Shown: positions 1 to 64,000 of the stretch, in pieces
Position numbering within the stretch: the first letter of the stretch is position 1
Layout of the letters: every line of letters starts with the position of its first letter
Position numbers and translations under genes: made by a program
Origin: Temperatibacter marinus
GTDB lineage: Bacteria > Pseudomonadota > Alphaproteobacteria > Sphingomonadales > Kordiimonadaceae
Assembly (NCBI RefSeq): GCF_031598375.1
Contig: NZ_CP123872.1
Coordinates: 1,841,001 to 1,905,000 of the forward strand
Reading direction: 5' to 3'
Length of the DNA: 64,000 nucleotides
Notes under the pieces: generated by a model
What the model was told of the DNA's origin: nothing
Seen by the model: only the letters and a program-made list of their open reading frames with translations
Database searches by the model: none

Positions 1-109
1 CACGGCAAGTGATCCTGCCGAAGGTGATGCGCTCTTCGGGCCCGCGCAAGATAAAGTCTATCGTCATCCAACCTTCTATGACATTCCTGATGAAGTTGGG
101 AAGATGTAG
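1..109 (+). CDS. paaB: PaaB, phenylacetyl-CoA epoxygenase subunit (C-terminal end only)
   Basis: Only the last 35 codons are inside the window; the reading frame starts at base 2 and ends with TAG at 107-109. The visible tail ends in HPTFYDIPDEVGKM, which closely matches the usual C-terminus of PaaB. PaaB is a small non-catalytic subunit of the ring-1,2-phenylacetyl-CoA epoxidase complex and is thought to help hand electrons from PaaE to the diiron subunit PaaA. The stop lies 2 bases before the paaC start, so the genes are clearly one operon. PaaA is expected just upstream, outside the window. Confidence 0.85.
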   Translation, partial: TASDPAEGDALFGPAQDKVYRHPTFYDIPDEVGKM

Positions 110-111
110 TC

Positions 112-897
112 ATGAATAGTCCTTATTACACAGAAGAAAATCCACACTATCAATATGTTTTGGGGCTTGGTGATGACGCCCTTATTCTTGGTCAACGCTG
201 GGCAGAATGGCTTTCTAAGGGGCCTAATTTGGAACTGGATATCGCCAGTTCAAATCTATCATTAGACTTATTCGGGCAAGCCGATCTTTGGCTTACATAT
301 GCCGCAGAACTTGAAGGTCAAGGCAAAGATTCTGATGACCTTGCCTTTCTTAGAGATACAGTTGACTTTCGCAATCACTGGCTAGTTGAACAACCAAATG
401 GAGACTGGGGAATGACAACAGCTCGCATGGTAATGTTTAGCATTTATCAGTTTATTCGGTATGAGCGTTTGAGCAAATCTTCGGATGTCCGTATCGCTGA
501 GATTGCATCCAAGGCTATTAAAGAAGTGACTTATCATAGACGCTTCTCTAGCGAATGGTGCATGCGATTAGGTCAGGGGACTGAAGAGAGTAATCGTCGG
601 TTGCAAACTGGATTTAATGAGTTATGGCGTTTTGTTGCTGAATTGTTTGAAACACCAGCATGGGAACGCGCGCTTGCAGAGGATGGCCTTGCTGTTGCAA
701 GTGAAGATCTTCGCGAAGAATGGGATCAAGCCATGCATGAAATCATGGATGCAGCCGGTGTTGTTCGGCCTGAGACGACAGGGCGGGTCATTGGCAGCCG
801 ACATAATGGCCATCACAGCGAACATTTGGGACATCTTTTGTGTGAGATGCAGTTCTTGCAAAAAAGCTACCCTAAATCAAGCGGTGCGGTTTGGTAA
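112..897 (+). CDS. paaC: PaaC, structural subunit of phenylacetyl-CoA epoxygenase
   Basis: This 261-residue protein has the length and all-helical ferritin-like character of PaaC (about 250 residues in E. coli). PaaC pairs with the diiron oxygenase PaaA in the complex that epoxidises the aromatic ring of phenylacetyl-CoA, the committed step of aerobic phenylacetate breakdown in the cytoplasm. Family-like segments include GDDALILGQRW near residues 20-30 and a helix-rich C-terminus. In known PaaC proteins the diiron ligands are incomplete, so it acts as a scaffold and not as the oxygenase itself; I did not check each ligand here. It sits between paaB (2 bases upstream) and paaD (2 bases downstream), which supports the call strongly. 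Confidence 0.9.
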   Translation: MNSPYYTEENPHYQYVLGLGDDALILGQRWAEWLSKGPNLELDIASSNLSLDLFGQADLWLTYAAELEGQGKDSDDLAFLRDTVDFRNHWLVEQPNGDWGMTTARMVMFSIYQFIRYERLSKSSDVRIAEIASKAIKEVTYHRRFSSEWCMRLGQGTEESNRRLQTGFNELWRFVAELFETPAWERALAEDGLAVASEDLREEWDQAMHEIMDAAGVVRPETTGRVIGSRHNGHHSEHLGHLLCEMQFLQKSYPKSSGAVW

Positions 898-899
898 TA

Positions 900-1391
900 A
901 TGGTTGATACAGGCTTGATTTGGAAACGTTTAGAAACTGTCATGGACCCAGAGGTGCCAGCACTATCAGTGTTGGATTTGGGGATTGTGAGAGATGTCAG
1001 GATCACACATGAAGGCCATGTGCAAGTCGATGTAACGCCCACTTATAGTGGATGTCCAGCGACAGAATTAATCCATACAATCATCCAGGCGGCTATCGAA
1101 ACTTCAGGGTATCCCCAAGTTGCCATAAATTCTGTGCTATCTCCTGCTTGGACCACTGATTGGATCACTGAAGAGGGTAGGGCTAAGTTAAAAGACTATG
1201 GCATCGCCGCGCCTGTAGGAATGGCTTCCAGCGGGAAAGCTGTCCTCTTTGGGGCTTCCCCGATTGTGGAATGCCCGCAATGCGACAGCAATCACACAGA
1301 GTGTGTTAGCGAGTTTGGTTCGACGGCCTGTAAATCTATGTATCGGTGCAAGGATTGCCTTGAACCCTTTGAATATTTTAAGTGTATATAA
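900..1391 (+). CDS. paaD: PaaD, MIP18-family Fe-S maturation factor of the phenylacetyl-CoA epoxygenase
   Basis: The ATG at 900 is preferred over an in-frame TTG at 891, because the TTG lies inside the end of paaC and the ATG leaves a 2-base gap; this gives 163 residues, like known PaaD. The N-terminal half is a DUF59/MIP18 domain with the DPEVPALS motif at residues 16-23 and the conserved Cys in SGCPAT. The C-terminus is a zinc-ribbon-like tail with cysteines at 115, 118, 125, 134, 140, 143 and 162. PaaD is thought to help assemble the iron-sulfur centre of the epoxygenase complex. Its place between paaC and paaE agrees with that role. Confidence 0.88.
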   Translation: MVDTGLIWKRLETVMDPEVPALSVLDLGIVRDVRITHEGHVQVDVTPTYSGCPATELIHTIIQAAIETSGYPQVAINSVLSPAWTTDWITEEGRAKLKDYGIAAPVGMASSGKAVLFGASPIVECPQCDSNHTECVSEFGSTACKSMYRCKDCLEPFEYFKCI

Positions 1392-1410
1392 AGCTCTCTA
1401 GGAAAATAGC

Positions 1411-2472
1411 ATGTATCAAAAACATCCATTGAAAGTTGCTCATGTCATAAAAAATACACCAGAAACGGTGGTAGTAACCTTCCAGGTTCCGCCTCATTTG
1501 AAAGAAGCATATCGTTATGAGCAAGGGCAACATATTACACTTATTAAGTCTATTGATGGCTCTGAAATTCGCCGGTCTTATTCTATATGCTCAAGCGTTT
1601 CAGAAGAAGCCCTGACGGTGGCTATTCGAAAAGTGGAGGGGGGATTGTTTTCAACCTTTGCAAATGACCAGCTTGTTGCGGGGGACGAATTAGAGGTAAT
1701 GACTCCTTCTGGTAAATTTAATGTAGACTTAAATCCTACTGAGCAGCGGACTTATGTGGCTTTCGCTGCAGGCAGTGGCATTACACCGATAATGTCGATT
1801 ATTAAGACAACTCTTGAAATCGAGCCATGCGCGCGTTTTATGCTTTTTTATGGTAATAGAACGGGGCGAAGCACACTCTTTCGTGAGGAAATAGCACAAC
1901 TTAAAAATCGATTTATTGATCGCTTCAGTTATTGGCATTTTCTTTCACAAGAAGATTTGGAAATCCCCTTCTTTCAAGGACGGTTAGATTCTCAGAAAAT
2001 ACGTGGAATATTTGGCCGCATGGTCGATATATCACAAGTGGACCATACCTTTGTCTGTGGACCCGAAGCAATGATTGACGCCGTTATAGAGGTGACGGCA
2101 GAAGCGGGTGTGCCGAGCATGCTGGTTCATCATGAAAAATTTCTATCTGAGGGACAAAAGCCAGCGGCACCAAAACGTGCGATGGCGACAGAAGGTCTTG
2201 CCAAGATTAACTTAATTATGGACGGGGATGAAAAATCAATCCGTGCAGATCATGAAGTCTCTATCTTAGATGCCGCCGTTGACGGTGGCCTGGATGCGCC
2301 TTTTGCCTGTAAAGGAGGGGTGTGTTGTACGTGCCGCGCCAAGGTCCTCAAGGGTGATGTTGAAATGGTCTTAAATCAAGGATTAGAGCCAGAGGAAGTC
2401 GCGGCAGGTTATGTCTTGACATGCCAATCATTTGCTGTTTCAGAAGAAGTGACACTTTCTTTCGACGAATAA
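1411..2472 (+). CDS. paaE: PaaE, NADPH-dependent reductase of the phenylacetyl-CoA epoxygenase
   Basis: A 353-residue ferredoxin-NADP reductase fused to a plant-type ferredoxin, the PaaE layout. The FAD motif RRSYSICS is at 54-61, the NAD(P)-binding GSGITP at 121-126, and the 2Fe-2S ligands are C300, C305, C308 and C338. The protein takes electrons from NADPH through FAD and 2Fe-2S to the diiron centre of PaaA. It follows paaD by 19 bases and is the last visible paa gene; the next gene has its own exported product and 65 bases of spacing. I see no paaG, paaZ or paaJ downstream, so the ring-opening genes must lie elsewhere. Confidence 0.9.
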   Translation: MYQKHPLKVAHVIKNTPETVVVTFQVPPHLKEAYRYEQGQHITLIKSIDGSEIRRSYSICSSVSEEALTVAIRKVEGGLFSTFANDQLVAGDELEVMTPSGKFNVDLNPTEQRTYVAFAAGSGITPIMSIIKTTLEIEPCARFMLFYGNRTGRSTLFREEIAQLKNRFIDRFSYWHFLSQEDLEIPFFQGRLDSQKIRGIFGRMVDISQVDHTFVCGPEAMIDAVIEVTAEAGVPSMLVHHEKFLSEGQKPAAPKRAMATEGLAKINLIMDGDEKSIRADHEVSILDAAVDGGLDAPFACKGGVCCTCRAKVLKGDVEMVLNQGLEPEEVAAGYVLTCQSFAVSEEVTLSFDE

Positions 2473-2537
2473 CTTTAAATCTCATCTGTGAAGTGCTAGA
2501 GTGTTTGTGATTGGGACGAGTTTTGCATGAGTGTGTC

Positions 2538-3287
2538 ATGACAAGAATCGTATATCTATTCTTCTATCTTTTTGTTTTTGTTTCTGCATCAGTCAGTGCG
2601 GACCCTTTGGACGACTCGCGTTCTGTAAAGGTCTATACTTTGCTGGCACCGCCTATGGTGACTGCGGATGCTCGCAAACCTGGCTATGCCTTTGAGATTG
2701 TTACAGCAATGTTTCAAGAAGCTGGATTGACACCAGAAATTAGGCGATTGCCCTGGCGACGATCTCAAATGCTCTTGCAGCAAACGAAAGAGGGTTTGAT
2801 CTTTCCTTTTACACGGACACCCAGTCGAGAAAGTGACTATGGTTGGGCAGTTAAAATCTATTCGAGTTCTACGCATTTCGTAACGTTGAATGATGAGAAA
2901 ATGACTCCCAAACTGGCATTTCATAAGACGGTTGGTGTTCATAGCGGTACAAGCTGGGATAACTGGTTGGACGAGAATGGGTATAAGAATGTACGTAAAT
3001 CCCCTAATGGCAATGATATGCTGCTGAATATGCTTCATAAAGGCAGAATAGATGCTTGGTATACGGAAGCAACAATTGCCCAAAATTCCCTCGCGAATTA
3101 CCCTTTCCTAAAAGCAACATTGAGTGAGCCTGTTGAGACTTTTGATGTGTATTTGGCATCCCATCGATCAATGCCTAGCCCCCACGTTGAACGTCTTCAG
3201 CAGGCTCTCACTACCCTCATTAAAGATGGGCGTTATGCTAAAATTCTTGAGAAGTACGGCATGACAGGGAAATTAACGGCGCCCTAG
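2538..3287 (+). CDS. Periplasmic solute-binding protein, family 3-like
   Basis: The ATG at 2538 is chosen over a TTG at 2511 because it starts a normal signal peptide: MTRIVYLFFYLFVFVSASVSA followed by DP, with cleavage likely after residue 21. The mature part (about 228 residues) has the pattern of the extracellular solute-binding family 3 (amino-acid type), such as GYAFEIVTAMFQEAG near the start and ILEKYGM at the end. There are no ABC permease or ATPase genes beside it, so it may act as a stand-alone sensor or scavenging protein; the ligand cannot be told. Its TAG stop touches the stop of the convergent polymerase gene with no bases between them. Confidence 0.7.
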   Translation: MTRIVYLFFYLFVFVSASVSADPLDDSRSVKVYTLLAPPMVTADARKPGYAFEIVTAMFQEAGLTPEIRRLPWRRSQMLLQQTKEGLIFPFTRTPSRESDYGWAVKIYSSSTHFVTLNDEKMTPKLAFHKTVGVHSGTSWDNWLDENGYKNVRKSPNGNDMLLNMLHKGRIDAWYTEATIAQNSLANYPFLKATLSEPVETFDVYLASHRSMPSPHVERLQQALTTLIKDGRYAKILEKYGMTGKLTAP

Positions 3288-4535
3288 TTACCAAAAATCT
3301 TTCTCGTCTGGAATACGTGTGAAGGCGATTTTTCCGCCTGCATATCCACCTGGTGGTTCCAGCCATGGGCCAAGACTGACACTGGTTTTTTGATATTTTT
3401 CATTTAAATGGTCAATGGCATGGGTGAGTTTACTCCACTTGTCGTGTTGAGGGTCAGACGGGGTGAAAATATCATGCTGGAGTGACCCTTTAGGATGTAG
3501 TTCATGTAAATAAACATATAGATTAGGGACCTTTACAGAGGCAGGGAGACTTTGCTCTGCTTTCTGCCACATGGTGGTGAGGGCTGCTAAGATTGTATGA
3601 TCATCATCCACATAAGGAAGAATTTCTTCATCACTCCAGCGTGTGGGGCTTGTCTTAAGGCTTAGACCCACTTTTCGCGCTACATATCCTTCGCGTCGCA
3701 TACGCCTTGCTGCCTTTACGAGCAATAAGCGGGCAGCATGGACGGCTTTGTCCATATGTCGCCAGTCAGGCGGTAAGACACGGCCATGGCCAAACATTCT
3801 TCGTTTTGTGGGCTCTCCAACCACATCGTAGCCATGCAGTTGATACCACATTCTCTCGCCTTCCACATTTCCCCATATGGCGCGTAATTGCTTAGGACTG
3901 GTATTCCAGAGTCCTCGGACAGTCCAAATCCCAGCTTTGTTGAGGCGGCGGACGTAGCCTTTGGCGATATAAGGGATGTCATCAAGTTCCAAGTTGAGAA
4001 GAGGGCCAGGTAGGTCTTGGGGCCGCAGGATCGTCAAGCCGTTTGGTTTATTCATGTCTGATGCTGTTTTAGCCAATAGACGGCTGGGTCCCATACCAAT
4101 CGTGCAGGTGACAAAACAACCAATTTCTTGTCGTAAATCTTCTTTGATTTTTGCTGCGAGAGCCTCGGGATTTTTTTTGTCGCTTCGATCAAGTTTGCAG
4201 GTGACTTCGTCAATGGATCCGACGGAAAAGATCGGTATGGACTTGGTGATAGCTTTTTTGATTCGCAAGTGGTAATCCAAATACCGTCTTGGATCTTGGG
4301 GGATCAGTGTGATGTCAGGGCATAATTTATAAGCGTCAGGAATAGAGGTGCCGGTTTTAATCCCAAAGGCTTTCGCTTTGTAATTGGCAGCTATGACACA
4401 TGTGCTTGTTGTTTCAGCAAAAGGAAGGACAGCAACCGGGCGCCCATGGAGGGCCGGGTTGTGTTGCTCTTCTACGCTGCCGAAAAAGCCATCGAAGTCG
4501 ATATAGGCATAGGTAATGTCTGTTTCTTTTTGCAT
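3288..4535 (-). CDS. Y-family DNA polymerase (DinB/ImuB-like), SOS-regulated
   Basis: This 415-residue protein carries Y-family translesion polymerase motifs: YIDFDGFFGSVEE at residues 10-22 (usual form YxDxDxFFASVE) and the catalytic SIDE near residue 107. IGMGPSRLLAKTASDMNKPNG matches the conserved helix before the thumb. Such enzymes copy past DNA lesions in the cytoplasm with low fidelity. The sequence ends in DEKDFW, and I see no clear beta-clamp peptide. It is not a standard PolIV; it resembles the alphaproteobacterial proteins often mislabelled as type VI secretion ImpB. A LexA box and promoter lie just upstream, so DNA-damage induction is likely. Confidence 0.82.
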   Translation of the reverse strand: MQKETDITYAYIDFDGFFGSVEEQHNPALHGRPVAVLPFAETTSTCVIAANYKAKAFGIKTGTSIPDAYKLCPDITLIPQDPRRYLDYHLRIKKAITKSIPIFSVGSIDEVTCKLDRSDKKNPEALAAKIKEDLRQEIGCFVTCTIGMGPSRLLAKTASDMNKPNGLTILRPQDLPGPLLNLELDDIPYIAKGYVRRLNKAGIWTVRGLWNTSPKQLRAIWGNVEGERMWYQLHGYDVVGEPTKRRMFGHGRVLPPDWRHMDKAVHAARLLLVKAARRMRREGYVARKVGLSLKTSPTRWSDEEILPYVDDDHTILAALTTMWQKAEQSLPASVKVPNLYVYLHELHPKGSLQHDIFTPSDPQHDKWSKLTHAIDHLNEKYQKTSVSLGPWLEPPGGYAGGKIAFTRIPDEKDFW

Positions 4536-4565
4536 TGTCTCTCATCATCTCTTGGAGGGAGAGTG

Positions 4566-4594
4566 AGTATAAAATAAAAAGAACAAAACAAGAA
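4566..4594 (-). promoter_or_regulatory. Promoter of the Y-family polymerase gene
   Basis: On the minus strand a TTCTTG box (4589-4594) and a TATACT box (4566-4571) are 17 bases apart, a good sigma-70 spacing, and the start codon is about 30 bases further on. The LexA box overlaps the -35 element and spacer, as expected for repression. Confidence 0.5.
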
Positions 4595-4595
4595 C
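4581..4595 (-). promoter_or_regulatory. LexA (SOS) box, GTTC-N7-GTTC
   Basis: The minus strand reads GTTC, seven bases, GTTC; the plus strand reads GAACAAAACAAGAAC. This is an exact match to the direct-repeat LexA site of alphaproteobacteria. It lies 46 bases upstream of a Y-family polymerase start and overlaps its predicted promoter. Confidence 0.75.
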
Positions 4596-4655
4596 ATTGT
4601 AAAGAGTCAGCGTAGGGTTGTATTCTCTGTTATGGAGGTGAGGAGCAGCGACCTC

Positions 4656-6581
4656 TTAGAACAAATCAACGTCTTCATCATCAGCAATGGCATTATCAGC
4701 CTCCATAGAAGGAGGAGTATCTGAATTCTCTAATGAATTCCCACGCATGCTTGAAACAACAGCTTTTACCTGTTGGTCCAGTTGAGCGGAAAGTTGTTGA
4801 AGATCTGTAGCAGATTCTTCGACTGAGCTCATCGTTAAAGAATTTGCTTGGGCTGCAAGGCCAACAGAATCAATGCTTTCTGAAACAACAGTTGTCATAT
4901 TAGCCGCAACGGCAGCAGATTGACCAATTTCGGCTGTAGCAGTAGATTGTTCTTGAATAGCCACCGAGATGGTACGAGAGATTTCATCCATGCTCGCAAT
5001 TTGATCAGTGATTTGACGCACACTATTAGCACTCACTGAAATGGCATTTTGCATCTGATTGATTTGGTCTTCAATTTCATGAGTGGCACTTGCAGTTTGG
5101 TTTGCAAGGTTTTTAACTTCGCTGGCGACAACGGCAAATCCTTTGCCAGCCTCACCGGCACGGGCCGCCTCAATCGTCGCATTCAAAGCCAACAGATTGG
5201 TTTGTTCAGCAATATCGTTAATGAGTTTGATCACGTCGCTCACGTTGGCTGCAACACCGTCAAGTCTATTGACATTGTTCACGGCCTTGTCAGCGACATT
5301 GTTGGCTGAAATGGCAACTTCAGAGGCAGATTGAACTTGAATGGAAATTTCTTGGATAGAAGAAGCCATCTCTTCAGAGGCTGAAGCCACAGTCTGAACA
5401 CTTTCTGTCGCCTGTAAGGAGTTTTCATTACTTTCTTTGGATTTTACAGCCGTATCCTCAGCAGATTCACGGACCATTTTGGCGGAACCTTTAAGCAATG
5501 TTGCTTTTTCATTTAAATTATTCACAATGACAGACAGCTGGTTTTCAAATTGATCGGCAAGACGTATGCGTTCTTGACGAATTTCTTCCTGGGCTTGGCG
5601 CTCACTCTCTTCTTTAAGTCGGACTTCCTCTTCCTGTCGATGCAGATCCATTTCAAGGCGCTCTTGTTCCAGCTGTCTTTCGCGGTCTGCTTGTTTTGCG
5701 GCCTCTTTACGCAGGTCTTTCGCTTGTTGGAGGTTTTCTTTTAGGGAAACGAGTGCCTCTGATAATTTTCCAAGCGTGGTTTGTGTACTATATGTTTTAA
5801 TGTCCACTTCCAGATCTTCATCCGCAAGTGACTCTGCGGCGGCTGCCATCGTATTGACTTGGTTCATGAGGGATGAAGAGATTACAAAGGACAAAAGCAA
5901 GCCGATAAGAATGCTAATAGGGGATATGACCCAAATGAGAAGGAGGGTTGCTTCTTCATGCTCTGCGGTTTGGAGGATAGCGTTTTTTGTAAAACCCTCA
6001 ATTTCGAAGAGAGCGTTTGCTAAGACATTGTCGAGATTGTCAGCGAGATCTTCAGCTTCTGCAATGATTTTTTCCTCAGGGAGATATCCTGTTTCGATAA
6101 TATGTAGCTTAATTTCGCGGATATTTTGATCAAAAACCTTATGTTCTTTAGAGACGTCTTTAAAGATAGATAAAAGCTTTTTAAATTCTGTTTTTTCAAC
6201 GTCTGAAGAAGCTTCATCGATGAAAGTTTCAAGCATTTTAATAGCTTTTGAAATTTCAGAATCCACTTTTTTACCATATTCTTCAAATTTCCGCATGTAG
6301 AGGGTAACATTTTCTGTCGTCCCTTCATGACGCTCTTGAGGAACAGCAAACCTTAGCGAGCGCTCAAACAAAATGGATTGCTCAAGTTGGTGGGTTGTTA
6401 ATTCTGTGATAATCTCAGTCAGAGGCATGTCTCTATCGGAAATGCCTTCTAGCTCTGTCTTAATGCCCTGAAGGTTAAAGATTGTTATCATGGTCTGTAT
6501 AATTAACAAGGTGATAACAACGGCGATAATTCCTAGAAGTTTGGCCCGAATGGTAAGTTTCGTTAACAAATTTTCTATCAT
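4656..6581 (-). CDS. Methyl-accepting chemotaxis protein
   Basis: A 641-residue chemoreceptor. Membrane segments at about residues 13-33 and 211-234 flank a helical periplasmic domain that would sense an unknown ligand. A HAMP-type stretch follows, then a highly charged Glu/Arg/Gln-rich coiled coil at about 280-347, and the signalling domain with its conserved tip ([19 protein letters not shown], near 458-480). Such receptors control CheA at the cell pole. The C-terminus is DEDVDLF, with no NWETF-type CheR tether. It is transcribed alone, 120 bases ahead of the polymerase gene. Its presence implies a motile cell, relevant to the neighbouring nonulosonate locus, which in many bacteria decorates flagellin. 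Confidence 0.9.
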
Positions 6582-6758
6582 GTAATTTTAACCTCAGCAC
6601 AGATGGATCGACTTCCTTCTCAAGTAGTAGTTGAGATGATAAAATTGATCAGTTTCCCTTTAGATATAAATTATTATACAGTTCGTTTGTATGAAAGTGC
6701 TTTTATTGGAAATCTAAGGGTTTGTGCAATATGCTTATTGCCTTCGAAATTTCGTGTC

Positions 6759-7541
6759 TCATTTCCGAGCATTTTCAATAATTTTTTCTGTCTTTTCGGA
6801 CCACAATTTGCCTTGTAATTGATTAATATTTCGTAAACTTGGATGATTATCTACAAATTCAACCACCTGATCCCACGGTGCTGTTTCAATTGATGGCCCC
6901 ATCAACTCAAATAGAGTCGTTAGAAATTGATAGTCTTCAGGATAATCTACGACCCATCTGTTGGCGCTATGATAAGATTTATCCGCATGGTAAAAAGATG
7001 TCTTAAGGCCTTGTTTACGCTTCATCCAAAGGGTTACATGCTCTCGGTCATGACTATTCTCTGTTGAGTGGTGGCATTTTTTTAGAAGGTCAAATTTAAA
7101 TAATTCACAATCTAATCCATGAGGAAAGTCTACCACGGCTCCGTAGTCAGATTTTTCGGCGATATATTTTGACACTAAGTCACCGCAAACCGCAGAGGAC
7201 AGCAAAGGACAATCAGAAGTGATCCTCATAACATGATCTGCTAGGACTGAGCTTTGCTCTGCTTCATAAAGCGCCGCCTGATAGTAGCGATCAAGAACAT
7301 CATTCTCACTGCCTTGATAGGCCAGAGCCCCTTCTTGTTTTGCAAGTGTCATGAGAGGTTTACTTGCGGGCTCGTCAGGCATGGCGACCACCACAGTTTC
7401 AACGCCGGGGATTGCTCTCGCTCGTTGGATTACATGGGCAAGTACTGGCCTGCTGCCGAGAGGTTTTAAAACTTTGTCAGGTAATCGAGACGATCCCCGA
7501 CGCGCTTGGATGATACAAATAGTTTTTGAGGGTTCACTCAT
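6759..7541 (-). CDS. SpsF-type cytidylyltransferase, likely CMP-nonulosonate synthetase
   Basis: This 260-residue protein has the nucleotidyltransferase signature IQARRGSSRLPDKVL at 11-25 and DVLDRYY near 81-87, typical of the SpsF/COG1861 group. In nonulosonic acid loci these enzymes activate the sugar with CTP to give the CMP-sugar donor (the PseF or LegF step). It is the last gene of the minus-strand arm, overlapping the HAD gene by 8 bases, so it is translationally coupled to it. The exact sugar cannot be told from sequence; the PseB and PseC genes nearby favour a pseudaminic-acid-like product. Confidence 0.72.
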   Translation of the reverse strand: MSEPSKTICIIQARRGSSRLPDKVLKPLGSRPVLAHVIQRARAIPGVETVVVAMPDEPASKPLMTLAKQEGALAYQGSENDVLDRYYQAALYEAEQSSVLADHVMRITSDCPLLSSAVCGDLVSKYIAEKSDYGAVVDFPHGLDCELFKFDLLKKCHHSTENSHDREHVTLWMKRKQGLKTSFYHADKSYHSANRWVVDYPEDYQFLTTLFELMGPSIETAPWDQVVEFVDNHPSLRNINQLQGKLWSEKTEKIIENARK

Positions 7542-8196
7542 CAGTTTCCTCCAGATAAGCGCCGATATCGGTAAAGTTTAAAAAGAATTTTTCACATGTT
7601 TCAGCTCTTAATTTTGTCTCGCTGTGGATTTGCCAAAATGGAATGCCTAAGGCTTTAGCGGGGCCAGCATCGTTGATTGGATTGTCGCCTATGATTATGG
7701 CCTGGCTTGGCTTTAACCCAATCTCTTTAAGGGGGTAATCATAACTTTCTGGTGCGGGCTTTGGATGTTTGTAGCTCCAGGGATAATAAATATGATCAAA
7801 GATAAACTCAAGCTCGAGAGCTTTCACTTTATTCATTTGCATGACAGGTAACCCGTCCGTAACAAGAATAAGTGTAAAACTGACTTTAAGATGTTCCAGA
7901 AGTTCGTAAACACCGTCAAAAAGTGCAATGTCTGGTTCATGATTTCGGTACAGTTGGATTAACTGTTGAACAAGATGATTTGTAATTGAAACCTCGGCAT
8001 AATTTAGGACACGATTAAAAGTCTGACCTCGGCCGTTTTTTGCAAGATCCTGAACCATAAAATCATACAATATTTCCTCAGACAACGTCGTCTGTTTTGC
8101 GAGGAATTGCGCGACAGCTTTAAACCCACTCAACACATAGGTTTTTTCTGCATAAAGGGTGTCGTCGAGATCTATAAGTAAGCCTTTTTTTCTCAA
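7534..8196 (-). CDS. HAD-family phosphatase in the nonulosonate operon
   Basis: A 220-residue HAD subfamily I hydrolase. Motif I is DLDDTLY at 9-15 (nucleophile D9, acid D11), motif II is VTDG, motif III the Lys in KHPKPAPE and motif IV IGDNPINDAG. Its substrate is unknown. It overlaps the genes on both sides (4 and 8 bases), so it is surely made with the sugar synthase and cytidylyltransferase. HAD plus ATP-grasp plus cytidylyltransferase genes often travel together in surface polysaccharide loci. A role such as removing a phosphate from a sugar intermediate is possible, but a PseI-type synthase uses non-phosphorylated substrates, so the need for a phosphatase is unexplained. Confidence 0.75.
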   Translation of the reverse strand: MRKKGLLIDLDDTLYAEKTYVLSGFKAVAQFLAKQTTLSEEILYDFMVQDLAKNGRGQTFNRVLNYAEVSITNHLVQQLIQLYRNHEPDIALFDGVYELLEHLKVSFTLILVTDGLPVMQMNKVKALELEFIFDHIYYPWSYKHPKPAPESYDYPLKEIGLKPSQAIIIGDNPINDAGPAKALGIPFWQIHSETKLRAETCEKFFLNFTDIGAYLEETDE

Positions 8197-9080
8197 GATA
8201 AAAGTGCCCTTGCGGTTCTGTAAATGGCTGAATTGATTAGCTTTATCGAATAGTGCCTTGGATTGTTGATAGCGTCAATTGCCATTTCAGTTAGAATAGA
8301 TGGATCAAAGAGATCACAGACACTGATCTCTTGAGCTCTTAGTGCAAGCGTGTTCATCTTCTGATCCTCAGCAACACGGGTCACAACCAGCTGGCAATTG
8401 GCAGCGAGGGCTTCTAAAACAGTGGCTCCAGCTCCTCCAAGATAGACTTTGCTGCGTTTTAGTAAGGCACTCATTTCTTGATTAATCTCTGTTTGAAGTG
8501 AGCGGGTTAAGGTCGGCCTTAGAGCTTTGGGCGAAGCAATCCGAATGCTATAGTCTTGGCTATAAGGCTCAAGAGCGATGGCAATTTGTTGAATATATTC
8601 CTCAACAGCTGATCCGCCAAAACTTATTAGGATATCAATATCTTTTTTTTCACTCCCTACGGCGAAAAACTCCTTTTCTACCAAATGGTATTTGGGACCG
8701 CCAAGAAGCCTTGGGTTCCCTAAATAGGAATAGTCCAATTGTTGGGCATAGATATTTGGATTGATGATGATATCTGGCATGAGACGACAATTTGCAATGT
8801 CATCGATCACCACGAGTTTCATCTGCTGAGGCAGTTTATCATAAAGAGACAATTGATACTCAGGACCTGCATCTACGATCGTCATTTCTGAAGAGGGCGA
8901 CACCGTCTGCATCATAGGTATTTTATAGGCCAAAATCATCCGGCATGCCGTTTGACTGAACGGGGCGACGATCTGAACGGCTGCGCCTTCTTTTTGAAGA
9001 GCAGCGGCAAGAGCGATTGAGCGCCTCACGCGGCCAAGGCCACTTTTTTCAGAGGCCTCAATGATAAATTGAATGTTCAT
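8193..9080 (-). CDS. PseG-like UDP-sugar hydrolase homologue with altered catalytic His
   Basis: A 295-residue GT-B-like protein of the PseG/SpsG family. In the pseudaminic acid pathway PseG removes UDP from UDP-2,4-diacetamido-2,4,6-trideoxy-beta-L-altropyranose before the PseI condensation. The N-terminal loop usually reads GxGHxxR with an essential His at position 17 in Campylobacter jejuni PseG. Here residues 14-20 read GLGRVRR, with Arg (CGC) at 17. The C-terminal nucleotide-binding region GGAGATVLEALAANC is normal. The gene starts 26 bases after the synthase/ATP-grasp gene and overlaps the HAD gene by 4. It may be inactive, have changed chemistry, or bind UDP-sugar only. Confidence 0.7.
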   Translation of the reverse strand: MNIQFIIEASEKSGLGRVRRSIALAAALQKEGAAVQIVAPFSQTACRMILAYKIPMMQTVSPSSEMTIVDAGPEYQLSLYDKLPQQMKLVVIDDIANCRLMPDIIINPNIYAQQLDYSYLGNPRLLGGPKYHLVEKEFFAVGSEKKDIDILISFGGSAVEEYIQQIAIALEPYSQDYSIRIASPKALRPTLTRSLQTEINQEMSALLKRSKVYLGGAGATVLEALAANCQLVVTRVAEDQKMNTLALRAQEISVCDLFDPSILTEMAIDAINNPRHYSIKLINSAIYRTARALLS

Positions 9081-9106
9081 AATGAAGGAATGCCGCTTTC
9101 AGTTTC

Positions 9107-11122
9107 TTAGAGAGACTTATGTTTATACGTTATATTTTTGCCTTTTCTATGACTTTCTAATCCGTAAAATGTTTTAAAGTCTGTATCTGGTTTAAATTGT
9201 CCAAGCATCATGTCAATCAGATGCTTTGGACTGTCTAGCCCCCCAGTGACTGAAAGATAAGAGCACCCCCCAAATCGTGCATTCACTTCGATCAACAGAG
9301 GTCCTTTGTGAGGGTGATCAAAGATTTGCACCAAAGAGTGCCCCTTCAGACTTAAACTGTCAGCGCATTTCTTTGCCAAAGTTGCGATGTTTTGCTTATT
9401 AACAATGAGGGATTTTCTACTTTCACCTTTTTTGATTTTTAAGCGCTCTCTTACGATGACATGTAAGGCCTTGCCGTTCATGTCGGAAAGAATATCACAG
9501 CTATATTCTGGTGCCTCGATATAGGGCTGAATGATGCTATTCTCTAGGTCTGGAAATGCCTGTAACTCGGATAAATCATGAATGAGTTCTGCATGCTGAC
9601 CAGCGGCGCCCGTTCTGTGTCTGACAAAGACTGGGAATTTCCTCACTTGATCAGGGGCTATTTTTTGGGCCACTGGCATATCATGATTGAGACAATGTTT
9701 GTAAAAAGCGAGTTTATCAATACAGGTTTCAACATGCTCTTTTGATGGCATTGGCAGGAATATCCCAGCTTCGTTGAGGTCCTCTTTGATCGAAGCAAAG
9801 AAGGCGAGCTCTCCATCCCGGGTGGGAATGATCATGCCAATATGATTTTCTTTGCAGGCTTGGAACAACGCTTGTTTATAATCAGGATCATTATCAGCGG
9901 GAAGCTGGATGAATTCATCCCCGTACTTCTGACCTTTGCACTCAGGGTTCATATCAGCAGTATATACCTTCAACCCTTTTCGCAGGGCAGATTTTTTAAA
10001 GAGGGTGATTAAGATCCATTTGTTAGAGGCACTTGTAATGAGTATATTTTTTTTCTGAGCCCAGCCCTCAATCATATGGTGCTCGAGCGGTGTCGCCCGT
10101 TTCAAATCTTTGGTGGCAGCCTTCCCAATGATTTGGGGAAGATATTTTGTGTGCATACCGCCTGAGGGACGCAGGCTTTTGACCGATGTGTGGGAGAAGA
10201 GGTCGCCTTTATTTATATCTTCAGTGATATAGAGGCTGCGTTTAAACCTTAGGGTGTCCACTTCGCTTTCAAAAGGCATAACTCTTGCCGCTCCGAGCGC
10301 TTTCCAGCTGCGATTGCATGCCTTGATTAATTTCTTGATTTTACTGGCTTGAAGGGAGAAAGCACTATCAATACTTTCCGTATCTTCATCCAGTCTGACA
10401 TGTTTTTCAATGATGACAGAGCCTAATGCCACAGCAGCTGTCGGAATCGTTAAGCCTTCAGTATGATCAGAGAAACCCACAAGAATGTTAAACTTGTCAG
10501 CCAAGTGTTGAATGGATGCAAGATTGGCTTGTTTGGCGCGTGTTGGGTAATTGCTGATACAATGGAGTAAACAGACGTTTCGAACATTTAAATCAGCTAA
10601 AAAGGTTAAGCTCTCTTCTATTTCTTGTATAGAGGAAGCCCCAGTTGATAATATGATCGGTTTACCTGTTTTGGCAACAGTACGAAGAAGGTCAAAGTCT
10701 GACATTTCACAACTGGCGATCTTATAAGCCGGGCAGTCTAGGCTTTCTAGAAGGTCAACAGCAGATCTATCAAAGGGGGAGCTGATCGGAATCATCCCCA
10801 ACTTGCGGGCGTGATTAAAAAGAGCTGGATGCCAATCGAAAGGGGTTTGTGCTTCTTTGTATAAATCATACAATTTGCGGTCTTTCCATAGCTCAGTCTG
10901 AACAACGAACTCTGGTCGATCACAGTCTAAAGTGATTGTACTGGCTTCATAGGTCTGGAACTTTACCATTTCTACACCCTGAGCAGCACATTGATCCAGC
11001 AGAGCTAAGGCTTGGGAAAGGGATCCGCCATGATTGCCTGAGAGTTCTGCTATAATCAGGGGCGGTGTATTTTGGGCTATGGTACGGCCAGCAATGGTTA
11101 GTGTTTTATTAAAAGATAGCAT
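9107..11122 (-). CDS. Pseudaminic acid synthase-like (PseI/NeuB) domain fused to ATP-grasp ligase domain
   Basis: The start at 11122 is preferred to an ATG at 11143 because AGGGGA sits about 5 bases before it; this gives 671 residues. Residues 1 to about 353 are a complete PseI/NeuB synthase: IIAELSGNHGG and VEMVKFQTYEAST early on, then a C-terminal SAF domain (RPSGGMHTKYLPQIIG). It should condense a deacetylated or diacetamido sugar with phosphoenolpyruvate. Residues about 355-671 are a PylC/carbamoyl-phosphate-synthase-like ATP-grasp domain, starting KKNILITSASN and ending with the metal-site motif LIEVNARFGG. PseI alone is about 340-350 residues, so this is a true fusion. The reading frame is continuous. 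The ATP-grasp substrate is unknown; attaching an amino acid to an amino-sugar is one idea. Confidence 0.82.
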   Translation of the reverse strand: MLSFNKTLTIAGRTIAQNTPPLIIAELSGNHGGSLSQALALLDQCAAQGVEMVKFQTYEASTITLDCDRPEFVVQTELWKDRKLYDLYKEAQTPFDWHPALFNHARKLGMIPISSPFDRSAVDLLESLDCPAYKIASCEMSDFDLLRTVAKTGKPIILSTGASSIQEIEESLTFLADLNVRNVCLLHCISNYPTRAKQANLASIQHLADKFNILVGFSDHTEGLTIPTAAVALGSVIIEKHVRLDEDTESIDSAFSLQASKIKKLIKACNRSWKALGAARVMPFESEVDTLRFKRSLYITEDINKGDLFSHTSVKSLRPSGGMHTKYLPQIIGKAATKDLKRATPLEHHMIEGWAQKKNILITSASNKWILITLFKKSALRKGLKVYTADMNPECKGQKYGDEFIQLPADNDPDYKQALFQACKENHIGMIIPTRDGELAFFASIKEDLNEAGIFLPMPSKEHVETCIDKLAFYKHCLNHDMPVAQKIAPDQVRKFPVFVRHRTGAAGQHAELIHDLSELQAFPDLENSIIQPYIEAPEYSCDILSDMNGKALHVIVRERLKIKKGESRKSLIVNKQNIATLAKKCADSLSLKGHSLVQIFDHPHKGPLLIEVNARFGGCSYLSVTGGLDSPKHLIDMMLGQFKPDTDFKTFYGLESHRKGKNITYKHKSL

Positions 11123-11269
11123 CTTTGTCCCCTTATTCCTCATTGACTATAAAAGTCATAAAAGCCATTGTCTATATATGTTGACGTCACTCTTCTTTTT
11201 GACAGAAGGATTTTAAGAAAAAATGTCACGAGAAAAATTTAAATAAAATCAACAGATTGCCGAATTTTC

Positions 11270-12427
11270 ATGAATACTTATCCCATCACAACCGTTATTA
11301 TTGCCCGCAATGCGGCCTCGACCATTGAGCGCTGCATAAAGTCAATTCGTGCAGCAGGGGAGGGGTGGCCAATTCTATTGGTGGATGATTTTTCGGAAGA
11401 CTCTACAGTTGATCTCGCCGTTTCTGTCGCAGGTAAGAATATATCAGTGGTTAAGCCACAGGACCATATTGGAACAGGCAATGCGCGCCAGACTGGGCTT
11501 GAGGCAGTTAATACACCCTATGTGGTTTGGCTAGACGCTGATGATACTATGCGACAAGAGAGACTGGAACAGTTAAGAGCTGCTTTTATAGAAACAGAGG
11601 CTGATTGTATTATTCACGAAGTTCTTTTAATAGACGGGGTCACTGAGTCAGTTATTAAATCCCTGGATATTCCCGATTTTTTATTTGAACCCCATGGCAT
11701 CGCTTGGCAGTGGGAGAGAAATTGGTTGCCTTATCTGGCTCCGGCAGTGCGTGTAGAGGTCGCCCGTCGGGCCGGATTTAATCGAACGCTGACGGCCTGT
11801 GAAGATTATGATCATTTTCTTCGGTTACTGAAGGAAGGGGTTAGACTTCTGCTTATTAAAGAGAAATTAGTCGATCACTATGCTTATCCTCAGTCTCTCT
11901 CTAGACAGTTACATCACCATAAAAGTCAGTTAAAAAAGATTTATACTCAGCCTCAAGTGCCGCGGATAGGGGCATTATGTGAGCCAGCCCAGCATTGGAT
12001 TATGGCTTCTCGCGCTAGCTATAGTGAAAACTGGGAAGAGGTAAAGGATTATGTTAGTAATATCAGTCCAGATGAGGAGGAATTCGCTCCCCCCTACGGC
12101 CGATCTATAGGAAAATTAGGCATGTTTCTTCGGGGTGTCGTGTTTCTTCAAGAAGAGGCCTATAGCCAGGCTGAAAATGTTTATACGTCCCTGGTTGAGA
12201 AAACTATGGACCAAGCTGATTGTTGGTTGAATTTATCCTTTGCCTTGGCAGGCCAAAACCGCTGGGATGCCGCAGAAGCTGCTGTTCATAAAGCCTGCAC
12301 TCTCTTTCCCAGTTATGCTGACGCTCAGAAATCACTGAGGGGGTGTGCGAGGAAGTCACTTTCAGATATGGTCTTTACATCGCATCCTCTTCGGACCTTT
12401 GAGACCCGCTCTGATTATTCCCCTTAA
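11270..12427 (+). CDS. Family 2 glycosyltransferase with C-terminal TPR-like repeats
   Basis: A 385-residue protein. The first 230 or so residues form a GT-A glycosyltransferase family 2 domain: TTVIIARNAASTIERCIKSI at the start, LLVDDFSEDST, and the metal-binding WLDADDT near residue 88. The last 100 residues contain helical pairs with TPR character (CWLNLSFALAGQNRWDAAEAAVHKACTLFPSYADA). No membrane segment is seen, so it should be cytoplasmic. It leads the plus-strand arm (then PseB, PseC) divergent from the synthase gene, so a role in transferring the nonulosonate or a related sugar is likely. TPR-glycosyltransferases are known to modify flagellin in Caulobacter (FlmG), but the acceptor here is unknown. 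Confidence 0.75.
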   Translation: MNTYPITTVIIARNAASTIERCIKSIRAAGEGWPILLVDDFSEDSTVDLAVSVAGKNISVVKPQDHIGTGNARQTGLEAVNTPYVVWLDADDTMRQERLEQLRAAFIETEADCIIHEVLLIDGVTESVIKSLDIPDFLFEPHGIAWQWERNWLPYLAPAVRVEVARRAGFNRTLTACEDYDHFLRLLKEGVRLLLIKEKLVDHYAYPQSLSRQLHHHKSQLKKIYTQPQVPRIGALCEPAQHWIMASRASYSENWEEVKDYVSNISPDEEEFAPPYGRSIGKLGMFLRGVVFLQEEAYSQAENVYTSLVEKTMDQADCWLNLSFALAGQNRWDAAEAAVHKACTLFPSYADAQKSLRGCARKSLSDMVFTSHPLRTFETRSDYSP

Positions 12428-12515
12428 GAAAAGTTGGCTTTCTGATGAACATCTTGTAAGCTATTGTTAAATTTACTGAAACAAAGGCTGATTCAATCAG
12501 ATAGAGGGTAGTCAT

Positions 12516-13541
12516 TTGCGGAAATTCCTGACGAATATGAATACACCAAATCTAAAAGGAAAATCGATCCTCATTACAGGGGGGACAGGATCTTTTGGAA
12601 AAAGAATGATGCGCCGACTCATTCGCGATTTCAAACCAAGGCGTGTGGCCATCTATTCGCGGGGTGAGCACCCTCATATGGAAATAATGAGTGACCTCAG
12701 TCCAGAAGAAAAGAAGGTCTTTCGATCTTTTATTGGGGATGTGAGGGATGCAGAACGCTTGAGGATGGCGATGCGTGAAGTCGACTTGGTTATTCATGCC
12801 GCAGCTCTTAAACATGTCCCTATTGCCGAGTATAACCCCTTTGAATGTATTGGGACTAACATCATTGGTGCTGAGAATGTGGCGCGTGCAGCGATTGATA
12901 GTGGTGTTAAACAAGTGATAGCCTTATCAACTGATAAGGCCTGTGATCCTATCAATTTATATGGTGCTACTAAATTGGCTTCAGATAAAATCTTTGTAGC
13001 AGCGAATAGTTATGCGGGACAAAGCGGCACGAGAATGTGTGTTGTCAGATACGGCAATGTGGTTGGGTCGCAGGGGAGTGTGGTGCCCTTCTTTCAAAAG
13101 TTGGTCAATGAGGGTGCAACAGAAATTCCCATAACAGACAATCGGATGACACGGTTTTGGATTACCCTAGATCAAGCTGTAGATTTCGTCTTGTCTAGTA
13201 TTGATTTAATGCGCGGCGGTGAGATTTTTGTCCCTAAAATCCCTAGTATGAATATTATTGATTTGGCAGAAGCTGTAGCTCCTGGTCTGCCACACAAGCA
13301 TGTAGGGAAGCGACCTGGTGAAAAATTGCATGAGGTTATGATTTCAGAGCATGTCAGTCATAATGTGATCGATATGAATGATCGCTATGCCATCGAGCCA
13401 GAATGGTCTTTCTGGGAAAGAGAACCGTTCGATAAATCCAAATTTGAGCAAGTAGAAGATGAATTCCGCTATTCTAGTGACAACAACAAAGAATGGCTCT
13501 CGGTTGAGGATTTAAGAACCTTGGTAAAAGAAGGGTTATAG
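12516..13541 (+). CDS. pseB: PseB, UDP-GlcNAc 4,6-dehydratase/5-epimerase (inverting)
   Basis: A 341-residue short-chain dehydrogenase/reductase. The NAD(P) motif TGGTGSFGK is at 21-29, and the catalytic region reads LSTDKACDPINLYGATKLASDK, matching inverting dehydratases (Asp and Lys of TDK, Tyr-x3-Lys). The enzyme makes UDP-2-acetamido-2,6-dideoxy-beta-L-arabino-hexos-4-ulose, the first step to pseudaminic acid. The TTG at 12516 has AGAGGG 7 bases upstream; the ATG at 12537 has no clear ribosome site, so I keep the TTG, but the shorter form (334 residues) is closer to known PseB starts. pseC begins on the next base after its stop. Confidence 0.88.
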   Translation: MRKFLTNMNTPNLKGKSILITGGTGSFGKRMMRRLIRDFKPRRVAIYSRGEHPHMEIMSDLSPEEKKVFRSFIGDVRDAERLRMAMREVDLVIHAAALKHVPIAEYNPFECIGTNIIGAENVARAAIDSGVKQVIALSTDKACDPINLYGATKLASDKIFVAANSYAGQSGTRMCVVRYGNVVGSQGSVVPFFQKLVNEGATEIPITDNRMTRFWITLDQAVDFVLSSIDLMRGGEIFVPKIPSMNIIDLAEAVAPGLPHKHVGKRPGEKLHEVMISEHVSHNVIDMNDRYAIEPEWSFWEREPFDKSKFEQVEDEFRYSSDNNKEWLSVEDLRTLVKEGL

Positions 13542-14735
13542 ATGGTCAGCGAAACATCTGACATGAGCTTTCTTCCTTATGGCCGTCAAACTATTGAGGA
13601 GGATGATGTCAACGCTGTGATCAGTGTGTTGAAGAGTGACTTTCTCACAACGGGACCAGCCATTCCTGCCTTTGAAAAAAAATTAGAACAAACCGTTGGC
13701 GCAAGTCATGCCGTTCTATGTAATAGCGGTACAGCAGCCCTCCATCTTGCCTTTAAAGCAATTGGCCTCACTCAAGGTGATAAAGTGATCGTGCCGGCTC
13801 AAACATTTGTCGCCACAGCCAGCGCAGCAATGCATGAAGGGGCTGAGGTTATTTTATGTGATGTGGATCCATCTTCAGGGTTGATGACGGCAGAGTATGT
13901 AAAAGATGCCTTAAGAAAGACAGCAGGCCCAGTAAAAGCAATCTGTCCAGTTCTACTGAATGGCAGCTCCCAAGGGATTGATGAAGTTGTTGATCTTGCT
14001 AAATCTCAGGATATCACTGTCATTATTGACGCCTGTCATGCTCTTGGCGGCTATTATGACGAGGCCAGGATCAGAAGGATTGGAGGAAATCAAGCACATG
14101 TACTGACAGCTTTTTCATTTCATCCTGTAAAAACAATTGCGATGGGCGAAGGCGGAGCTGTGACAACGCATTCTGAAGACTTTGCTGAGTCCATGAGGTC
14201 CCTGCGTCATCACGGAATTCAAAGGGCAGATTTTAAAGGCAGTCTTACGCAGGATTACGGTGCGCCCTGGTATCATGAGTTTCACAGCACAGCATATAAT
14301 TACCGTGCCAGTGATATGCAGGCAGCACTGGGGCTCTCCCAGCTGGCTAAACTGGATCGTTTTGTTGAAGGAAGGCGTCTATTGGTCGCCGAATATTGCA
14401 CACACTTTGATGGAGACCCTATCATTACCCCAGTGGCGTCAATAGATGATAAGCATAGCGCTTGGCATTTGATGGCAGTTCATTTAAATTTTGATAAGAT
14501 GAAGGTCGATAAAATTGAGGTTGTGAAAGCATTGAAAGAGAAAAATATCGGGACTCAAGTCCACTATATTCCGTTGCAGAGGCAGCCGCTTTTTGAAAGA
14601 AAAGACCAGCAGGCCTTAACGGGTGCCGATCGCTATTATCAGACGATCTTAAGTTTACCACTTTACCCTTCAATGACGAAAGAGGATGTCGCTTATGTGA
14701 GTGCGTCTCTTAAAGGAATTACTCAAAAAAGTTAA
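13542..14735 (+). CDS. pseC: PseC, UDP-4-amino-4,6-dideoxy-N-acetyl-L-altrosamine transaminase
   Basis: A 397-residue DegT/DnrJ/EryC1 PLP aminotransferase. The PLP lysine is in SFHPVKTIAMGEGGA (about residue 196). It would transfer an amino group from glutamate to C4 of the PseB product, the second step of the pseudaminic acid route. The next classical step is N-acetylation at C4 by PseH, and no GNAT acetyltransferase is encoded in the window. The gene begins directly after the pseB stop and ends the plus-strand arm. Its last bases overlap by 4 with the end of a possible small minus-strand gene. Confidence 0.87.
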   Translation: MVSETSDMSFLPYGRQTIEEDDVNAVISVLKSDFLTTGPAIPAFEKKLEQTVGASHAVLCNSGTAALHLAFKAIGLTQGDKVIVPAQTFVATASAAMHEGAEVILCDVDPSSGLMTAEYVKDALRKTAGPVKAICPVLLNGSSQGIDEVVDLAKSQDITVIIDACHALGGYYDEARIRRIGGNQAHVLTAFSFHPVKTIAMGEGGAVTTHSEDFAESMRSLRHHGIQRADFKGSLTQDYGAPWYHEFHSTAYNYRASDMQAALGLSQLAKLDRFVEGRRLLVAEYCTHFDGDPIITPVASIDDKHSAWHLMAVHLNFDKMKVDKIEVVKALKEKNIGTQVHYIPLQRQPLFERKDQQALTGADRYYQTILSLPLYPSMTKEDVAYVSASLKGITQKS

Positions 14736-14944
14736 GCGGAAATATCAAGAACAATGCCTTTACCCTCGCTTTGAAGGTTCGGTTTGGCCTGCTGCCCAAA
14801 TGAGCCTGATTCAGACCCTGAAGAGGGAGCGCTTTTTGGTGCTTCAATTTTCAAGCTCTGACCGCTTTGTGACATTGATGTCAATTTGGATTGTAAATCA
14901 AGAAGAACGCCACTTGAATTGGCATTTGCTGCAGAATCAATCAT
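14732..14944 (-). CDS. Possible small protein of unknown function (70 residues)
   Basis: An open frame starting ATG at 14944 (or an earlier ATG at 15001, 89 residues). The 70-residue product is Ser/Gly/Gln-rich with an amphipathic start (SGVLLDLQSKLTSM) and a disordered middle. I do not recognise it. The stop overlaps the pseC stop by 4 bases tail to tail. Inverted repeats and AT-rich DNA lie just upstream of it (14964-15031). It could be a genuine small exported-adjacent or flagellar-type protein, or a chance frame. No strong Shine-Dalgarno site is visible. Confidence 0.35.
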   Translation of the reverse strand: MIDSAANANSSGVLLDLQSKLTSMSQSGQSLKIEAPKSAPSSGSESGSFGQQAKPNLQSEGKGIVLDISA

Positions 14945-14963
14945 AATTTTACCCGTAACATTC

Positions 14964-14980
14964 TGGAGCAAAATGCTCCA
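14964..14980. repeat. Short perfect inverted repeat (7-bp arms, 3-base loop)
   Basis: TGGAGCA, AAA, TGCTCCA. It lies between the tandem KAS III genes (minus strand, upstream) and the possible small minus-strand gene. It is not followed by a T-run on either strand, so it is not a plain intrinsic terminator. Confidence 0.6.
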
Positions 14981-14987
14981 TACCCAA

Positions 14988-15031
14988 AATTGTTTACCCA
15001 AGATGAAGTTACATTGGGTAAGTTAACAATT
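14988..15031. repeat. Inverted repeat with TTACCCAA / TTGGGTAA arms
   Basis: TTACCCAA at 14994-15001 is mirrored by TTGGGTAA at 15014-15021, and the flanks AATTGTT and AACAATT continue the symmetry. A further TACCCAA copy is at 14981-14987. This could be a regulator site ahead of the 14732-14944 gene or part of a KAS III terminator. The rest of 14945-15071 is AT-rich with nothing else I can name. Confidence 0.5.
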
Positions 15032-15071
15032 CTATAATTTGATAAAATTTTAACGAATTTTTTTTTGAATT

Positions 15072-16202
15072 TTAAACACGTTCCACAATCATACAGCCAA
15101 TGGAATAGCTTGCGCCGAACGAGCATATTAATCCTAGCTCACCCTCTTTAAAGTCTTGATGATATTTATCAAAGGCGATCATACACCCAGCACCAGCGGT
15201 ATTTGCATATTCATCCAAGATAATGGGAGCTGTGTCTTGATCTTGATCAGTGCCTGTGAGTTTCTTCACCGCAAACGTATTCATGTTGACATTCGCTTGG
15301 TGAAGCCACATCCGGCGCATGTCAGCAACGCTATAATTATTGGAATCGAGGTGCTTTTGAACCATACCGATCACTAAGGGGAGTAATTCTTTAAAGACAG
15401 TGCGACCATTTTGCATGAAGCGTTGATCTTCATCCATGATCTTATGAGGCTCCATCAAAACTCGAGAGCCAAACATGGCAGCAATATTATAAGACAACTC
15501 AGTGAAGAGTTCCCTTGTCTTAATGCGAAATTGGACAGGTGCTTTGCTCTCTGCTTCGCGTTCTAAAACCATCGCAACACAGGCATCTCCGAAAATGAAA
15601 TGACTATCACGGTCTGTGTAATTCATTGCTGGGGTAATATATTCGCAGGTTATAACAAGAGCTTTGTTGGCCATGCCTGATAACATGCTATCCATTGCTG
15701 TCGACATGCCAAATGTTGCACTTGAACAGCCCATTGCCATATCGAATGCATAGCCTTTGGTGCCCAGGTCTCTTTGGATTTCAACGGCGATGGACGGTAC
15801 AAATCTTTCCCAGATTGAAGAGGAAAAGATGAGAAGGTCGATCTCATCGGGCGTGACCCCTGCTTTGTCCATTGCTTTTTTTGCAGCAGCGACAGCCATT
15901 TGTGAAGAAACCGAGGGATCTGATAGATCGGAACCCGCTAGATCCGATAATTCTGTCGCCATGACATCGGGATTAGTCGCGCCGCTCTTATTCATCATAT
16001 AGCGTTGCTTCACCCCAGATGCTTTTTCTATAAATGCCGTGCTAGAATGTTGCTTAGCAGTCATTTCACCGCGGTCAATAGCATCAGCATTGGCAGCATT
16101 AAATTTATTGCAATAGTCATTATAGCTATCAACGAGTTCATCGTTGGTAATTGTATTCGGCGGTGTATAGACACCTGTGCCACTGATTACAATCTTTGTC
16201 AT
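15072..16202 (-). CDS. 3-oxoacyl-ACP synthase III (KAS III/FabH-like), copy 2
   Basis: A 376-residue thiolase-fold condensing enzyme, longer than E. coli FabH (317). The nucleophile Cys is in MAMGCSSATFG (about residue 159), the His in MWLHQANVNMN and the Asn in EYANTAGAGC. The start is KIVISGTGVYTPPNTITNDELV. It should condense an acyl-CoA with malonyl-ACP or a similar extender, in the cytoplasm. It is the second of two tandem paralogues, 28 bases downstream of the first. Whether the pair begins ordinary fatty acid synthesis or makes a special acyl group cannot be told. No ACP, malonyl transferase or ketoreductase lies beside it. Confidence 0.82.
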   Translation of the reverse strand: MTKIVISGTGVYTPPNTITNDELVDSYNDYCNKFNAANADAIDRGEMTAKQHSSTAFIEKASGVKQRYMMNKSGATNPDVMATELSDLAGSDLSDPSVSSQMAVAAAKKAMDKAGVTPDEIDLLIFSSSIWERFVPSIAVEIQRDLGTKGYAFDMAMGCSSATFGMSTAMDSMLSGMANKALVITCEYITPAMNYTDRDSHFIFGDACVAMVLEREAESKAPVQFRIKTRELFTELSYNIAAMFGSRVLMEPHKIMDEDQRFMQNGRTVFKELLPLVIGMVQKHLDSNNYSVADMRRMWLHQANVNMNTFAVKKLTGTDQDQDTAPIILDEYANTAGAGCMIAFDKYHQDFKEGELGLICSFGASYSIGCMIVERV

Positions 16203-16230
16203 GTCGACCCCCGTCCCCTCAAATTGACCT

Positions 16231-17367
16231 TTATTTAATTTTCTCTACCATTAAGCTTCCAATGGAATAACCCGCGCCGAAGGAACAAATGAGGCCTTTA
16301 TCCCCGACAGAGAGATCATCTCTGTGTAGGTGAAAGGCGATGATAGATCCTGCGCCAGCAGTATTCCCAAATGTATCAAGAACAAGCGGTGCCTCTTTAT
16401 CATCTGGGTCCCTGCCAAGAAGTTTTTTCGCTGCATATAAATTCATATTTTTATTTGCTTGATGAAGCCACATGCGGGATAAATCAGAAATCTCTGAATT
16501 GGTTTCTTCAAGTTGCTCTTCGACATAGGCGGTTACAAGAGGCAACAGTTCTTTAAAGACTTTTCGGCCTTCTTGCATGAAGAACATATCAGCTCTTTGC
16601 ATCACGTCTTCTGCATGGAGGCGTGATAAAGGTCCAAAGTGCGTACGAATGTTTGAAGAATATTGTGTGAAGGCTTTTGTGTGGAGCACTTTCCACTGGT
16701 CGTCTGACTGAGCAAGATCTGCCCGTTCAATGACGACGGCAACAGCTGCATCTCCGAAAATAAAATGACTGTCTCTATTCGTGTAATCAACCATGGAAGA
16801 AAAAATCTCTGGGTTAACCATGAGAACGCGCTCTGCACGGCCTGATTGGATGGCTTCGATGGCTGTAATAATACCAAAAGTTGCAGTGGAACAGGCCATG
16901 CTCATGTCCATAGCCGCCCCTTTTGCACCGAGATGATGTTGAACCTCGATCCCGATGGCTGGGAAAGCCCGTTGGAGTACGGCGGCAGAACAGATAACGT
17001 AATCGATATCACTGCCTTCAAGACCAGCATTCGCAAGGGCAATTTTTGCGGCTTCAATTGCCATTTCAGCTTGAATGCAAGGCTTTTCATCGTCTCCATG
17101 AATCGCGTCATCCAGGTTTTGGATCATAATATTTGGGTTGGTTACCCCTTTGCTATCCAGAACATGGCGGCTTTTAATGCCAGATGCTTTTTCAATGAAT
17201 TCTGTACTAGAGTGGCTCTTTGCGGGCATAAGACCGGCGTCAATCGCCGTCTTGTTTTTCTCATTATAAATGTCTACATAAGCGTTGAACGCTTCAACCA
17301 ATTCACCATTCGTGACTTGTTCATTTGGTGCATAGACACCTGTTCCTGAAATAACTACATCTACCAT
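16231..17367 (-). CDS. 3-oxoacyl-ACP synthase III (KAS III/FabH-like), copy 1
   Basis: A 378-residue paralogue of the next gene with the same layout: Cys in MSMACSTATFG (about residue 159), His in MWLHQANKNMN and Asn in TFGNTAGAGS. All three catalytic residues are present, so the protein is likely active. The two copies share motifs such as HSSTEFIEKASGIK but differ widely between them, so the duplication is old. The gene starts 183 bases from the divergent DjlA-like gene, so the pair has its own promoter region. A heterodimer with the second copy is possible. Confidence 0.82.
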   Translation of the reverse strand: MVDVVISGTGVYAPNEQVTNGELVEAFNAYVDIYNEKNKTAIDAGLMPAKSHSSTEFIEKASGIKSRHVLDSKGVTNPNIMIQNLDDAIHGDDEKPCIQAEMAIEAAKIALANAGLEGSDIDYVICSAAVLQRAFPAIGIEVQHHLGAKGAAMDMSMACSTATFGIITAIEAIQSGRAERVLMVNPEIFSSMVDYTNRDSHFIFGDAAVAVVIERADLAQSDDQWKVLHTKAFTQYSSNIRTHFGPLSRLHAEDVMQRADMFFMQEGRKVFKELLPLVTAYVEEQLEETNSEISDLSRMWLHQANKNMNLYAAKKLLGRDPDDKEAPLVLDTFGNTAGAGSIIAFHLHRDDLSVGDKGLICSFGAGYSIGSLMVEKIK

Positions 17368-17550
17368 AAGCCCTAAACCTCAATATTTCGACATATTTGG
17401 GGCGCCTCATTAAGACGGTCCTCTGTCATAATTTTGCAATCTTATATATGCTTTTTCTCCCTGATACAAACAATCGATTAAAAAAATTGAGCTTTCCGCA
17501 AAAAGGCTCTATTGATCAGACTAATAAGAATGCGAGGATCACAAAAAATC

Positions 17551-18282
17551 ATGTCTGTCTGGGGAAAAATTATTGGTGGAACAGCGGGCCTAGCGATCGG
17601 GGGCCCCATTGGAGCATTGATAGGAGTTGGCATTGGGGCTGCTGTCGATGCAAGTGCTGAGCGCCTTCTTGAAGACCCGCAGGCAAAACGCCGTGTCACC
17701 TTTACAATCGGGGTTATCGCATTGGCTGCTAAAATGGCAAAGGCTGATGGCCGTGTTACACGCGAGGAAGTAGATGCTTTCAAGGCTGTTTTTCATTTCG
17801 ATCAGAGCGAGATGAAAAATGTTGGAAAAATATTCGATTTAGCCAGACAATCAACGGCCGGCTATGAAGCTTATGCAAAACAAATCGCGGGCCTAATGAA
17901 AGGCCATCCTTCAGCTCTAGAAGACCTTTTAGAGGCTCTTTTTTATATTGCCAAATCTGATGGGACAGTCCACCCAAAGGAGCTTGAATTTATTCGATCA
18001 GTTTCCTCGATTTTTGGTTTTGATGATAGCTGGTTCGAAGCACTGCAACAGCGTCATACAGGACAATCTAGTGATAATCCCTATGTGGTTTTAGGCGTTG
18101 ATCACTCCATTTCGGATAAAGACCTAAAGAGTCATTACCGAAAATTGGTGAAAGAAAACCATCCAGATCGTTTGATTGCTGAAGGTGTGCCAAGTGAATT
18201 TATTGCTGTGGCAACGAGAAGGGTTGCGGAAATTAATGCAGCCTATGATACGATCAAACAAGAGCGCGGGTTAAAATCATGA
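17551..18282 (+). CDS. DjlA-like co-chaperone: TerB-type domain plus DnaJ domain
   Basis: The ATG at 17551 is chosen because MSVWGKIIGGTAGLAIGG is the usual start of DjlA-like proteins; upstream in-frame starts at 17512 and 17530 lack support. The 243-residue protein has a Gly-rich hydrophobic N-terminus (likely a membrane anchor), a TerB-like helical domain (about 45-150, with KADGRVTREEVDAF) and a C-terminal J domain with the HPD motif at about 204-206. J proteins stimulate the ATPase of DnaK; DjlA does so at the inner membrane. The downstream transporter gene overlaps its stop by 4 bases. Confidence 0.85.
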   Translation: MSVWGKIIGGTAGLAIGGPIGALIGVGIGAAVDASAERLLEDPQAKRRVTFTIGVIALAAKMAKADGRVTREEVDAFKAVFHFDQSEMKNVGKIFDLARQSTAGYEAYAKQIAGLMKGHPSALEDLLEALFYIAKSDGTVHPKELEFIRSVSSIFGFDDSWFEALQQRHTGQSSDNPYVVLGVDHSISDKDLKSHYRKLVKENHPDRLIAEGVPSEFIAVATRRVAEINAAYDTIKQERGLKS

Positions 18283-19169
18283 AGATAAAACACATCCTCT
18301 TTGTGATTTTGTTGAATGCCATTTGGGGATGGAATTTTATTGCAGTAAAATACTCAGTCGCCGACTTTACGCCCTTCCTCTCAAACATGTTACGTTTCCT
18401 GTTGGCATTTGTTTTTATGCTGCCGTTCATCCGTCATTCCATTAAGGGGCATGTCCCGAGTGTCCTGCGGATTGCTTTAATGATGGGTGTTCTTCATTTT
18501 GGATGTTTGTATATCGCCACCAGCATGGCAGGGGGTGTCTCGGCCGTTGCAATTGCAGCACAACTCAATGTGCCTTTTGCGACGCTTTGTGCTGTTGTCA
18601 TGTTGAAAGAGACGGTAGGTCTTACTCGAATTGTTGCGATCGCCGTGAGCTTTATCGGTGTTATCATTATGGGGTTTGACCCTCTTGTGTTTGATTATTT
18701 CGATGCTTTGCTTGTAATGACGCTAGGGGCCCTGACATTCGCAATTGCTAGCATATACATGCGTCAGCTCAGAGATATTCCGCCGATGACAATTCAGGCT
18801 TGGGTTGCCTTTGCGGGTATTTTTGGATCAATGGCCCTTACCCTACTATTTGAAGACAATCAGATAGAAAATGTATTGGCTGGGAGTAGCCCAGCATGGT
18901 GGGGTATTGTTTTTTCAGGCCTCTTGTCCACTGTTGTGGGGCACGGAGGCATGAATTACCTCTTGCAGAAATACGAAGTTAATGTGGTTGTTCCTTATTT
19001 GTTGCTGATGCCGTTTTTCGCGGTTTCAGCCAGTATAGTGATGCTTGGCGAAGTTCTTACGCCGCGCATGATTATCGGTGCAAGCTGTACCATTTTGGGG
19101 GTTGTAGTGATCACTTATAGAAATACTAGGAAAATGAAGAAGGCTCTTATTCCTGGAGAAGAGACATAA
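18279..19169 (+). CDS. EamA/DMT-family transporter
   Basis: A 296-residue inner membrane protein with about ten hydrophobic helices in two EamA repeats (roughly 5-135 and 150-285). Family features include NAIWGWNFIAVKYSV at the start and GEVLTPRMIIGASCTILGVV in the last pair of helices. DMT proteins export or import amino acids and other metabolites; the substrate here is unknown. The ATG overlaps the stop of the DjlA-like gene (ATGA), and the amidase gene begins directly after its stop, so all three are one operon. Confidence 0.83.
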   Translation: MKIKHILFVILLNAIWGWNFIAVKYSVADFTPFLSNMLRFLLAFVFMLPFIRHSIKGHVPSVLRIALMMGVLHFGCLYIATSMAGGVSAVAIAAQLNVPFATLCAVVMLKETVGLTRIVAIAVSFIGVIIMGFDPLVFDYFDALLVMTLGALTFAIASIYMRQLRDIPPMTIQAWVAFAGIFGSMALTLLFEDNQIENVLAGSSPAWWGIVFSGLLSTVVGHGGMNYLLQKYEVNVVVPYLLLMPFFAVSASIVMLGEVLTPRMIIGASCTILGVVVITYRNTRKMKKALIPGEET

Positions 19170-19877
19170 ATGACACCTTTAGACATCAATTGGTTTCCCT
19201 CTCCAAGTTTTAATGAACGGCCAGAGCCCCGAGACCCTGACATGATTATACTTCATTATACTGGTATGGAATCTGGCGCCGCTGCACGGGAAAGGCTCTG
19301 TGATCCAAAAGTAGATGTATCAAGCCACTATCTCATTTGGGAACAAGGTCAAATTGACCAATTAATTCTAGATGACAAGCGTGCCTGGCACGCTGGAGTG
19401 TCATACTGGCAAGGCCGGGAGAACATCAACCACACATCCCTCGGTATAGAAATTGTCAATACGGGTGAAGAGCCCTTTCCTGAAAGGCAAATAGCATCTG
19501 TTATAGCTCTCTGTCAGTTTTTGCAGAAGAAATATACAATACCCGCACATCAAATAATTGGGCACAGTGATATCGCCCCAGGGAGGAAATTTGATCCAGG
19601 GCCTTTGTTTCCTTGGACTGTCCTTGCAGAGAAAGAAATTGGGATTATTGCCCAACCACTTACTGAGGAGGCACTAAACCAATTGTCTACTTTATCGGAT
19701 GCTGATTTCCAAGCTATGCTTTCCACAATTGGATTTTCACTGAGGGATAAGGCTGCTGCCTTGCAAGCTTTTCAATTGCATTGGTGCCCGGAAGGGCAGC
19801 CCAAAGAATTCTGCGCTGCCACAAAAAAGGCACTATATTCTGTTTATACTCAGCTTCATCAAAGCAAGGATTGTTAA
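19170..19877 (+). CDS. ampD: AmpD-type 1,6-anhydro-N-acetylmuramyl-L-alanine amidase
   Basis: A 235-residue amidase_2 protein. Zinc ligands by family match are H29 (IILHYTGM), H132 (IIGHSDIAPG) and D142 (KFDPGPLFPW). It cleaves the muramic acid to L-Ala bond during peptidoglycan recycling. There is no signal peptide, fitting the cytoplasmic AmpD role. After the catalytic part (to about 155) there is an 80-residue helical tail (FSLRDKAAALQAFQLHW) like a peptidoglycan-binding PGB_1 domain, as found in the AmiD/AmpDh type, so a cell-wall lytic role is also possible. The gene starts on the base after the EamA stop. Confidence 0.85.
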   Translation: MTPLDINWFPSPSFNERPEPRDPDMIILHYTGMESGAAARERLCDPKVDVSSHYLIWEQGQIDQLILDDKRAWHAGVSYWQGRENINHTSLGIEIVNTGEEPFPERQIASVIALCQFLQKKYTIPAHQIIGHSDIAPGRKFDPGPLFPWTVLAEKEIGIIAQPLTEEALNQLSTLSDADFQAMLSTIGFSLRDKAAALQAFQLHWCPEGQPKEFCAATKKALYSVYTQLHQSKDC

Positions 19878-19882
19878 AATAT

Positions 19883-21109
19883 ATGAATAAGATCTCTCTC
19901 TTTATCACTGCCTCGTTGGTGTCCTTTTCAAGTGCCACAGCACAGGAAACCTCTGCAAGAAAGCAGCCACTTAATAAGGCGCATCAAATGAATCCTGCAG
20001 TGGAAGCTTGTCTAGAAAATCTCTCTCAAAATTGTGCGCTTACTGCCGCAGTGCAGACCGTATCAGAAGAGAGTCAGGCTATGGAACGGGCTAAAGTCCT
20101 ACACGGTGTTGCACAAAGTATGATTGACATAGGCCAGATTGATCGAGCTAAGCTCGTCTTGACTATGGCCGAGGAGGCTGCGCGCTCCACACAGTTATCG
20201 ATTGCCGTTCAAGTCGCTTTAAAAGAGGCAATTCCCTTACATGTGGCATTGGAAAATTTTGACTATGCTGAATCTTTGCTGTCAGACTTTACCGATTCAT
20301 CCATTAAGGATACTCTTCTCACGGATATTGTTACGGGCAAAGCGACAGCAGGCATTTCCTTTGAGGGACTCACAGAGTATCGTGAGAAATTCAGTAATGC
20401 TCGTCGCTTCTTTTGGATAAAACTTAAACTGTTACAAGAATATACCATACCTGTTCCAGCTGAAGGCTTGAGTGACCTTAAGGCAGAAGTGCTCTCTGTT
20501 TCTGGGAGTGTTTCTAGTTATCGAGCTCGAGCAGCGCTGGCCTCAATTTTATGGAAAAACCAGAAACAAGAAGAAGCGCAGGTAATATTCGATCAATTGG
20601 ATCAAGAATTTTTGACCTACTCAGGAGAAGCGGTCAAGGCACGCTTAGCAGCGGCGAAATTGACAGCGATGTATCATGCAGGCATTTCGGGACAGCCTTT
20701 AGACACCATGTTTGATTTCACCAAGCGCCAAGGCCATGCAATAAATTCTATGACTGAAAAGGGTTATTTTGCTGAGCAACTTGGCCCAATAGAAATGATC
20801 CTGGGAGAGGGAGCCTCTGCTGTATTTAGGGCGACATATTTTGATCAATTGATGGATCAAATTGAATATGTTCATAAGCTTGCGAAGCTCTCTACGACTT
20901 CAAACTATGCGATTAATCAAACAATCCAGTCGTTGCTTGTGGCTGTGAATAAGGTAGAAGATAGTTATGAGAGGGATGTTTATAGAATGAGGCTGATCCA
21001 ATCTGCTCGCTCTCTCTCTGATAAAGACTTGATGATCATGATACTTAAGCAACTTGAAGATGATGATAATCAGGCAAAGGGATTGGCTCTTATGGCACCT
21101 CTGCTGTAG
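19883..21109 (+). CDS. Exported helical-repeat protein of unknown function
   Basis: The ATG at 19883 starts a signal peptide (MNKISLFITASLVSFSSATA, cleavage before QE), 5 bases after the amidase stop; the in-frame upstream extension lies inside ampD and is not coding. The mature protein of about 385 residues is rich in Ala, Glu, Leu and Gln and looks like alpha-helical TPR/SEL-like repeats (for example GQIDRAKLVLTMAEEAAR). No catalytic motif is seen. Position suggests a periplasmic partner for peptidoglycan recycling, but that is only context. A 111-base gap follows. Confidence 0.6.
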   Translation: MNKISLFITASLVSFSSATAQETSARKQPLNKAHQMNPAVEACLENLSQNCALTAAVQTVSEESQAMERAKVLHGVAQSMIDIGQIDRAKLVLTMAEEAARSTQLSIAVQVALKEAIPLHVALENFDYAESLLSDFTDSSIKDTLLTDIVTGKATAGISFEGLTEYREKFSNARRFFWIKLKLLQEYTIPVPAEGLSDLKAEVLSVSGSVSSYRARAALASILWKNQKQEEAQVIFDQLDQEFLTYSGEAVKARLAAAKLTAMYHAGISGQPLDTMFDFTKRQGHAINSMTEKGYFAEQLGPIEMILGEGASAVFRATYFDQLMDQIEYVHKLAKLSTTSNYAINQTIQSLLVAVNKVEDSYERDVYRMRLIQSARSLSDKDLMIMILKQLEDDDNQAKGLALMAPLL

Positions 21110-21220
21110 CAAAAGATGAAAGCCTTTCATAAAATTAATTTGACTTTATGTCTGGCCCAACTATTTTAGCCTCACTTTTTCGAAAGTTTCATTTAAAACT
21201 ATAAGTCATGAGCCAGCGTT

Positions 21221-23452
21221 ATGTCCGTCGTAAAGTCACTAGTGATATTCTCATTTGTATATTTTGTTTTATCCTCGTCTGCTTTTGCTCAAGATAAGAC
21301 AGTCCCCGCGGTAAGGATGCAATCCGCGCCTACAATCGATGGTCTACTCAGCCCTGGTGAATGGAAAAATGCGGCTCTTATTTCGAAAGGCTTACATCAA
21401 ATAAAACCCAGGGACGGGGCACGCCCCTCACACCCAACAGATATCTTTATCGGTTATGACAATGACTATCTCTATGTTGCGGCGCGTATGTATGACGATA
21501 ACCCAGAAAAAATTGTCGCACGTCAGATGATCGAAGGGACTGGACTTGGCGGTGAAGATAGTTTTAAAATTATTCTAAGTCCGTTTAACAACAAGCAATC
21601 TGGATATTTTTTTAAAGCCAATGCGAACGGTGTTCGCGAAGATGCTTTATTTGAAGGTGCTAATCGCAAAAATTTCAATTGGGACGCTATTTGGCACGTA
21701 CGCTCGTCCATTGATGAAAAAGGCTGGACTGCAGAATTTCGTATCCCTTTCAAGTCTCTGAATTTTAATCCCGACAATGCAAGTTGGGGTATTTCATTTG
21801 GACGGGATATTGGCAGGTTGAGCGAGTATAATGCCTGGACGTCCTACAATAGACAGATCGGCGTTGACACGGCTGGAGAATTACAAGGTGTTTCTGGAGT
21901 GAAGCAAGGGTTGGGCCTTGATATTGTCATGAGTGCAGCATCGAACCGTCAAAAGCTCTATAATACCACAAGCATTAACCCAGCAATTGTGGGTATGGAT
22001 AGTGACTATCTAACGCAAGTTGAAGCGAGCGATTTTACTTTTGAACCAAGCATAGATGCGATCTACAAGATCACTCCCTCTCTTACCGCTGTATTGACAT
22101 TGAATACTGATTTTTCAGCGACCGAAGTTGATGACCAGGTAGTCAATCTTTCTCGTTTCTCTGTCTTTTTGCCTGAGAAGAGAGACTTCTTTCTTCAAGA
22201 CGCAGATCTTTTCAATTTTGGGAGCATTGGTCGTAATGGACGGCCTTTCTTCTCTCGTAGAATTGGTCTTGTGGAAGGAGAAGAGATGAAAATCAGAGTT
22301 GGGGGCAAACTAACAGGGCGCATCGGTCAGTGGAATGTTGGTATCCTTGATGTTTTGCAAGACAGCTATGTTGACGATGGAAATATGAATCTTTTTGTTG
22401 CACGTGTTCAAAGACGCATTTTTGAACAATCTTCTGTTGGTGCAATTTTTACTTATGGTGATCCGATTACAGGGAAAGGTGCCTATACAATCGGGACGGA
22501 TTTTCTCTATCGAGATAATACCTTAGTTGATGGTAAAGTTTTTGAAGCGAACTTCTGGGGCCAGAAGACAACACATCCTGATGATGTGGCAGGGGCAAAA
22601 ACAGAAGGATATGGTACAGAGATAGAACTGGGAGGATCCGATGGGTTTGATACTGGTCTAGAGTTTGTCCATCTAGGAGAAGATTTTAATCCAACCTTAG
22701 GGTATGTGAACCGCACAGGAATTGATCAATTTGAGATTTATGCGGGGTATAAATATCGCCCTAATAGTCGTTGGTTGAAGAAATATGAACCCCGCATCTG
22801 GCAGGGTAATTGGTGGAATACAACAGGGGGTTTGCAAACGCGGGATACTTTTATTCGTCCCGTGCATATAGAATTCACTTCAGATGATAAAATCCTCTTT
22901 GCGCATATTAAAACAAAAGACGTTTTATCAGAAAGTTTTGAGATCGTAGATGATGTCATTATACCTGCAGGCAGTTATAGTTTTTCTAAAAATAGATATG
23001 AATTTGATTCATCTAGTCGCCGTATGGCAGGTGTGCGTATTAGAGTAGAAGACGGTGATTATTATACTGGGACACGTAAAAATTATCATGCCAGTGCAAG
23101 AATTCAGCCCAATAAATTTATGAAGTTTACTGCAGGAATTACAGTGAATAAAATTACTTTGAACGAAGGCGCCTTTACGACCCGCCAGCTATTCTTCAAT
23201 AGTAATATTGCCTTTTCCAGTAGCTTATCTTGGATTAGTCGTATCCAATATAATAACTTAAGTCGCGAGGCTGCCCTGAATAGTCGCCTTCGCTACAACC
23301 CTGAGCCGGGAAGAGATTTTTATCTGATTGTTAATCACGGATTAATTCGAGACCAAGAAACAGATCCAGATACAGGGGATGTGGTTCGAAATCGTTTCCG
23401 TTCAACCCGCAATAGAATTGGGCTTAAAGTTGGCTATACTTTAAGATTTTAA
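21221..23452 (+). CDS. DUF5916 protein with N-terminal CBM9-like domain
   Basis: A 743-residue protein with a signal peptide (about 1-24, ending SSAFA/QD). Residues about 30-215 resemble a family 9 carbohydrate-binding domain: PTIDGLLSPGEW, TDIFIGYDNDYLYVAARMYDD, GWTAEFRIPFKSLNF. The remainder has the DUF5916 pattern (FLPEKRDFFLQDADLFNFG) and ends in GYTLRF with a terminal Phe, as beta-barrel outer membrane proteins often do. The function is unknown; such proteins are common in polymer-degrading marine bacteria. It is followed, 86 bases on, by the FtsX-type permease, possibly in the same transcript. Confidence 0.75.
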   Translation: MSVVKSLVIFSFVYFVLSSSAFAQDKTVPAVRMQSAPTIDGLLSPGEWKNAALISKGLHQIKPRDGARPSHPTDIFIGYDNDYLYVAARMYDDNPEKIVARQMIEGTGLGGEDSFKIILSPFNNKQSGYFFKANANGVREDALFEGANRKNFNWDAIWHVRSSIDEKGWTAEFRIPFKSLNFNPDNASWGISFGRDIGRLSEYNAWTSYNRQIGVDTAGELQGVSGVKQGLGLDIVMSAASNRQKLYNTTSINPAIVGMDSDYLTQVEASDFTFEPSIDAIYKITPSLTAVLTLNTDFSATEVDDQVVNLSRFSVFLPEKRDFFLQDADLFNFGSIGRNGRPFFSRRIGLVEGEEMKIRVGGKLTGRIGQWNVGILDVLQDSYVDDGNMNLFVARVQRRIFEQSSVGAIFTYGDPITGKGAYTIGTDFLYRDNTLVDGKVFEANFWGQKTTHPDDVAGAKTEGYGTEIELGGSDGFDTGLEFVHLGEDFNPTLGYVNRTGIDQFEIYAGYKYRPNSRWLKKYEPRIWQGNWWNTTGGLQTRDTFIRPVHIEFTSDDKILFAHIKTKDVLSESFEIVDDVIIPAGSYSFSKNRYEFDSSSRRMAGVRIRVEDGDYYTGTRKNYHASARIQPNKFMKFTAGITVNKITLNEGAFTTRQLFFNSNIAFSSSLSWISRIQYNNLSREAALNSRLRYNPEPGRDFYLIVNHGLIRDQETDPDTGDVVRNRFRSTRNRIGLKVGYTLRF

Positions 23453-23512
23453 TATCACTAAAGTTTAGGCTGTATCACTCTGTTATTTGTGATTTGGAGA
23501 GAAACTGTTAGG

Positions 23513-23529
23513 CTCCCTTTTACAGGGAG
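23513..23529 (+). promoter_or_regulatory. Hairpin that includes the ribosome binding site of the permease gene
   Basis: CTCCCT (23513-23518), TTTAC, AGGGAG (23524-23529). The right arm is also the Shine-Dalgarno sequence, 9 bases before the ATG at 23539, so the stem would hide it. Seen directly; any regulatory effect is inference. Confidence 0.45.
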
Positions 23530-23538
23530 AATTACAGC

Positions 23539-26016
23539 ATGTTCTTTAATTATTTGCTTACAGCATATCGCAATATTATTCGGGATTCATTATTTTCTGG
23601 CATTAATATCTTAGGACTATCTTTAGGATTTGCAGCCAGCTTGTTGATTTTTCTCTTTGTATGGTCAGAATTAAACTATGATACGTGGGTACCAAAAGCT
23701 GAGAAGCTTTACCGCATGGAGAGCACGTATATTCTCTCTGGCAGAGGGCCTCTTCCTACAACCACAGTGCCTGCAAAAGTCGCTCCTGGCATTGCCAAAG
23801 ATTACCCGTCATATATTGAGCAAAGTACGCGCATTGCCCGACAACAAATTGGGGTGAAGCGGGAAGAGAAGCTGTTTAATGAGACGGTGAATTTCGTGGA
23901 CTCAAATTTCTTCGAACTCTTTCCTCTTACCTTTTCTCAAGGTAACCGCCTCTCAATCTTTAATGATCCAAGTGCTGTTGCGCTGAGCCAAGAGATGGCA
24001 GAGAAATATTTTGGCAGCGAAAACCCTCTCGGGCAGGTAATGTCCATTCAAATCTCTGGGCAAACGAAAGACCTTCGTGTTGCGGGTGTGTTTAACGATT
24101 TACCAGAGAACAGTCATATGGACCTTGATGTGATAACCCTTTTGGATGAGGAGGCGCTGGAAGCTGGGTTTCCAGGGATTATGACCAATTGGTTTTTCCC
24201 AAGTACATTCACTTATTTCAAACTGAGGGAGGGAGCGAGTTTGAAGGATTTAATATCTCTTCTTCCTGAGTTTTCTGATAGAAATAATATTATTCCTCCT
24301 GTACCAAGTTATGCGAATATAAAGCCGAGAGAATATTTTCAACTTGTGCCCATAAATATAACGGATATTCATCTTGATCCGCGTGTTCCTTTTGATATGA
24401 AACCTCATGGCAGTATTTATACTCTTTACGCATTTTCGGGAATTGCTGTCATGTTGTTATTTATAGCCAGTGTTAACTTTGTTAATCTGGCGACGGCAAG
24501 GTCATTAAAGCGATCTAAAGAGGTGGCGCTTAGAAAAACGTTAGGTGCTCGGAGATCTCAATTGGTTACTCAGTTTATGCTAGAGGCTTTTTTAACCATA
24601 GCACTAGCCGCTCTTGTGGCCCTTTTCCTTGTTGAAATGTCGTTACCACTCTATAATGATATGCTTAATCTGGACTTGTCGCTGAAGACTGTATTAACCC
24701 CAATGGGGGTCGTTGGGATGGCAGGTTTTGTTATCGCTATGACAATTCTCTCTGGGGCATATCCAGCCTTTTATGTGTCAAAGGCCCGTCCTGGGGATGT
24801 TTTGCATTCAAATAAATCATCGGCGCATGGCAGCGTCTTACTACGGACAATTTTAGTTACGTTTCAATTTTCAATTTCTATTGCTCTCATCTCATCAACG
24901 GTTATTCTTTATCAACAAACTCGGTATGTTTTGGGCCTTAATCTAGGGTACGACACTGAGAATATTGGGGTCATGAATTTGCCGGCCAGTCCACAGGCTT
25001 TTGAGCTGGCTAAAAACCTACAAAATGATATTGAGCGTATAGACGGTGTCGAAAAGGTCGGTATTTCAGGGGGGGTTCCGGTGAATCCTGCTTTTGCCAG
25101 TTTTGCTGTCTTTTCTGATGCAATTGATAGCAGTGAAAGTACAAGCATGCAGTTTGTTGCTTCGGGTTTTGGCTTTATGGAGACCTTTGGCATCAAGCCC
25201 CTTGAAGGGCGTCTGTTCAGTAAAGATTTTGGACTCGATGAATTGCCTATTAAACCTGGACAGCAAGGTCAATTTAAAGGGACTGTGATCTTGAACAAGA
25301 GGGCGGTAGGCAAGGTGGGCTACACCACAGCGAAAGAGGCGGTGGGGCAAGTTTTACGTATTTCACAGCCAGACGGTGTTCAGACAGAAATGACAATTGT
25401 GGGTGTCATTCCAGACGTGCATTTTGGAGATGCTCGCCTTGAAACGCAACCCATGATTTTTTACAATTTGCCAACATTTATAGGGACGATCAGCTTCAAA
25501 TTTAAGGGATCAAAAATGGATCAGGTGCGGACTGACGTTGAACAATTATGGCGAGAACGAATGCCAGACACGCCTCCAGCGCTACAGTTTGTTGAAGATA
25601 TACAAGGGGCCCAATATGATGCAGATCGGCGTCAGGGTGCATTACTCACAGCCTTTTCAATCCTAACAATCCTTGTTGCAGGATTTGGCCTCTACGGCTT
25701 AGCTGCTTTCATGGCGGCAAGACGAACAAAAGAAGTCGGTATCAGAAAGGTCCTTGGCGCATCTGTTCTTGATATCATAGGCTTATTTGTATGGTCTATG
25801 TCTAAGCCTATTTTGTTGGCCAATATCATCGCTTGGCCCCTTGCTTGGTATTTTATGAATCAATGGCTGACCACTTTCACTTATCGCATTGAGATGACGG
25901 TTTTGCCCTTTATGCTCGCTGGTGTGTTGGTATCCCTGTTCGGTGTGCTGACAGTGGCAGGGCGCACTTTATCTGTTGCGCGCACCCACCCTAGTCATGC
26001 CTTAAGGACTGAGTAA
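23539..26016 (+). CDS. MacB/FtsX-type ABC transporter permease (stand-alone)
   Basis: An 825-residue membrane protein of the two-FtsX-domain permease type. It has a first helix near residues 20-42, a MacB periplasmic core (PSAVALSQEMAEKYFG), an FtsX domain with VNFVNLATARSLKRSKEVALRK near 310-335, a second periplasmic part, and a second FtsX domain near the C-terminus (RRTKEVGIRKVLGAS). Proteins like this form efflux or signalling complexes with an ABC ATPase, and no ATPase gene is adjacent. It ends 2 bases from the stop of the convergent RND gene. The substrate is unknown. Confidence 0.83.
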   Translation: MFFNYLLTAYRNIIRDSLFSGINILGLSLGFAASLLIFLFVWSELNYDTWVPKAEKLYRMESTYILSGRGPLPTTTVPAKVAPGIAKDYPSYIEQSTRIARQQIGVKREEKLFNETVNFVDSNFFELFPLTFSQGNRLSIFNDPSAVALSQEMAEKYFGSENPLGQVMSIQISGQTKDLRVAGVFNDLPENSHMDLDVITLLDEEALEAGFPGIMTNWFFPSTFTYFKLREGASLKDLISLLPEFSDRNNIIPPVPSYANIKPREYFQLVPINITDIHLDPRVPFDMKPHGSIYTLYAFSGIAVMLLFIASVNFVNLATARSLKRSKEVALRKTLGARRSQLVTQFMLEAFLTIALAALVALFLVEMSLPLYNDMLNLDLSLKTVLTPMGVVGMAGFVIAMTILSGAYPAFYVSKARPGDVLHSNKSSAHGSVLLRTILVTFQFSISIALISSTVILYQQTRYVLGLNLGYDTENIGVMNLPASPQAFELAKNLQNDIERIDGVEKVGISGGVPVNPAFASFAVFSDAIDSSESTSMQFVASGFGFMETFGIKPLEGRLFSKDFGLDELPIKPGQQGQFKGTVILNKRAVGKVGYTTAKEAVGQVLRISQPDGVQTEMTIVGVIPDVHFGDARLETQPMIFYNLPTFIGTISFKFKGSKMDQVRTDVEQLWRERMPDTPPALQFVEDIQGAQYDADRRQGALLTAFSILTILVAGFGLYGLAAFMAARRTKEVGIRKVLGASVLDIIGLFVWSMSKPILLANIIAWPLAWYFMNQWLTTFTYRIEMTVLPFMLAGVLVSLFGVLTVAGRTLSVARTHPSHALRTE

Positions 26017-26018
26017 AC

Positions 26019-29000
26019 CTAGATTTTGAAGCGAAGTGGTGCGCCTTCTCCTGAGGGTGCGCTAACTTCATTCCGCCGGGTCAACCAGAGGAAGGCTGCT
26101 GGAGCAAAATAAAAGCTTACAATCATGGATAAAAACGTTCCTCCTGCCAGTGCAACAGCAAAGGGTGGCCAAAAGGATCCTCCAGCAAGAATGAGAGGCA
26201 TAAACCCGCCCACTGTGGTCAGCGTCGTTGATAATATATGGCGCCCTGTTGACATGACAGCTTCGACAACTTCTTCTTTGCTTCCCGCGCGCGCCGCGTC
26301 TCGACCTCTTAATTCTGAGGTAATTACGATTGCGGCGTTGATAGAGAGGCCAATTAAACCCATTAAGCCAATAATCACAACGAAACTAATGGGATAGTCA
26401 AAGAACCAAAGGCTTAGGAAGCCAAGGCCTGCAGCTTGGACCGCCGCTAAAAGAGTAACAATTGCTAGTCTAAAGCTATTAAAGGTCAAAACAACTGCAA
26501 TGAGCATCATTACAAGTAGAATGCCTACAGTTCCAAAAAGTTGACCAACTGCTTCACCGCGTTTTTCACTCTCACCGCCGAACTCGATACGATATCCAGG
26601 CGGTAGATCAATTTTTGCAGCGTCAATTCTCTTGCCTAATTCTTCAGTGATTGTTGCCGAGAGAACACCAAATTCAATGAAACCTTGAATGTTATTTATC
26701 CGCTCACCGTTGCGGCGATGGATGGTCCCCACCTTTGTCGTGAGGATCACGTCTCCAAGTGCAGAGAGGGGCACGTCTTTATAACTTTTATCCGCTTCCA
26801 TCAGCACATTGCGTCCCTGAAGGTTCATGTTAGCGATGTTATCAATATCTGCACGCTTGTGACTGTCCAAAACCACCTTTAGAGGAACGCGCTGTGTTTC
26901 TTCGATGAGATGGGTCGCAATAATGCCACTAGAGAGACTGCGCAATTGTTGACTAACATCGCTCAGTGTTAGGCCCGTAACTGATACATCATCTTCTCTT
27001 GCTTTCACAAGGATTTGGGGACGCCCGGGGCGCATGCTTGTATAGGTATTGGTGACGTTATGAATCGTCGCCATTATGCTTCGGACTTTTTCCCCAATCC
27101 GCTCTAGTTCCGTTAAGTCGGGACCTACAACACGGACTTCCAAGGGCGCTTGCACTGGGGGGCCAGATCCAAGTTCCCTTACAGTGATGCGCAGGGCAGG
27201 GAACTGTTCAGTCAAGACTCTTTGGAAGTAGGGTACCATTTCTTCTACTTCTAAAAATGTCTCGAGTTTAACGATGGCTTCGGCGTATGATGGAATCCCC
27301 TTTTTGTTATCAATCATATTGTAAAATACTTTTGGGGACCCATCCCCAATTGTCCAATATACATCCTGAACTTTTGGGGTGTTTCGGACAACATCGTCTA
27401 AAAGCTTTACCTTTTGTTGTGTTTCATAAATGCTGGCATCCCCAGGTAAATTTACAACTATTCTAAATTGATTCCTGTCGCTAACCGGAAAAAATTGATC
27501 GGTTAAATTACCGGCGGCAATAAAACCACATATGGGAACTATCATGGCAACGATCACCGATTTTAGCGGGTTATTTACGGACCAGTTTAGCGAGGCACGA
27601 AATAGAGATGAGAGAAATTTTCCTTCTATGCCGTCGCGCCACCATATGCGTCCAGAGGTGACCTTGAAGTCATCTCTAGTTGAACCGCCTCTGATCACGC
27701 GACCTGCAAGGGCAGAGATGAGAGTAAAGGCAATGACATAGCTAGAGATGAGAGAGGCGATTACAGCGGCTGGAACACCCTTGAGGAAATCACCGGCTGC
27801 CCCTGGCATCAAGAGTAGAGGCAAGAAGGCAACAATTGTTGTTAAGGTTGAACCAAAGAGGGGAAGCCATAATTTCTTGACCGTTTTTGCGACAGCAATT
27901 GCACGACGTTCGCCCTTTAACAAGAGATGTTGAACTTCATCGGTAATCACAATGGCATTATCCACCATGATTCCAAGGGAAACAATCATGCCTATAATCA
28001 GCACTTGCTCAATGCGCATACCAAAAATATTAAGAATGGCAAGAGCAGAAAGCATTGTAAGCGGCAATATAGAGGCAGCAATCAACGAAGACCTTAACCC
28101 GAGACTAATAAAGAGAACGATCACAACCACAAGAGCGCCTACACCCAAGTTGTCCAGCAATCCGTCAATGCGCTCATTTGTGTAATCCGCTTGATCGTAA
28201 ATTCTATCAATATGAATGCTTGCTGGAATGGTCTTCTGGAAATCGTCGATAATGATTTTTAACGATTCAGACCATTTATCAATACGAAAATTTTCAAGCA
28301 TTCGTGCTGAAATCGTGATTCCAACATGACCATTGAGAAGAGACAAGGAAGAAGGTGGGTCTTGGTAAGTACGTTCAACAGTTGCCACATCCCCTAGACG
28401 CAAAGCCGCTCCTCGTTCGTCATATTGAAGCGGAATTCTTCTGATCCGGGCAAGGCTATCGAGAGCGCCGGCGACTTCAATTGTAAGGCGGCTATTTTGA
28501 CTGCTTACAATGCCTGCAGACCCTCTAGAATCGCTGCCACGAATGCGGCCCACAACATCAGAAACTGTGAGGCCATGGGCGGCCAGTTCAGAATCGTCGA
28601 TTGCAATACGGATTTCTTCCTGAGGTAACCCTTTGATGTCGACAAAGTCAGTCGGCTCCATATTTCTCAGGCGACTTTCTAATTCACTCGCAAGACGCCC
28701 CATGATGGCATAGTTAATAGGACTGTCTGCGTGCCATGTGAGCGCGATGACAGCAGAGTGAGCATAGATCTTCGTATCTGAAAAATCAGGAGGAATGATG
28801 CCATCAGGTAGATCAGTCACCTCGGCGACTTTATCGCGGAGTCGGGCTGTAATTGGCTTGGCATCTGTAACGCTATCCTCAAGCTCAATCGTGATCGCTG
28901 AAACGCCAGGATTAGAGACGGCGGTAATGGTTTTTACCTCAGCAATCTCGCGCATTTTACGCTCAATTTTTTCAGTGACTTCCGCCTCGACTTGCTCAGC

Positions 29001-29159
29001 ATCGGCACCAGGATATAAGGTTGTTACATTGACCACTCGGCTTTGCATATGGGGATCTTCAAGCCTTGGCATAACTTGAATTGCATTCAGACCCGAAACA
29101 AGGATGAGCATGAGAATTAACCATATCATGCGCGGTTGGCTGTAGAGTGAGCCTTTCAT
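26019..29159 (-). CDS. RND-family efflux permease (HAE1/AcrB-like)
   Basis: A 1046-residue inner membrane proton-driven pump with the AcrB/MdtB layout: twelve membrane helices and two large periplasmic loops. The repeated motif GIMVDNAIVITDE is in helix 4 (about residue 400). AcrB has two aspartates (Asp407, Asp408) at this place; here one is Asn. The C-terminal repeat is GLIGLSINAAIVITSE. It is preceded by the adaptor gene, and a TetR gene lies divergently beyond that. No outer membrane factor gene is nearby, so a TolC-like channel must come from elsewhere. Substrates cannot be told. Confidence 0.87.
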   Translation of the reverse strand: MKGSLYSQPRMIWLILMLILVSGLNAIQVMPRLEDPHMQSRVVNVTTLYPGADAEQVEAEVTEKIERKMREIAEVKTITAVSNPGVSAITIELEDSVTDAKPITARLRDKVAEVTDLPDGIIPPDFSDTKIYAHSAVIALTWHADSPINYAIMGRLASELESRLRNMEPTDFVDIKGLPQEEIRIAIDDSELAAHGLTVSDVVGRIRGSDSRGSAGIVSSQNSRLTIEVAGALDSLARIRRIPLQYDERGAALRLGDVATVERTYQDPPSSLSLLNGHVGITISARMLENFRIDKWSESLKIIIDDFQKTIPASIHIDRIYDQADYTNERIDGLLDNLGVGALVVVIVLFISLGLRSSLIAASILPLTMLSALAILNIFGMRIEQVLIIGMIVSLGIMVDNAIVITDEVQHLLLKGERRAIAVAKTVKKLWLPLFGSTLTTIVAFLPLLLMPGAAGDFLKGVPAAVIASLISSYVIAFTLISALAGRVIRGGSTRDDFKVTSGRIWWRDGIEGKFLSSLFRASLNWSVNNPLKSVIVAMIVPICGFIAAGNLTDQFFPVSDRNQFRIVVNLPGDASIYETQQKVKLLDDVVRNTPKVQDVYWTIGDGSPKVFYNMIDNKKGIPSYAEAIVKLETFLEVEEMVPYFQRVLTEQFPALRITVRELGSGPPVQAPLEVRVVGPDLTELERIGEKVRSIMATIHNVTNTYTSMRPGRPQILVKAREDDVSVTGLTLSDVSQQLRSLSSGIIATHLIEETQRVPLKVVLDSHKRADIDNIANMNLQGRNVLMEADKSYKDVPLSALGDVILTTKVGTIHRRNGERINNIQGFIEFGVLSATITEELGKRIDAAKIDLPPGYRIEFGGESEKRGEAVGQLFGTVGILLVMMLIAVVLTFNSFRLAIVTLLAAVQAAGLGFLSLWFFDYPISFVVIIGLMGLIGLSINAAIVITSELRGRDAARAGSKEEVVEAVMSTGRHILSTTLTTVGGFMPLILAGGSFWPPFAVALAGGTFLSMIVSFYFAPAAFLWLTRRNEVSAPSGEGAPLRFKI

Positions 29160-29170
29160 ACTATGCTCCT

Positions 29171-30337
29171 CTAATGTTTCTTGGATTGCTGGGAAGCAAC
29201 CTCAGATTCAGGTAATACAGACGTCCGGCTTTTTACGATTTTTACCCGTTCGTTATGGGCCAGTTTGTCGATACCTCCCGCAACAATTTTATCCCCCTCA
29301 GAGAGAGTGCCTGACACAAAAGCTTTGCGGCCTGTGGTGTATAGTATTTGGACATTTTCGAAAGCTACATGACTTGAACCGTCTTCGGCAGTTTTGACTT
29401 TGTTGAGACGCCATAAGCCTCTCACATCGGCGGAGAGCGCACGCAGAGGCACCCATGCGCCCGTGGCGATTTTTTTATCCTTAATTAGCATCGTGACAAG
29501 ATCTCCGTCACGAATTGCTCCCTCAGGAAGAGTGAATATGACCATCCGTGTTCGTGTTTGCCCTTCGATGACGGGAAGAATATTTCTGATGCTATGTCCC
29601 GTAATGTCACGCCTTTGTGGATTGAGGAGTCTGTATTCAGCTTTTTTTTCTAAAGCATCCGCAATGCCAGAAGAAACACCAATATGGCCTTCCAAATGAC
29701 CTGTTTCCACGAGCGTTAAAACAGGCGTGCCAGCTCCAATTATGCGCCCTTCATCAGCCATGCGTTCCGTTATGACACCAGAGAAAGGGGCTTTGATTGT
29801 CATTTTCTCAATATCAATTTTGAGCGCTTCAATAGAGGCTGATAGGTTATTCAAGTCAGCAAGGGCTTGCAGCTGGTTGGCTGCGGCTTCATCCATTCTT
29901 TGAGCAGATAAGTGCCCTTGGGTGAAAGTCTTTTTAGTTCTACTCAATGTTTGGTTTGCAAGTTTGAGACGCGCTTCTGCTGCGTTTTTTTGCGCTTGTA
30001 AGCTGTTTAAATTTGCTTCTGCTCTTGCTGTATCTAGAAAAGCGAGAGGAAGGCCTTTAGATACACGACTGCCGATATCAACAGTTACTTTATTTAAGGT
30101 TCCATTCATCTCAAATCCTAGAGGGCTTGTTTTTCCTGCAAGAGCGCGCCCGGTAAATGACCGCCATTCCTCATAGCTATCTTGGAGTTGAATGGTCATA
30201 ACTTCCACAGGTACGGGACGCCGTTGCTGCCCTTCTTGTGAAGAAGATGTTGATTTTGCCATAACAATAAAAGTTGTTGCAGAAGTAAAAATCGCAATAA
30301 AAGCTATCGAAATTGTTTTTTGTATTGTCTGTCTCAT
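29171..30337 (-). CDS. RND efflux periplasmic adaptor (membrane fusion protein)
   Basis: The start at 30337 (388 residues) is preferred to 30376 because it begins the signal/anchor segment MRQTIQKTISIAFIAIF with a GAGAG-like ribosome site upstream. The protein has the adaptor layout: a lipoyl-like half (LGFEMNGTLNKVTVDIGSRVSKGLPLAFLD), a helical hairpin (about 95-165), the second lipoyl half (ITERMADEGRIIGAGTPVLTLVE) and beta-barrel parts. It would join the RND pump to an outer membrane channel. It lies 11 bases ahead of the pump gene and is first in the operon. Confidence 0.87.
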   Translation of the reverse strand: MRQTIQKTISIAFIAIFTSATTFIVMAKSTSSSQEGQQRRPVPVEVMTIQLQDSYEEWRSFTGRALAGKTSPLGFEMNGTLNKVTVDIGSRVSKGLPLAFLDTARAEANLNSLQAQKNAAEARLKLANQTLSRTKKTFTQGHLSAQRMDEAAANQLQALADLNNLSASIEALKIDIEKMTIKAPFSGVITERMADEGRIIGAGTPVLTLVETGHLEGHIGVSSGIADALEKKAEYRLLNPQRRDITGHSIRNILPVIEGQTRTRMVIFTLPEGAIRDGDLVTMLIKDKKIATGAWVPLRALSADVRGLWRLNKVKTAEDGSSHVAFENVQILYTTGRKAFVSGTLSEGDKIVAGGIDKLAHNERVKIVKSRTSVLPESEVASQQSKKH

Positions 30338-30417
30338 TGTACACTCTCGCTGACGCAGGGGGTATTCCCGTAACATTCTGGTCGTTTCATAGACGACTTT
30401 AATCTTGAATTACTGTC

Positions 30418-30446
30418 TATATAGTTAAACTAGACTGGACAGTCCA
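30418..30446 (-). promoter_or_regulatory. Promoter of the RND efflux operon
   Basis: On the minus strand TGGACT (30441-30446) and TATATA (30418-30423) are separated by 17 bases. The -35 box lies inside the palindrome at 30434-30448, so a repressor bound there would block it. Confidence 0.45.
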
Positions 30447-30471
30447 GTATTTAATTTGCAAAACTAGACTG
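30427..30471. repeat. Direct repeat AAACTAGACTG, two copies
   Basis: Identical 11-base copies at 30427-30437 and 30461-30471, 34 bases apart start to start. The first runs into the palindrome. Together they could be extra contacts for the divergent TetR regulator. Confidence 0.55.
30434..30448. promoter_or_regulatory. Palindromic operator in the divergent RND/TetR region
   Basis: ACTGGAC, A, GTCCAGT: a perfect 7-1-7 palindrome, the size of a TetR-family operator. It lies between the adaptor gene and a TetR gene and overlaps the predicted RND -35 box, so autorepression plus pump repression by the TetR protein is the simplest reading. Confidence 0.65.
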
Positions 30472-30520
30472 AATTTGCATTATGGCAGAAGTTATCTGTT
30501 CATTTTTTGGGGGCTAAAGC

Positions 30521-31201
30521 ATGGCTGAAGCAATGAAAATTATACGATCTACTGGATTAAACCTTAGCCGTGGCCAAACAGAAAAGTCACGCGGGCGTCC
30601 ACGGAGTGCCTTGAAAAATCAGTCTATTTTAGATGCTGCCTCTGATTTATTCATGGAAAATGGGTTTGATGGTACAAGCATGGACGAAGTCGCTAAACGC
30701 GCAGGAGTGTCAAAACAAACTGTTTACAGTCATTTTTCTAATAAAGAAAAATTATTTTCTGCATCCATCACTTCAGTGATTAACCAATATTTTCCTGATT
30801 CTGTGTTTGAGGTCAGCGATGGTCATGAGGTTGAAAGCGATCTGAATCATCTCTGTGAAATTTTTCTTCACCTCTTCGTCTCTGAAGACGCCATCTGTAT
30901 GTTCAGATTACTTGCGGCGGCTGCTAGCCTTGACGGTGAAAATAAATTGGCCACCTTATTTTGGGAAGCAGGTCCTGAGGTGATGCTTCAAAAACTGGCA
31001 GGATTTATGTCGCATTGGGGGAGTAAAGGGCAGTTGTCCATAAAGGATCCTGTTGTGGCAGCCAAAACGCTCATTTCGTTGATTAAGGGACATTATCACT
31101 TTCAGCTTGCAATTGGATTGATTAGTGATGTGACTGAGGACGAGATTAAAGAGCATGCGAAACTTTGCACAGAATTATTTCTAAAAATATACAAGGCTTA
31201 G
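30521..31201 (+). CDS. TetR/AcrR-family transcriptional regulator
   Basis: A 226-residue repressor. The helix-turn-helix is at about 51-72 (GTSMDEVAKRAGVSKQTVYSHF), followed by a ligand-binding helical domain with a TetR_C-like region. GGGGG sits 7 bases before the ATG. A basic, poorly structured N-terminal extension of about 30 residues (KSRGRPRS) precedes the DNA-binding domain. Placed head to head with the RND efflux operon and a palindromic operator, it most likely controls that pump; the inducer is unknown. The moeA gene starts 3 bases after its stop, so regulator and molybdenum cofactor genes probably share a transcript. Confidence 0.86.
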   Translation: MAEAMKIIRSTGLNLSRGQTEKSRGRPRSALKNQSILDAASDLFMENGFDGTSMDEVAKRAGVSKQTVYSHFSNKEKLFSASITSVINQYFPDSVFEVSDGHEVESDLNHLCEIFLHLFVSEDAICMFRLLAAAASLDGENKLATLFWEAGPEVMLQKLAGFMSHWGSKGQLSIKDPVVAAKTLISLIKGHYHFQLAIGLISDVTEDEIKEHAKLCTELFLKIYKA

Positions 31202-31204
31202 AGG

Positions 31205-32443
31205 ATGCAAGATCACTCCATGGTCAGTCTTCAGCAGGCTCTTGATACTATAGGTGAGCAAGTCAGGCAGACGGAAATCATTGATGTTACTGTAGAGAAT
31301 AGTCTCGGTTACGTCCTTGCTGAAAATGTCGTCAGCTTAATCAATATTCCGCCGTTTGATAACAGTGCTATGGATGGATTTGCTTTGAAGTCTTCAGATG
31401 TGACGGAGCAGCGACGCCCGCTGAAAGTTTTGGGCATAATAGCAGCCGGTGATGTGCCCCTTATGAGGCCTTTTAATTCAGGCGAGTGTTATCAGATTAT
31501 GACTGGGGCCCCAATTCCAGCAGGCTGTGACACAGTGGTCCCCGTTGAGCTATCGCAGATGGTAGAAGCCAGTGTCACTTTTTCTGAGGCCTATCCTGCC
31601 GGAAAACATATTAGACAAGAAGGCACAGATATTAAAGAGGGGGCGAGACTTTATGCGGCGGGGCGAAAAATTACGTCCCAGATGATTCAAGCACTTTGTT
31701 CCGTCGGTCAGTCAACTGTCAAAGTTTACACTAAGCCATCGGTTGTTTGGCTCTCTACAGGTGAAGAGTTAACAGATACCCCTGGAGACCTATTAGAGCC
31801 AGGGAAGATTTTTAATAGTTCTGGTCCCTACGGTGAGGCCGTACTGCCAGCCCTTGGTGCCGCTTTGAAATGGCGGAAAACCATCCCAGATGATCTTGAT
31901 CTATTCCGTTCATATCTCGATAAAGCAGATGAGCAGTCGATAGATGTCATCATATCCACAGGGGCTGTTTCAGTGGGGGTGTATGATTTTGTCCGATCAG
32001 AATTAGAAGCAAAAGGGTGGGACATTCTTCTACACCGTGCAAAGGTTAAGCCCGGGAAACCAATTCTGTTTGCGAAATATACGAAAACAGGATCACAAAC
32101 ACGCTACTTTTTTGGATTGCCAGGTAATCCTGTGTCCTCGGCGATGGGGCTGAGAGTTTTTGTCACTCCTTTTCTACGTGCCATGCAGAATTTACCTGAG
32201 GAATGTGCCTCTCATGCTGTTCTCACTGCGCCGGCTAAGGCCAATAAAGGGCTGACTGTTTTTATGAAAGCTGTTGTCAAAATATCGCATGAAGGGCGCA
32301 TGGAGATACAGCCTCTTGAGGGTCAATTATCATACCAAACAGGTGCCATGGGGGACATGAATGCTTGGCTTATTCACCCCGAAGGCAAAGACCTTATTGA
32401 TGAGGGAGCTGTTGTGACCTATTTACCCTTTCTCCCAGATTAA
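31205..32443 (+). CDS. moeA: MoeA, molybdopterin molybdotransferase
   Basis: A 412-residue MoeA. Family motifs include PPFDNSAMDGFA near 50-61, MTGAPIPAGCDTVVP, STGEEL and GLPGNPVSS; the MoaB-like fold has STGAVSVGVYDF where many MoeA have SGGVSVGDYD. MoeA inserts molybdate into adenylylated molybdopterin, the final step of molybdenum cofactor synthesis in the cytoplasm. moaB follows 11 bases after its stop. A second ATG at 31220 is possible, but the longer start has AAGG 8 bases upstream. Confidence 0.9.
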   Translation: MQDHSMVSLQQALDTIGEQVRQTEIIDVTVENSLGYVLAENVVSLINIPPFDNSAMDGFALKSSDVTEQRRPLKVLGIIAAGDVPLMRPFNSGECYQIMTGAPIPAGCDTVVPVELSQMVEASVTFSEAYPAGKHIRQEGTDIKEGARLYAAGRKITSQMIQALCSVGQSTVKVYTKPSVVWLSTGEELTDTPGDLLEPGKIFNSSGPYGEAVLPALGAALKWRKTIPDDLDLFRSYLDKADEQSIDVIISTGAVSVGVYDFVRSELEAKGWDILLHRAKVKPGKPILFAKYTKTGSQTRYFFGLPGNPVSSAMGLRVFVTPFLRAMQNLPEECASHAVLTAPAKANKGLTVFMKAVVKISHEGRMEIQPLEGQLSYQTGAMGDMNAWLIHPEGKDLIDEGAVVTYLPFLPD

Positions 32444-32454
32444 AGGAAAGTAGA

Positions 32455-32982
32455 ATGACACAAAATGATAAACCTTCCTTCCACTCAGTCGGAATGGCAG
32501 TCCTGACAGTTTCCGATACACGCACTGTTGAGACTGATAAGAGCGGCCAATATTTATGTGAGCAATTGCAAGACTTAGGTCATGCACTTATCGATTACCA
32601 AATACAGCCCGATGAGATTAATAAATTGCAAGCTGTTGTGAAGACCTGGGTTAACAATGAGGCGATCAGTGTCATTTTAATTACTGGAGGCACAGGCATT
32701 ACCGGTCGTGATGTTACCCCAGAAGCGATAGAGCCGCTTCTTTCTAAGGCCATCCCTGGCTTTGGAGAGCTCTTCAGAGTCTTGAGCTATGAAACAATTG
32801 GGACGAGTACTATTCAGTCTCGAGCTTTTGCGGGTGTTGCTGAAGAAACTTTGGTTTTTGGGTTGCCTGGATCTACAGGGGCTTGCAAAGATGCTTGGAC
32901 AGGGATCTTGGTCCATCAGTTGGATAATAGAACGAGGCCTTGTAACTTTATAGAGCTTCTTCCTCGACTTGGTGAAAGATAA
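32455..32982 (+). CDS. moaB: MoaB/MogA-type molybdopterin adenylyltransferase
   Basis: A 175-residue MoaB/MogA/CinA fold protein: [16 protein letters not shown] near 17-32 and the molybdopterin-binding [16 protein letters not shown] near 80-95. It likely adenylylates molybdopterin before MoeA. The length fits MoaB (about 170) better than MogA (195). GAAAGT just before the ATG is a weak ribosome site. A 131-base gap with no obvious terminator separates it from tdh. Confidence 0.87.
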
Positions 32983-33113
32983 TATCAAAGATATTTAAAG
33001 AATCTTTCGGGATGTTGCAGTTTGCTTCCGGCCATTGATTTTGCTGGATTGTTTGTTGGTGACACTATAAAAATAAGGGTATCTAGGTCCCATATTTTGA
33101 AGGTCATTATGCT

Positions 33114-34142
33114 ATGAAAGCACTTGTGAAAGCGAAATCCGAAGTCGGTTTGTGGATGGAGGATGTTCCTCTGCCCACTGTCGGTATTAATGATGTTTTG
33201 ATTAAAGTAAAACGTACTGCTATCTGCGGTACAGACATGCATATCTATAATTGGGATGAATGGGCACAAAAAACCATTCCTGTGCCGATGGTGGTAGGTC
33301 ATGAATTTGTCGGGGAAATTGTTGAAATAGGCTCAAATGTCAATGATTTTCAGATTGGGCAAATTGTCTCTGGTGAAGGACATGTGGTTTGCGGTCGCTG
33401 TCGTAATTGCATGGCTGGCCGCAGGCATCTCTGTGCAAATACTTCCGGTATTGGGGTGAATCGTTCTGGTGCTTTTGCTGAATATATTAGTCTTCCTATG
33501 TCAAATGTCTGGGTCCATAAAGAAGGTACAGATCTTGATGTGGCTTCTTTGTTTGACCCTTTTGGGAACGCAACACACACGGCGTTGCAGTGGGACTTAT
33601 TGGGCGAAGATATCCTCATCACAGGCGCAGGTCCAATAGGCATTATGGCTGCAGCGGTTTGTAAGCATGCAGGTGCTCGCCATGTTGTTATCACGGATGT
33701 TGTAGATAATCGACTTCAGTTGGCTCAGAGGATGGGCGCAACTCATACTGTGAATGTGACGCGGGAAAAAATTGAAGACGTAGCAAAAACCATCGGCATG
33801 CATGAAGGTTTTGATGTGGGCTTGGAAATGTCTGGCAACCCGGTGGCTTTCAATGACATGATTAATAATATGGCGCACGGGGGCAAAATCTCAATTCTAG
33901 GTATTCCGTCCTCTGACACCTCTATTGAGTGGGATAAAGTTATCTTTAACATGCTTACGCTGAAGGGGATATACGGCCGAGAAATGTATGAGACTTGGTA
34001 TAAAATGTCTGTGATGATTGATAGTGGATTGGACCTAAACCCTATCATAACGCACAGGCTTCCTGTGGATAAATTCCAAGAAGGGTTTGATGCAATGAAT
34101 GATGGATCTGCGGCTAAAGTCGTCTTAAATTGGGAGCTATAA
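33114..34142 (+). CDS. tdh: L-threonine 3-dehydrogenase
   Basis: A 342-residue zinc-dependent medium-chain dehydrogenase, nearly the length of E. coli Tdh (341). Catalytic zinc ligands C38, H63 and E64 are present, the structural zinc cysteines are in [15 protein letters not shown], and the NAD motif is GAGPIG. It oxidises L-threonine to 2-amino-3-ketobutyrate with NAD. kbl begins on the next base after its stop, forming the classical threonine-to-glycine pathway pair. Confidence 0.95.
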
Positions 34143-35333
34143 ATGTACGGTAAAATTCAAGCACATCTGCAGGCTGAATTGCATGCAATCAAAGAAGCGG
34201 GAACCTATAAGAACGAACGCTTTATTACAACGCCTCAGGGCAGTACAGTACATGTTGAATCAGGCGAAACAGTAATCAATATGTGCGCCAACAATTATTT
34301 GGGTCTTGCCCAGCATCCAGAAGTGAAGCAAGCTGCCAAACAGGGGCTGGAAGATTGGGGATACGGCATGGCGTCTGTCCGTTTTATTTGCGGCACGCAG
34401 TCCCTGCATAAAGAACTTGAGGCTAAGCTATCTGACTTCCTAGGGTTTGAAGATACCATATTGTATCCGTCAGCATTTGACGCTAATGGAGGCTTGTTTG
34501 AAGTCCTGCTCGGCGCTGAAGATGCTGTGATATCGGACGAATTGAACCATGCCTCAATCATTGACGGTGTTCGTCTCTGTAAAGCCAAGAGATATCGTTA
34601 TAAAAATAATAATATGGATGACCTTGAAGCTCAGCTGGTTGCAGCAGATGCTGCAGGCGCGCGCTTTAAGTTAATTACCACCGATGGTGTCTTTTCAATG
34701 GATGGGTATATTGCTCAGTTGGATAAAATTTGTGACCTTGCTGAAAAATATGATGCTCTTGTCCACTTTGATGATTGTCATGCCACAGGTTTCATTGGTG
34801 AGACGGGCCGTGGCACTCATGAACATTGCGGTGTCATGGACCGTGTGGATATTACAACGGGCACACTTGGCAAAGCTTTAGGCGGCGCTTCAGGGGGCTA
34901 TACTTCGGCGAAGAAAGAAGTTGTCGATCTTCTGCGCCAAAGGTCCAGGCCGTATCTTTTTTCAAATACAGTCGCACCGCCAGTGGTTGCTGGCGCAATC
35001 AAAGCAATCGACATTGTGTCTCGTGATACAGCTGTGCTTGATAAACTCCGCGATAATACAGCCTATTTAAGACAAGGCTTAGAGACAGCAGGGTTTGATT
35101 TGCTTGAAGGAGAGCATGCGATTGTGCCTGTCATGTTGTATGAAGCAGCACTTGCCGGTCGCTTTGCTGATGAGATGCTCAAACGGGGGGTCTATGTTGT
35201 GGCATTTAGTTTCCCGGTTGTCCCAAAAGGAAAAGCACGTATTCGGACACAAATGTCTGCAGCGCTTTCTCGTGAAGAATTGGATAAAGCCATTGCTGCT
35301 TTCGTAGAAGTCAAGAATTTGCTTGATATCTAA
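34143..35333 (+). CDS. kbl: Glycine C-acetyltransferase (2-amino-3-ketobutyrate CoA ligase)
   Basis: A 396-residue PLP enzyme of the alpha-oxoamine synthase family. The PLP lysine is K244 in [12 protein letters not shown], the same position as in E. coli Kbl, and [15 protein letters not shown] precedes it. It splits 2-amino-3-ketobutyrate with CoA to glycine and acetyl-CoA, taking the unstable product of Tdh. Its ATG abuts the tdh stop and a good intrinsic terminator follows at 35361-35390. Confidence 0.95.
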
Positions 35334-35360
35334 TCGTATTCTAGTTGTTCTTTTGAAGAG

Positions 35361-35390
35361 AAGCCTGTCCCTATGGATGGGCTTTTTTCA
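35361..35390 (+). terminator. Intrinsic terminator after kbl
   Basis: AAGCC and GGCTT arms with TCC/GGA pairing inside (35361-35384), followed by TTTTTT. It ends the tdh-kbl transcript. Confidence 0.75.
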
Positions 35391-35391
35391 T

Positions 35392-35428
35392 AAAAAAAAG
35401 GCCCGCGATACTCAAAACATCGGGCCTT
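35392..35428 (-). terminator. Minus-strand intrinsic terminator (end of a probable small RNA)
   Basis: Read on the minus strand: AAGGCCCG (35421-35428), a 15-base loop, CGGGCCTT (35398-35405), then a run of eight Ts. No minus-strand protein gene feeds into it, which implies a noncoding transcript coming from the right. Confidence 0.7.
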
Positions 35429-35449
35429 AACTTTTAGGGGGAAATTAGG

Positions 35450-35499
35450 GGTCGGTTCCGAGGGGGAAGTGGGGGAGGGAGGGGGAGATCCTCGGAACC
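35450..35499. repeat. Long perfect inverted repeat with a purine/pyrimidine-tract loop
   Basis: Arms of 14 bases at 35450-35463 and 35486-35499. The plus-strand loop is a G-tract array (runs of five, five, three and five Gs separated by A-containing spacers) that could form a G-quadruplex; the minus strand gives the C-rich loop described for the small RNA. Confidence 0.85.
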
Positions 35500-35569
35500 G
35501 ACCTTTTGACGTTCACCGGGAAAGTTCCCGTCAAATTCTAATTAGTTGCGCTCTGTTGCGCTTGAGAAC

Positions 35570-35598
35570 AATATAGGCATATTGCTGCACTGCGAGAA
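35570..35598 (-). promoter_or_regulatory. Possible promoter of the minus-strand small RNA
   Basis: On the minus strand TATATT (35570-35575) is a good -10 box; a weak TTCTCG (35593-35598) lies 17 bases upstream. A start near 35563 would give an RNA of about 170 bases. Confidence 0.3.
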
Positions 35599-35617
35599 CC
35601 CCTTTTTTTTACAATGT

Positions 35618-35640
35618 AGCTATGCGTTGGATGCATAGCT
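35618..35640. repeat. Inverted repeat, 8-bp arms
   Basis: AGCTATGC, seven bases, GCATAGCT. It lies 6 bases from the large palindrome at 35647-35666, between the small RNA region and the lipoprotein gene. No T-run follows. Function unknown. Confidence 0.6.
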
Positions 35641-35646
35641 GTTAAC

Positions 35647-35666
35647 TTTTGACAGCGCTGTCAAAA
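35647..35666. promoter_or_regulatory. 20-bp perfect palindrome with central GCGC
   Basis: TTTTGACAGC mirrored exactly by GCTGTCAAAA. The core TGACAGCGCTGTCA has the even, central-CG symmetry typical of LacI-family operators. Both strands contain a TTGACA -35 box within it; to the right, TACAAT sits 19 bases after the plus-strand TTGACA. No LacI-family gene is in the window. The rest of 35667-35887 is AT-rich leader sequence of the lipoprotein gene, with nothing else I can name. Confidence 0.6.
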
Positions 35667-35887
35667 AAATTAATACAATATATATTACAATGACTTATAT
35701 CATAAAATGTGCAAATATTCTCAATTTCACACTAAAAGAAGGTTAATAAAATAAGCCCCTATACTATCGCAGAGCTAGGGACAAAGAGAAAGCCAACTAA
35801 AAAAAGTATAAATTTTCTTTTCAAAAACAATGTTGCGAGAGGGCCCTTAATAACAGTAGTCTCTTATGAATTTCAGGGGAGACTATA

Positions 35888-37537
35888 ATGCGTTTATTTG
35901 TTTTTATTCTAATCTTCATCTCTTTGACGGCATGTGACCAAAAAGAAGAACCTAATAATATATGGTCTACAGATGACCTACGTTTGGCGGTGGATCGAAA
36001 AGATACTAAAGCAGATGTTGTTTACTACCATCTAAACAATCCTGAGGACAAAGAGGCATTATTTTTGATTGGGCGCATGGGCGATGAAGCCACTTGCCAA
36101 CAAATGGCCTCTCATTTGAAGAGCGAGAAAGCTGAGATTCGGGAAGCAGTTCTTTACGGTTTGACCAACTGCTGGACTGAAAGTGCTCGCCTTGCTCTCA
36201 GAGAATTTCCTTTAGAGAAGGCGTCCCCTAGTGAACGTCGATATTGGGCACAGGCTTTTGGTTATCATGCAAAAGAGGAAGATGTACCTCTTCTGATAGC
36301 TGCCTTTAAGAAACAGCCAGAAACTGAACTGCTTTACGGATTGATGCAGGCGATTGTCTATAGTCGGAAAAATGTTGGTGAGTTAGCTGAGATGCCTTGG
36401 GAAAGTGTCTTTGCCCTCATAGAATCTGATCAATCCATGGCTTTGTCCCTGTATTTCGTCAACCGTCTTCAGGCTATTGAAACAATTATCCCTTATAAAT
36501 CAGCGAAAGATATCTATACCGCAGCGCAATCCCGTAAAAATAATGATGCTCAAATTCAAGCGTTAAGGCTGCTTTCTAATTATGAGGAAAGTCGCCCAAT
36601 GTTTACCCAGATGTTGAAGGGGATTGATAGTTGCGAAAAAGGTGAAGAAACATCCCTAGATAGTCTCTACATGAGGCGTCGTTTAGCTGTTCTGCAATTC
36701 TCACCCAAATGGGAAGATGAGGCTTGGCTTGAAGCTATTAAAGATGTCCGTGCCGGTGCTTGTGATCAAGCAGCTTATCTGGCCGTAGTCTATAGTTTAA
36801 GCCGAGGCATAGAATTTGACTATGCTGCATACATCAACCATTCAGCGCCTAGTATCGCCTTCGAAGCTTACGCTAAAATTTACGATAAAACACCGCAAGC
36901 CGTCCAGGCCCAGCTTATTAAAATGCTAACAGGACCGCATTACTATAAAGCTTGGAAAGCACTAAACATTCTAGCACGTGAGGAAGCTGGGAGAGCTGTT
37001 GTTATGGACCATGTCAATGAGATAGAGATTGATGCTATTAAAACTGATGCAGAATATCGTTTAGCCATAGCAGAAATTCCAAATGATACCTCTCAGCGGC
37101 CCTCTCCCCGTATAATACAGCCTGAAGATGAGATCGTTGCACGTCTTGAAACTTCACAAGGGATTATTAAAATAAAGCTTCATTCTGAGAATGTTGCGGC
37201 GGTACATTTTAGAGATTTGATAAAAGCTGGCGGAATGGACGGCATGGTATGGCACCGAATTATCCCAAATTTTGTTGCTCAGGCAGGTCAGTCTGAAAGT
37301 TCAATTGCAAATGATTGGCACGCAATTCGCGACGAATGGGGCGGGCAGCATACGGTTGGATCTGTGGGCTTAGCCACTGCTGGCCGTGATACAGGCAGTG
37401 CACAGTTTTTCATTAATGTGAACTATAATCAGCACCTAGATGGTCGATATACAGTTTTTGGTGTTGTGGTTGAAGGGCTAGAAAACGCTTTCGCCATGAT
37501 GGAAGGGGATATGATTGTGAAAGCAATCATAGAATAA
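35888..37537 (+). CDS. Lipoprotein with helical-repeat region and C-terminal cyclophilin peptidyl-prolyl isomerase
   Basis: A 549-residue protein. The lipobox is SLTAC, Cys16, so it should be lipid-anchored facing the periplasm. Residues about 25-400 are helical and HEAT-like (for example EIREAVLYGLTNCWTESARLALREF). The last 140 residues are a cyclophilin domain: WHRIIPNFVAQAGQ with the catalytic Arg, GSAQFFINVNYNQHLDGRYTVFG near the end. It would speed proline isomerisation of exported proteins while the repeats bind a partner. This resembles larger Bacteroidetes-type PPIase lipoproteins more than the small PpiA. No partner gene is adjacent. Confidence 0.8.
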   Translation: MRLFVFILIFISLTACDQKEEPNNIWSTDDLRLAVDRKDTKADVVYYHLNNPEDKEALFLIGRMGDEATCQQMASHLKSEKAEIREAVLYGLTNCWTESARLALREFPLEKASPSERRYWAQAFGYHAKEEDVPLLIAAFKKQPETELLYGLMQAIVYSRKNVGELAEMPWESVFALIESDQSMALSLYFVNRLQAIETIIPYKSAKDIYTAAQSRKNNDAQIQALRLLSNYEESRPMFTQMLKGIDSCEKGEETSLDSLYMRRRLAVLQFSPKWEDEAWLEAIKDVRAGACDQAAYLAVVYSLSRGIEFDYAAYINHSAPSIAFEAYAKIYDKTPQAVQAQLIKMLTGPHYYKAWKALNILAREEAGRAVVMDHVNEIEIDAIKTDAEYRLAIAEIPNDTSQRPSPRIIQPEDEIVARLETSQGIIKIKLHSENVAAVHFRDLIKAGGMDGMVWHRIIPNFVAQAGQSESSIANDWHAIRDEWGGQHTVGSVGLATAGRDTGSAQFFINVNYNQHLDGRYTVFGVVVEGLENAFAMMEGDMIVKAIIE

Positions 37538-37566
37538 AGACCTCAGGTGAACTCGCGATGTTTTTT

Positions 37567-38469
37567 CTAGAGAATATTTTGTTCAGCTCGAATTTGTTGA
37601 ATGAGATAGTCTCTAAAGACGGCTAACCGTTTTGATCCTCGCAGCTCTGGAGGATAGCAGAAGTAACTCGGGAAAGTGAGGTCCTCTGTTTGGTCTTCTA
37701 GTACTCTTACAAGGTTTTTTCTGTTATGAGTTAGATAATCAGGTAAAGCAGCAATTCCTACACCCTGTTCTACAGCATTTAGGATGCCATAGAGATTGTT
37801 GATTTGCATTCTTGGGGCTCTAGGCTTGCCCGTTTTGCCCAGTGTTAGAGTATAATTTAGACGGTTTAAGGGTTCCCTGACAGTGTTTCCAAAGGCAATA
37901 ATATCGTGATGATCAATCTCTTCTGGGGTCGACGGCATGCCATTTCTATCAAGATATTCAGGAGAGGCATAGATATGACTGTGGAAACTTGCAAGCGGTC
38001 TCTGGATGAGATCAGTCTGTTGGATTTCATGTAATCGGATAGCCACATCAGCTTCCCCAGCTGAAAGATCTAAATCTCTATCATCTAGAATAAGCTGAAT
38101 ATCAATTTCAGGATATTGTTCGAGAAAGCCTCTGATGTGATTGGTTAACCAGACTGCGCCAAATGTTACCATGGTCGTTACCCGCAGTGTTCCAAAAGGA
38201 CGCCCTTTTGATTCTGCAAGATCACGCTGGGTTTCGTCAATTTTTTGTGTCATTTCTTGGGTGGTTTGAAAAAGCTGTTGTCCCTCTTGAGTGAGGACTA
38301 AGCCGCGTGCGTGACGCGTAAAGAGAGAAACATTCATAGCCTCTTCTAAAGCTTTAATCTGTCTAGAAATAGCAGATTGGCTGCTATTAAGGAGAGATCC
38401 TGCAGTCGTAAAACTGCCAGCTTCTGCGACAGTTTGAAAAATTCTAAGTTTATCCCAATCTAAAGGCAT
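37567..38469 (-). CDS. LysR-family transcriptional regulator
   Basis: A 300-residue regulator. The winged helix-turn-helix is at about 17-36 (GSFTTAGSLLNSSQSAISRQIKALEE), followed by the LysR effector domain from about 90. It opens MPLDWDKLRIFQTVAEAGSF, a start common in alphaproteobacterial LysR proteins. The divergent neighbour is a 102-residue protein 131 bases away, a possible target together with its own gene; the effector is unknown. It ends 29 bases from the convergent lipoprotein gene. Confidence 0.87.
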   Translation of the reverse strand: MPLDWDKLRIFQTVAEAGSFTTAGSLLNSSQSAISRQIKALEEAMNVSLFTRHARGLVLTQEGQQLFQTTQEMTQKIDETQRDLAESKGRPFGTLRVTTMVTFGAVWLTNHIRGFLEQYPEIDIQLILDDRDLDLSAGEADVAIRLHEIQQTDLIQRPLASFHSHIYASPEYLDRNGMPSTPEEIDHHDIIAFGNTVREPLNRLNYTLTLGKTGKPRAPRMQINNLYGILNAVEQGVGIAALPDYLTHNRKNLVRVLEDQTEDLTFPSYFCYPPELRGSKRLAVFRDYLIQQIRAEQNIL

Positions 38470-38600
38470 TGCTTTCTCCTCTCACTTTCAACAAATGCAT
38501 AACAGAGAAGGGAAGCTATGACAATAATGCATGCCCTTATTGATGAATTTAACTTGAGTTATACGGGGCTTGTTATTAGTGTATCAGCAAGGATACCATC

Positions 38601-38909
38601 ATGGATAATGAAGCAGTTTTAAAAACATATGCAAAGACCTTTAAGGAAAGTTTTCCTGCTGTGATGGCGGAGGCAGTTATGTGCTATGCGGTTGTTGCTG
38701 GTACACCAGATCCGCTCACAGTTGGACATGTGGGCGAGAAGGTTGGATTGACTGAACCTCAAGCTTATAAAGAGCTTGCATCGCTTTCAGCAGGGGCTGG
38801 TGTTGGGTTGGTTTCTTTCGTGAATATGGGGGATGGTCGTAATCAAGTAAAATTAACGCCCAAGGGGGCCCAGTTTAGAGATGTCCTACAACAGAAACTT
38901 GGCTTATAA
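38601..38909 (+). CDS. Small winged-helix-like protein, unknown function
   Basis: A 102-residue protein without a signal peptide or membrane segment. The central part (GHVGEKVGLTEPQAYKELASLSAGAGVGLV) reads like a winged helix and is followed by a basic stretch KLTPKGAQFRDVL, like MarR-type DNA-binding proteins. I cannot name the family. It lies divergent from the LysR gene and 85 bases ahead of the protease gene. Confidence 0.55.
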   Translation: MDNEAVLKTYAKTFKESFPAVMAEAVMCYAVVAGTPDPLTVGHVGEKVGLTEPQAYKELASLSAGAGVGLVSFVNMGDGRNQVKLTPKGAQFRDVLQQKLGL

Positions 38910-38994
38910 TATGCCCTAAAAATGTCGGAAATGACAGTATAGTGAAATGAAGATGAAACGACAGACTAAAGACGACTCGGCAGGAGTGAGAGTA

Positions 38995-40461
38995 ATGATC
39001 AAAAAAATAACAAAAACAATCCTTGCAGTAGCTATATCTGTGCCATTATTTGCCGCTTCAACCCAGGCGCAAATCGACAATCGTGTGGTGCCAGAAAATC
39101 GCTCCCAGGTGCAACTTTCTTATGCGCCATTGGTGAATAATACAGCACCTGCAGTCGTTAATATTTATACGAAATCTGTAAAGCGTCAGCGTCGCTCGGC
39201 TCTCTTTGATGATCCAATATTCAAGCGTTTCTTTGGCAATAACAACAGCTTTGGTGTGCCTCAAGAACGGGTGCAACGGTCCCTAGGGTCAGGCGTTATC
39301 GTCAGGGCAAATGGCGTGATCGTCACCAACCATCATGTGATTAAAGGGGCAGATGAAATTACGGTCGTCTTAAATGACCGAAGAGAATTTGATGCTAAAC
39401 TTGTCCTAGAAGATCCAAGAACTGACCTGGCGATCCTTCAAATTAATGCGGGAAGTGAAGAGCTTCAAAGTTTAGAGCTTCAGGACAGCGATGAAGTTCA
39501 AGTGGGTGATATTGTTCTCGCCATCGGAAACCCCTTTGGTATTGGTCAAACTGTCACAGGGGGGATTGTCTCTGCCACAGCAAGAACCCAACAAGGTATC
39601 AATGACCTTGGTTTTTTCATTCAGACTGATGCTGCCGTCAATCCAGGGAATTCTGGTGGGGCTCTTGTGGGCCTTGATGGCAAGTTGATGGGGATTAACA
39701 CAGCTATCCTCAGTAGAACAGGCGCGTCGAATGGCATTGGCTTTGCTGTCCCCGCAAATATGGTTAATACAGTGATCCGTGCGGCCTTGAATGAAGGCCA
39801 GCTTGCGCGTCCGTGGCTTGGTGTGCAAGGCAAGACGCTGACTAATAATTTAGCGGCGGCTTTGGGACTTGACCGGCCCGGAGGTATTTTGGTCGATGAT
39901 ATATATCCAGGGTCTCCAGCCTCGAAAACTGACATTCAAGCTGGAGATGTTATTCTCGCTTTTGATGAAAAAGAAGTGTTGGATAAAGGCGCGTTGGATT
40001 TCAGGGTTGCAACAAAGAAAGATGGGGATATCAGTAAGCTTGTTATCTGGCGCGAAGGTCGAATTACCTATGCTGATGTTCAGCTTTCCATGCCCCCCGA
40101 AGATCCACCAATGAATATGCAAGAGCTGGATGGGCGACATCCTTTCCAAGGGGCAACAGTTTTAAATTTATCTCCTAAAACTAACGAAGAATTGCAAATT
40201 GATCTCTTTAAAAGAGGGGTAATGGTTGGCAAAGTGCGTAAGAATACACCGGCAACTTATTATGGACTGCTCAGAGCGGGCGATGTGATTCAAACAATAA
40301 ATGGCCAACAAATTGATTTTGTCAAAAATCTACTGACAGCTCTTGAGAATCCTCCTAGGGAATTTGTTTATGATATTGTCAGGCGCGGGAATTTCCTTCG
40401 ATGCGAAGTTCGAGTCACCACGAACAACCGCCTCTCTGGCCGTGGTTGTTACCAGCGGTAA
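38995..40461 (+). CDS. DegP/DegQ-type periplasmic serine protease (Do family)
   Basis: The ATG at 38995 has AGGAGT 7 bases upstream and starts a signal peptide (MIKKITKTILAVAISVPLFAASTQAQ); an upstream in-frame ATG at 38947 would spoil it. The 488-residue HtrA protease has the triad H114 (TNHHV), D144 (RTDLA) and S220 (NPGNSGG). Two PDZ domains follow, about 285-375 and 395-480. It degrades or refolds misfolded envelope proteins. The C-terminus ends CEVRVTTNNRLSGRGCYQR, longer than usual. rarA starts 2 bases after the stop. Confidence 0.9.
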   Translation: MIKKITKTILAVAISVPLFAASTQAQIDNRVVPENRSQVQLSYAPLVNNTAPAVVNIYTKSVKRQRRSALFDDPIFKRFFGNNNSFGVPQERVQRSLGSGVIVRANGVIVTNHHVIKGADEITVVLNDRREFDAKLVLEDPRTDLAILQINAGSEELQSLELQDSDEVQVGDIVLAIGNPFGIGQTVTGGIVSATARTQQGINDLGFFIQTDAAVNPGNSGGALVGLDGKLMGINTAILSRTGASNGIGFAVPANMVNTVIRAALNEGQLARPWLGVQGKTLTNNLAAALGLDRPGGILVDDIYPGSPASKTDIQAGDVILAFDEKEVLDKGALDFRVATKKDGDISKLVIWREGRITYADVQLSMPPEDPPMNMQELDGRHPFQGATVLNLSPKTNEELQIDLFKRGVMVGKVRKNTPATYYGLLRAGDVIQTINGQQIDFVKNLLTALENPPREFVYDIVRRGNFLRCEVRVTTNNRLSGRGCYQR

Positions 40462-40463
40462 GA

Positions 40464-41774
40464 ATGGCAGATCTCTTTCAAGACGACGTCAATAATCAGC
40501 CTGAGGAATTAAACCGTCCTCTGGCTGATCGGTTACGTCCAAAAAGCCTAGAGGAGGTTGTTGGACAAGATCACCTCATAATGAATCACGGCGTCATCGC
40601 ACGCATGATCGAGAGCGGATCTATCAGTTCGGTTGTCTTTTGGGGCCCGCCTGGCACTGGAAAAACGACAATTGCAAGGCTCTTAGCTGGTCATGGTGGT
40701 TTGGCTTTTGAACAAATATCTGCCATTTTTAGCGGCGTGAAAGAGTTGAAAGCTTGTTTTGAGAAAGCCAAAGTGCGTAAGTCTAATGGGCAGGGGACTT
40801 TATTGTTCGTAGACGAGATCCATCGATTTAACAAATCTCAACAAGATGGTTTTCTTCCCTATGTGGAAGATGGCACAATTATCTTAGTTGGGGCTACGAC
40901 TGAAAACCCTTCCTTTGAGCTTAATAGCGCCTTGCTTTCTCGGATGCAGGTACTAACGCTTCAGCCTCATAGTTCGTCGTCTCTCTTCTCTCTAATAGCT
41001 CGAGCAGAAGCTGACCTTGGGTACGACCTTCCTTTAAATTCAGCAGCAAAAGAGATGTTGATTGATTTAGCTGATGGTGATGGCCGGTATCTTCTCAATT
41101 GTATTGAACTGCTTCATGAGTTGATCGGAGAGGATCAAGGAGAGGAAATAACCCCCCAGAGACTGGGTGCACTGCTAAATAAAAGAGCATTATCTTATGA
41201 TAAAGATAGAGAAGAGCATTATAATCTGATTTCAGCTCTCCATAAATCAATCCGTGGTTCAGATGTTGATGCTGCTATGTATTGGGCGGCGCGCATGCTC
41301 ACAGGAGGGGAAGATCCTTTGTATCTGTGTCGGCGGCTCATTAGGATGGCGAGTGAAGATATTGGCATGGCGGATCCTCATGCGATCACACAGGCGCTTG
41401 CAGCGAAGGAAACATATGAAATGCTTGGTTCACCCGAAGGGGAAGGACAAATTTTTCAGTGCATTGCCTACTTAGCCACGGCACCAAAATCAAACGCCGC
41501 TTACCTTGCTCATAAGGCAGCTATGGCAGCGGCACGAAAAACCGGAAGTTTAGTTCCGCCTCCGCATGCTGTGAATGCTCCGACAAAAACTATGAAAGAT
41601 TTAGGGTACGGGGATGGTTATATATACGATCATGACACGCCTGAAGGCTATGCGGGGCAAAGCTATTTCCCTGAGAAGATGACGCGAGAAGAATTTTATC
41701 AACCTGTTGGTAGGGGATTTGAGCGCGATATTCAAAAGCGGATGGCATATTTTGCCAAAAGTCGAAAGGGCTGA
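40464..41774 (+). CDS. rarA: RarA (MgsA), replication-associated recombination AAA ATPase
   Basis: A 436-residue AAA+ protein starting at the ATG 2 bases after the protease stop; longer upstream frames overlap it. Walker A is GPPGTGKTT at 61-69, Walker B LLFVDEIHRFNKSQQDGFLPYVE follows, and the sensor region includes GATTENPSFELNSALLSRMQVL. RarA acts at stalled replication forks together with SSB and RecA. Its neighbour order (protease, rarA) is shared with many alphaproteobacteria. The DUF429-like gene follows 2 bases after its stop. Confidence 0.92.
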   Translation: MADLFQDDVNNQPEELNRPLADRLRPKSLEEVVGQDHLIMNHGVIARMIESGSISSVVFWGPPGTGKTTIARLLAGHGGLAFEQISAIFSGVKELKACFEKAKVRKSNGQGTLLFVDEIHRFNKSQQDGFLPYVEDGTIILVGATTENPSFELNSALLSRMQVLTLQPHSSSSLFSLIARAEADLGYDLPLNSAAKEMLIDLADGDGRYLLNCIELLHELIGEDQGEEITPQRLGALLNKRALSYDKDREEHYNLISALHKSIRGSDVDAAMYWAARMLTGGEDPLYLCRRLIRMASEDIGMADPHAITQALAAKETYEMLGSPEGEGQIFQCIAYLATAPKSNAAYLAHKAAMAAARKTGSLVPPPHAVNAPTKTMKDLGYGDGYIYDHDTPEGYAGQSYFPEKMTREEFYQPVGRGFERDIQKRMAYFAKSRKG

Positions 41775-41776
41775 CC

Positions 41777-42634
41777 ATGCGCCCCTACACACATTTTATT
41801 GGTGTTGACTGGTCTGGTGCTAAAGGTAAAAGCCATACAGGACTTGCTGTTGCCTGTTGTTCTCATAAAGGTGATATCACGGTACTGCCTCCAGCTCTGC
41901 TTCAAAAGCATTGGTCACGCTTTGATTTGGCGGCATCGATTATTCAGGCCTTTGATCTTGGTTCTGAGGCCCGTTTACTTATTGGTATTGATACTGCGTT
42001 TAGCTTACCCTATCTGGATTATGGTCACTATTTGCCGTCTTTGCAGGGACAGTCAGCGGTTGAGGTCTGGCAACATATTGAAGATATTTGCCCTTTAGAC
42101 GACGATTATTATGCGGGAGGTTTTGTAGATAGATATAAGGACTTTTTGCATTTGCCTTATATAGGCAAGGGCGCGCATTACGAGCGTCGACTTAGAATGG
42201 CTGAGCGTTTATGCATCGAGCGTCGTATGGGGCCTTGCGAAAGCGTTTATCATCTCATCGGCCCTAGTCAGGTAGGGATGAGTGCTTTTTCTGTTATGCG
42301 GATGCTCAATTGGGTGAAAGGCACATGTTCTATATGGCCGTTTCTTACCCGAAATGAAAGCCAGGTCACTCTTGTTGAGATTTATGCCGCTTTATTTTCT
42401 CACATGGGGGGGCATAAAGGGAAAGTCCGGTCTTTTAAAGATCTAGATGCTATTCTTAGCAAGTTGGGAAGTACATTGAAGAGTGAAATCAACATTAACA
42501 ATGACCATATGACAGATGCCATTATCACAGCAGCAGGACTACGGGCGATTGCTGCAGACGCTAAATACTGGAATCCCGCCTCTATGACTGCTAAAGTTGC
42601 AGAAACAGAAGGCTGGATCTTCGGAGTTCTATAG
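41777..42634 (+). CDS. DUF429-like protein, RNase H-type fold, unknown function
   Basis: A 285-residue protein. The start FIGVDWSGAKGK matches DUF429-like and other RNase H-fold proteins, with IGIDTAFSLP in the middle and the closing acidic patch DHMTDAIITAAGLR. The acidic residues D11, D73 or nearby and D252 or nearby could form a metal site, giving a nuclease-like or ATP-dependent role. No activity is proven for this group. It sits in the rarA-crcB-rluC operon with 2-base gaps. Confidence 0.6.
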   Translation: MRPYTHFIGVDWSGAKGKSHTGLAVACCSHKGDITVLPPALLQKHWSRFDLAASIIQAFDLGSEARLLIGIDTAFSLPYLDYGHYLPSLQGQSAVEVWQHIEDICPLDDDYYAGGFVDRYKDFLHLPYIGKGAHYERRLRMAERLCIERRMGPCESVYHLIGPSQVGMSAFSVMRMLNWVKGTCSIWPFLTRNESQVTLVEIYAALFSHMGGHKGKVRSFKDLDAILSKLGSTLKSEININNDHMTDAIITAAGLRAIAADAKYWNPASMTAKVAETEGWIFGVL

Positions 42635-42635
42635 C

Positions 42636-43010
42636 ATGAAGTTAATATTAGCGATTGGATTAGGGGGCGCTTTAGGGGCTGTATCACGTCATTATTTTGC
42701 TGCAGCCGTTATGCGACTTTTTGGGGGGCAATTCCCCTTTGGTATCATGATCACAAATATCCTTGGCTCTTTTTTGATGGGGGTCTTGATTTCTGTGCTT
42801 GCAGGGAAGTTTTCACTTAGCTCAGAGTGGCGTCATTTCATCACAGTTGGATTTCTTGGGGCGTTTACGACTTTTTCTACTTTTTCTATGGAAGCAGTCA
42901 TGCTACTTGAACGCGGCGCCCTTTGGACAGCAGCACTCTATATTGTTGGGTCTGTGGTTTTGGCGATTATTGGTTTGATTTTGGGAATGCAGATTGGAAA
43001 AATCTTATGA
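42636..43010 (+). CDS. crcB: CrcB/Fluc fluoride exporter
   Basis: The ATG at 42636 is one base after the preceding stop and gives 124 residues with four membrane helices, the CrcB size. Family motifs are GGALGAVSRHY near 8-18 and GFLGAFTTFSTFS near 70-83. It forms a dimeric fluoride channel at the inner membrane. There is no fluoride riboswitch, as the gene is embedded in an operon with ATGA overlap to the next gene. Confidence 0.92.
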   Translation: MKLILAIGLGGALGAVSRHYFAAAVMRLFGGQFPFGIMITNILGSFLMGVLISVLAGKFSLSSEWRHFITVGFLGAFTTFSTFSMEAVMLLERGALWTAALYIVGSVVLAIIGLILGMQIGKIL

Positions 43011-43990
43011 GTGGTGTTCAACATGTTGTTGTGAAAGAAGAAGATGCAGGGATCCGCATTGATCGCTGGTTTCAGCGGCATTACCCAACCATTGGCTTTG
43101 GAAAAATTCAAAAACTGATGCGGAAGGGCTATATCCGACTGGATGGGAAGCGTGTGAAGGGTGCTGAGCGCATCGAAGAAGGTATGGAGATCCGTGTCCC
43201 TCCCTTTGGTACGGATGAGCATACCCCTAAACCAAAGCATCGAATGACCTTGACTGAAAATGATATTAAAGAAGTTAGAAGCTGGGTTTTATATAAAGAC
43301 GAGCATATGATTGTAGTCAATAAACCTGCTGGCTTGCCTACTCAAGGGGGGACAGGGCAAACGCGCCACCTAGATGGATTGCTGGATGCCCTTAAATATG
43401 ACAGCGAGAACCGCCCTAAACTTGTTCACCGGCTTGACAAAGACACATCGGGCGCTCTTGTTCTGGGGCGTACACCTCGGGCAACAGGATTGCTCACTAA
43501 AGCTTTTCAAACAAAACATACTGATAAACGCTATTGGGCCATTGTGATAGGCTGTCCAAAAATGCGAGAAGGGCGCATCAAAATGAAGATGGATAAACTG
43601 CCTGGAAAGCACGGCGAACGCATGGTGCCAACCGAAGAGGGGAAAAACTCCTTAACGGATTATGAAGTGGTTGATAACGCGCAAAAGGCGTCTGCCTGGT
43701 TGACGTTGAAACCCCATACTGGACGCACCCATCAGCTTCGCTTGCACTGTAGTGAAATTGGCCATCCAATTGTTGGCGATGGAAAATACGGCGGCAAAGA
43801 GAGTTATCTTTCTGGTGAAGTGTCTCGTAAATTGCACCTTCACGCCCGCTTTATCGATATTCCTCACCCTGAAACGCATGAACGTATTCGTATTGAAGCG
43901 CCCTTGCCGCCTCACATGAAGGCGACATTTAATATGCTTGGTTTTGAAGTGAGTGATTATGAGGATCCTTTTGATAGTGACAAGGAGTAG
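43007..43990 (+). CDS. RluC/RluD-family 23S rRNA pseudouridine synthase
   Basis: Starts at ATG 43007, overlapping the crcB stop (ATGA), giving 327 residues. The N-terminus is an S4-like domain (IRIDRWFQRHYPTIGFGKIQKLMRKGYIRLDGKRV). The catalytic Asp144 is in VHRLDKDTSGALVLG, the same residue number as E. coli RluC. It converts uridines to pseudouridine in 23S rRNA; RluC acts at 955, 2504 and 2580, but site choice cannot be told. A HAD gene follows 5 bases later, an order common in alphaproteobacteria. Confidence 0.88.
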   Translation: MSGVQHVVVKEEDAGIRIDRWFQRHYPTIGFGKIQKLMRKGYIRLDGKRVKGAERIEEGMEIRVPPFGTDEHTPKPKHRMTLTENDIKEVRSWVLYKDEHMIVVNKPAGLPTQGGTGQTRHLDGLLDALKYDSENRPKLVHRLDKDTSGALVLGRTPRATGLLTKAFQTKHTDKRYWAIVIGCPKMREGRIKMKMDKLPGKHGERMVPTEEGKNSLTDYEVVDNAQKASAWLTLKPHTGRTHQLRLHCSEIGHPIVGDGKYGGKESYLSGEVSRKLHLHARFIDIPHPETHERIRIEAPLPPHMKATFNMLGFEVSDYEDPFDSDKE

Positions 43991-43995
43991 ACTGA

Positions 43996-44670
43996 GTGAA
44001 GGATGACATGAACAAGTTGGTGATCTTTGATTGTGACGGCACCCTCGTTGACAGTCAGCATATGATTGTCTCAACCATGCATGATACATTCAGTGAGCTT
44101 AAAGTTTCTCGTGTCAGTGATCTGGCTGTGCGACGCATTATTGGGCTCTCTCTCGAAGAAGCTATCAGTGAATTGCAGCCTAGTTTTTCTCAGCAAGATG
44201 TGAAGGATGCGACCGCCCTCTATAAAAACCGCTTCTATGAAAAACGCCAAGCTGAGGGCTTTAAACCAGATCCCCTCTTTCCAGGGTGTAGAGAAGCCAT
44301 GGAAGAGCTCAGCAACCGTGGGTATTTGCTTGCTGTAGCAACAGGAAATAGCCATCGCGGTATGCAACGAGTTATCGAACAACACGCTCTCAACGACTTT
44401 TTTGTCAGTGTTCAGACGGCAGACTTTCATCCCAGTAAGCCCCACCCTTCAATGATTAATACTGCCCTGAGTGATGCAGGATCACATAAAGATTTAGCGG
44501 TGATGATCGGGGATACTAAATTTGATACAATAATGGCAAGCAATGCTGGCTCGCAGTCTATAGGTGTTGCTTGGGGGTATCACGGCGGACAGGAATTGCT
44601 GGACACTGGAGCTAAACATCTTATTGAAGAGTATCATGAGCTGCCAGACCTAGTCGATAGGATGCTATAA
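43996..44670 (+). CDS. HAD-family phosphatase, phosphoglycolate phosphatase-like
   Basis: A 224-residue HAD hydrolase. Motif I is FDCDGTLVD (Asp12 and Asp14), motif II VATGNSHRG, motif III K in HPSKPHPSM and motif IV MIGDTKFD. A helical cap sits at about 20-85. Two starts are possible: GTG at 43996 with AAGGAG 8 bases upstream, or ATG at 44008 with AAGGA 4 bases upstream. I keep the GTG. The natural substrate is unknown; phosphoglycolate is the nearest guess. The next gene begins directly after its stop. Confidence 0.82.
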   Translation: MKDDMNKLVIFDCDGTLVDSQHMIVSTMHDTFSELKVSRVSDLAVRRIIGLSLEEAISELQPSFSQQDVKDATALYKNRFYEKRQAEGFKPDPLFPGCREAMEELSNRGYLLAVATGNSHRGMQRVIEQHALNDFFVSVQTADFHPSKPHPSMINTALSDAGSHKDLAVMIGDTKFDTIMASNAGSQSIGVAWGYHGGQELLDTGAKHLIEEYHELPDLVDRML

Positions 44671-45108
44671 ATGACACAGAATTCTAAGGAAGATTTTAAA
44701 CGTGAGCTTTACAAACCAAGACCGATATTTCTTGTCTTCTCATTGATGTTTATCATTTTAGCAATCCTTGTTTATGCCTATGATGATGTAATTCTTGGGG
44801 AAAGTGGAGGAGACGTTACGATGACGTATGTTCTCTCTCTGCTGGTTTGTGTTCTTCTGTCAGGGGCCATGCTCATGTGCTACCGCAATCCTAAACTGGG
44901 GAATAAAATTCTAGGGTATGATGCTCTTGATGATGCGAAGGTAGAACAAAAGGGGCCATCAGTTTTCTCAACTGGATTTAAATTTGAATCAGGCGCAGAC
45001 GAAAAACGTATGGGCACCCAGAGAAAAAATAGTCGCGCAACCAGACGCAAATACGCAAAGATGACCCGCGAGATGCAAAAGAAAACTGTAGAAAGTAAAG
45101 AGTTGTAA
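44671..45108 (+). CDS. Small membrane protein with two helices, unknown function
   Basis: A 145-residue protein with two membrane helices (about 18-37 and 51-72) and a basic cytoplasmic C-terminus (QRKNSRATRRKYAKMTREMQKK). I do not know its family. Its stop overlaps the ATG of the ATP12 gene by one base, so it is coupled to that chaperone, which handles assembly of the F1 ATP synthase. A role near ATP synthase assembly is a context guess only. Confidence 0.6.
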   Translation: MTQNSKEDFKRELYKPRPIFLVFSLMFIILAILVYAYDDVILGESGGDVTMTYVLSLLVCVLLSGAMLMCYRNPKLGNKILGYDALDDAKVEQKGPSVFSTGFKFESGADEKRMGTQRKNSRATRRKYAKMTREMQKKTVESKEL

Positions 45109-45797
45109 TGAAACGCTTCTATAAATCAGTTGCTGTGATTGAAAAAGAGAGTGGGTATTCGATTACCCTTGATCAGCGAAACTTGAAAACGCCCCTGAAG
45201 GCTAGTCTTGTGATGCCCACAAGGGCTCTGGCTGCTGCTGTAGCTGAAGAATGGGAAGCTCAGGAAGAGATCATCAATACTGAAGCGATGCCCCTCACCA
45301 AGTTGGCCAATACTGCAATTGATCGTGTCAACAGCAGGCGAGAAGATATCATTGATGAACTCTCTGCTTATTCTGGGACAGATCTTATTTGTTACTATGC
45401 TGAATACCCTGAAATGCTTGTTGAGCGCCAGAAGGATGCTTGGTCTCCCTATCATGGTTGGTTGCAAGAAACATATGGGGTCACCCTCAAAACCACGAGC
45501 GGCATAATTCATGTGACACAAGAGGCAGATGTTTTGTCTCGTCTAAAAGATGAGATGAAGACAATTGATAGTTTTCGCTTAACAGCCTTACATGGCTTTA
45601 CCACTGGTCTTGGGTCATTCACCATGGGCCTGTCGATGATTAAAAATTCAGTCCCTCTGGATACTATTTGGCCTGCAGCTCTTGTGGATGAGCTTTTTCA
45701 AGAAGAGGAGTGGGGTGCTGATGAGGAAGCGGTAGAAACAAGAAAAAACCTGTATTTTGATATGCAATCAACAGAAAAATATTTAACGTATCTATAG
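45108..45797 (+). CDS. ATP12-family ATP synthase F1 assembly chaperone
   Basis: A 229-residue ATP12 protein, with typical features MKRFYKSVAVIEKESGYSITLDQRNLKTPLK at the start, AVAEEWEAQEE, and LTKLANTAIDR. In mitochondria and alphaproteobacteria this chaperone binds the alpha subunit of the F1 ATPase. It is the last gene of the operon starting at degP, and an intrinsic terminator follows. Confidence 0.9.
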   Translation: MKRFYKSVAVIEKESGYSITLDQRNLKTPLKASLVMPTRALAAAVAEEWEAQEEIINTEAMPLTKLANTAIDRVNSRREDIIDELSAYSGTDLICYYAEYPEMLVERQKDAWSPYHGWLQETYGVTLKTTSGIIHVTQEADVLSRLKDEMKTIDSFRLTALHGFTTGLGSFTMGLSMIKNSVPLDTIWPAALVDELFQEEEWGADEEAVETRKNLYFDMQSTEKYLTYL

Positions 45798-45823
45798 TTT
45801 TTTAGAAACATAGCTTAGAATTA

Positions 45824-45858
45824 ATCATCGAAAAAACTGTTTTTTCTATGATTTTTTT
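45824..45858 (+). terminator. Intrinsic terminator after the ATP12 operon
   Basis: ATCAT and GAAAAAA pair with TTTTTTC and ATGAT (45824-45852), followed by a run of Ts to 45858. It lies 26 bases beyond the ATP12 stop and separates that operon from the carboxylase genes. Confidence 0.7.
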
Positions 45859-45943
45859 ATAGAAAATAGAAAATAACACATTAAGTTTGCCTCAGAGTAT
45901 ATTCTGACAGTCGACATTTATTTGAGAAAGGTCCCCTCTGCAA

Positions 45944-47476
45944 ATGAAAGAAATCCTTGAAAGGCTAGAAGCGAAGCGTGAAGAAGCGCGTTTAGGCGGT
46001 GGCCAAAAACGTATCGATGCACAGCATGCACGCGGAAAATTGACGGCACGCGAGCGCATCGAATTGCTAGTTGATGAAGGCAGCTTTGAAGAATTCGATA
46101 TGTTTAAAGATCATCGCTGTACTGATTTTGGCATGGAAAAGACTAAATTTGCTGGTGACGGTGTCGTGATAGGTGCAGGGACCGTGAACGGTCGCCCGAT
46201 CTATGTCTATTCTCAAGACTTTACAGTATTTGGGGGGTCTTTATCTGAAACTCATGCCGAAAAAATCCTCAAGATTATGGATATGGCTATGAAAGCAGGC
46301 GCACCTTGTATCGGCATTAATGATAGTGGGGGAGCGCGTATTCAAGAAGGTGTTGCGGCTCTTGGCGGTTATGCTGATGTCTTCCAACAGAATGTTTTAG
46401 CGTCAGGTGTTATTCCTCAGATTTCAATGGTAATGGGCCCTTGCGCTGGAGGCGCAGTCTATAGCCCTGCTATTACTGATTTTATATTCATGGTCAAAGA
46501 CACGTCCTATATGTTTGTTACAGGGCCTGATGTTGTAAAAACTGTGACCAATGAAGTTGTCACTCAAGAAGAACTTGGGGGAGCTAAGACTCATACGACC
46601 AAATCAGGTGTGGCAGATAAAGCGTTTGAAAATGATGTACAAGCACTGGAGCAATTAAGACGATTGATTGACTTCTTACCGCTTAACAATAGATCTGGTG
46701 TGCCTGAAAGGCCAACATTTGATAAGCCGGACAGGGAAGAAATATCGCTCGACAATGTTATTCCCTCAAACCCTAACAAACCCTATGATATGCACGAGGT
46801 TATCAGTAAAGTGGTTGATGAGGGTGATTTCTTTGAAATTATGCCAGATCATGCAGCAAACATCCTAGTCGGATTTGCCCGAATGGATGGCAAGACAGTA
46901 GGCCTTGTCGCAAATCAACCAATGGTTCTGGCTGGATGCTTGGATATTGATAGCAGTAAAAAAGCAGCGCGGTTCGTCCGTTTCTGTGATGCCTTTAGCA
47001 TTCCAATTGTCACATTTGTTGATGTCCCTGGTTTCTTACCTGGAACAGCTCAGGAATATGGTGGGATCATTAAACATGGTGCGAAGCTTCTTTATGCCTA
47101 TGCAGAAGCAACTGTTCCAAAAATCACTGTCATTACCCGCAAAGCTTACGGCGGGGCCTATGACGTGATGGCTTCAAAACACCTTAGAGGGGATTTGAAC
47201 TATGCGTGGCCTACAGCTGAAATCGCTGTAATGGGATCTAAAGGGGCTGTGGAAATTTTATACCGCAATGAGCGAGATGATCCCGAAAAAATCTCTGAGC
47301 GCACGAAAGAATATGAAGATCTCTTTGCAAATCCATTTGTCGCAGCCCAGCGTGGCTATCTGGATGATGTGATTATGCCTCACGGCACGCGTCGACGTTT
47401 GATCCACGGCCTAAGGCGTTTAGAGAATAAGCAGCTGGAAAATCCGTGGCGCAAGCATGGTAACATCCCACTGTAA
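45944..47476 (+). CDS. pccB: Propionyl/acyl-CoA carboxylase beta subunit (carboxyltransferase)
   Basis: A 510-residue carboxyltransferase of the PccB type. Family features include [22 protein letters not shown] near 20-41, GGARIQEGV and [24 protein letters not shown], and the second-half motif [15 protein letters not shown]. With the alpha subunit it carboxylates propionyl-CoA to methylmalonyl-CoA. The pair serves breakdown of propionate and odd-chain or branched compounds. A small membrane protein gene follows 16 bases later, then the alpha gene, all in one operon. Confidence 0.9.
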
Positions 47477-47492
47477 TTTGAAGGAATGATTG

Positions 47493-47741
47493 ATGGCTAG
47501 ACCGTTACCCAAAGATGTTGAATCTCAAATTAAAGGAGCAGCTCAAAGATCTGAGTCTTTGTCTTTTTTAATTGTAGGATTGATCTTGGGATCTGCTTTT
47601 GGCTTTGGTCTTGCCGCAGCAATCTTTTCAGATGATCACCAAGAAATTTCATTTCTTCTTGGCTTCGGTGTCGTTGGTATACTCTGGTGGATGTCCACAA
47701 GAGCGACACGAAAGTCCCAGGAAGAGCAAATCGAAAAATAA
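47493..47741 (+). CDS. Small two-helix membrane protein in the carboxylase operon
   Basis: An 82-residue protein starting at ATG 47493, with GAAGGA 7 bases upstream. Two hydrophobic helices are at about 25-46 and 52-67; the rest is charged (start MARPLPKDVESQIKGAAQR, end TRATRKSQEEQIEK). The fold resembles AtpI-like or DUF-type small membrane proteins, but I cannot assign it. It lies between the beta and alpha carboxylase genes with 16 and 15-base gaps. A membrane anchor or assembly helper for the carboxylase is a context guess. Confidence 0.65.
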   Translation: MARPLPKDVESQIKGAAQRSESLSFLIVGLILGSAFGFGLAAAIFSDDHQEISFLLGFGVVGILWWMSTRATRKSQEEQIEK

Positions 47742-47756
47742 GAAAGAGGGTCCCTC

Positions 47757-49742
47757 ATGTTTAAAAAGATCCTAATTGCCAACCGCGGTGAAATTGCCTG
47801 CCGTGTTATGAAAACAGCAAAAAAGATGGGCATTCAAACAGTAGCAGTCTACTCAGATGCAGATGCGGATGCACTTCATGTGCAGATGGCAGATGAAGCT
47901 GTCCATATTGGACCTGCGGCTGCAGCCGAAAGCTACTTAATTCCTGAGAAAATCCTTGAGGCTGCAAAGGCAACCGGTGCAGAAGCAATTCATCCTGGCT
48001 ATGGATTTTTGAGCGAACGCGCCTCTTTCGTTGAAGCGGTTCAAGCTGCAGGCCTTTCTTTCATTGGCCCTGATCCTTATGCAATTACATCCATGGGCGA
48101 CAAAATCACATCCAAAGAATTGGCGGCAAAAGCGGGCGTCTCTACAGTGCCTGGCCATATGGATATTATTCAAGATGCCGAGGAAGCTATGAAAATTTCT
48201 AAGGAAATTGGATATCCTGTTATGCTGAAGGCTTCTGCTGGTGGTGGCGGAAAAGGCATGCGCATTGCCTGGAATGATGAGGAGGCTGCTGAAGGCTATA
48301 TTTCTGCTCAAAATGAAGCACGTTCTAGCTTTGGTGACGATCGTGTCTTTATTGAGAAATTTATTGAAGAACCACGGCATATTGAAATTCAGGTCCTTGG
48401 TGATAAGCATGGCAATGTCATTTATCTGGGCGAGAGAGAATGTTCAATTCAGCGCCGCCACCAAAAAGTAGTTGAAGAGGCCCCGTCCCCATTCTTGGAC
48501 GAAAAAACACGCAAAGCGATGGGAGAAGAGTCTATTGCCCTCGCCAAGGCCGTTGATTATTGCAGTGCTGGAACGGTGGAATTCATTGTTGATAAGAACA
48601 GAAATTTCTATTTTTTAGAAATGAATACGCGGTTGCAGGTGGAGCATCCTGTGACGGAATTTATCACTGGTGTCGACCTTGTAGAGCAAATGTTGCGCGT
48701 GGCGAATGGCGAAAAGTTGAGCATGACACAAGAGGATGTCAAGTTGACGGGCTGGGCTGTTGAAAATCGTGTTTATGCAGAAGACCCGATTAGAGGTTTC
48801 TTACCCTCAATTGGGCGTTTAACAAAATATAAGGCCCCAAAAGAAACAGAGTCTGTTCGGGTTGATACAGGCGTTTATGAAGGCGCTGAAATTTCAATGT
48901 ATTATGATCCGATGATCGCCAAACTGGTGACCTATGGGCATACCCGCAAGGAAGCCATTGACCTTCAACGTCAAGCTCTAGACCAATATTACATTCGCGG
49001 CATTAGTCACAATATGACGTTCTTGTCTGCACTGATGGCTCATCCAAGGTTTCAGAGTGGCAACATGACCACAAACTTTATTGCTGAAGAATACCCGGAC
49101 GGTTTTGAAGGGGGCGCTTTAAGGTCAAATGTGAAAACTGCCATGATTGCTGCTGCGATGTTGATCCACGGAGTTTATAAATCAAGAGAAACACAGATTA
49201 AAGGCCAGGTGGAAGTTCGTGATGGCCCACAAGCCTATCGTTGGACAATTTCATTAGGTGAAGAGCAGAGCAAAGTGAGCATTATCCAGAATGATGATGG
49301 GATTTTTGTCGCTATCGATGATCGTAAAGTTACGATTGAGACAGATTGGGTGCCTGGCCAAGAAGTGATTGAGATTGTCGTGAATGGGGCAACTTATTTT
49401 ATGGAAGTTGATATCACAGAAGCGGGCTATCTGCTAACCTCAGACGGTGTGAGCCAGCTTATACAAGTTCAAAGTCCCCGTGCAGCGGAGCTGACACATC
49501 ATATGCCTGAAGTTATTGAAGCCGATATGAGCAAATACCTTCTTTGTCCGATGCCCGGCTTGATTATCTCTATTGATGTTGCAGAAGGGGAAGACGTGAA
49601 AGCTGGTCAGGCTTTGGCTGTTGTCGAGGCAATGAAAATGGAAAATATTCTGCGGGCTGAGAAGGATGCAACTGTAAAATCAATCAAAGCTGTTGCAGGG
49701 GATAGTTTGCAAGTTGATGAAGTTATTATTGAATTTGAGTAA
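47757..49742 (+). CDS. pccA: Propionyl/acyl-CoA carboxylase alpha subunit (biotin carboxylase and biotin carrier)
   Basis: A 661-residue biotin-dependent enzyme. Biotin carboxylase features include ILIANRGEIACRVMKTAKKMG near the start, the ATP-grasp GGGGKGMRIAW and MNTRLQVEHPVTE. The biotin carrier domain is at about 590-661, with the biotin lysine K627 in VEAMKMEN. It makes carboxybiotin from bicarbonate and ATP for the beta subunit. Acylphosphatase lies 95 bases downstream, perhaps in the same transcript. Confidence 0.9.
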   Translation: MFKKILIANRGEIACRVMKTAKKMGIQTVAVYSDADADALHVQMADEAVHIGPAAAAESYLIPEKILEAAKATGAEAIHPGYGFLSERASFVEAVQAAGLSFIGPDPYAITSMGDKITSKELAAKAGVSTVPGHMDIIQDAEEAMKISKEIGYPVMLKASAGGGGKGMRIAWNDEEAAEGYISAQNEARSSFGDDRVFIEKFIEEPRHIEIQVLGDKHGNVIYLGERECSIQRRHQKVVEEAPSPFLDEKTRKAMGEESIALAKAVDYCSAGTVEFIVDKNRNFYFLEMNTRLQVEHPVTEFITGVDLVEQMLRVANGEKLSMTQEDVKLTGWAVENRVYAEDPIRGFLPSIGRLTKYKAPKETESVRVDTGVYEGAEISMYYDPMIAKLVTYGHTRKEAIDLQRQALDQYYIRGISHNMTFLSALMAHPRFQSGNMTTNFIAEEYPDGFEGGALRSNVKTAMIAAAMLIHGVYKSRETQIKGQVEVRDGPQAYRWTISLGEEQSKVSIIQNDDGIFVAIDDRKVTIETDWVPGQEVIEIVVNGATYFMEVDITEAGYLLTSDGVSQLIQVQSPRAAELTHHMPEVIEADMSKYLLCPMPGLIISIDVAEGEDVKAGQALAVVEAMKMENILRAEKDATVKSIKAVAGDSLQVDEVIIEFE

Positions 49743-49837
49743 TTGGCTTGATTGACCTTTAAGACTTTATTAGCCTTCTTTATGATATGAGTGATTAACC
49801 GATCACAAGAGGCTATTAAGGTTGGAAGGGATAACCT

Positions 49838-50116
49838 ATGAATAAATCAGTAAGAGTATGGATCTCTGGCAAAGTCCAGGGTGTTGGATACCGTGAATGG
49901 GCTAAAAAAGAGGCGGACAAATTGGGTCTCCATGGCTGGGTCAGAAATAGAAAGAGCGGCATGATCGAAAGCCTGCTTTATGGTCGCAGCCTTGATGTTG
50001 ATACCCTTCTTGAATTGTATGAAGAGGGTCCCGAAGAAGCGGAAGTCACTGAAGTGGACGTGGACGAAGCTAAAGGTATGTGCCCAGCCTATTTTGAGAT
50101 TAAACCTGAAGTCTAA
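49838..50116 (+). CDS. acyP: Acylphosphatase
   Basis: A 92-residue acylphosphatase. The catalytic residues by family match are R19 (GKVQGVGYRE) and N37 (GWVRNRKSG). It hydrolyses acyl phosphates such as acetyl phosphate or carbamoyl phosphate. It follows the carboxylase operon and ends at an intrinsic terminator that overlaps the end of the convergent lipoprotein gene. Confidence 0.9.
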   Translation: MNKSVRVWISGKVQGVGYREWAKKEADKLGLHGWVRNRKSGMIESLLYGRSLDVDTLLELYEEGPEEAEVTEVDVDEAKGMCPAYFEIKPEV

Positions 50117-50142
50117 CAAGAAAGACGGGGAATAGATTTATT

Positions 50143-50167
50143 AAGACGGTTTATTTACCGTCTTTTT
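50143..50167 (+). terminator. Intrinsic terminator of acyP, inside the convergent gene end
   Basis: AAGACGGT (50143-50150), loop TTATTT, ACCGTCTT (50157-50164), then TTT. The right arm and loop form the last codons and stop of the 50151-50360 minus-strand gene, so one stretch serves both functions. Confidence 0.7.
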
Positions 50168-50360
50168 CTAATTCTGGGGCTTTCAACTGCTGGCCTGAAA
50201 GATTCTCACCATTCTGGTCGCCGCGTAAGTCTTTTGGTAAGGATTTTAGCTGTATTTGGGTTTCAGGGCCCAACACTTTATCAAAGACAATATCATCTCC
50301 GCGGCCACCACAGGCTGTGAGAGCGAAAAAGGCAGAGCTGATAAGAAGTAGTTTTTTCAT
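50151..50360 (-). CDS. Small lipoprotein of unknown function
   Basis: A 69-residue lipoprotein: signal MKKLLLISSAFFALTAC with the lipid Cys at 17 and GGRGDD after it. The mature part (52 residues) has no recognised domain and is rich in charged and polar residues (PKDLRGDQNGENLSGQQLKAPELEKD). A lipobox and a normal signal peptide support that it is a real gene. It is divergent from rnpB by about 100 bases. Its stop codon is inside the acyP terminator. Confidence 0.65.
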   Translation of the reverse strand: MKKLLLISSAFFALTACGGRGDDIVFDKVLGPETQIQLKSLPKDLRGDQNGENLSGQQLKAPELEKDGK

Positions 50361-50426
50361 CTTTGATATCCTTCGTAATTGATGGGCTGAACCTGCCGTA
50401 TAAATAGGGCGAAATCAAGATAAATC

Positions 50427-50455
50427 TTGACCTATCCATAGGAAAAGAGTCATAG
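50427..50455 (+). promoter_or_regulatory. Promoter of rnpB
   Basis: TTGACC (50427-50432), 17 bases, TCATAG (50450-50455). A start about 7 bases later falls on the base of the RNase P RNA P1 helix at 50463. Confidence 0.5.
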
Positions 50456-50462
50456 AGAGCAT

Positions 50463-50840
50463 GCAGATGGCTGGATGACTGCCGCCGTGTTAAAGCGGGG
50501 AAGGAAAGTCCGGGCTCCACACAGACAGGGTGCTGGTTAATGGCCAGCGAGGGCGACCTTAGGGAAAGTGCCACAGAAAGGATACCGCCGGTATACGTAT
50601 CGGTAAGGCTGAAAGGGTGCGGTAAGAGCGCACCGGGCTTCTGGCAACAGCGGCCGCATGGTAAACCCCACCCGGAGCAAAGCCAATAGGAACGACGCAG
50701 ACTTTGATCTGCTGGTGAGTTTGTGCACTATAGTTCGGGTGGCTGCTTGAGCGTGCTGGTAACAGTCCGCCTAGAGGAATGGTCATCGAAGGTTGGGATT
50801 GGCCCGACTGGAACAGAACCCGGCTTATAGGCCATCTGCC
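50463..50840 (+). ncRNA. rnpB: RNase P RNA (type A)
   Basis: GCAGATGGC at 50463-50471 pairs with GCCATCTGC at 50831-50839 to form P1. Conserved blocks are present: GAGGAAAGTCCGGGCTCCAC-like (GGGAAGGAAAGTCCGGGCTC), GGGTGCTGG, the CAGAAAGGAT region, GGTAAACCCCACC, and the 3' AGAACCCGGCTTA. The RNA trims 5' leaders of tRNA precursors with protein RnpA. A CTTTTTCTTTTTTA run follows P1, ending transcription. Open frames on the minus strand across it are chance. Confidence 0.95.
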
Positions 50841-50858
50841 CTTTTTCTTTTTTATACT

Positions 50859-50897
50859 CAAAAAAAAGCCCCCAGCAAAAGCGAGGGGCTTCAATTT
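50859..50897. terminator. Bidirectional intrinsic terminator between rnpB and the TonB receptor gene
   Basis: AAGCCCC (50866-50872), loop, GGGGCTT (50885-50891). On the minus strand it is followed by a run of Ts (50861-50867), which ends the TonB receptor transcript; on the plus strand it is followed by CAATTTTTT. Confidence 0.75.
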
Positions 50898-50914
50898 TTT
50901 AAAGTGTCACAAGC

Positions 50915-53900
50915 TTAGAACTTGTAACGAACACCAAAGCGAATTTCCCAAAGTGATGGGCCAGAGCGACGGCTCTGTGGATCGCGGCGTACAAACTCAT
51001 TAAAGTTATATACGTTATTTGTTGTATCGATACGAGCATCCACAATTGAAGTGTTACCGAAGTACCCACCGTGATACTGAACACCCCAGTCATCATTCAA
51101 TAGGTTAGTAAAGTTTTCGATAACCATAAATGCAGAAAGCTTGTGGCCTTCAACAATTGTAGGAAGTTCTTGTTCGAACTTAAGATCAACCTTGCCCCAC
51201 CAACGCGATGTATTCACGTTACGTGGTAGGATTTGACCCGCATATTCCATCAGTCCTTGATTTTCTAGGAAAGCAAAGAATGTTGTTGTGTTGAAATCTG
51301 GTCCAAAATTAACCAGTGGATCGTTCACACCTGTTGGAACATAAAGAAGGCTTCCGCGGTCAACACCATCACCAAATTCGTCGAATGAGCCATTAAATGC
51401 TCCGCCGCCGTCAAGGAATGTGAAGCCATATGGACGGCCAGACTGAACACTTGCAAAGACTGTTAGGCGCGTTGTGTTGTCATCCCAAAAGTCCTTCGCC
51501 CAAGAGAATTTCCCTGTAAAGCGGTGTTTGATTTCCCAGTTTGATGTCGCAGCTGAAAGATTGTTACGATCAGAGGCTGTAACACCAGAGAAGTTAGAGA
51601 AGGCAACAGCACTTGTCATTGGGTTAGCATCTGTCGCGTCTGTGTAAGCATAGCCTAAAGACCAGTCGATACCATTGTCATGTGATTTTCTTAAGTAACC
51701 AGACAAGACATAATGACGACCGCTGTCTTCAGAGTTTGTCAAGATGTAGTCACTATTGAACCAACGGTTACATCCAAATGGGTTGCTTCCAACGTCCGCA
51801 GCACAATCCGCATCAGCACGGTTCACTGAGAAGTAAAGAGGGCGACCATCTGGGGCTGTTCCGATTTGCTCAAGAGTTGAATCGATGATTGTTGCAGCAT
51901 TGCGTGTCTTTGAATAAAGGAAATCAAAGCCGAAACGATAGTCATCACCAAACATGCCTGCATCAAAATCAATTGTTGTACCCAAAGCAAACTTGAGCTG
52001 TGTTGGAATTTTGAAATCAGGATCAATTGCGTTCACACCTGTGTTTGAAGAACCAGCTGCTACAAGGTCTTGTGCGCGTGCAGGAACGTCAGAGATAGGC
52101 AATCCACCATTTGCTGTAGGATCGTCAAACAATGTGAAGTTTGGATCATCGTCAAAATCGCGGAGCTGAATCTGAATGTTAGAAACACCATCGTTTGAAT
52201 AGTTGTTAGACAACCAAACGTTAGGGTTACCACCAGAGAATAGACCGATGCCACCATGAACACTCATACGATCAGTCGCGTCCCAGTTAAAGCCAATACG
52301 CGGCAAGAAGATACCTCGGCCATCAAAGTTAGCAGAGTTTGAGAATCCGTTACGGGCAACGAAGTTCGCATTTTCTCTTGGAATATCTGCATTATCATAC
52401 CAATCATACCGAACACCAGCAGTGATGTTTAGGTTTGAATCTGGAAGAGAGAACTCATCCTGAAGGTAGATTGTATTGATTGCATAACCCCAGTCAGCCG
52501 CAGCATCATTTGGGTTAAGAGTAGAAGCATTACCATAATAAACGCGTGACGGTGTACCATTTTCATAATCTTCTACGCTGTTGAAACGGTATTCACCATT
52601 TGAGTGCTGAAGGAAAAGGTTGAAAATGTCTGTGCTGAAACGCTCATAACCAAATGTGATGGCATGATCATCAAGCTGGTACGTTCCTGCGGCTTTGAAA
52701 TTCCATGTTGTATATGCAAGATCGTTAGACTGACGACTATCGTCACCTCCGACATAGACATAGGTACCACGTGACGTTTCGATGCGCGCTTCACCAACGT
52801 CAGAACCAATCAAAGAATTCTGGCGGTTGTCAAGGTCAGCATGAGAAAGACGGATGTCTGTAGAAAAATTATCTGTCCAATCAGAAACCAAATGACCCGT
52901 GTATGAAAGAAGCTTCGCGCCGCGCTCATAATAGTGATTAGAAAGCTCTAGCTCGTTGTCGTCGTTATCAGATTGTGAGATCGAGAAGCCGTCATTATAG
53001 TTGAAAGTGAATGAGAAACGATGCTGGTCATTGATGTTCCAGTCGATCTTCGCTAGGAATTTCTCGTCTGTGAAGGGAAGAGATGATGGCAATGAACCTG
53101 CATCAAAACCATAAAGATCACGAGAAGCTGTGACGATACGATCAAGCTGGCTTTGTGTAACACCTTGAACTTCACGAGCAGCGCCAGAGCCTTCAACACC
53201 ACGGTCAAAAAGTTGCGCGCCTTCTAGTTTTTCATAAGCAGCAAAGAAGAAAAGCTTGTCTTTAATGATTGGGCCACCAAAAGTTGCGCCGTAACGTTTC
53301 TCAGAATAGTCACCGTTATCAAACTGATCACCTTCGAGTGAGTTACCTCTGTAGCTATCTCCTGTGTAATCGAAGAAGGCAGAGCCTTTAAGAGTATTTG
53401 TTCCAGATTTTGTAACAGCGTTAACGTTACAAGATGTGAAAGAACCATACTCTACATTGAAAGGCGCCATTTCAACAGCAACCTGCTGGATACCACTAAA
53501 CGGGAAAGGGATACGCTCTGTTGGGTAGCCGTTTGAGTTCAACCCAAAGTTATCATTCAAGCCAACACCGTCAACTGTTAGTGAGTTAAAGCGTGGGTTT
53601 GCGCCCGCACACTGAATAGCGTCACTGTTTGACTCGTCAATATAAACGCGAGGGTCAAGACGGATAATGTCTTTAATATCGCGGTTAATTGCTGGTGCGC
53701 CTTCAAGATCACTAAGATCGAAGACTGAATTTGGCCCCTGTGCAACATTTGCAGCCGAAAGACGCTCTGCAGTAATAACGATTTCTTCCATGGAAACATC
53801 AGCATTGTTTGAAAGTGAGATGTTTGCGCTATATGTCGAACCAAGTTGAAGATAGATGTTCTCTACCTTTTCGATACGGCCGCTTTCAGAAACAACAGCG

Positions 53901-54151
53901 ATTGTGTAGGGACCACCAACAGGTAGATTTTTAAGGAAGATAGAACCAGAACTGTTTGCATTCACAGTTCTTGTTATGCCTGTCGCAGTATTTGTAATTG
54001 TTACTTTCGCCCCAGAAACAGCAACACCGTCTGCATTAGAAATGCTTGCCCGGATGTTTGATGTTGTTTCTTGCGCATAGACAGGACTAGCTAGTGAAAT
54101 TGCTGCGAGAGCAACACCACCGCATAGCATAGTTTTAAATTGAGATTTCAT
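50915..54151 (-). CDS. TonB-dependent receptor, Oar type, with N-terminal carboxypeptidase-regulatory-like domain
   Basis: A 1078-residue outer membrane protein. Signal peptide is at 1-26 (ends SPVYA/QE), a beta-sandwich carboxypeptidase regulatory-like domain follows (about 30-115), a TonB plug starts near EEIVITAERL and carries RFNSLTVDGVGLNDNFG, and the rest is a 22-strand barrel rich in Asn, Asp and Tyr ending in Phe (EIRFGVRYKF). Such receptors take up large molecules or metal complexes with TonB energy; Oar-like ones are common in marine and gliding bacteria and the substrate here is unknown. GGAG lies 8 bases before the start. Confidence 0.88.
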   Translation of the reverse strand: MKSQFKTMLCGGVALAAISLASPVYAQETTSNIRASISNADGVAVSGAKVTITNTATGITRTVNANSSGSIFLKNLPVGGPYTIAVVSESGRIEKVENIYLQLGSTYSANISLSNNADVSMEEIVITAERLSAANVAQGPNSVFDLSDLEGAPAINRDIKDIIRLDPRVYIDESNSDAIQCAGANPRFNSLTVDGVGLNDNFGLNSNGYPTERIPFPFSGIQQVAVEMAPFNVEYGSFTSCNVNAVTKSGTNTLKGSAFFDYTGDSYRGNSLEGDQFDNGDYSEKRYGATFGGPIIKDKLFFFAAYEKLEGAQLFDRGVEGSGAAREVQGVTQSQLDRIVTASRDLYGFDAGSLPSSLPFTDEKFLAKIDWNINDQHRFSFTFNYNDGFSISQSDNDDNELELSNHYYERGAKLLSYTGHLVSDWTDNFSTDIRLSHADLDNRQNSLIGSDVGEARIETSRGTYVYVGGDDSRQSNDLAYTTWNFKAAGTYQLDDHAITFGYERFSTDIFNLFLQHSNGEYRFNSVEDYENGTPSRVYYGNASTLNPNDAAADWGYAINTIYLQDEFSLPDSNLNITAGVRYDWYDNADIPRENANFVARNGFSNSANFDGRGIFLPRIGFNWDATDRMSVHGGIGLFSGGNPNVWLSNNYSNDGVSNIQIQLRDFDDDPNFTLFDDPTANGGLPISDVPARAQDLVAAGSSNTGVNAIDPDFKIPTQLKFALGTTIDFDAGMFGDDYRFGFDFLYSKTRNAATIIDSTLEQIGTAPDGRPLYFSVNRADADCAADVGSNPFGCNRWFNSDYILTNSEDSGRHYVLSGYLRKSHDNGIDWSLGYAYTDATDANPMTSAVAFSNFSGVTASDRNNLSAATSNWEIKHRFTGKFSWAKDFWDDNTTRLTVFASVQSGRPYGFTFLDGGGAFNGSFDEFGDGVDRGSLLYVPTGVNDPLVNFGPDFNTTTFFAFLENQGLMEYAGQILPRNVNTSRWWGKVDLKFEQELPTIVEGHKLSAFMVIENFTNLLNDDWGVQYHGGYFGNTSIVDARIDTTNNVYNFNEFVRRDPQSRRSGPSLWEIRFGVRYKF

Positions 54152-54264
54152 TTCCTGAGCTCCAAGAATTTAATGAGTGACGTCACGATAACGCCTGTAA
54201 ATTAATTGCTGATACACCGGGCCAATGATCTGAAATACCCCCTTAGAATGTATCAAGACACGGT

Positions 54265-54294
54265 CTTATAGCGTAATTTTTAAACTTTTGTTAA
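54265..54294 (-). promoter_or_regulatory. Promoter candidate of the TonB receptor gene
   Basis: On the minus strand TTAACA (54289-54294) and TATAAG (54265-54270) are 18 bases apart, about 110 bases from the start codon. Around it, 54152-54851 has no convincing protein gene. It holds this promoter, a TGACGTCA palindrome at 54178-54185, and the dcw promoter on the other strand. Confidence 0.45.
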
Positions 54295-54703
54295 TAGAAT
54301 AAGACGGTTACATTGCATCGCAACAACATTGTTGAGAGGTGTTGTATTTCTGACACAAAATCAATACTGAATTCTGTGCCCTTGTTGCGCCACTGACGGT
54401 GGGGATGAGGGCTATTTATTATGTAATTAAAACAGTCCCTTAGGTGTATTCGGCAGAGAGTAACGGAGGGAGAAGGGCGGCATGATTAAAGTCGGTTTAT
54501 GGGCGATTTTTTCAGGACGATGCGGCGGTTTTTCTAGGTTTTTTACGGTTTCTTTGGGAATTCTTTTTTGAAGGGATGAAAGAGAAATATTCATTTTGAA
54601 AAATGCTCGTATAACGGTCTTTAACGATTTGGAATTTAATAATTTTCTGAGGGTATTGCCGAAGTGATTCTAAATTTGCCCAAAAAGTTCCATAAAATAC
54701 CAT

Positions 54704-54732
54704 TTGCTACCAGAATATATCCGTAGTATACC
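54704..54732 (+). promoter_or_regulatory. Promoter candidate of the dcw cluster
   Basis: TTGCTA (54704-54709), 17 bases, TATACC (54727-54732), about 120 bases before the mraZ ATG. An AGGGG ribosome site lies 9 bases before that ATG. I looked for MraZ boxes (TGGG repeats about ten bases apart) in the leader and found no convincing set. Confidence 0.4.
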
Positions 54733-54851
54733 ATAGTTGTCTGGGTAGCGCCCGGAGTCGGTTGCACATTAGTTTTTCCGTCTGAGGAGCCTTGAGAGGT
54801 TTGGGGTGAAATTCAAAGTGTAAGCATGGGAATTAACAGGGGTTCGGAACA

Positions 54852-55346
54852 ATGGCATTCTTCGTAGAAGAGGTGATTGGTAAAATTGATAGCAAGGGGA
54901 GGACGAGTCTTCCTGCGCCCTATCGCTCTGAACTCGAAGGATCTGAATTTTTCGGTATTGTTGTCTTTAAATCCCTGGAAGATAATTGTTACATCGGATC
55001 TGATATTGAATATCTCAAAAATTTATTCGACCGCGTTGCTGAAGAGCACGGCCCTTTTTCGCGGCAAATGAAGATTTTCCGGCGGGAAGTTGTCTCTAAG
55101 TCTAAAAGATTAAGTGTGGATGCGGATGGGCGGATTGTCATCCCTCAAGCCATTCGATCTCAGTTAGGAATTGATAAGCAGTTGGTTTACTCAGGCGGCG
55201 GTGATTTCTTTGAGATTTGGTCTGCTGAGAGTTTTGCGAAAGCTCATGACAGCGATGCTTCTGAAGCGCTAGAGGTCTTGAACGGCCTGCCTGCGCGAAA
55301 GCAATCCGTCACAATGAATGACCTGTTCGGCGGGGGGGATGCATGA
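54852..55346 (+). CDS. mraZ: MraZ, transcriptional regulator of the dcw cluster
   Basis: A 164-residue protein with two AbrB-like SpoVT/MraZ domains (VIGKIDSKGRTSLPAPYR near 8-26 and SVDADGRIVIPQAIRSQLG near 94-112). MraZ forms rings, binds repeats upstream of itself and represses the division and cell wall operon. It is the first gene of the cluster; rsmH overlaps its stop by 4 bases. Confidence 0.93.
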   Translation: MAFFVEEVIGKIDSKGRTSLPAPYRSELEGSEFFGIVVFKSLEDNCYIGSDIEYLKNLFDRVAEEHGPFSRQMKIFRREVVSKSKRLSVDADGRIVIPQAIRSQLGIDKQLVYSGGGDFFEIWSAESFAKAHDSDASEALEVLNGLPARKQSVTMNDLFGGGDA

Positions 55347-56353
55347 GTGCAGCAGTGACCCCTCTCTCTCAATTGAATGATCCAGTTCATAAACCTGTGA
55401 TGATTGATGAAGTGTTAGCGACAATGGCGCCTCAATGCGGTGATGTGATTGTTGACGGAACCTTTGGAGCGGGTGGTTACACTCGAGCTTTGTTAAAGGG
55501 GGCTGAGTGTCAGGTGTTTGGTGTTGACCGGGATCCTGACGCTATCCTGCGTGCGAAGGCATTAAAAGAGGCTTTTGGAAGTCGATTTGAAATTCTGAAT
55601 GGATGTTTTGGTGATATGCAGGATCTTCTCGCTCATGTGGGTGTTGAGAAGGTGGATGGTATTGTTCTTGATATCGGAGTGTCTAGCTATCAACTTGATG
55701 AGGCGGAGCGCGGGTTTTCTTTTCGTAGCGACGGCCCGCTAGATATGCGCATGGGACAATCTGGTCAGTCTGCTGCGGACATCGTGAATACGTTGGAAGC
55801 GGATGAGTTGGCGAATATTCTCTATGACTTTGGTGAAGAGAAGAAATCGCGAAAGATAGCTGCAGCCATCGTGCGTTCGCGTGAGAGTGATGAGGGGCCC
55901 ATAGAAACAACGCTACGTTTGGCAGACATTATTGCAGGGGCTGTTGGCTTTAGGCGGGTAAAGGGGAAGAAGCTCATTCATCCTGCTACACGAAGTTTTC
56001 AGGCGCTTAGAATTTATGTGAATGATGAGTTGGGCGAACTGCGCCGTGGATTGGCAGCAGCAGAAAGGCTGTTGAATCCGGGAGGGCGCTTAGTTGTTGT
56101 CAGCTTCCATTCATTAGAAGATCGCATTGTTAAGCAGTATATTGCAGAAAAAGCAGGGCGGGTACCTAGTGGATCTCGTCACATGCCGCATGTGGATCGC
56201 TCTGAACAGCCGACTTTTAAAGTGATAAAATCTAGTGGGTTGAAGCCTACAGCTGAGGAGGAAGCGTCAAATCCAAGGTCACGATCGGCACGCCTGCGCT
56301 ATGCAGTCCGTACAGAGGCTTTATGTGCTTCTACTGGAGGGGGTGATGCGTAG
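55343..56353 (+). CDS. rsmH: RsmH (MraW), 16S rRNA C1402 N4-methyltransferase
   Basis: A 336-residue SAM-dependent methyltransferase. The start KPVMIDEVLATMAPQCGDVIVDGTFGAGGYTRALL matches the family: MTH-like lead-in and the SAM motif DGTFGAGGYT. LDIGVSSYQLDEAERGFSF and SFHSLEDRIVKQY are also present. It methylates N4 of C1402 in the ribosomal P site. It overlaps mraZ by 4 bases, and ftsL overlaps its end by 8. Confidence 0.95.
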   Translation: MSAAVTPLSQLNDPVHKPVMIDEVLATMAPQCGDVIVDGTFGAGGYTRALLKGAECQVFGVDRDPDAILRAKALKEAFGSRFEILNGCFGDMQDLLAHVGVEKVDGIVLDIGVSSYQLDEAERGFSFRSDGPLDMRMGQSGQSAADIVNTLEADELANILYDFGEEKKSRKIAAAIVRSRESDEGPIETTLRLADIIAGAVGFRRVKGKKLIHPATRSFQALRIYVNDELGELRRGLAAAERLLNPGGRLVVVSFHSLEDRIVKQYIAEKAGRVPSGSRHMPHVDRSEQPTFKVIKSSGLKPTAEEEASNPRSRSARLRYAVRTEALCASTGGGDA

Positions 56354-56705
56354 TCTAGTGGCCACCTTTGTTGTGATTTTAGCTATTTTAGCGGGTGTGG
56401 CGGTAGTTTATATCCGCTTTGAAGTGAATGCAAAGACCGATGAGCTTGAGAAAATGGTTCAGCAAATTGAGGCGGATCGTCAGGCAGTTCATGTCCTGAA
56501 AACAGAAATTGCTTATTTGACATCTCCGATGAAGCTTCAGGATATGTCTCTACAATATTTGGCTATGATGCCTCCCAAGCCAGAGCAGATTTTAACGTCT
56601 ATTTCCGATGTGCCCTTCCGCACAGAAGGGGTGTCCATCAGAGATGAAGGTGTGCCTGTGATCCAGAAACGGTACCGAAATAAACGGCAAAGGAGCGGGT
56701 TGTGA
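56346..56705 (+). CDS. ftsL: FtsL, cell division protein
   Basis: A 119-residue bitopic membrane protein beginning MRSLVATFVVILAILAGVAVVYI, one membrane helix (about 5-24) and a periplasmic leucine-zipper-like coiled coil with VLKTEIAYLTSPMKLQDMS. FtsL works with FtsB and FtsQ to activate the septal synthase. GGAGGGGG just before the ATG at 56346 decides the start. It overlaps rsmH by 8 bases and ftsI by 4. The identity rests on position, size and topology more than on strict sequence identity. Confidence 0.85.
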   Translation: MRSLVATFVVILAILAGVAVVYIRFEVNAKTDELEKMVQQIEADRQAVHVLKTEIAYLTSPMKLQDMSLQYLAMMPPKPEQILTSISDVPFRTEGVSIRDEGVPVIQKRYRNKRQRSGL

Positions 56706-58453
56706 CGACAGAAACTTTTAACCGCTCACTTGTTGATCCAGCGAAGCCTGTGTTAGGAGAGGGAGTCTCGGAAGGGCGCGTGGATGGTGGCCTTGATGGG
56801 AGTCAGAAATCTTCACTTATGGCGGCACGCTCGCGGGTAAGTTTTTTGATGGCAGGGTTCGTTGCGTTGAATGCTGTTTTTGCTGGGAAGCTTTTATATC
56901 TTGGATCAGAAAAAGGATTTCAAGCGCCAAAGCCGATTGCTCCTATTGTTGCTGAGGCTGGGCCAATTGTTGCAGAGAAGAAATTCTCCCGTAAAGATAT
57001 TTTAGATCGAAATGGTGAAATTTTAGCAACTTCTCTGGAGGTGCAAAGTTTAGGCGTTAATCGCTCAAAAGTGAAAGACCCAGATCTATTGGCTGAGCAA
57101 GTCGTTGCGATTATACCAGAGATGGATCTGGCCCGTCTAAGGCAGAAGCTTTCAAGGAAAGCGGGCTTTATACGTCTTCATCAAAAATTAACACCAAAAC
57201 AAGCATACGCAATCAATGCGCTGGGCAACCCGGCTCTCCGTCTGGATAGTAGGGAAGAGCGCATTTACCCGCAAGGTCGTCTCGGGGCTCACGTTCTGGG
57301 ATTTGTCAACGTGGATGGTGACGGCCTCGCGGGCATAGAACACTTCATGAATGAACGTCTGTCAAATGGGAAGGTAGATGACGAATCGTCCGTGAAACTT
57401 TCTATCGATATGAATGTTCAGCATGCTTTAACGAACGAACTCTCTGAGGCTAAGAATGCTTTCAGGGCCCTTGGGGCTGCTGGGTTGATCATGGATGTTT
57501 CAACAGGCGAAATGTTAGCCTTGGCTTCATTGCCAGATTACGATCCAAACGTTGGGAGTAAAGCAACGGGCGAAGAGCGTAGAAATCGGGCGACGAAAAG
57601 CTTATATGAGCTCGGCTCGACAATGAAAACCTTCACTTTTGCGGCGGCTTTTGAAGATGGGTTGATCTCGATGAATGACAGATTTGATGCGACCAAGCCT
57701 ATTCGTGTTGATGGTTTCACAATTAATGATGATCATCCTAAGGCGCGGGTTCTCTCTGTTCCAGAAGTCTTTATTTATTCTTCAAATATTGGCACGTCTA
57801 AGATTGCTGATCTTATAGGGTCTGATAAGCAAAAAGCTTTTTTAGATAAGCTTGGCCTTTTGGATCGTGCATCTTTGGAATTAACAGAAGTGTCTCGGCC
57901 TCTCTTGCCTCAGCGATGGTCGGATGCGACACGGGCGACGGTCTCATATGGTCATGGAATTTCTCTATCGCCTCTGCATTTGGTTGGTAGTATTTCCGCA
58001 ATGATTAATGGGGGTGTTCTGCATCAACCCACACTGTTGAAGACATCTGAATTTGTAGCAGGGAAGCGCGTAATTAGTCGTGAAACAAGTGAAAAGATGC
58101 GTCAGCTTATGCGGTTGACTGTAAAGACTGGGACTGGGAAAAACGCTAATGCTAAAGGATATCGCGTCGCTGGAAAGACGGGCACGGCTCGAAAAGTCAT
58201 AAAGGGCCAGTATAGTCGAAAACATACAGTGTCTTCATTTGTCGCTGCTTTTCCGATTGATGACCCCAAATATGTCGTATTTGTCCTTTTAGATGAGCCT
58301 AAGGGGTATCTGAACTCAGGGGGGATGGCAGCCGCGCCGGTGGTACAGCACGTGGTTCGGCGCATTGCACCAATATTGAATGTGGCGCCGATGAAGGAAG
58401 ATGTCTCTCCTTATCAACGCCTATCATACTTGATTGAGAAAGAGGGTAAATAA
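56702..58453 (+). CDS. ftsI: FtsI (PBP3-type), septal peptidoglycan transpeptidase
   Basis: A 583-residue class B penicillin-binding protein starting GTG at 56702. A cytoplasmic tail of about 40 residues precedes one membrane helix. The active serine is S306 in ELGSTMKTF (STMK), followed by SSN at 360-362 and KTGT at 492-495. It cross-links peptidoglycan at the septum with FtsW. It overlaps ftsL by 4 bases, and murE starts 2 bases after its stop. Confidence 0.94.
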   Translation: MTTETFNRSLVDPAKPVLGEGVSEGRVDGGLDGSQKSSLMAARSRVSFLMAGFVALNAVFAGKLLYLGSEKGFQAPKPIAPIVAEAGPIVAEKKFSRKDILDRNGEILATSLEVQSLGVNRSKVKDPDLLAEQVVAIIPEMDLARLRQKLSRKAGFIRLHQKLTPKQAYAINALGNPALRLDSREERIYPQGRLGAHVLGFVNVDGDGLAGIEHFMNERLSNGKVDDESSVKLSIDMNVQHALTNELSEAKNAFRALGAAGLIMDVSTGEMLALASLPDYDPNVGSKATGEERRNRATKSLYELGSTMKTFTFAAAFEDGLISMNDRFDATKPIRVDGFTINDDHPKARVLSVPEVFIYSSNIGTSKIADLIGSDKQKAFLDKLGLLDRASLELTEVSRPLLPQRWSDATRATVSYGHGISLSPLHLVGSISAMINGGVLHQPTLLKTSEFVAGKRVISRETSEKMRQLMRLTVKTGTGKNANAKGYRVAGKTGTARKVIKGQYSRKHTVSSFVAAFPIDDPKYVVFVLLDEPKGYLNSGGMAAAPVVQHVVRRIAPILNVAPMKEDVSPYQRLSYLIEKEGK

Positions 58454-58455
58454 TA

Positions 58456-59910
58456 GTGACACGCTTAAGCGACCTACTTTCGATTACAGCTCCGCTGAAG
58501 GATTGTTCAGTGCGAGGTGTAACCGCAGACAGTCGTCAGGTTAAGGCTGATTTTATGTTTTTTGCCCTTCCTGGGGTCTCTTTTGATGGGCGTGATTTTA
58601 TTCCTCAAGCTATAGCGGCCGGAGCGTCAACAATCCTAACAACTCGTGGGGCCAAATTACCGGAAGGGTGTCCTGTGCAGTTGATAGAGAGTGATGACCC
58701 AAGGGCTGATTACGCGCGGGTTGCAGCACGCTATTACAGCCCAGTACCAGATTTTCTTGTTGCAGTAACGGGAACGAATGGAAAAACATCAGTTGCTGAC
58801 TTTACACGGCAAATCTGGAAGCGGCATGGCCTAATTTCGGGCAGTTTGGGAACTCTTGGTGTTCGGTCAGACCTCATTCAAACTCAAGGTGGTTTAACTA
58901 CCCCAGACCCTATGCTTTTACACCAGTCGCTGAAACAATTAGCTGTTTCTGGTGTGACGCACTGTGCCCTAGAAGCATCGTCTCATGGTTTAGATCAAAG
59001 GCGGTTAGAGGGGGTGCACATTCAAGCTGCAGCTTTTACTAATTTAACTCGAGATCATCTAGATTATCATGCGAATGAGATGGCATATTTTAAAGCAAAA
59101 GAGCGCTTATTCACGGAAGTTATGACTGAAGAGGCGACGGCGGTCATCAATATTGATAGTCCCCACGGTCAATCCTTAGCTGAGAAGATGAAAAACGACG
59201 GGCGAGCTTTGCTGACCCTTGGTTATGCAGAGGGATCTGATGCTCAAATCCTCGCTGTCACTCCGCATGCAAGCGGGCTGGTTGCTCGCATTAAATACCA
59301 GGCTCACGAAGAGGATTACCGCATTCCCCTCATGGGATCTTTTCAGGCGGAGAACGCCTTAGCTGCAGCATTGCTAGCCTCAACTGCAGATATTGGAGTT
59401 CGGCAATGTTTGAAATCCATGGAAAGTTTAAGAGGAGTGTGTGGTCGGATGCAATATATCGGAGAAACAGCAAAAGGCGGTGCTGTTTATGTCGATTTTG
59501 CTCATACCCCCGATGGATTAAAGACAGTTCTTGAGGCCGCGTCAAAGCATGCAACCAATTCGCTAGATGTCTTGTTTGGGTGCGGCGGTGACCGAGATGC
59601 AGGAAAGCGCCCTATTATGGGTGAGATTGCAGGGAAGCTTGCAAATAGAATTTATGTGACGGACGACAATCCGCGTCATGAGGATGCTGCGGCCATTCGA
59701 AAGCAAGTTATGAAGGGGTGTGGCAAGGCTCAGGAAATAAGCGATCGTGGGGAGGCTATTCACCAGGCAGTAGAAGCCTTGAATGATGGTGACATCTTGA
59801 TTCTGGCCGGAAAAGGGCATGAAGAAGGGCAAATCATCGGTGATGAAAAGATAGCCTTTTCAGATATCCATACGGCAAAAGAACTCTTAGCTGTAAAGGA
59901 GCTGCAATAA
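58456..59910 (+). CDS. murE: MurE, UDP-MurNAc-tripeptide ligase (diaminopimelate-adding)
   Basis: A 484-residue Mur ligase. The ATP site TGTNGKTS is at 105-112 and DNPR at 404-407; the DNPR motif marks meso-diaminopimelate as the added amino acid. GTG at 58456 is the start. It adds the third residue to UDP-MurNAc-L-Ala-D-Glu. murF begins on the base after the stop. Confidence 0.95.
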   Translation: MTRLSDLLSITAPLKDCSVRGVTADSRQVKADFMFFALPGVSFDGRDFIPQAIAAGASTILTTRGAKLPEGCPVQLIESDDPRADYARVAARYYSPVPDFLVAVTGTNGKTSVADFTRQIWKRHGLISGSLGTLGVRSDLIQTQGGLTTPDPMLLHQSLKQLAVSGVTHCALEASSHGLDQRRLEGVHIQAAAFTNLTRDHLDYHANEMAYFKAKERLFTEVMTEEATAVINIDSPHGQSLAEKMKNDGRALLTLGYAEGSDAQILAVTPHASGLVARIKYQAHEEDYRIPLMGSFQAENALAAALLASTADIGVRQCLKSMESLRGVCGRMQYIGETAKGGAVYVDFAHTPDGLKTVLEAASKHATNSLDVLFGCGGDRDAGKRPIMGEIAGKLANRIYVTDDNPRHEDAAAIRKQVMKGCGKAQEISDRGEAIHQAVEALNDGDILILAGKGHEEGQIIGDEKIAFSDIHTAKELLAVKELQ

Positions 59911-61341
59911 GTGATGTTTGATCCTGTTTGGACAGCTTTGGAAATATCACAGTCTCTCGGTATGCCCGTGCAGGATTTTAAGGCCTGTACTGGGGTTCAG
60001 ATTGATAGCCGATCTATAGTGCCGGGTGATTTATTTGTTGCCCTGTCAGGGTGTGAAACAGATGGACATAATTTTGTTTCAAATGCTTTTGAAAGTGGCG
60101 CACATGCAGCCATTGTGAGTAGGCTTCCAAGTGATCTTGAACAATCAGACGAGCGTTTAATCTTTGTTGAAGATACGGGCGTTGCTTTGAATAGACTGGC
60201 TCACGCAGCTCGCGCTCGAGCGTCGGCTCGCTGTATTGCTGTAACAGGAAGTGCAGGAAAAACAAGTGTTGTGCAAGCTCTGAGAGCAGCTCTAGCAAGA
60301 GCTGGAGAGGCGCATTCAAGTATCAAAAGCTTTAATAATCATGTGGGTGTGCCCGTGTCGCTTGCCCGTATGCATGCTCAGTCAGAGTACGGGGTTTTTG
60401 AAGTCGGTATGTCAGCACAAGGTGAGATTGAACCGCTAGCTCAGTTAATTAAGCCCGATGTCTGTATTATTACCACAATTGGTGCAGCCCATTTAAAAGC
60501 CTTTGAGGATCGTGAGGCGATTGCGCGTGAGAAGGCTTCTATTTTTAAAGGGATGTCAGCAGGCGGGACCGCAATCATAGGTATGCAGCATGCCTACAGC
60601 GACCTTTTATGCACGCTTGCAAAAGCGCATGATCTGAAAGTTATTAAGGTTGGGTTTGATGATCAATGCGATGTAAGGCCCGTTAAAGTATATGAGCAGG
60701 CAACCTGTTCGTGCCTCTCCATAGGTCTTGCAGATAGACTCATTACCTTTAAGGTTAATCAACCGGGGCCAGAGTGGATCCTTAATGCGATGATGATACT
60801 CACAGCAGTTAATGCTGTAAAAGGGGATATTGCTGAGGCTGCACTTTCGCTGGCTTCTCTTGTACCTGAAAAGGGCAGGGGTCGATTGCATGAACTGATG
60901 TTTGAAAACGGCACAGTGACCCTGCAAGACGATAGCTATAATGCTAACCCTTTATCAATGAGGGCTGCACTTGGCAGGTTTGCCCGTCTCACAAAGGAAA
61001 CGACGCAAAAATCCATCGCTGTTCTTGGGGATATGGCTGAACTTGGTCGGAATGAAGAAGCAGAACATTTGGCCCTTGTCCCCTATTTAAAGCAGACAGG
61101 GTTTGATCTGGCGTTAACCGTTGGGGATTATATGCCAAAAGCTTCAAAAGAGGCAGGAATAGAGACAATTAGCTGTAAAAATGTTGCAGAAATATCTGAT
61201 GTTTTACAAACCAAATTAAGCGGGAATGAGCTAATTTACGTTAAGGGCTCAAATTCAACACATTTAACAAGAGTAGTTGATGACCTTATTAAACTTTCTC
61301 GCTATGAAGGGCACACAACAGCGCTTGGGCAAGGCGCTTAA
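59911..61341 (+). CDS. murF: MurF, UDP-MurNAc-tripeptide D-alanyl-D-alanine ligase
   Basis: A 476-residue Mur ligase. The ATP site TGSAGKTS is at 112-119, with the N-terminal VQIDSRSIVPGDLFVAL and the middle QDDSYNANPLSMRAAL of MurF. It starts with GTG directly after the murE stop; an ATG is 3 bases on. It attaches the D-Ala-D-Ala dipeptide. A 57-base gap leads to mraY. Confidence 0.95.
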   Translation: MMFDPVWTALEISQSLGMPVQDFKACTGVQIDSRSIVPGDLFVALSGCETDGHNFVSNAFESGAHAAIVSRLPSDLEQSDERLIFVEDTGVALNRLAHAARARASARCIAVTGSAGKTSVVQALRAALARAGEAHSSIKSFNNHVGVPVSLARMHAQSEYGVFEVGMSAQGEIEPLAQLIKPDVCIITTIGAAHLKAFEDREAIAREKASIFKGMSAGGTAIIGMQHAYSDLLCTLAKAHDLKVIKVGFDDQCDVRPVKVYEQATCSCLSIGLADRLITFKVNQPGPEWILNAMMILTAVNAVKGDIAEAALSLASLVPEKGRGRLHELMFENGTVTLQDDSYNANPLSMRAALGRFARLTKETTQKSIAVLGDMAELGRNEEAEHLALVPYLKQTGFDLALTVGDYMPKASKEAGIETISCKNVAEISDVLQTKLSGNELIYVKGSNSTHLTRVVDDLIKLSRYEGHTTALGQGA

Positions 61342-61398
61342 AAAAGGGTAACACACATAACACAAAATCTGTGGACAAGCAGATCTGGAGAAGGGCAT

Positions 61399-62469
61399 AT
61401 GTTATATTATTTTTTAGCGGATCAGGAGGGCATTTTTAACCTGTTTCGTTATCTAACGTTTCGTACAGGTGGGGCTGTTCTGACGGCACTCGTAATTTGT
61501 TTTATTTTCGGGCCTAAAATTATTCGCGCGCTCAGAAGTAAGCAGAAAAAGGGCCAGCCTATTCGTGCGGACGGCCCTGAAAGTCACATTATCAATAAAG
61601 CCGGCACACCCACAATGGGCGGTTTTATGATTTTATTGGCACTTTCTGTCTCTACACTGCTTTGGGCAGATATCTCAAATCCCTATGTCTGGATTGTTCT
61701 TAGCGTCACCTTATCCTTCGGAGCCATTGGTTTCTACGACGACTATAAAAAAGTAACAAAACAAACGTCTGAAGGGTTGTCAGGTAAAGTGAAATTTGTC
61801 ATCGAATGTGCGATTGCTGGTTTAGCTGGTTATGCCTTGATGGAATTATCGGATCCTTCTATTGGAGTGCCGGGTCTAAAAGACTTTACCCTTTCCATGC
61901 TGCCAATTCTTTATATTCCCTTCATTATGTTGGTGGTTGTCGGTGCGGCCAATTCTGTAAATTTAACAGATGGTCTAGACGGATTAGCAACGATGCCAGT
62001 TGTAATTGCGGCTTCGGCTTTTGGTCTGATTGCCTACATTGTTGGTAATACTGTTTTAAGCGGCTATCTTGGGGTGCCATATGTGGCAGGCTCTGGGGAA
62101 CTCGCTGTTTTTTGTGGGGCACTTATTGGTGCTTGTTTAGGGTTTCTTTGGTTCAATGCCCCGCCCGCCATGGTATTCATGGGAGATACAGGCTCGCTTG
62201 CTCTTGGCGGTGCACTTGGTTCTATCGCCGCGGTGACAAAGCATGAGATTATTTTAGCTGTAATCGGTGGAATTTTTGTCCTTGAAACAGTCTCTGTGAT
62301 TGTACAAGTGCTCTCCTTTAAACTTACGGGCAAGAGGGTCTTTAGAATGGCGCCAATACACCATCATTTTGAGCAAAAAGGGTGGGCCGAGCCGACAATT
62401 GTTATACGATTTTGGATTATTTCTTTGATTTTGGCCTTGGTGGGCCTTGCTAGCCTTAAGCTAAGATAA
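61399..62469 (+). CDS. mraY: MraY, phospho-MurNAc-pentapeptide-transferase
   Basis: A 356-residue membrane enzyme with ten helices. Family motifs include GTPTMGG near 70-76, FYDDYKKV and [11 protein letters not shown], and the C-terminal [13 protein letters not shown]. It transfers the sugar-pentapeptide to undecaprenyl phosphate to make lipid I. GGAG is 12 bases before the ATG. murD follows 12 bases after its stop. Confidence 0.96.
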
Positions 62470-62481
62470 GGCAGGGTTTCT

Positions 62482-63858
62482 ATGATCGTTCCAGTAACAT
62501 ATGAGGGAAAAAACGTTGCAGTATTTGGTCTGGCTCGGACTGGAATTACAGCCGTAAATGCCTTACGTGCAGCTGGGGCAAAAGTCTTCGCCTGGGATGA
62601 TGATTCTGCTCGGTGTGCAGAAGTTGGCTCTGTTGCTCACAACCTTTATGCACTTGATTTTAAAGTTCTGGATTATTTGATGTTGGCACCGGGTGTGCCT
62701 CTCACACACCCAAAGCCCCACGCTCTTGTTGAAAAAGCTAAACGAGCAGGTGTGCCCATTATGGGTGATTTTGATTTGTTTGCCGCAGGACAAGCGACCT
62801 TGTCTGCTCATAAAACAGTTGCCATTACAGGCACTAATGGCAAATCAACCACAACAGCCCTTGTTACCCACATGATCAGGGAGGCAGGCATGCCTGTGGC
62901 GATGGGCGGCAATATAGGGACGGGGGTACTTTCCCTTCCGGCCTTGGAAAAAGGTGGTGTTTATGTTTTGGAAATGTCTTCTTATCAGATTGATCTAACT
63001 CACCATTTCAAGCCGGATATAGCAGTTTTATTGAATATCACCCCTGATCATCTTGATCGCCACGGTGATATGAGTGGGTATGTTCTCGCAAAGGCAAGGT
63101 TGTTTGAGTTATTGCATTCTGACGGGCTTGCTGTGATGTCACTGGATGATTCCTACTCTCAGAGTTTGGCTGTTACAGTGGGCGATAAAGACGGCCGGTT
63201 GAAGACGATTACAGTTGAAGAAAAAGAAATGAAAGACGGGATCAGAATTCTTGATGAGATATTATTTGAGGTGAAAAATAACCGCCCATGTGTGGTGGGG
63301 TCAGTCTCAAAATGTCAGATGTTAAAGGGTCACCACAACTGGCAAAACATGGCGACTGCCTATGCTATTGGACTTGAACTTGGTATTCGACCAGAGCAAA
63401 TATTAGTCAGCTTCAGAACTTTTGCGGGCCTTTCACATCGCCAAGAATTCGTTGGCAAAATAAACGGCATCAGTTTTATTAATGATAGCAAAGCCACAAA
63501 TCTTGTTTCTGCGCTGAAGGCTCTAGAAAGTTTTAAAAATATTCACTGGATTGCAGGAGGGCGCACAAAGGATGAAGAGTTAACTCTCTCTTCTGTTCCT
63601 TTTTCCCACCTTAAAGCGGGCTATTTCATTGGTGAAGCTGCGTCGTTCTTTGTTGGGGAATTCGATGACCTTTTTCCGGTTTCAAATCAAGAGTCACTTG
63701 ATCAAGCCCTAAGGGCTGCGTTTGAACAGGCGGATAACGGGGATGTTATTTTGTTATCACCAGCCTGTAGTGCTTTTGATCAATTTAAAGATTTTGAAGA
63801 ACGCGGTGCTTCTTTTAAATCAACGTTTCATGCCTTGAAAGAGGAGTATGCATCATGA
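62482..63858 (+). CDS. murD: MurD, UDP-MurNAc-L-alanine:D-glutamate ligase
   Basis: A 458-residue Mur ligase. The ATP site reads TGTNGKSTTTALV, preceded by VAVFGLARTGIT at the N-terminus and with NDSKATN and SPACSAFDQFKDFEERG near the C-terminus. It adds D-glutamate to UDP-MurNAc-L-Ala. ftsW overlaps its stop by 4 bases (ATGA). Confidence 0.95.
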   Translation: MIVPVTYEGKNVAVFGLARTGITAVNALRAAGAKVFAWDDDSARCAEVGSVAHNLYALDFKVLDYLMLAPGVPLTHPKPHALVEKAKRAGVPIMGDFDLFAAGQATLSAHKTVAITGTNGKSTTTALVTHMIREAGMPVAMGGNIGTGVLSLPALEKGGVYVLEMSSYQIDLTHHFKPDIAVLLNITPDHLDRHGDMSGYVLAKARLFELLHSDGLAVMSLDDSYSQSLAVTVGDKDGRLKTITVEEKEMKDGIRILDEILFEVKNNRPCVVGSVSKCQMLKGHHNWQNMATAYAIGLELGIRPEQILVSFRTFAGLSHRQEFVGKINGISFINDSKATNLVSALKALESFKNIHWIAGGRTKDEELTLSSVPFSHLKAGYFIGEAASFFVGEFDDLFPVSNQESLDQALRAAFEQADNGDVILLSPACSAFDQFKDFEERGASFKSTFHALKEEYAS

Positions 63859-64000
63859 TTTCTTTTTCTCGCGCCGATAATAGCGTTGTTTCTCGTTGGT
63901 GGTTTGAGGTAGATCGGTGGATCCTTGTACTCATTCTAATGTTGTCAGGCATTGGCGTCTGGCTTACTTTTAGTGCCTCGACGTCGGTTGCTGAAAATAT
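63855..64000 (+). CDS. ftsW: FtsW, septal peptidoglycan glycosyltransferase (start only)
   Basis: 48 codons are visible, starting at ATG 63855 which overlaps the murD stop. The visible part begins MISFSRADNSVVSRWWFEVDRW, then a first membrane helix (LVLILMLSGIGVWLTF) and SASTSVAEN, the FtsW start pattern. It should continue off the window. Position after murD is the standard dcw order. Confidence 0.88.
   Translation, partial: MISFSRADNSVVSRWWFEVDRWILVLILMLSGIGVWLTFSASTSVAEN

Follow-up and report, generated by a model that had tools for sequence, protein, structure and literature searches.

Background

In S. meliloti the small RNAs AbcR1 and AbcR2 are located between SMc01226 and lsrB, and LsrB activates abcR1 through the sequence GCAT-N3-TG-N3-T at -61 to -49, with CTATAT, the alphaproteobacterial sigma-70 -10 element, as the -10 box (PMC8844928). 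Both RNAs pair with mRNAs through two anti-Shine-Dalgarno (anti-SD) motifs, one in a loop (aSD1) and one in a linker (aSD2), both of which have been shown to act (PMC8844928). VtlR of Brucella and Agrobacterium activates small proteins as well as abcR (PMC12595884, PMC7486931). LsrB has been described as unique to the Rhizobiales (PMC11975290), and a single substitution of C273 in A. tumefaciens LsrB leads to an lsrB-like phenotype, unlike the other substitutions reported (PMC11975290).

The locus considered here lies in the genome of Temperatibacter marinus, a member of the Kordiimonadaceae, within a stretch of 64,000 nucleotides that was analysed as a whole (the window). From its conserved RNA structure, operator, promoter spacing and gene linkage, all of which were computed, we infer that an LsrB-type protein binds at the operator, that the RNA is produced and that it represses mRNAs, while the class of its targets can be named only tentatively. 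In our opinion the locus probably encodes a trans-acting anti-SD sRNA of the Kordiimonadaceae that is activated by an LsrB-type regulator and, like AbcR1, represses mRNAs at G-rich ribosome binding sites (RBSs).

Structure of the predicted small RNA gene

The gene would be transcribed from the minus strand, convergent with kbl, and comprises the following parts.

35392..35563, minus strand: small RNA gene of about 172 nt, its start inferred from the -10 box and its end from the terminator
35505..35535, minus strand: 5' hairpin TTTGACG...CGTCAAA, which folds and is kept in relatives as GACGG..CCGTC
35450..35503, minus strand: 14-bp stem with a 26-nt loop that carries a C-rich anti-SD tract (aSD1)
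35436..35444, minus strand: second anti-SD-like motif, UUUCCCCCU (aSD2), in the linker 5' of the terminator
35392..35428, minus strand: intrinsic terminator, AAGGCCCG...CGGGCCTT with exactly eight T at 35399-35392

The start is placed near 35563 because the CTATAT -10 box sits at 35576-35571. Both the perfect 14-bp inverted repeat (arms 35450-35463 and 35490-35503) and the terminator with its eight Ts are as described in an earlier, sequence-only reading of this DNA; the loop, which had been given as 22 bases, in fact measures 26 nt (35464-35489, AUCUCCCCCUCCCUCCCCCACUUCCC) and does hold the C-rich tract CCCCCTCCCTCCCCC claimed for it. It had also been remarked that no minus-strand protein gene leads to the terminator, and indeed none runs directly into the sRNA within the window: the nearest, the LysR gene at 37567-38469, is 2 kb upstream, beyond a plus-strand lipoprotein gene. 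The RNA is predicted to fold with a z-score of -4.43, a stability reached by none of 200 shuffled sequences. The earlier reading had missed the LysR-type operator, the constant spacing of the promoter, the second anti-SD motif (aSD2) and the LsrB-type neighbour gene, as well as an sRNA found class-wide at the same position.

Conservation in the Kordiimonadaceae

At the DNA level, matches to the element were found in 14 of the 30 family genomes, own genome counted. The covariance model R1, which was built from 14 sequences, detects homologues in 26 of the 30. In a set consisting of the window and 12 sequences outside the model, 11 of the 14 stem pairs have changed on both sides, with 34 double-change cells as compared to 10.1 in shuffles, and 97.7% of the cells are paired, a value that falls to 55% or less once the partners are slid. 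All 26 homologues together likewise give double changes at 11 of 14 pairs and 96% pairing, in an alignment that was fitted to the structure. Covariation of the stem had been named beforehand as the observation that would decide against a small RNA if it failed to appear in relatives, and it did appear. The presence of homologues in 26 of the 30 family genomes, together with stem covariation, rules out chance as the origin of the element. As originally proposed, it is best read as a small RNA that displays a C-rich anti-SD tract in its loop. By this comparative evidence the element is a real, previously undescribed sRNA family of the Kordiimonadaceae.

A C-rich motif in the linker, usually CCUCCC or UCCCC, is listed for 25 of the 26 homologues; at one locus (L054) the first listed motif, CTTCCTCC, is upstream of that locus's own CCTCCC. 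Applied to LsrB loci from across the class, R1 finds nothing under an E value of 0.24, and therefore the big C-loop stem looks family-specific. Elsewhere outside the family the model gave three marginal matches within the order (in f5) and one within the class (in G380), which on reading of their sequences were not accepted as homologues and at which no operator was noticed. A scan for the C-loop pattern across all named genomes produced, besides matches in Kordiimonas and in Alphaproteobacteria MAGs, matches in other phyla that look like chance.

Relationship to known small RNAs

Is the window RNA then a low-scoring member of a known Rfam family, be it ar14, ar15/AbcR, suhB/mmgR or SorX? We consider this unlikely. 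The Infernal/Rfam check that had been recommended returned nothing above threshold, membership being rejected for ar14, ar15, suhB, SorX and SorY alike. There are sub-threshold matches, of 22.9 bits to suhB (RF00519) on the 3' half of the RNA, of 20.0 bits to alpha-r14 (RF02344) and of about 22 bits to ar15 (RF02345) on the sRNA of two genomes, G011 and G025. However, these scores are far under the respective gathering scores of 41, 58.8 and 40 bits; ar15 exceeds its cut-off in none of the 30 family genomes, and its sub-cut-off matches occur in 8 of 14 control genomes as well. The SorX model (RF02784, gathering score 46.6) gives no match to the window RNA. In the same window, at 50463-50843 on the plus strand, RNase P RNA class A (RF00010) is recognised with 294.8 bits.

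Single traits are nonetheless shared with several of these RNAs. NfeR1 (alpha-r14) displays a CCUCC-type anti-SD motif in a hairpin loop, as does the window RNA, and we know of no lsrB linkage for NfeR1. The mmgR/suhB RNA has the same succession of a CUCCC-type linker and a terminator, but its model is without the large C-loop stem. A 3' module of the type found in SorX of Rhodobacter occurs downstream of LsrB-type genes class-wide; SorX represses the transporter mRNA potA.

The likeness to AbcR1 and AbcR2 (alpha-r15) extends to the whole locus. Like these, the window RNA adjoins an lsrB-type gene; the AbcR1 arrangement of an operator near -61 with a GCAT core and a CTATAT -10 box recurs, with the same palindrome and spacing, in 25 to 26 of the 26 homologues; and a hairpin loop with aSD1 is again followed by a linker with aSD2 and then by the terminator. 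The window RNA differs in that it is longer, has the 14-bp stem in addition and carries a much longer C tract in its 26-nt loop. It is also present in single copy, unlike AbcR1/AbcR2. Hfq binding and the repression of ABC transporter mRNAs are further traits of AbcR, and nothing points to ABC transporter targets of the window RNA.

Since the loop exceeds the AbcR anti-SD motifs in length as well as in C purity, and since many RBSs would be weakly complementary to it so that its specificity is in doubt, it might be argued that this is a real sRNA whose loop serves as a binding site for a protein, or as a decoy or sponge that titrates some other RNA, instead of pairing with mRNA RBSs. We hold this to be improbable, as two separate C-rich single-stranded motifs have been kept and their layout is that of the mRNA-pairing AbcR1/2 (PMC8844928). 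We favour an RNA of about 172 nt that would display two C-rich anti-SD stretches, one in the loop on the covarying stem and one in the linker ahead of the terminator, and that would most likely block translation of selected mRNAs by pairing to their G-rich ribosome binding sites. Such an exaggerated natural anti-SD loop may serve as a model for how C-rich sRNAs achieve specificity.

The LsrB-type regulator and its predicted operator

Upstream of the sRNA gene lie the elements to which we ascribe its control, together with one gene given for context.

35571..35576, minus strand: -10 box CTATAT, 49 nt past the GCAT of the operator
35618..35640, minus strand: LysR-type operator AGCTATGCATCCAACGCATAGCT, matching AGCYATGC-N7-GCATRGCT at 16/16 positions, with GCAT at about -62
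35888..37537, plus strand: lipoprotein gene with a C-terminal cyclophilin domain (PF00160), divergent, between the sRNA and the LysR gene (context only)
37567..38469, minus strand: LysR regulator gene of LsrB/VtlR type, which we propose as the sRNA's activator

The best solved relative of the LysR protein is A. tumefaciens LsrB (chain 9HH1; 46% identity over 295 residues), with an E value of 1.4e-82 as opposed to 5e-33 for the next match in the PDB. Of the redox cysteines C144, C236, C244 and C273 of A. tumefaciens LsrB, C273 alone (in FCYP) is a cysteine in the aligned window protein. An orthologue is present in 28 of the 30 family genomes, and in all 25 genomes that have both on one contig the sRNA shares the strand of the LsrB-type gene and is found 0.2-4.5 kb downstream of it; the 26th genome (G008) is fragmented, with the two on separate contigs. 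As in the window, one gene often stands between them, and genes weakly similar to the lipoprotein gene adjoin the sRNA in 8 of the 13 relatives' loci searched. In the Rhizobiales lsrB forms an operon with trxB. Near the window gene no trxB was recognised by eye when the ORFs of 120 aa or more were read as far as position 44000; a DegP-like ORF follows.

The operator of the window is the sole copy without mismatch in its own genome. Its pattern is matched at 14 to 16 of 16 positions in all 26 homologues and agrees with the T-N11-A form of LysR-type operators, and in 25 of the 26 a TATA-type -10 box starts 48-49 nt past the GCAT. The flank of the window operator, GCAT-N3-TA-N3-T, is one position off the published LsrB consensus GCAT-N3-TG-N3-T, which is matched in full by just 7 of the 26 homologues. 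Between this operator and the lipoprotein gene, at 35642-35670, there is a further perfect palindrome, TGACAGCGCTGTCA, of LacI type by its look; it is not conserved at the same place in relatives.

The linkage and the operator suggest that the sRNA is switched on by the adjacent LsrB-type regulator, or so it appears from sequence comparison. In our model the LsrB/VtlR-type protein would bind the palindrome, centred near -66, and in its bound state would activate a sigma-70 promoter that has only a poor -35 of its own. One may object that the RNA has no independent gene and instead derives from the LysR gene, as a processing product of its 3' UTR or as an extension of that UTR. In several relatives the LysR stop is indeed followed, on the same strand, by the sRNA core after only 180-340 nt, and there is the precedent of Rhodobacter SorX, whose source is the 3' UTR of a regulator gene (PMC9438474), one of OmpR type. 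However, a plus-strand gene separates the LysR gene from the sRNA in the window, and in 25 of the 26 homologues the operator and the -10 box stand at rigid spacing directly ahead of the RNA, which makes a 3'-UTR origin very unlikely. A reading of the conserved feature as DNA structure and not RNA, with a G-quadruplex on the plus strand and an i-motif opposite it, is hardly credible. The canonical pattern, which the plus-strand GGGGGAAGTGGGGGAGGGAGGGGG does fit, occurs in only 13 of the 26 homologues, whereas the stem that flanks it shows covariation and both the promoter and the terminator have been kept.

Candidate targets and possible further members of the regulon

But which mRNAs would a small RNA activated by the LsrB-type regulator repress? 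TonB-dependent receptor mRNAs with GGAGGGA sites would be the leading candidates. In the own genome the start regions of 30 TonB-receptor genes surpass 165 others in their pairing with the loop (p 0.001). GGAGGGA, to which UCCCUCC of the loop is exactly complementary, is found in 6 of these 30 but in none of the 165; K. gwangyangensis (G010) shows a similar trend for TonB-receptor start regions. The test is a rough one, with a simple rule used to set the start codons. After generic SD strength had been regressed out the signal was gone (p 0.66 and 0.10), and generic SD strength explains the pairing advantage. With this confounding, the comparison is suggestive only of TonB-receptor mRNAs as targets.

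Further operator-like sites are present, above a reversed-pattern control, in most family genomes. In the own genome a second operator, with 2 mismatches, at G000:C1:99749-99771 (L080 1186-1377, minus strand) precedes an ORF of 63 aa. At nine loci of relatives the operator likewise stands ahead of small-protein ORFs, and with the own genome included the -10 box is spaced at 48-50 in 10 of 10. One of the operator-driven small proteins was tested for a Pfam family and has none; those of the relatives mostly have in common a C-terminal RPxxLGG-like motif.

LsrB-type loci across the Alphaproteobacteria

With E <= 1e-60 as the limit, a gene of LsrB type is present in 237 of 387 genomes of the class. 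Among the first 29 loci that were read, 21 have behind this gene a module resembling an sRNA, ACGTCTCCCAGACGTGAAGCCTCCCTGTT or a close variant, together with a terminator. R2, a model of this class-wide 3' module, located it just downstream of the gene at 29 of 40 fresh loci with E values of 1.2e-3 or lower, which for 27 of these loci were below 1e-9. The operator, matched at 13 or more of 16 positions, lies within 700 nt downstream of 38 of 69 LsrB-type genes as compared to 0.35 expected, in a set that includes the loci where it was first noticed. Rfam places 1 of 17 class-wide loci above the SorX cut-off and gives no match at gathering threshold for 20 other loci with the class-wide RNA, and a literature search with the 3' motif as a literal sequence showed none containing it among the papers listed. 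In most of the LsrB-type loci read, the gene is directly followed by this operator or by an sRNA that lacks annotation, and such loci amount to a ready, testable set of regulator, operator and sRNA for many genomes.

In the Kordiimonadaceae R2 reaches only 7-14 bits, and 7.2 bits, a very weak match, on the window RNA itself, yet 11 of its 11 matches coincide with the sRNA's 3' end and are on the right strand. Common descent of the window RNA with the class-wide RNA is likely, mainly by position and operator. The window RNA would then be the Kordiimonadaceae version of an LsrB-linked sRNA found across the alphaproteobacteria and may act like the rhizobial AbcR1.

A wider reading, which we put at about an even chance, is that an LsrB-type regulator, an adjacent anti-SD sRNA and a shared operator form an ancient alphaproteobacterial module rather than a speciality of the Rhizobiales, with the sRNA and a small-protein gene as its small core regulon, and that the Kordiimonadaceae gained the long C-tract loop, which would have retargeted the sRNA, perhaps to TonB-dependent receptors.

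In another family of the order, a hairpin with the loop CUUCUCCCCCCUCCCCCACAG lies behind a gene (L075, G144:C1:1228822-1228893) and is possibly an independent anti-SD hairpin. Finally, some of the class-wide LsrB loci (L162, L167, L173, L176 and L223, as well as L160 and L166) show two close GCCTCCCTG-type motifs or at least two tandem sRNA copies, an arrangement that may be compared to AbcR1/AbcR2.
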